Origin: Chloroflexota bacterium
GTDB taxonomy: Bacteria > Chloroflexota > Limnocylindria > Limnocylindrales > CSP1-4
NCBI GenBank assembly: GCA_021812735.1
Contig: JAKAMV010000067.1
Span: 1-20,932 of the forward strand
DNA: 20,932 nt
Direction of reading: 5' to 3'
Part shown: positions 1-20,932 of the stretch, in pieces
Position numbering within the stretch: the stretch's first letter is position 1
Layout: every line of letters begins with the position of its first letter
Program-made: the position numbers and the translations under genes
The notes under the pieces: generated by a model
Databases searched by the model: none
What the model was told of the DNA's origin: nothing
The model's input: the letters and a program-made list of their open reading frames with translations, nothing else

Positions 1-1
1 C

Positions 2-70
2 CTCAAGGGCGAGAGCTACCGCCTGCGGGGCAAGCGCGAGGAGGTGCTGTCGGGCGCCAAGGAACACTGA
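2..70 (+). CDS. istB: IstB-like transposition helper ATPase, C-terminal fragment
   Basis: Only 22 codons and a TGA stop are visible, entering from the left edge. The peptide contains GESYRLR, which resembles the C-terminal end of IstB, the AAA+ ATPase that assists the IstA transposase of IS21-family elements. The Walker motifs would lie upstream, outside the window. Support comes mainly from the IS21-type terminal repeats that begin five bases after the stop. With so few residues the call depends on this context; it is the only gene on the plus strand that I accept. Confidence 0.6.
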   Translation, partial: LKGESYRLRGKREEVLSGAKEH

Positions 71-74
71 GGGG

Positions 75-94
75 TGTACAGGTTTCAAGCGGCG
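75..94 (+). repeat. IS21 terminal subrepeat, copy 1
   Basis: TGTACAGGTTTCAAGCGGCG. It matches the copy at 100-119 at 16 of 20 positions, in direct orientation and offset by 25 bases. IS21-type ends carry such tandem subrepeats as transposase binding sites. Confidence 0.6.
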
Positions 95-99
95 CTATC

Positions 100-119
100 T
101 GTTCAGGTTTCCGGCGACG
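100..119 (+). repeat. IS21 terminal subrepeat, copy 2
   Basis: TGTTCAGGTTTCCGGCGACG. It is a direct repeat of 75-94 with four mismatches, and lies nearest the presumed outer end of the element (TTGACA, 120-125). Confidence 0.6.
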
Positions 120-125
120 TTGACA

Positions 126-383
126 CCGAGGATCTGGGCCGCCCTCGAGGGCATGAACATGTTCTTCAACCGGAGGAGCATGGCGCAGAGGACAGGCGTG
201 ACGACGCCGCGGGCCGCGTAGCGCCGCGCACCAGATCTCGCGCGTTCCTCGCCCCCGGTCGCCGGCGTGGACGGCTGGCGCCGTGGCGACGCATCGGCTC
301 GCGGACCGCCCAAGGCCGCCGGCGCGGTGGTGAGGGCACCCGTCCGTCGGCCGGAGGGAGCCGCGCGGCCGTGGCTCAGCCCC
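126..383. other. Junction between the IS21 end and the defence island, no confident gene
   Basis: About 260 bases with no convincing gene. Directly after the IS end, a plus-strand frame reads IWAALEGMNMFFNRRSMAQR and stops at TAG 219-221. It has no start of its own and may be the tail of an older gene cut by the insertion; I could not assign it. The remainder, 222-383, is GC-rich and shows no clear terminator with a T-run for the DUF262 gene that ends at 384. A 6-bp inverted repeat, CATGCC/GGCATG (385-399), spans that gene's last codons. Confidence 0.4.
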
Positions 384-2156
384 TCATGCCCGCGGCATGC
401 CCTCAAAGGCGGACCGGATGACCGAAGCCATCAGGCGGCGCCGCTCCGCGAGGAACTCCTTGTACGGCATGCTCTCCCAGCCCACGGGCAGTGCCTGCCA
501 GCGGTACTGGAGCGCGATGTCGTCCTCCGTGGCCCCGGATTGTCGGAACTCGTCCACCAGGCCATTCCAGTACTGGTGCGGCCCTTGATCGGAGATCCGG
601 CCGTTGAGATCCCAGGCGACAATCGCGAGGTTGGCAACTTGATTGATGTCCACCGCACTGGTCACCCCGAGCCGCTCGAGGTACGCCTTTGGGAACAGGT
701 GATGACGCTCAAGCTGTGCGCGCTTGCCCACCACATCGGGGCTCACGAGTTCAGCCACGGTTTGCTTCGATAGGAACGCGGGGGCGCCCCTGAGGACGAG
801 CGCAGCCTGATATGCGAGCAGGTATGGGCTCCGCACTCCCGCGGTTTCGAGTTCGTTGGGCAACGTGATCGTCCAGTAGTCCTCGGTCAGCCGAGCATTG
901 ATCTGCCCCTCCAGACGCGCCACGAACGCGTCTGCGCCGGTGATATCTCGGAACGCCGCGAGGTCCTGGTCCATTGCCGTCTCTGATGACCCGGTGTACC
1001 GGCCGGTGAGGGCGGACATGAAGAGCCAGCGAGCCGCCGCCGCCCGCGCGCGCCACCACTCGAGGCCAAGATCGCGCCCGATCAGGAACAGCGCGTAGGT
1101 GTAGGCCAGTGCCGTTTCGGAGCTGATAGAGCCGCGGTCCCGGATGCCGGCGGCTTGCACGACTTTCCAGAACTCCAGCCAGGCGGTGAGATCGAGGGTG
1201 CGCGACTGTGCCGTCGCCAAGACGGCGAACTGCTGCTCGCGGCGCTGGTCGCTGTACTGGCCAGTCTCCAGGTCTTTGCCCCGCAGGATGGAATAGACGT
1301 GTTCCAAGCGGGCGCGTCGGAAGCCCACCGCCACCGAAGTTCGGAGCAACTGATCGGGCTCGGGGTGCCACAACGGGTTGAACGGCGAGGGCTTCCCGTC
1401 CACGCTCGGGGTCCTGCTGCGACGAGCGAAGTCCTCCAAGTCCCTGCGCCCTTCATCCCAGAAGACCGACATCAGGGTCAGAATGAAGTCCGACTGCCGC
1501 AGTTTCGCTCCCGCGCTGTTGATCCGGACGAAGATATCCGCCACCTGCTCCTCGTCGACCGACGAGGCGATCTCAAGTGCCGTGAACGGGTAGTTCTTCA
1601 GCTCGAAGAGCCGGCCCAGATTGGCTGCGATGGCGTCCTCCTCCTCAGCGGATACGTCGCGCCGAGCCTTCAGCCGCTCCACGAAGGCGCCGATCGTCTT
1701 GTAGGCGTGCCCATTGAGCCACACGTCCGAGATGCTGGAGATGTACTCGGGATCGCGACGAATGGCTGCATCGGCCACTTGGAACACCTCGTCACGGGGA
1801 CGGAAGGCGATCTCGAGCCTCGCCCGCCGATACTCGGAGTCGACGATCGGCTTGCCCTTCAGGACGGCGTACAGCGATGTCAGCCGCTGCTGACCGTCCA
1901 CGATCAGTCGGTTCGGTGCGTGGCCCTTCTCGTCAGAGCCAATGGTCTTCACGCCACCGTTGGCGTTGTCCCAGAACAGCAGGTATCCAACCGGGAATCC
2001 ACGGAACATCGAATCAAAGAGGTCGCGAACCTTCGTGGCGGGCCACACGAATGGTCTCTGAATGTCCGGTAGTCCGATGTCTCCTTGCTCGATGTACGCC
2101 AAGAGGTTCTCGAGCGTGTAGCTGACCTGCTTGAAGACCGTGGTCGTGCCGTTCAT
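384..2156 (-). CDS. DUF262 + HNH (DUF1524-like) type IV restriction protein, GmrSD-like
   Basis: 590 residues. Seen: the DUF262 signatures QRPFVW (33-38), DGQQR (87-91) and RINSAG (211-216), then a C-terminal HNH-type region with HHLFP (485-489) followed by N505 and N509. Known: DUF262 is a ParB/sulfiredoxin-like nucleotide-binding and hydrolysing domain, and DUF1524 is an HNH nuclease. Together they form GmrSD, which cleaves phage DNA carrying modified bases, and the related SspE. Inference: a single-chain nuclease against modified invading DNA. The ATG at 2156 has AGGAG (2174-2170) 13 bases upstream, rather far. It follows the helicase gene after 111 bases on the same strand. Its composition differs from the upstream genes: hand counts give 34/60 GC at 601-660 and 36/60 at 1741-1800, against 48/60 at 7321-7380 in the methylase gene. 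This suggests separate acquisition. The exact modified substrate cannot be read from sequence. Confidence 0.88.
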   Translation of the reverse strand: MNGTTTVFKQVSYTLENLLAYIEQGDIGLPDIQRPFVWPATKVRDLFDSMFRGFPVGYLLFWDNANGGVKTIGSDEKGHAPNRLIVDGQQRLTSLYAVLKGKPIVDSEYRRARLEIAFRPRDEVFQVADAAIRRDPEYISSISDVWLNGHAYKTIGAFVERLKARRDVSAEEEDAIAANLGRLFELKNYPFTALEIASSVDEEQVADIFVRINSAGAKLRQSDFILTLMSVFWDEGRRDLEDFARRSRTPSVDGKPSPFNPLWHPEPDQLLRTSVAVGFRRARLEHVYSILRGKDLETGQYSDQRREQQFAVLATAQSRTLDLTAWLEFWKVVQAAGIRDRGSISSETALAYTYALFLIGRDLGLEWWRARAAAARWLFMSALTGRYTGSSETAMDQDLAAFRDITGADAFVARLEGQINARLTEDYWTITLPNELETAGVRSPYLLAYQAALVLRGAPAFLSKQTVAELVSPDVVGKRAQLERHHLFPKAYLERLGVTSAVDINQVANLAIVAWDLNGRISDQGPHQYWNGLVDEFRQSGATEDDIALQYRWQALPVGWESMPYKEFLAERRRLMASVIRSAFEGMPRA

Positions 2157-2169
2157 CGGGATCCGATCG

Positions 2170-2174
2170 CTCCT
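2170..2174 (-). promoter_or_regulatory. Ribosome binding site of the DUF262 gene
   Basis: AGGAG on the minus strand, 13 bases before the ATG at 2156. The long spacing makes it a moderate site. It is the only purine-rich match near this start. Confidence 0.4.
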
Positions 2175-2256
2175 GGCTTGTGCTCCTGTACGAGCCTGCT
2201 CCGTCCTGTCGTCAGCGCCCGGCTGCAGGTCGTCACTCGTGCCCGTGCGCTGGTGC

Positions 2257-2266
2257 CTCGTACGAG
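2257..2266. repeat. Perfect 10-bp palindrome CTCGTACGAG between the helicase and DUF262 genes
   Basis: A perfect palindrome one base beyond the helicase stop codon (2268-2270). It lies about 100 bases upstream of the DUF262 start, where an operator could sit. A related half-site, TGTACGAGC, occurs at 2188-2196. I see no convincing -35/-10 pair in 2157-2267, so function is open. Confidence 0.3.
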
Positions 2267-2267
2267 A

Positions 2268-4187
2268 TCACGCTGTGCCCTTTCCCTCCGGCGTGTCATC
2301 CACGAACGGCCGCAGTGCCTCGAGGAACATCGAGGGCGCGCCGGCGTAGCTGAGGAAGAGCTCGTCGCGGGCGCGGCTCATGGCCACGTACAGCAGTGAG
2401 CCCTTCTCGATCATCTCGTCGGGGTCGTCGCGGTCGCAGGGTGGGTACCCGACGTCGAGGCCGGGCAGGAAGAGGCGCGTGAACTCGAGCCCCTTGGCCC
2501 GGTGGTAGGTGCCCACCTTCACGCCGGGGACCGGCCGGCCGTGATACTCGCCCAGCGGCACGCTCCCGATCCCGGCCGCCTCGAGACGCGCGCGCCACTC
2601 CTCGACCAGGCGGTTCGAGAGCACCAGGATGCCGGTCCCGTCCAGGGTCGCATCGTCGGGATCGAGCTGGGAGACCACCCAGGCGCGTTCGTCCTCGGCC
2701 GAGGCGAAGGCCCGCAGGCGGGGCCGGGGGCCCGAGCGGACCGTGGAGTAGGCGAGGCCGCGCACGCCGTCCTCGCCGAACTCCTCGGTGGAGACGTACT
2801 GCCCGAGGGCGCCCACCGCGCGCATGATCTCGTCGGTCGAGCGGTAGCAGACGGTGAGCGGGAAACTGCGGCCGCGGATCTCGAGCCCGAGGTCGGCCAG
2901 TCGGTAGCCGCCCGGGTAGATGCGCTGACCGGCGTCACCGATCAGCATGATCCGCCCGCGGTTGCCGTCCTCGAGCAGCTCGAGCAGGAAGCGGATCCCG
3001 ACCTCCGAGATGTCCTGGGCCTCGTCCACCACGATGGCGGCGAACCGCCTGGCAGGCGGCTGCGCGCGCAGGGCGTCGAGGGCGAGCATCAGCACGCGGT
3101 CCCAGTCGATGACTGGGTCGTCGCCCGCGTCACAGGCGCGCCGGTAGTCCTCGTACACGTCCCAGATGAGGCCGCGGATCAGCGTGGGCAGGGGACGCTT
3201 GCGGCCGTGACGCTGGAGGGCGAGGTACTCCGCGCGACGGGTCAGGCCACGGCCCTCGATGACCCGCGTGACTTCCTCCCAGAGATACTCGGCGGACAGG
3301 CGGGCTCCCACGTGCAGCTGCCGGTAGCGGTCGGGCTTCGCCTCGAGCACGTGGAGGAAGCGCTTGTGCGCGGCATCGCGGTCGACCCTCGGGTGGCCCT
3401 CCCCGAGGACCTCCATCGCGAGGGCATGCACGCTTCTGAACTGGCACCGATCGACCAGATCGGGCGCTAGGCGCTCGAAGAGTCCGGCCAGGACGTCCGG
3501 GATGGTGCGCACGAACGAGGTGAGGAGCACCCTGCGGCCGGGCTCGAGGTCCCGGGCGAAGGCGGCCGCGCGATGCAGCCCCACCACGGTCTTGCCCGTG
3601 CCAGGCCCGCCGGTGACGCGCGCGGGACCGCCCACCGCGCGGTCCACGGCTCGCCGCTGGACGGGCGAGAGGAAGATCATCCAGTCCTCGATGGTCCCGT
3701 CGCACCAGCCCGCAAGGACGCCGTCGATACAGTCGGTCAGCAGGTCCGAGACTTCGGGAGAGGCGGCGATCTCGGCCAGGCTGGTGGGGGTCTCGAAGAG
3801 CTCGGCGGTCGCGGGCGCCGCCGCCCGGCGCCGCTCGCGTGCCAGCAGGACGGGGTCCACCGCCAGCCGCTTCTCGTACGGCTGCAGGGTGGCCTGCTCG
3901 CCCCAGCGCTCGGTCTCGTCGTGCCTGCCGGCCCTGAGGAGGAAGACCTGCGCGCCTTCCACGGCAGCCACGATCCGGTACCCCTCGTCGATGTCGAGGA
4001 GCCGAAACCGGCGGTCCGGGTTGCGCTCGATGGGGCGCGTCCTCAGGCTCGGGTAGCCGATCCCCTGCTCGGCGATGCGGCGCACCGTTGCCCGCAGGCC
4101 CGCGGCCTGCGGCCCGGGCAGCCGGCGGGCATCCTCCAGGAAGCCACGGCTGGCCTTGAGTTCGAGCGGCTGCAGGAACGCGTTCAC
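2268..4187 (-). CDS. UvrD-like SF1 helicase with N-terminal RelE-like domain
   Basis: 639 residues, GTG start. Seen: residues 1 to about 100 resemble the RelE/ParE fold (RFRLLDIDEGYRIVAAVEG at 60-78, then FLLRAGRHDE). Next come SF1 helicase motifs: Walker A GGPGTGKT (193-200), DEAQD (388-392), GDAGQRIY (417-424), CYRS (447-450), HRAKGLEF (562-569) and YVAMSRAR (600-607). Known: the helicase part belongs to the UvrD/PcrA/Rep superfamily of ATP-driven 3'-5' DNA translocases. Inference: it unwinds or processes DNA at the restriction step. The RelE-like part may be a nucleic-acid-binding module rather than an active toxin, since no antitoxin gene is evident. The start overlaps the stop of the HARE-HTH gene by four bases (GTGA, 4184-4187), so translation is probably coupled. 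The protein lacks the C-terminal Tudor-like domain of PcrA/UvrD; a similar domain sits at the end of the neighbouring methylase. Confidence 0.85.
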   Translation of the reverse strand: MNAFLQPLELKASRGFLEDARRLPGPQAAGLRATVRRIAEQGIGYPSLRTRPIERNPDRRFRLLDIDEGYRIVAAVEGAQVFLLRAGRHDETERWGEQATLQPYEKRLAVDPVLLARERRRAAAPATAELFETPTSLAEIAASPEVSDLLTDCIDGVLAGWCDGTIEDWMIFLSPVQRRAVDRAVGGPARVTGGPGTGKTVVGLHRAAAFARDLEPGRRVLLTSFVRTIPDVLAGLFERLAPDLVDRCQFRSVHALAMEVLGEGHPRVDRDAAHKRFLHVLEAKPDRYRQLHVGARLSAEYLWEEVTRVIEGRGLTRRAEYLALQRHGRKRPLPTLIRGLIWDVYEDYRRACDAGDDPVIDWDRVLMLALDALRAQPPARRFAAIVVDEAQDISEVGIRFLLELLEDGNRGRIMLIGDAGQRIYPGGYRLADLGLEIRGRSFPLTVCYRSTDEIMRAVGALGQYVSTEEFGEDGVRGLAYSTVRSGPRPRLRAFASAEDERAWVVSQLDPDDATLDGTGILVLSNRLVEEWRARLEAAGIGSVPLGEYHGRPVPGVKVGTYHRAKGLEFTRLFLPGLDVGYPPCDRDDPDEMIEKGSLLYVAMSRARDELFLSYAGAPSMFLEALRPFVDDTPEGKGTA

Positions 4188-4435
4188 GCGGGGCGATACC
4201 GCCAGCGCACCGAGCCCCGACGGGCACGGGTCGGCCCGGGCTCGCTGAGCCGCTCCAAGCCCGGCGCGCGGCCGTCGCGGAGCGCGACATAGAGCGCGGC
4301 CGACAGTGACGCCTCCGGGGTCCTGCCGTTGGTCGAGACGAGGTGGCGCTGCAGCACGCGCTCGGCCAGCTCGCGGCTGGTGAGCGGCCGCTCGGATTGG
4401 GCCAGCACTGCCAGGGCAGCCGCCAGGAAGGTCAT
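4184..4435 (-). CDS. HARE-HTH (HB1/ASXL/restriction endonuclease) winged-helix protein
   Basis: 83 residues. Seen: a near full-length match to the HARE-HTH pattern, with AALAVLAQSERPLTSRELAE, then RTPEASLSAALYVALRDG and a basic C-terminus. Known: the HARE-HTH domain occurs at the N-terminus of bacterial RNA polymerase delta subunits, in restriction-type nucleases and in eukaryotic ASXL/HB1 proteins. It has been proposed to link DNA-modification recognition to effectors. Inference: a stand-alone DNA-binding or modification-sensing subunit for the adjoining UvrD-like helicase. It could instead regulate the operon. The ATG at 4435 has GAGG 10 bases upstream (4449-4446). It starts 29 bases after the methylase stop and overlaps the helicase start by four bases. 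Confidence 0.8.
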   Translation of the reverse strand: MTFLAAALAVLAQSERPLTSRELAERVLQRHLVSTNGRTPEASLSAALYVALRDGRAPGLERLSEPGPTRARRGSVRWRYRPA

Positions 4436-4464
4436 CGCACGCTCACCTCACACGGGTGTCTGTC

Positions 4465-7400
4465 TCACGAGGCGAACTCGAGCATGCCGAGCCCGAAGAC
4501 GATCTCGTGGTCGCCGGACGGGAAGCGCACGACCAGGCTCGTGGAGTGTCCCGCACCCCGGACCCAGACGATGGTGCCCGTGCCCCAGGAACGATGCCGG
4601 ACGGCCCGTCCTGGCTGCAGTTCCGCCGGGTCGATGGCGCTCTCGGGCAGCCACGCATCGCCGGCCAGCGCCGAGCGGGCCAGCTGGTCGAGCGAGCCCT
4701 GCGCCGTGCCATCGGTGCCCGCCGTCGCAGCTGGCCATCCCGGCCGGCGGTCGACAGCGCGACTACCGGGCATGCCATGCGTTCGACGGCCCGGATACGC
4801 GGACCGCGCGGGCGACCCTGCGACCGCCTCGAGCGGGGCACCCGTGACGGCGTGGGCACCCGCGCGCCTCCCCTCGTCCGGCTCGATCCAGCGGCCGGGC
4901 GGTTCGCCCGGTCTCGGCGGGTGGGCCACCGAGGGATCGGCCGGGGGCGGATCGAGGATGGTCCGGTACGGCCGGCCGGAGCGCGTCGCGTCGGCCATCG
5001 CGTCGTAGGCCTCGAGGACAAGGCGCTTCGTGCGGTACTCCCCGTGGGCCTGCTCGTCGTGCTTCCGGACGATGGGGAGGGTGTCCATGATGTAGTCCAC
5101 GTCGTCGCGCTCGATCCCGTACAGGTGGAAGAACGCGGCGTCGAGCTCTGCCCGCAGCAGCGCCCGGCGCTCCGGGTCGTACCGGAAGGGCGGGCCGTCC
5201 CAGCCCAGGTCCCGCGCGAATCCATAGAGGTCCCACGCCGTGTAGGTGAGCTCCAGGACGCGTGGCAAGGTCCACTCTGCAGCTGACCCAGATCGTTGCC
5301 AGGGCGGGGATTCCGCAAGCTGGGCCGGCGGCAACACCGGGAGCTGCTTCATCACGTAGTACTTCAGCGATGTCCCGCCCAGCTTCTGTCGAGCGCAGTA
5401 GTCGAACACACACGAGTCGAGTGCTGGCAGGAGCGCTGCAACCGACCGGGAGGGCAGCGCGGGCATCATGAGCAGGAACTTATCGCCGACGGCGGCGCGA
5501 GGGATGACGGCCGCGATCACCGTGCGCACATCGGTGCTCCGGCAGATGTCACGCCAGCCCAGGAGCCACCCGCGGTCCCAGCGGCCCGAGAGCTGCGCTG
5601 CAACTTCATCCTCGGCCACCCAGTAGCGGGGGAGCACCGCGTAATCGGGGTCGGCCAGGAACGCCACGGGCATGTCGGGAAGCTGGGTGTCTCCGGAGCC
5701 GGGCGGCTGCATCCGGTAATCGCCAAAGCGATGGTCGAACTGGTGGACCATCTTCGCCTCGTAGAGGGGCAGATAGCGCTCGCTCTTGCGGATGAAGACG
5801 TTGCCCTCGAGCCGCCACCCGTCGGCCTCCAGCTGCTCCCGGGTGCGGAAGAGGCCGGAGTCGTTGGACATGTGGAACATGGCCATGAACGAGACGCCCC
5901 AGGGGTTGCCGGCCTCCCGACCTTCCTCGTTCGCCAGCACCGGCACGCGGCGGTAGATCGCCTTGGTGATCTCCGCGTCGCGGCGGGACCGGAAGATGGG
6001 GCAGGTCCGGGTGTTCGGGTTGAGCAGCGCGAAGTCCTCGGCGGACAGGGTGAAGCGGCGCTCCGGGTCGGCCAGATCGGCCGTGGCGTGGGCGAAGAAG
6101 ACGAACTCGGCCGCCCGAACCGGGCGCCGCGAACCGGTCAGCGTCAGCAGGCAGAACTTGTAGCTGCTGTGGACCGCCGGGAAGATCCGCTTGTTCTCGA
6201 AGTCGAAGAGGCTCGCCAGCGACCCGTGCTCGACCAGGTCGCGGAAGAAGAACTTGGTCGTGTCGTCGGTGGCGATCCCCGAGGGAACGATGACCCCGCT
6301 CCGGCCCGTGCCACCGATCATGTTCCGCATCAGCTCCGCGAACACCGCGTAGGTGTTCACGTCGCCGCGCCCACAGAGCGGGTAGCGGCCGCTGTCGCGG
6401 ACCAGGTGGCTCTCGCCGTCGGCCTGCCGCAGCGCTGCGAGCCATGCCCGATACAGAGTCGGGTCGTCCACCGCCAGGCGGTCGATCAGCCGCTTGCGGG
6501 CAGCGGCGGTCGACGCCGCCGCAATGTCCGGCCGGCGGGCCGCGAACCACTCCTTCTCCTGGAGCTTCACGCGCTCCCAGGGCGGGTTGCCCAGCACCAC
6601 GTCGAAGCCGCCGCTCCAGCCGGCCCCGGGGTCCTCCGGCTCGTACCCCGCTGGCGGAACGCGAAATACGCCCGGGAAGGTGAGGTGCGGGTGGAAGAAG
6701 CGGTACTGCTCGGCGAGCCGGCCCACCTCGTCCCGGAGCGCCGGATCGACACGGTCCGGCGCCGCGATGAGCTGGCGCAGCATCCCCTGGGTGAGGACGG
6801 GCACCCCCGGGCGCTTTTCGATCACGAAGGCGGCACACCAGGCGTCGGCGACGAGCTTCGCGCGGGCGGACGCGGCGCTCGCCTGCAGGTCCGCCCAGGC
6901 CAGCTCCTTGCGGGCGAGCTGCGCGGGCGAGTCGGCCGGCAGCGCCTCCAGCGCTTCCAGCGCCTCCGCGACCGGGCGGACCAGGTCGGACACCGCTGGC
7001 CCGAAGGCGAGGACTTGCTGACCGCCGCGCTCCTGTCGGTTGCGCCGTCGCAGGTCCGCGACCACCCGCCGGTCGTCGCCTTCCAGCGGTGCGAAGGCTT
7101 CGTCCGGGATCCCCTCGCCCAGCAGGCGCGGCGTGGTCCCCAGCAGCGAGTTGCCGAGCACGATGTGATGGTCGAGGAACGAGAGCGGCTTCCCTGGGTC
7201 CATCGCCTCCATCCAGAGGCTGACCTTGCACAGCTCGACCGCCATCGGGTTGAGATCGATGCCGTACAGGCAGCGGCCAATGACGTCGCGCAGGCTGGCG
7301 CGGACGGCGTCCGGTGACGGCTCCTCGTCGCCCGTGCGCACCTGCGCGAGCCGCCGCGCGATCCGGTGGGCGGCAGCGACCAGGAAGTGGCCCGAGCCGG

Positions 7401-8931
7401 CGGCGGGATCCAGGACCGTGAGGTCCAGGATGGCCTGGGCCGGGTCGGGTTTCCGCGCGGCCTCGTCGAGCACGGGGTCGAGCGCGGAGTCGAGCAACTC
7501 GGTGATGAGCGCGGTCGGCGTGTAGTAGGAGCCGGTGGTCTTGCGCTCGTGGCCGGCGGCCGAGCGGAGCGCGAAGCTGCCGGCCACGGTGTCGAGCTCG
7601 GGGTGCAGCTCGAGGAGCGACTCGTAGATGGAGCCGAGCTCCTCGGAGCCCAGGTTGCGGTAGTCGACGATCCGCCGGACCCCCTTCTCCTCGATGGTGG
7701 CGAGCCGGCGCACCGCGTCGAGCAGGTCGGCGTTGGCGATCGCGGCGGCGTCGAGATGCGGACAGGCCTCGGGGCCGAAGAGGAAGCCGCCGAGCGGCGG
7801 GAGGCCGATGGCCGGCGCGCCGTCCTCGCTCCCCAGGGCGCGGACGACCACGCTGAACCCCGCGTAGAGGTCGGCGTGCCGGGTGCCCCTGCGGCGTTCG
7901 GCCAGGTGGCGCAGGCGGGCCGTCGAGTAGTACTGCCCGTAGCGCTCGCGGGCCCGCGTGCTCGCCTGCGGGTCCAGGAGCAGGTCCCGGTCCTCCGCCA
8001 CGAAGAGCAGGATCAGCCGATACACCAGGCGCAGCAGCTCGCGGTAGTAGTCCTGGGTGGTGAGCGCGCCTGCCACGAGCGCGCGCCGGAGCTCGCCGTT
8101 GGCGGGATGGCGCAGGAACCCCGACCCCAGCGCTTCGATCGCCTCCTGCACGCCATCCCGCAGCTTGTCGCGGGCCCGGGTCCCGCTCTCGGCGGCCGCC
8201 GCGCTCCAGCGCTCGATCCAGGCACCATCGGCCCGCGGGGCGCTCCCTTCCTCCGCGTCCTCCGGCACCCGCGGCTCCAGGCGGGTGCGGTGGGCGAGGT
8301 GCCAGAGGAGTGCGAAGTCGGCGTAGGCCTCGCCCGCGAAGATCGCCTCCAGGTCGAACTCCACGTAGGCCTGCCGGGTCAGCGAGGCGTTGTCCCGCAG
8401 GAGGCGCAGGGTCCGGCCGTTGCTGACGATCCCCCACAGGCGCTCGGGGCTGCGGTTCAGCAGCTCCTGCACAAGGCCATGCGGAGACTGGCCGGCGGCG
8501 CCCGCGACGCCGCGGCTGCGCCGGTCGAGCGGCACGTGCGCCCCCACCAGGTGGAGCGGGACCACCTCCGCGTAGGCGTGGCTCACCGGGTAGCTCTTGC
8601 CGTCGAGCTCGACCGCCCGGACCGGTGCCAGGCGGCCGTACCCGAGCTCCTCGAAGAGCGGCAGCAGGAAGCGCTCGCGGGTGGGCGTGGTGGCGGGATC
8701 CGAGTCGGGTAGCTGGTCCACCTCGGCGGCGAAGGTCGCCCAGGCGGACTGCAGGCGCAGCCAGGCCCGCGTGATGGCCTCGCCGAAGCGCTCGGTGCGG
8801 CGCAGGCCGTAGGTCGCCTCGGTGAACCCGGGCAGCGTCCGGTCCAGGGCCCGCACCCGTTCGAGCAGGTCAGGCGGCAGGATGCCGCCCTCGGTGCGGA
8901 CGAAGCCGACGCTACGTGTGCGGAGCTGCAT
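4465..8931 (-). CDS. drmMI: N6-adenine DNA methyltransferase, DrmMI/Eco57I-like, with C-terminal Tudor-like domain
   Basis: 1488 residues. Seen: an N-terminal domain of about 220 residues of the type found in type IIG enzymes (SYPVSHAYAEVVPLHLVG, 113-130; LWGIVSNGRTLRLLRDN, 165-181); GSYYTP (467-472); the S-adenosylmethionine motif LDPAAGSGHF (507-516); YGIDLNPMA (556-564); and catalytic GNPPW (781-785). After a Pro/Arg-rich linker (about 1340-1430), residues 1441-1488 resemble the Tudor-like tail of PcrA/UvrD (RHRSWGTGTI). Known: NPPW enzymes methylate adenine N6, and class I DISARM has a large methylase of this kind (DrmMI) marking self DNA. The gene starts three bases after the drmD-like stop, so it is co-transcribed and probably coupled; its own ribosome binding site is weak. 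No clear D-ExK nuclease triad is visible in the N-terminal domain. PglX of BREX is an alternative family, but no PglZ or other BREX gene is present. Confidence 0.87.
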   Translation of the reverse strand: MQLRTRSVGFVRTEGGILPPDLLERVRALDRTLPGFTEATYGLRRTERFGEAITRAWLRLQSAWATFAAEVDQLPDSDPATTPTRERFLLPLFEELGYGRLAPVRAVELDGKSYPVSHAYAEVVPLHLVGAHVPLDRRSRGVAGAAGQSPHGLVQELLNRSPERLWGIVSNGRTLRLLRDNASLTRQAYVEFDLEAIFAGEAYADFALLWHLAHRTRLEPRVPEDAEEGSAPRADGAWIERWSAAAAESGTRARDKLRDGVQEAIEALGSGFLRHPANGELRRALVAGALTTQDYYRELLRLVYRLILLFVAEDRDLLLDPQASTRARERYGQYYSTARLRHLAERRRGTRHADLYAGFSVVVRALGSEDGAPAIGLPPLGGFLFGPEACPHLDAAAIANADLLDAVRRLATIEEKGVRRIVDYRNLGSEELGSIYESLLELHPELDTVAGSFALRSAAGHERKTTGSYYTPTALITELLDSALDPVLDEAARKPDPAQAILDLTVLDPAAGSGHFLVAAAHRIARRLAQVRTGDEEPSPDAVRASLRDVIGRCLYGIDLNPMAVELCKVSLWMEAMDPGKPLSFLDHHIVLGNSLLGTTPRLLGEGIPDEAFAPLEGDDRRVVADLRRRNRQERGGQQVLAFGPAVSDLVRPVAEALEALEALPADSPAQLARKELAWADLQASAASARAKLVADAWCAAFVIEKRPGVPVLTQGMLRQLIAAPDRVDPALRDEVGRLAEQYRFFHPHLTFPGVFRVPPAGYEPEDPGAGWSGGFDVVLGNPPWERVKLQEKEWFAARRPDIAAASTAAARKRLIDRLAVDDPTLYRAWLAALRQADGESHLVRDSGRYPLCGRGDVNTYAVFAELMRNMIGGTGRSGVIVPSGIATDDTTKFFFRDLVEHGSLASLFDFENKRIFPAVHSSYKFCLLTLTGSRRPVRAAEFVFFAHATADLADPERRFTLSAEDFALLNPNTRTCPIFRSRRDAEITKAIYRRVPVLANEEGREAGNPWGVSFMAMFHMSNDSGLFRTREQLEADGWRLEGNVFIRKSERYLPLYEAKMVHQFDHRFGDYRMQPPGSGDTQLPDMPVAFLADPDYAVLPRYWVAEDEVAAQLSGRWDRGWLLGWRDICRSTDVRTVIAAVIPRAAVGDKFLLMMPALPSRSVAALLPALDSCVFDYCARQKLGGTSLKYYVMKQLPVLPPAQLAESPPWQRSGSAAEWTLPRVLELTYTAWDLYGFARDLGWDGPPFRYDPERRALLRAELDAAFFHLYGIERDDVDYIMDTLPIVRKHDEQAHGEYRTKRLVLEAYDAMADATRSGRPYRTILDPPPADPSVAHPPRPGEPPGRWIEPDEGRRAGAHAVTGAPLEAVAGSPARSAYPGRRTHGMPGSRAVDRRPGWPAATAGTDGTAQGSLDQLARSALAGDAWLPESAIDPAELQPGRAVRHRSWGTGTIVWVRGAGHSTSLVVRFPSGDHEIVFGLGMLEFAS

Positions 8932-8934
8932 CGC

Positions 8935-11802
8935 CTACGCCGGGACGTGCGGCAGGTACATGTAAACGCCGATGACGTCCACGGGAAGGCGCGGCTCGAC
9001 GAGGGTGCCCCCGGTCAGTCGGGCGGCGCTCCGCACGCGCTCGTGGCTGTCGCGCAGCTCGACGGCGCGGCGGCTGGCGTAGTCGTCGAGGTGCGGCCGC
9101 AGCGCCGGCAACCCCTCGATGAGCTGGCGAACGGCCTGGCGCTGCTGCTCCGGGACCACGTTGCCCGATGGGACCGCGTCGAACAGCCCCGCGACCTCAG
9201 CGTCGGGCAGCCAGTCGGGCGCCTCGGGATGGCCTCGGAAGGCCACCATGCGGGCCTCCTCGGCGATCAGCTGGCCGCGCCCGGCGCTCGCGAGGTCGTA
9301 CCGCAGGCGCAGCACGAGCGCCGTGGTCCGGGCCGCCACCGCGGTCGTGCGCACCGCGCCGCAGCGGCGGGCCGCTCCCCCCGCGACCGGGTCGAGCGCG
9401 GTGTCGATCACCCACGAGGCAAGTCCCTCCACGATCGGGTGCGTGCGGGTCAGCAGCAGCGTGTGCTCGTCGACGGGCTCTTCGAACCTCGCCTTGAAGC
9501 GACGGCCATCGCCGATCGTGGCGGCGATGTTGGTGGCCTCCACGAAGGCCCGGTGAGCGGCCGCGAGGTCCACGTCCAGGACGCCATTCGCGCGGACCGC
9601 GGCGCCGTGGCGCTGGAAGGTCTCGACCGCGAAGCGCTTGACGTCCACGCTGGACCCGATGGCCTCGCGGGTGGCACGCAGCGTTTCGCGCGCCACGTCG
9701 TCGACCTGGATCGCCCGCTGCGCGAAACGGCTTCGCGAGCGCTGCTCGGCCTCCGCCGCCCGGTCCCACGCACGGTGCAGGTCGTCCTTGCGCGGTTTCA
9801 CGAGGTCCTCGAAGAAGACCAGCTGCCTGGCCGCCACCTCGTCCTTGGGCTGCTTGAGGAGGATCCCCTCGAGGATCGCCTCCAGGACCGCGTTCGAGTC
9901 CACGGGCACGGGAACCGAGAAGCCCAGCGCGCTGCGGATCCGCTCGTGCTTGCGCAGGAGGACGTCGAGCACGAGCCCGTCGACCGGGTTGTCGGCACCG
10001 TAGAGCGTGGCGACCGCGACCGTGGGCTGGGGCTGGCCGTAGCGGTCCACGCGGCCCTCGCGCTGCTCGTGGCGGGTCGGGTTCCAGGCGAGGTCGTAGT
10101 GGACCACCGCGTCGAACCCGCGCTGGAGATTGATGCCCTCCGACAGACAGTCGGTGGCCACCAGCACGCGCCGCTCGTTGCGGGCAAGCTCGTTGACCCG
10201 GTCCTCGCGCTCTTCGGCCGGGAGCTCGCCGGTGACGGCGGCGACCGCGATCTCGCCAAACTCGCGTTTCACGGCCGGGCGCGCCAGCTCCTCGCGCAGG
10301 GCTTCCGCCACGTACTTGGCCGTGGCGATGTAACGGCAGAACACGATGGGGTTGCGTCCGTCGCGGAGCAGGTCCTTCACGAGCGCCATGCCGCGTGCCA
10401 GCTTGGGGTCGTTGCCGACCAGGGCCTCGGCCTCGTCGGCCAGCTCGCGCAGGCGGCGACGCGCGGCACTCGCGCCCGGCCCCGTGTCGGCGGCGGGATC
10501 CGCTTCCGCGCCTGGGACCACGTCGGCCCCCTCGGCGCTCTCGTCGTCCACCAGGTCGAGCACACTGCGGCGCCCGAGCTCCTCGATCTCGTCGTGGGTC
10601 AGCCCCTCGTCGGCGAAGGCCGCCCGGCTGCGCAGGGTCTCGACCGCGGCGCGCGGGCTCGACGACACCGAGCGCAGGAGCGCGAGGGCCGCCCACCAGC
10701 GGATCCGCTGGCGCTGGACCGCTTCTCCGGGAACCTGGACCGTCTCGCGGGCGTACGCGAGCACCCGCTCGAGCAGGTGGCGGGAGGCAGGCGTCAGGCT
10801 GTACGTCGCGTCGATTGGGCGGTCGCGCGTGGGGAAAGGGGTCGTGGTGTCGAGATAGGCCCGGATGTCGCCCCGGCGGCGTTGCACGAAGTGGCGCGCC
10901 AGCTGCGCGCGCTGCCGCTCATCTGCTCCGCTGGCGAACCCGCGGAACGCGGGATCGAGGAAGCCGAGGAGCTCGCCGAAGGCCTCGTCCTTGCCGGAGT
11001 GGGGCGTCGCCGTGACGAGGAGGAGGTGGCGGTTCGGGTCGGCCGCGAGATCGCGCAGCAGGCGGTAGCGCTGGTGGCGGGCGCCCCGGCCCGGGGACGC
11101 GTCGGTGCAGGTGTGCGCCTCGTCGACGATCACGAGCTCGGGCGCCTTGTAGACATACTCGTCGCGCCGGCTGTCGCTCTTGATGAAGTCCATCGAGACG
11201 ACGGTCGCGTCGAGCCGGTCGAACACCGACTCACCCGCGCGCAGGACGAGCTGGCGCTCGAGACGCGCGGCGGTGCCCGCGCCCACCAGCTCGGCGTCGA
11301 GGTGGAACTTCGTGCGCATCTCTGCCTGCCACTGCTCGGCAAGGTGCGGCGGGCAGAGGACCGAGATGCGCCGGATCTCGCCACGGTCGAGCAGCTCGCG
11401 GGCCACCAGCAGCGCTTCCACGGTCTTGCCGATCCCGACGTCGTCGGCGATCAGCATGCGGACCGGGTCCAGCCGCAGGGCCATGAGCAGCGGCACGAGC
11501 TGGTACGGCCGGGGCTCGACCGCGATACGCCCGAAGGAGCGAAATGGCCCGGCGCTGGCGCGTACCGACAGCCGCAGCGCGTCGAGGAGGAGGCGACCGG
11601 ACCGGTAGTCGCCCAGGTCGCGGTCGGGGTCGGGCGGCGGGACGGTGGCCGGCTCGACCGGCTCGAGCGAGCGCAGGATCCCCGCGATCTCCTCGTCCGA
11701 ACCGCCGAGCGGCCGGACCACGAGCAGCTCCTCGTCGGAGTCAGGTAGGACCACCCACTCGCGGCCGCGGGCGTGCACGAGGCTGCCGGGCGCGAAGGTC
11801 AC
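8935..11802 (-). CDS. drmD: SNF2/RapA-like helicase, DISARM DrmD-like
   Basis: 955 residues from the chosen GTG. Seen: SNF2-type motifs in order, namely DDVGIGKT (120-127), VIVDEAH (224-230), VTATPHSGK (263-271), ATDCLSEGINLQ (549-560) and QREGRVDRYGQ (580-590). Known: this is the HepA/RapA branch of SF2 ATPases, and class I DISARM contains such a protein, DrmD, beside its methylase. Inference: an ATP-driven double-stranded DNA translocase of the restriction complex. The frame stays open to 11985, but that extension is Arg/Pro/Cys-rich and overlaps the upstream gene's 3' end. The GTG at 11802 has GGAGG (11813-11809) six bases upstream and begins a protein-like sequence, MTFAPGSLVHARG. It starts 58 bases after the stop of the large helicase gene. 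A generic RapA-like protein remains possible; the DrmD call rests on length and neighbours. Confidence 0.82.
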   Translation of the reverse strand: MTFAPGSLVHARGREWVVLPDSDEELLVVRPLGGSDEEIAGILRSLEPVEPATVPPPDPDRDLGDYRSGRLLLDALRLSVRASAGPFRSFGRIAVEPRPYQLVPLLMALRLDPVRMLIADDVGIGKTVEALLVARELLDRGEIRRISVLCPPHLAEQWQAEMRTKFHLDAELVGAGTAARLERQLVLRAGESVFDRLDATVVSMDFIKSDSRRDEYVYKAPELVIVDEAHTCTDASPGRGARHQRYRLLRDLAADPNRHLLLVTATPHSGKDEAFGELLGFLDPAFRGFASGADERQRAQLARHFVQRRRGDIRAYLDTTTPFPTRDRPIDATYSLTPASRHLLERVLAYARETVQVPGEAVQRQRIRWWAALALLRSVSSSPRAAVETLRSRAAFADEGLTHDEIEELGRRSVLDLVDDESAEGADVVPGAEADPAADTGPGASAARRRLRELADEAEALVGNDPKLARGMALVKDLLRDGRNPIVFCRYIATAKYVAEALREELARPAVKREFGEIAVAAVTGELPAEEREDRVNELARNERRVLVATDCLSEGINLQRGFDAVVHYDLAWNPTRHEQREGRVDRYGQPQPTVAVATLYGADNPVDGLVLDVLLRKHERIRSALGFSVPVPVDSNAVLEAILEGILLKQPKDEVAARQLVFFEDLVKPRKDDLHRAWDRAAEAEQRSRSRFAQRAIQVDDVARETLRATREAIGSSVDVKRFAVETFQRHGAAVRANGVLDVDLAAAHRAFVEATNIAATIGDGRRFKARFEEPVDEHTLLLTRTHPIVEGLASWVIDTALDPVAGGAARRCGAVRTTAVAARTTALVLRLRYDLASAGRGQLIAEEARMVAFRGHPEAPDWLPDAEVAGLFDAVPSGNVVPEQQRQAVRQLIEGLPALRPHLDDYASRRAVELRDSHERVRSAARLTGGTLVEPRLPVDVIGVYMYLPHVPA

Positions 11803-11806
11803 GCCA

Positions 11807-11825
11807 CACCTCCGCGGTGGAGGTG
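11807..11825 (-). promoter_or_regulatory. Hairpin enclosing the ribosome binding site of the drmD-like gene
   Basis: CACCTCC (11807-11813) and GGAGGTG (11819-11825) form a perfect 7-bp stem with a 5-base loop. The GGAGG of the gene that starts at 11802 lies in the minus-strand 3' arm. The stem could mask the site until ribosomes translating the upstream gene approach, or the overlap may be chance in GC-rich DNA. Confidence 0.4.
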
Positions 11826-11860
11826 CACACGCCGCATCGCGTGGCGGCTGTGGGCAGCTG

Positions 11861-14800
11861 TCACGACCGACCTCCGAACACGCTCGGGTTCGCCTGGAAG
11901 ATCGCGGGCCAGGCCCGACGGTCCTCCGGGAACCGCAGCACGTAGTAGCCGGCCTCCTCCAGGCGAGCCTGCGCCGCCGCGTCACGCTCGCGCACGTCCC
12001 TGTACCGGTGCGGCGGCCCGTCCACGAAGACCGCGACGTACTCGTCCTCGTACAGGAAGTCGGGGCGCGCGTTCGCCGCCTCCAGGTAGTGCTGCGAGCG
12101 GGTGGGCAGCCGGTAGGCGCCCCGCTCGACCGCTTCCAGCCAGGCGCGCTCGAGGTCCGATTCTGCCGCGTGAGCGAGCGCCTCCACGTGCTCGGACCGC
12201 TCGTGGTACGTGGGCGATGGTTCGACCCGGGCGCTGGCGAGGCTGCGCAGCCAGTCCCGGATCGCGAAGCGATCCAGCAGTGGATGATCGTGCTGGTTCG
12301 TGTAGCTCATCAGGCAGTCGTAGCACGCCGCGGCGCAGGGGTCGCGGGCGCCCGGTGCGCGGCCGCGATCGGCTCCCGTCTCGGGATCGAAGTGACAGAT
12401 GTCCAACGCCGCGCGGGCCACCCTGCCGATCGCTTCCGGCTCGTGTACCAGGCGCCGCAGCACGCCCGCGCCACCCTCGGCTGCCTCGTACAGGAGAAGC
12501 AGCCGGCGGTCATGGTCGGAGGGCAGGGGTTCAGCAGCCAGCTCGGCGTCCTCCAACTGGTACTCCGCCTGCACCGCGACCTTGAGTGCGGCGGCGAGCG
12601 ACGCCATCTGGCGGACGGTGAGGTCTTGTGCAGGATCGACCAGCAGGATGTTCCGCGTGTCCTCCACGTAGGGGATCACCACGGCCTGGGCCTTGCCCAT
12701 CGGATCGTCGGAGTCGTCGGGGTCAACGTCGCTCCGTGCCCAGTACCCGCGCTCCGTGTCGAGGACGAAGCCGAGGCGCGCCTTGTTCGCTCGTCGGCGC
12801 CAGCCGACGTTGATCCGCCAGATGGTCGCGGCGGGCCCGAACGTCAGTTCGGCAAGCGGTGTCTCGCCGACCCGGACGGACGCGCGCTGCGCCACCGTCA
12901 CGCCCTCGTGCGTCGCGAAGCGGATCGCCGTGCGGATCTCGAAGCCGAGCCGCTGGCGCTCTTCCTCGTCCGAGGTGATCCGGTCCTGGCGGCGGGTCAC
13001 CACGTTGCGCAGGCGGAACAGCCGCTCGATCGGGGTGGGCAACAGCGCGCCGCAGTGGGAACAGAGGTCCGGCCCGGGCTCCGCGCCTCGGATCTCGTGG
13101 AGATAGCCGCACGCGTCGCAGTGCTTGGCGGACTCGGTGAGGAGGCGGTTGCCGTCACCTCGCTCCGGCGGGAGCAGCACCTGGGTGATGCGATAGCGCG
13201 ACCCTTCGTGGTACACGATGCTCCGCGGACCGAACTCGCTGATCGCCAGGAAACGCGGCCGGGACAGGTAGTCGTCGCGGCCCGAAGCGCCGCGACGCCC
13301 AGGGATCCATGCGCTGAGGGGCAGGCGCGGGAACGCGTACCCCGGCAGGAAGCCCTCGCTGGCGAAATAGCGGTAGGAGTAGAAGTCCGACTGCATGCGG
13401 GACTCGTCGGTTTCGCCGGTCAGCAGTTTCAGTTGCGCTTCTGCCTGATCGCGGAGCTGCTGGGCCTTGTTCCGTTCGCCGATCGGGCGGCTGTGGTCCC
13501 CGACGATCTCGTGTTGCAGGGCGCGGTTGCGCCACGCCGAGAGGTACAGGTCGCGCCAGCGGCCGCAGGCCGCGTCGAAGCGTGCCGGCGCCGCTGCGAG
13601 CGTCTCGTCGAGCCAGCCATCGGTGAACCACTCGGCCTCGCGAACCTGCGGGAGGGATCGCAGCAGCGACGCAGCCTTGGCCTGTGCGCGCAGCCGGGCG
13701 CCGCCGTCGTGGATCGCCGCCTCCACCGACGCTTTGAGCTCCATCCGCGGGGGGTCACCGTCGAGGTCGAGCAGATCGGCCAGGGAGGACTTGAGGTCCA
13801 GGTTGGTCTCGGCCAACCAGACGGCGTGGATGTGCGCGCGCACGAGGTCCTCGTTGGCAAGTTCGAGCCGTGGCGGCCGGACCTGACCCGACACCATGAG
13901 TTCCGGGCGGCGGAAGAAGTACTGGTCGTGGGAGCTGCCCCAGGCGCAGTAGTTGAAGAGCAGGGCGGGGCTTCCGCTGCGGCCCGCTCGCCCGGAACGC
14001 TGCGCATAGTTGGCCGGTGTGGGGGGCACGTTGCGCAGGCCGACCACGTTCAGTTCGGCGATGTCCACGCCGAGCTCCATGGTCGGGGAGCAGTACAGGA
14101 TGGGCAGGCGGCCTTCCCGGAAGGCCTCCTCGCGCTTCATGCGCTCGGCGGGCGGCACCTGGGCCGTGTGCTCCTTGGCCTCGAGCCCGGCGTTGGACGC
14201 GGCGGTCTGGCTGTAGAAACGGAGGAAGAACGGGTTGGGCCGGTGGCCACCCTTGGGAGGCCGCGGGACGCGGATCGGGTCCGAGAACGGGTGGGGAGCT
14301 TCGGCCGGGTGCCCGATCCAGCGGATGCCGGCAGCCTTGATCTGGTAACCACCGACCTCGCCAGGCTTCCTGGGCTCGTCCACGAGGGCGACGAGGCCCG
14401 CGATGCGCAACGCTTCGAATACTGCCCGGATGATCGCCTCGCGGTCCTCGAGGCGAAGCCGTCCTCCGGGAGGGGTCAGGTGTCGGGCGACGAACAGGCC
14501 CATCCCCCCACGACCCGAGATGTACCGATGACCCTGGAAGTCGCCCGGGCGGATGGATCGCGGATAGGCGACCGACGCCACCTCGAGCCGTTCGTCTTCG
14601 TCGACCGCCCAGGGCGGCATCAGGTACTGGCCGCTCCGATGACGCAGTTGCTCCTGCCAGCTGGCACTGAGGTAGTCGACCTGGATGGCGAGGCTCCGGC
14701 GCAGGTAGTCGAGCAGGGCCCTGGCAGCGGCCGCTCGCTTCTCGGGCGTCGCTGCCGCGAGCACCGGGTGACTCGTCGCCCAGACATCGTCGGCCCTGGT

Positions 14801-17050
14801 GAGCTCGTCGAGCGACTCGTATCGGATCTCGAGCAACCCGGTCTGCTCGAGGTTCGGCGCCGTGACCCGCCAACCGCGCTCCACGTCGCGGTAGATCCGG
14901 TAACCGACCAGGTCGCGCAGGGCCCGCTCGGTCTCGTCGCGAGCCATGAAGCGGACGCTCGGGTCCTGGGCGTAGAGCTCGATCGGCAGGGCGAGCGCCT
15001 CGGTCACCCGCGCCGCCAGCGTGTCATGCCGAAGCCCGCCGTCGGCGGCGGCTGCCAGCGCCGCCGAGTGCAACGCGGCCCGGAGCAGTCCCACGATGAC
15101 GAAGTCGTTGAAGTGACCCGCCTGCAGCGAGGCATCCTGGCGGTTGTCCGTGAAGGCGAGCAGCTTCCGGGCCTGCTGCGGAAGCTGGTGGTCCGCACGG
15201 AGCTGATGGATGGCCGTGAGCGACAGGAGGCTCGTCGCGCTCGATCGGCCACCCGAACCGAGGGTGGACAGCTTGCCCAGGTCCGTGGCCTGCGTCCCGC
15301 TGTACGTCACGCCACAGGCCAGGCAGAAACGCATCGGGGCGGGCACGAAGACCGCGTCGACGCCGTCCGCGGCGTTCACCGTCCCGTCTGGCCCCACCCG
15401 CAGGTGCTCCGGAACGAGGCGGCGGAAGCCGGACTTGACGCGCCGACCGGAGGACGTCTCCTCGACCCAATCCTCGGGCAGCCTGTCGAGCACCTCAGTG
15501 GCATCGGGCGGCCACTGGCCCTCGGTGTTCACCACGAGGAACCCCTTGGCCCTGCTCTCGTCCTTGAGCAGGTCGCTCAGGGCCCGCGGCTCGAACCGCG
15601 CCGTCGGTGCCTCGAGGTCACGCCCGACCACGTAGTAGTCCTGGCCGCACTCTCGACAGAAGGCGAGTGGGAGCAGGAGCCGCGACCGCTCGGGGTCAGT
15701 GGGATCGAGCTGTTGCGCCTGGGTCGTGATGTACCGCTCGGCAGGGGCCTGCACTGAGGCGTACACGGCATCGCCCCGGGAGAAGAATTGGTGGACCCGG
15801 AAGGCGAACAGGGGAAAGCCGGTGGTCGGGTCGGTGAGCGCCTGGCCGAGCTCGAGGACGGCCCTGATGGCGACCTCGCACCGGGGGATCGGCTCGCCGG
15901 TCGCCTGGGAGAGTTCGGCAGCGACGCCATCCGGGCCTGAGAGGGCTCGAGGTACGGCACGCACGAGTCGCCCCTCGTCCGGGTCTTCCCGCAGGCCGAT
16001 GGTCGCCTCGACCCACGCCGCGAGCGGATCGGCCAGGAACCCGTCGCTGGTGGTGGGCGGCGGGGCGTTGCCCCGCACCCGGGCGCGCAGCGCCGCGAGC
16101 CACGTCGGGTCATCCCATCGCGGGCCGCGCGTGGCCCGCCGCAACGTCTCGCCGATCACGCCGGATGGGTCGACCCGCGCGCCGAACAGGGTGGAGGCGA
16201 CATCGGCGATCTGCCGGCGCTGCTCGGAGAGCGTCCCGCCGCCCGCCAGCGTCGCGGACGTCCCGACGTACTGGATTCGATCGGAGCCTGTCGCCTCGCG
16301 CACCCGCCGCACGAGAAGCGCCACGTCGGCACCCTGGCGGCCGCGATACGTGTGCAGCTCATCCAGCACCAAGAAGCGCAAGCCACGGGCCGCCTCGACA
16401 AGGCGCCGCTCGCGCGGCCGAACGAGGAGCAGCTCGAGCATCATGTAGTTCGTGAGGAGGATGTCGGGCGGCGCCGCCATGATCGCGTCCCGGACGTCGT
16501 CTGGCTCCTGTCCGGTGTACTTGCGGAACGTCAGCGGGCCACGGCCGTCCGGGAAGCCGAGCTCGAGGAACTTCGCGAGCTCGTTCTCCTGGCTGTTCGC
16601 CAAGGCGTTCATCGGGTAGACGACGATCGCCTTGATGCCCGGGCCGGGCTCTCGAAGCACCGAATCGACGATCGGGACGATGTAGGCGAGGGACTTGCCC
16701 GACCCGGTCCCGGTTGTGAGGACGTAGTTCGCGCCTCGGCGGGCGGCCTCGATCGCCTCGACCTGGTGCCGGTGCAGGCGAAGCCCCTCAGCGCCACCTG
16801 CCTTGTCCTTGTTGCGGCGGAAGATCGCGGCGCAGCCGGGATGCAGGAGACCGCCTTCGACGAGCTCGTCGATCCAGCCGCCCGGCTCGTAGCTCGGGTT
16901 GAGTTGGACCAGTGCCTCTGGCCAGAGCAGGCCCGCTTGGAGCTCGCGCTCGACGTGCTCGGCGATCCGTTGGTCCGCGACCTCGAGGAAGCTCCGCGTG
17001 TAGTCGGCGTAGTCCTGGACGAGCTGCTCGCGCAGGCCGAAGACGTTCAA
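11861..17050 (-). CDS. DEAH helicase - DUF1998 - Vsr/DUF559-like nuclease fusion, DrmA/DrmB-like
   Basis: 1729 residues. Seen: Walker A TGTGSGKS (113-120), VVYPMNALANSQ (143-154), DELH (230-233) and TSATLAG (264-270); several CxxC pairs, including FCRECG and FCLACG; a later zinc ribbon, CDACG then CSHCG; the DUF1998 cysteine set C1552, C1572, C1576 and C1579 in CYDCLMSYTNQ; and a C-terminal domain with PDF (1663-1665), VFVDGPPH (1674-1681) and GYYVLRFPED, matching the Vsr/DUF559 layout. Known: DISARM uses separate DrmA (helicase) and DrmB (DUF1998) proteins; MrfA joins both in a much shorter chain without this tail. Inference: a DrmAB-like fusion whose nuclease tail replaces DrmC. TTG at 17050 is chosen because GAGG lies eight bases upstream and no ATG, GTG or TTG occurs between it and the in-frame stop at 17105-17107. 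First gene of the operon. Confidence 0.88.
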   Translation of the reverse strand: MNVFGLREQLVQDYADYTRSFLEVADQRIAEHVERELQAGLLWPEALVQLNPSYEPGGWIDELVEGGLLHPGCAAIFRRNKDKAGGAEGLRLHRHQVEAIEAARRGANYVLTTGTGSGKSLAYIVPIVDSVLREPGPGIKAIVVYPMNALANSQENELAKFLELGFPDGRGPLTFRKYTGQEPDDVRDAIMAAPPDILLTNYMMLELLLVRPRERRLVEAARGLRFLVLDELHTYRGRQGADVALLVRRVREATGSDRIQYVGTSATLAGGGTLSEQRRQIADVASTLFGARVDPSGVIGETLRRATRGPRWDDPTWLAALRARVRGNAPPPTTSDGFLADPLAAWVEATIGLREDPDEGRLVRAVPRALSGPDGVAAELSQATGEPIPRCEVAIRAVLELGQALTDPTTGFPLFAFRVHQFFSRGDAVYASVQAPAERYITTQAQQLDPTDPERSRLLLPLAFCRECGQDYYVVGRDLEAPTARFEPRALSDLLKDESRAKGFLVVNTEGQWPPDATEVLDRLPEDWVEETSSGRRVKSGFRRLVPEHLRVGPDGTVNAADGVDAVFVPAPMRFCLACGVTYSGTQATDLGKLSTLGSGGRSSATSLLSLTAIHQLRADHQLPQQARKLLAFTDNRQDASLQAGHFNDFVIVGLLRAALHSAALAAAADGGLRHDTLAARVTEALALPIELYAQDPSVRFMARDETERALRDLVGYRIYRDVERGWRVTAPNLEQTGLLEIRYESLDELTRADDVWATSHPVLAAATPEKRAAAARALLDYLRRSLAIQVDYLSASWQEQLRHRSGQYLMPPWAVDEDERLEVASVAYPRSIRPGDFQGHRYISGRGGMGLFVARHLTPPGGRLRLEDREAIIRAVFEALRIAGLVALVDEPRKPGEVGGYQIKAAGIRWIGHPAEAPHPFSDPIRVPRPPKGGHRPNPFFLRFYSQTAASNAGLEAKEHTAQVPPAERMKREEAFREGRLPILYCSPTMELGVDIAELNVVGLRNVPPTPANYAQRSGRAGRSGSPALLFNYCAWGSSHDQYFFRRPELMVSGQVRPPRLELANEDLVRAHIHAVWLAETNLDLKSSLADLLDLDGDPPRMELKASVEAAIHDGGARLRAQAKAASLLRSLPQVREAEWFTDGWLDETLAAAPARFDAACGRWRDLYLSAWRNRALQHEIVGDHSRPIGERNKAQQLRDQAEAQLKLLTGETDESRMQSDFYSYRYFASEGFLPGYAFPRLPLSAWIPGRRGASGRDDYLSRPRFLAISEFGPRSIVYHEGSRYRITQVLLPPERGDGNRLLTESAKHCDACGYLHEIRGAEPGPDLCSHCGALLPTPIERLFRLRNVVTRRQDRITSDEEERQRLGFEIRTAIRFATHEGVTVAQRASVRVGETPLAELTFGPAATIWRINVGWRRRANKARLGFVLDTERGYWARSDVDPDDSDDPMGKAQAVVIPYVEDTRNILLVDPAQDLTVRQMASLAAALKVAVQAEYQLEDAELAAEPLPSDHDRRLLLLYEAAEGGAGVLRRLVHEPEAIGRVARAALDICHFDPETGADRGRAPGARDPCAAACYDCLMSYTNQHDHPLLDRFAIRDWLRSLASARVEPSPTYHERSEHVEALAHAAESDLERAWLEAVERGAYRLPTRSQHYLEAANARPDFLYEDEYVAVFVDGPPHRYRDVRERDAAAQARLEEAGYYVLRFPEDRRAWPAIFQANPSVFGGRS

Positions 17051-17238
17051 CGCGTCGACCTCATTACGCTGCTCCGCCGCCCGCTGCGGCAGGCCACGCT
17101 CCCGTCACGCCGGGACTCGATCCTGAGCGGTCGCGCGGAGACGGTCCCGTCTCCGGGTGGCTGAGCGGGTGAATGCCGGACCTCCCATCGAGACGCGAGC
17201 GGGGGCTCCACGCATGCCTCACGTCCCCGGTCACCATT
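17051..17238 (-). promoter_or_regulatory. Leader of the defence operon with a perfect 9-bp inverted repeat
   Basis: This 188-base stretch separates the ADP-ribosylglycohydrolase stop from the helicase start and is where the operon promoter should lie. It contains CGGAGACGG (17136-17144) and CCGTCTCCG (17147-17155), an exact inverted repeat around a 2-base centre, 86 bases before the TTG. No T-run follows on the minus strand, so an operator or leader hairpin is more likely than an intrinsic terminator. TAGAAT (17241-17236, minus strand) resembles a -10 box, but I see no good -35 partner. Confidence 0.4.
17059..17062 (-). promoter_or_regulatory. Ribosome binding site that decides the TTG start of the large helicase gene
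   Basis: GAGG on the minus strand with an 8-base spacer to TTG 17050-17048. The frame closes at 17107-17105 and has no ATG or GTG in between. A CTG at 17092-17090 is the only other conceivable start. Confidence 0.5.
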
Positions 17239-18552
17239 CTATTGACCGCCCGCGCGACGATCGCGCATCGCCGGGACCGCGTCGCGCGGGGCGCGGAGCG
17301 CGACCAGCTCGTTCGCGAGCTCGGTCAGCTCGTCCCGAAACTCGACCTCGGTCCACCACTCCGGATGCTCCCGGCGGAGCCGCTCGGCGCCGACACGGGC
17401 ACCGACGAGCTGCCCCGCCATGCTCGCGATGGTATCGGTGTCGTGGCTGGTGTTGGCGGCCGTGAGCAGCACGATCGCCGGATCGTCCGACGCCCGCAGG
17501 AAGCAGAAGACCGCCGCGGGCACCGACTCCAGGGCGAAGGCGCCCGTCCAGGTGTAGGCGAGAACCTCGGCCGGGTCGTCCCTCAGCAAGTCAGGGACCT
17601 CGGCCAGCCGCTCGCGCAGGTAGACGAGCGCGTGAGGGGGCTTGCGCTCCGCCGACGGCGCGGCCTCAAGGCGGACGATGGCACGGACCATGAACCCCAC
17701 GAGAGCAACCGGGTCGAGCGCTCGGCCGGCGAGCGAGAGACGCAGGATCGCGCCTACGCCGGCCGCCATCGCGACTGCGCCCGCGACCCCCACCGGGGCG
17801 GCATGCGTCGGCAGCGCCTGCGTCACCGCGATCTGGCAGAGCGGCCCGGGCGAGGGATCGAGGGCGTGCGCCAGGCCCACCGGCGCGGCGGGCATGGCGG
17901 CCCCGTTGCCGGCCGAATCGATGGTCGGTCCCACTTCCCACCAGGGCCGGCCCTCCTCGAGCAGCGCGACCGCCGCCCGCGTGGCCCGGCCGGCCCCGCG
18001 CGCCTCGGGAAGCCAGGCGACGAGATCCCGCGAGAGGTCGTCCGGGTCCACGAGGCCACCGTGCCGGGCAAGCGCACGCGCCACGAGCACGGTGAGCTGG
18101 GTGTCGTCGGTGATGGTCCCCGTCGGCCCGCCCTGCCAGCCGTGCCACGGCTGGAACGTCCGGACGAAGCCCGGGTCGTCTTCGTGTCCCAGCGTCGAGT
18201 AGGGGCGCGTCTCGTTGGGGCGTCCCAGCGCATCACCGACCGCGCCCCACAGCAGCGACCCGCGCACGAGGTCGCGGAGCCGATCCTCGTCGAGCGCCCT
18301 CGGCGGCCGCGACGGCCAGCGCACCCCAGGCAGTGGATACCGGTCCTGGAGCTCGGCGTGGGGCGAGGGCCACCAGGTGCCGCAGGCCCGGCACCCGAAC
18401 GCGGCCCCGTCTGAGCCAGGGCCAGCGCCAAGGCCGAGCCGTGCGTCCGGCGTGTCGGCCAGCTTCGCCGGCTCCGTGGTGGGTGTGCCGTGGACGACGC
18501 GCGCCACCGCGTCCGCATGGCAGTACGGGCAGGTGCGCGGGCGGGCGGCCAT
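17239..18552 (-). CDS. ADP-ribosylglycohydrolase with N-terminal zinc ribbon
   Basis: 437 residues from ATG 18552. Seen: a treble-cysteine-pair style zinc ribbon at the N-terminus (C8, C11, C54, C57); then the DraG/ARH family pattern GSLLWGAVGDALG (98-110), GTITDDT (145-151) and HDTDTIASMAGQLVGA (370-385), whose Asp residues bind the two magnesium ions in this family. Known: these enzymes remove ADP-ribose from proteins, nucleic acids or small molecules. Inference: a soluble hydrolase; the target is unknown. The frame is open farther upstream, but that part is Arg/Gly/Pro-rich. The chosen ATG is preceded by GGGGAGGA, and a GTG one codon upstream (18555) is equally close to it. The gene ends 188 bases before the defence operon on the same strand, so it may be a neighbour rather than a component. 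No ADP-ribosyltransferase gene is visible. Confidence 0.85.
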   Translation of the reverse strand: MAARPRTCPYCHADAVARVVHGTPTTEPAKLADTPDARLGLGAGPGSDGAAFGCRACGTWWPSPHAELQDRYPLPGVRWPSRPPRALDEDRLRDLVRGSLLWGAVGDALGRPNETRPYSTLGHEDDPGFVRTFQPWHGWQGGPTGTITDDTQLTVLVARALARHGGLVDPDDLSRDLVAWLPEARGAGRATRAAVALLEEGRPWWEVGPTIDSAGNGAAMPAAPVGLAHALDPSPGPLCQIAVTQALPTHAAPVGVAGAVAMAAGVGAILRLSLAGRALDPVALVGFMVRAIVRLEAAPSAERKPPHALVYLRERLAEVPDLLRDDPAEVLAYTWTGAFALESVPAAVFCFLRASDDPAIVLLTAANTSHDTDTIASMAGQLVGARVGAERLRREHPEWWTEVEFRDELTELANELVALRAPRDAVPAMRDRRAGGQ

Positions 18553-18698
18553 CACCGGTGTCCGTCCTCCCCAGGTGCCGCTCCTCCGGCCAGCCCCTGC
18601 ATCGTGGAAACCGCGCCGACGAACCGGCCGAGCAGGCCGGCCGCGGCCACGAGCGCGACGACGGCCCGGCAGCGTGGTCCCAGGCGCCCCGCGCTCAC
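18552..18698 (-). CDS. Possible 48-residue membrane peptide gene, unassigned
   Basis: GTG start at 18698 with AGGA seven bases upstream. The stop TGA shares one base with the ATG of the ADP-ribosylglycohydrolase. Third codon positions are mostly G or C (40 of 48 by hand). Residues 10 to about 33 are hydrophobic (CRAVVALVAAAGLLGRFVGA), consistent with one membrane segment. I recognise no family. In DNA this GC-rich, short open frames and stop/start overlaps arise by chance, so this is only a candidate. Confidence 0.3.
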   Translation of the reverse strand: MSAGRLGPRCRAVVALVAAAGLLGRFVGAVSTMQGLAGGAAPGEDGHR

Positions 18699-18951
18699 CG
18701 GCCCGTCCTGCCCGCGACTCGCACCAGGCAGCCGGGGCCGGCCGTCCCCGCCCCGCCCGAGCGCGCGATCCTCGATGGCTCCCGCATGGCCCCTCGCTCC
18801 GCCTGCCGCTCGCCATGATCCCCCATCCCTCGGGTCACGATCAAGCCGTGCTGTGCCAGCTCGCGCGACACGGCAACCGGGGGTGAACGAGATCGCTGCG
18901 GTCTGGGCCCCGAGCCTCGCTCATGCGTTGGCTGAACGCATCTCGGGCCGA
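18699..18951. other. Intergenic region without a confident gene
   Basis: Between the peptidase stop and the small ORF. A minus-strand frame from GTG 18955 to 18695 is open and overlaps both neighbours by four bases. Its first third uses A/T-ending codons unlike the rest, and its residues are mostly Arg, Gly and Pro, so I do not accept it. The region contains the hairpin at 18923-18941. Confidence 0.4.
18923..18941 (-). terminator. Hairpin just after the peptidase gene
   Basis: ATGCGTT (18923-18929) and AACGCAT (18935-18941) pair perfectly over 7 bp with a 5-base loop, starting 10 bases past the peptidase stop. There is no T-run downstream on the minus strand, so it is at best a weak or Rho-assisted terminator. 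Confidence 0.3.
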
Positions 18952-20570
18952 TCACTCGGCACGGCGCTCCGCCTCGCCGGGGGACATGTCCACGGGACCC
19001 GGCCCCGGCTGCTCAGCGCCCTCCATCGCGAGCTCATCTGCACGCACAGCTGGCCTGTCTGGCAGAACCGGTGCCTGAGGGGGCGGCACCGGCAGCGCCA
19101 ACGGGTCAGCCGCGTCGACGCCAGGCGTGACGGGCCCGTCCGTCGTGCCCATCTCCAGCGAAACCGGTGTCGGTTCCGCCGCCGGCGCCGGCCGGAGCCT
19201 CAAGCCTCCACGCCGCCGGATCACCAGCACTCCCCCAAGGAGGCAGAGCAGCCCCGCCCCAAGACCCAAGCCAAGCCGCAGCTGACCAGTCGCGGACGCA
19301 CCGTTGACCGCTTGGTCGATCTCGGCGGACACGGCGACCGCCCGTTCTACCTGGTCCTTGGCGAGGGATGTCTCCGCATCGGCCGTCATGGCGCGCAGGT
19401 CAGTGCCGAGCAAGCCAACCGTCTCCACCGCCCCGTGTGTGGCCCGCGCCCTCGACACGGCGGCGGTCACCGTCGTTGCGGCTGCCAGGCGGTCCTGGGC
19501 ATAGTCCACCGCCGCCCGCAGCTCGCTCGCGTCCTGCGCCGATTCGAACTTCGTCTGCAACGTGGTGACGCTCGCGGCGTCGGGGGCCAGCGCGACGAGC
19601 CGGGCCCGGAGATCGAGGATGGGGGTCGCGGCCTCCATCGCGCTCGTCGCCTGCGTGAACTGCCAGGCGGCCATCGGGCCCCGGACCGCATACGGAAGCG
19701 CCCAGTCGCCCGCTTGTGCGGCGAGCGCATGGTACTGGGCGCGTGCGGACGAGCGGGCGTCGAGCTCGCTCGAGCTGCGCGGCACGCCGAAGTCGGCAAG
19801 CAGGCGTTGGACGTAGTCGAGATCGGTCCGTCCCGCGGCCACCATGCCACGCTCGTCGACCAAGTCGAGCCACGTGCGCCAGTCGACGGCCCCCGAACCG
19901 ACCGTCTCTGGCGCACCTGCTCCGGCATAGGCGATCTCGTGACGCGAGGCCGCCTGCAGCACCTGCGTGAACCGTGCATCGCCGATGGCATCCGCGACCG
20001 CGGTCACGATCCAACACGACGCGGCGTACTGGTAGCTCACCGCGTCGCGGTCATCGGCGGTCGCACGAGGTCCGAGGACCTTCCAGGTGTTGAGCGCCGG
20101 CGGCTGCCCGGAACCCGTGTAGACCTCGGGGCGCTTGCAGGCCTGGTAGTCGTTCGCGGCGGCCGTCTTCTCCGCGTAGCTCGCGTAGCCCTCGGTGAGC
20201 CAGCGGTCGGAGAAGAGGCGTGAATTGAACCAGACGTGGCTGAGCTCGTGGGCCACGGTCGTCTCGTCGAGATCCTCGCTGACCCATGCGACGTCCGTGT
20301 CTGCGTCGTACGAGCCGGCGTAATCGCCGCCGAGATCAGCCTCGGTGACCTCGCGGATCGCGACGGTCCCGCTGCCCGGCACGGGCAGGCCAATCAGCGA
20401 CTCCAGGGCCGGCAGCGCCGTGCGGACCGCGGTGGAGGCCTGCTGCACCCACTGCGGATCCTCCGGCCAGCCTTGGACTTCGATCACCCGACCATCCGCC
20501 GCGGTGATGTCCTCGTGGGTGTAGCCAGCCGGGTTCGTCGCCTCGATGCAGGCCGCAAACTTGTAGGGCT
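18952..20570 (-). pseudogene. Membrane-anchored HExxH metallopeptidase, 5' end lost to IS insertion
   Basis: The first usable start is GTG 20487 (511 residues), but the frame remains open and protein-like upstream through KFAACIEATNPAGYTHEDI to the IS boundary at about 20570. Seen, numbering from the GTG: zinc motif HELSH (80-84); third ligand candidate E99 in WLTEGYASYAE, 14 residues after the second His, which is shorter than the 18 of M1 aminopeptidases and closer to peptidase-MA-like families; a long helical Ala-rich part; one membrane segment (about 403-423) followed by RRR; and a Pro-rich tail. Known: gluzincins bind zinc through HExxH plus Glu. Inference: the intact protein probably had a signal peptide and acted outside the membrane; the start and any signal were removed by the IS1380-type element. 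A shorter product from GTG 20487 would lack export signals. Confidence 0.72.
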
Positions 20571-20932
20571 CCCTTAGCCCGAATCCACCGAACCTCCGGC
20601 TGATCGGGTCGGCTGAGGGCCGAAAGGACCCGCTGGCCGACTGATCGGGCCGACCCGACCAGCGGATGGCGGGTTGGCGCGCGTCACAGCGCCGTCGGGA
20701 GGCCCGAAACCGGGCCGCGGGAGCGCGCCCAGTGCCGCCCCGGGCAGGCTTGCGCCAGGTCCCCGAGCGGCCGGCAGGCGGAGGGTCCGTCAGACTTGGA
20801 GTGGGAGAGCCCGCAGCCTGCGAAGCGCCGCGGCGAACTCGACGGCCCAGGGCCAGTGCGCCGGCAGATGGAGCGTCCAGCGGCGGGCCGAGCGGGTGAG
20901 GCGGCCGGCCAGGCTGAAGAGGCGCCGCCGCA
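20571..20932 (-). mobile_element. IS1380-type insertion sequence, one end (partial)
   Basis: Seen: the C-terminus of an IS1380-like transposase (stop at 20790) runs off the right edge. Downstream of it lies about 220 bases of non-coding DNA ending in a candidate terminal repeat, CCCTTAGCCCGAATCCACC (20571-20589). Inside, CGGGTCGGC (20605-20613) and GCCGACCCG (20649-20657) form a 9-bp inverted repeat. The boundary at 20571 is inferred because the peptidase frame loses its coding character there. The other end and the target duplication are outside the window. Confidence 0.65.
20790..20932 (-). CDS. IS1380-family transposase, C-terminal fragment
   Basis: 46 codons and a TGA stop are visible. 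The peptide contains RLFSLAGRLTRSARRWTLHL followed by PAHWPWAVEF, which is characteristic of the C-terminal end of IS1380-family DDE transposases. The catalytic residues lie beyond the window edge. The gene is transcribed in the same direction as the interrupted peptidase and points toward it. Third positions are G/C-rich like the rest of the window. I am fairly sure of the family from this tail alone, and the IS-like downstream DNA supports it. Confidence 0.75.
   Translation of the reverse strand, partial: RRRLFSLAGRLTRSARRWTLHLPAHWPWAVEFAAALRRLRALPLQV

Follow-up and report, generated by a model that had tools for sequence, protein, structure and literature searches.

A probable ARMADA locus of Type I gene order in a Chloroflexota bacterium, extended by RelE-UvrD and GmrSD genes

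Results

A five-gene operon with a helicase and a nuclease in one chain

The window, by which we mean the whole stretch of 20,932 nucleotides that was analysed, belongs to a Chloroflexota draft genome of 3.5 Mb that is 88% complete, and it carries an operon of five genes, P0001 to P0005, on one strand (Table 1). The GTG at 11802 is probably the start codon of P0002, judging from its relatives, and this start gives 58 and 3 bases for the first two intergenic gaps; the gaps before P0004 and P0005 measure 277 and 111 bases. Directly upstream, and with the same orientation, lies a gene of the ADP-ribosylglycohydrolase family (17239-18816).

Table 1. Genes of the operon and features of their products, with positions in the window
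Feature	Position	Strand	Basis
P0001, ArmC-like YprA/MrfA-family helicase with MZB/DUF1998 and C-terminal Vsr-like nuclease, 1729 aa	11861..17050	(-)	
P0001, RecA1 domain, residues ~58-300; Walker A K119, DELH 230-233	16151..16879	(-)	
P0001, helical insert behind RecA1, residues 315-404	15839..16108	(-)	Secondary structure of model
P0001, beta-rich insert with two CxxC pairs, C465/C468 and C576/C579	15314..15802	(-)	Alignment and model
P0001, RecA2 domain, residues ~939-1060	13871..14236	(-)	
P0001, long helix behind RecA2, residues 1146-1184	13499..13615	(-)	Secondary structure of model
P0001, four-cysteine zinc-ribbon-like set, C1311, C1314, C1330, C1333	13052..13120	(-)	Alignment
P0001, MZB (DUF1998) module, residues 1485-1580	12311..12598	(-)	Pfam
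P0001, Vsr-like nuclease domain, residues 1630-1726; E1634, D1664, D1677, H1681, D1690	11873..12163	(-)	
P0002, ArmA-like RapA/BrxHII (SNF2) helicase	8935..11802	(-)	
P0003, ArmB-like PglX/DrmMI-type adenine methylase, 1488 aa, NPPW motif at 782	4465..8931	(-)	
P0003, C-terminal PcrA/UvrD-type Tudor domain, residues 1441-1472	4516..4611	(-)	PF21196, 28.7 bits (cut-off 23.9)
P0004, ArmD-like, RelE-like N-terminus fused to UvrD/GajB-type SF1 helicase, 639 aa	2268..4187	(-)	
P0005, GmrSD_N (DUF262) protein, probable type IV restriction enzyme, accessory	384..2156	(-)	

P0001 unites a YprA-family SF2 helicase and a DUF1998 module in a single chain, in which Pfam recognises DEAD (residues 94-269), Helicase_C (953-1026) and MZB/DUF1998 (1485-1580), with a sub-threshold DUF559 at 1664-1710. 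An alignment of 119 full-length proteins, in which P0001 is joined by 118 others (of 119 further listed relatives, P0074 was omitted as short, with 1359 aa), leaves K119, D230, E231, H233 and eleven cysteines invariant, which argues that the open reading frame is a conserved gene and no chance frame. C1572, C1576 and C1579 of the MZB module are kept in all 119 proteins of this closer family, as are E1634, D1664, D1677 and H1681 at the C-terminus, which is predicted to be an active Vsr nuclease. The preliminary description, which had placed helicase, DUF1998 and a Vsr/DUF559-like nuclease in one chain of 1729 residues, is thus confirmed. Of the 36 C-terminal domains that were aligned, four (L041, L052, L058, L061) are without one or more of the five residues of the catalytic site, so that cutting may be dispensable in some systems. 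P0001 has one four-cysteine set at 1311-1333, a candidate zinc module.

Among the partners, P0003 matches the DrmMI model of PADLOC with 220.5 bits, and P0002 matches DrmD with 278.7 bits in PADLOC and with 314.7 bits in NCBIfam, where the curated cut-off of 610 is not reached. The PADLOC model PDLC02853, named DpdE, matches P0002 over nearly its full length and gives 805 bits. Despite this score we rejected membership in Dpd, since the curated NCBIfam DpdE model yields 175.7 bits against a cut-off of 500. PDLC02853 was possibly built from ARMADA ArmA proteins, and Dpd calls that use it may be wrong.

Gene order and distribution among relatives

We studied the 80 best-matching loci of at least 587 found, and these come from many phyla. 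In this set, 50 of the 52 loci with at least 3 kb of downstream sequence have a BrxHII gene downstream in the same orientation (within 300 bases in 42 of them), the exceptions being L053, with 6.3 kb of sequence, and L065; the order YprA, BrxHII, methylase is found in 42 of the 43 loci with at least 7 kb downstream. The pairing with an SNF2 helicase and a methylase that had been proposed therefore holds in these loci, and neither a missing nuclease fold nor a usual lack of these partners, the two outcomes named beforehand as counter-evidence, was found. In L038, BrxHII and methylase genes lie upstream on the opposite strand. The same gene order occurs on plasmids of Deinococcus radiodurans and Rhodococcus. 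On the plasmid of D. radiodurans MP1, the annotation divides an ARMADA-like methylase into two neighbouring coding sequences (L086:23946-27497), and McrBC genes lie further downstream. Among the window's own genome and its kin, the distribution is patchy, with homologues of P0001 at E <= 1e-100 in 26 of 301 genomes.

An ARMADA locus of Type I order

This gene set and its helicase-nuclease fusion have already been published as ARMADA (Bell et al., bioRxiv 2025, PMC12458937), which later papers cite (PMC13192584, PMC12904381). An earlier paper with overlapping authors mentions a DISARM-like system associated with McrBC (PMC11090510). According to the main text of that preprint, YprA usually comes first in Type I, and Type II has the order BrxHII, PglX, YprA, almost always followed by a GajB-like helicase with a RelE-like N-terminus; the YprA proteins of both types have a predicted active C-terminal Vsr nuclease. 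The E. coli Type II system, the only one for which it shows antiphage activity, protects against 13 of 80 phages in a non-abortive manner that requires all four genes. The YprA protein of the window resembles that of Type I in its DUF1998, its predicted active Vsr nuclease and probably its zinc modules, and the order YprA, BrxHII, PglX is that of Type I. Type I is described with one zinc module inserted in the OB fold, for which the four-cysteine set at 1311-1333 is a candidate. With Type II (E. coli; L087, L097) the window shares the four protein classes ArmA to ArmD, including the RelE-UvrD protein (P0004), which has been described as a Type II trait; it differs from Type II in gene order (there ArmA-ArmB-ArmC-ArmD) and in its place in the trees. 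The Type II ArmC is longer (2113 aa) with extra C-terminal sequence, is about 22-36% identical to P0001 in pieces, and forms a separate branch. RelE-UvrD and GmrSD genes and a methylase Tudor domain set the window apart from Type I as described, for which the main text mentions none of the three. Published ARMADA proteins have a BrxA-like insert after RecA1, a CxxC beta-barrel and a MarR-like insert in RecA2, and the model of P0001 shows a helical stretch at 315-404, a beta-rich stretch and two CxxC pairs. Residues 315-404 sit where the BrxA-like domain lies in ARMADA and may correspond to it, and the helix at 1146-1184 is possibly the start of the ARMADA coiled-coil finger.

Two phylogenies bear on this assignment. 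A quick tree of 96 rows (LG+G4) puts P0001 within an 88-row branch of relatives (SH-aLRT 100), outside which lie three rows of Type II ArmC and three of DruE3; where the order is visible, the relatives in the branch of P0001 are mostly YprA-first. One that is not is Planktothrix (L142), where BrxHII and methylase precede YprA, an order reported for many cyanobacteria (PMC12458937). In a careful tree of 23 rows under a mixture model, 14 YprA-first rows and Planktothrix share a branch (100/99), the 14 alone have 87/93 (L065 among them owes its label to kinship, since its stretch showed no BrxHII), and the three Type II and three DruE3 rows each form a branch of their own (100/100 in both cases). 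Both trees carry a long-branch warning for the Type II and Druantia rows and include no DISARM or Dpd rows. By sequence, P0001 thus belongs with relatives whose gene order is that of ARMADA Type I, and both Druantia III DruE and ARMADA II lie apart. The label Type I comes from this gene order and from the split between P0001 and the Type II references, in trees that do not include the published Type I reference WP_108720193.1. We conclude that the locus is very probably an ARMADA antiphage system in the Type I arrangement (ArmC, ArmA, ArmB), extended by an ArmD-like RelE-UvrD gene and by GmrSD.

A possible mode of action

The operon, its family membership, its domain architecture and its intact catalytic residues were computed here; what goes beyond domain chemistry is drawn by analogy from E. 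coli ARMADA II, DISARM and MrfA. In the mechanism that we hold most likely, ArmB would methylate host DNA or otherwise license it as self, and the ArmA translocase and ArmC helicase would engage unmodified phage DNA, probably as single-stranded or branched replication intermediates. ArmC would translocate along one strand as MrfA does; its RecA motor would be gated by the DUF1998 canopy, and the cutting would fall to its Vsr domain. ArmD might then process the resulting DNA or RNA, or set off a toxin step.

A rather less likely view, which nonetheless deserves serious weight, is that ARMADA blocks phages by translocating on DNA or by inhibiting replication, the Vsr domain being auxiliary or structural. 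It would accommodate the incomplete catalytic sites of the four C-terminal domains mentioned above, and the DISARM nuclease DrmC appears to be non-essential (PMC9142583); moreover, the mutants in the main text of PMC12458937 hit helicase and methylase motifs and none is in the Vsr domain. The invariance of four catalytic residues throughout the 119 proteins, on the other hand, argues for selection on catalysis.

Relation to DISARM, Druantia and MrfA

Several features of the locus recall DISARM Class 1, which has helicases of the DrmD/BrxHII class, methylases of the DrmMI/PglX class and the same YprA and DUF1998 modules, and the preliminary description had read the locus as a compact DISARM in which DrmA and DrmB are fused and DrmC is swapped for a Vsr nuclease. 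The scores of P0002 and P0003 against DrmD and DrmMI speak for a relation to DISARM, and this part of the reading stands; membership we rejected on gene split, nuclease and family scores. First, DISARM Class 1 splits helicase and DUF1998 module over two genes, DrmA and DrmB, a division absent here. Second, its own nuclease DrmC is of the phospholipase D (PLD) type, and Pfam finds no PLD domain in the seven proteins scanned (the contig ends just past P0005), in agreement with the earlier remark that no such gene is visible. Third, the DruE3 model of PADLOC gives P0001 334 bits and the best of its DrmA models 45.6, and the DrmD match of P0002 stays below its curated cut-off. Finally, ARMADA was placed in the Druantia branch, apart from the DISARM-like clade (PMC12458937). 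A true DISARM variant is therefore very improbable, and ARMADA is the better name.

The DruE3 score, the highest of P0001 in PADLOC, could make it a DruE with incidental partners, and Druantia Type III (DruH-DruE) likewise has a giant YprA-family helicase-nuclease in one chain. We rejected this membership on the trees and on the partner genes, and hold it to be marginally less probable still than DISARM. The DruE match is partial, its best stretch covering positions 6-285 of a 2055-position model, E. coli DruE is 24-34% identical to P0001 in three pieces, and the DruE3 rows keep to their own branch in both trees. The C-terminus of Druantia III is PLD-like (PMC12458937) and that of P0001 Vsr-like. 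Druantia III pairs with DruH, which is not among the PADLOC matches listed for the seven proteins, up to 25 for each, and it has no methylase or BrxHII gene, whereas ArmA and ArmB are conserved partners here.

That P0001 is a housekeeping repair helicase standing by chance beside a restriction-modification operon can practically be set aside: its RecA core does match MrfA best, and its MZB/DUF1998 module is also that of MrfA/YprA (DNA repair; PDB 6znp), but these proteins have some 750 residues and lack its large inserts and nuclease, and the conserved operon in many phyla, the patchy presence in kin and the occurrence on plasmids all stand against it.

An ArmD-like gene in Type I-order loci

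An ArmD-like gene within the clade of Type I order goes beyond the main text of PMC12458937, where ArmD is a Type II feature. A profile of the N-terminus built from relatives of P0004 was run on a set of 16 sequences, the top three rows being the profile's own family; it matches E. coli ArmD (9e-12), L102 (1e-14; L083 locus), and also L138, L103, L023, L143, L065, L031 and L052. It reaches only 0.011 in L009, and three sequences give no match: L100, L037, whose gene is cut, and L137, from a locus in Type II order. G138, a genome from the family of the window's own genome, repeats the window's order of four genes in locus L098, with identities of 70-75%, or 50% in the case of the methylase. The window's YprA cluster and nine more, 10 of 120 in all, have a longest contig of the same length as that of an ArmD cluster (mean 0.26, maximum 3 in 400 shifted controls), and this concerns 8 of the 19 closest YprA clusters, again counting the window's own; the same comparison of YprA with methylase clusters also gives 10 (control mean 0.30, maximum 3).

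Such genes are uncommon in Type I: of the 38 loci that could be assessed, 4 have one in the first 10 kb downstream (L058 with a fragment only); L023 and L031, on shorter contigs, supply two more. Among the 301 genomes, relatives of P0004 occur in 8 at E <= 1e-40 and are full-length only in the window's genome, G138 and G113. Since G113 has no YprA match at 1e-100, the family is not confined to ARMADA. In a midpoint-rooted tree of ArmD, the lineage of the window (9 rows, 100/100) is separate from Type II ArmD, from the ArmD of L083, which lies near the Type II proteins, and from a group of L023, L031, L052 and L065. This separation suggests that about three lineages of Type I loci acquired RelE-UvrD genes.

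GmrSD is best seen as an optional accessory. Behind the methylase, L078 has a relative of P0005 with 51% identity, and L033 a partial relative with 28%. In nine other loci with a UvrD gene (L098, L099, L102, L103, L147-L151), GmrSD adjoins that gene in three, L103, L147 and L150. L147 also has BrxHII-, methylase- and YprA-like matches, and no ARMADA helicase was found in the stretches of L103 and L150 examined, where a RelE-UvrD-type gene and GmrSD are neighbours as in the window. In L098 there is no GmrSD within 3.8 kb past ArmD.

Domains at the end of the methylase

The Tudor domain of P0003 is shared by 3 of its 120 closest listed methylase relatives (P0003 included), and 22 of the 120 have a Peptidase_S24 domain; the C-terminal position was verified in four S24 and two Tudor methylases. 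The window's Tudor has no convincing match in 38 other methylases examined, so that both domains are minority features. By pattern, the LexA/UmuD-like S24 methylases have an Ala-Ala-Gly site (22/22), the Ser motif (22/22) and the Lys motif (21/22). One is seen in place in a locus of ARMADA Type I order (L025:16266-20678), where it is the sole S24 match among all open reading frames of the loci examined; E. coli ArmB has no S24 match. The Tudor domain of PcrA is a contact to RNA polymerase. Pfam detects this Tudor type on the methylase, yet none in the UvrD-like product of the next gene, P0004. S24, LexA and Tudor do not appear in the main text of PMC12458937, and literature searches on related wording were likewise empty.

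Discussion

The eye-catching fusion that was first taken for a DISARM variant is the central enzyme of a system that is already known, occurs widely and probably acts against viruses; its label is corrected to ARMADA. The locus adds a Chloroflexota member to this family, and its gene content blurs the published boundary between Type I and Type II.

As a speculation that we consider doubtful, ARMADA Type I might be modular: RelE-UvrD, sometimes with GmrSD, would have joined it several times independently, and the C-terminus of ArmB would be an exchangeable sensor slot, filled by Tudor here and, in relatives, by S24, in which the Ser and Lys motifs occur together with an Ala-Gly site resembling those of self-cleavage. 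If this sensor-slot reading were true, the self-marking methylase and the decision to attack would be tied to transcription or to RecA/SOS DNA-damage signalling during infection. With simple mutations in such possible regulatory domains of the methylase, one would be able to test how ARMADA chooses the moment of its attack.
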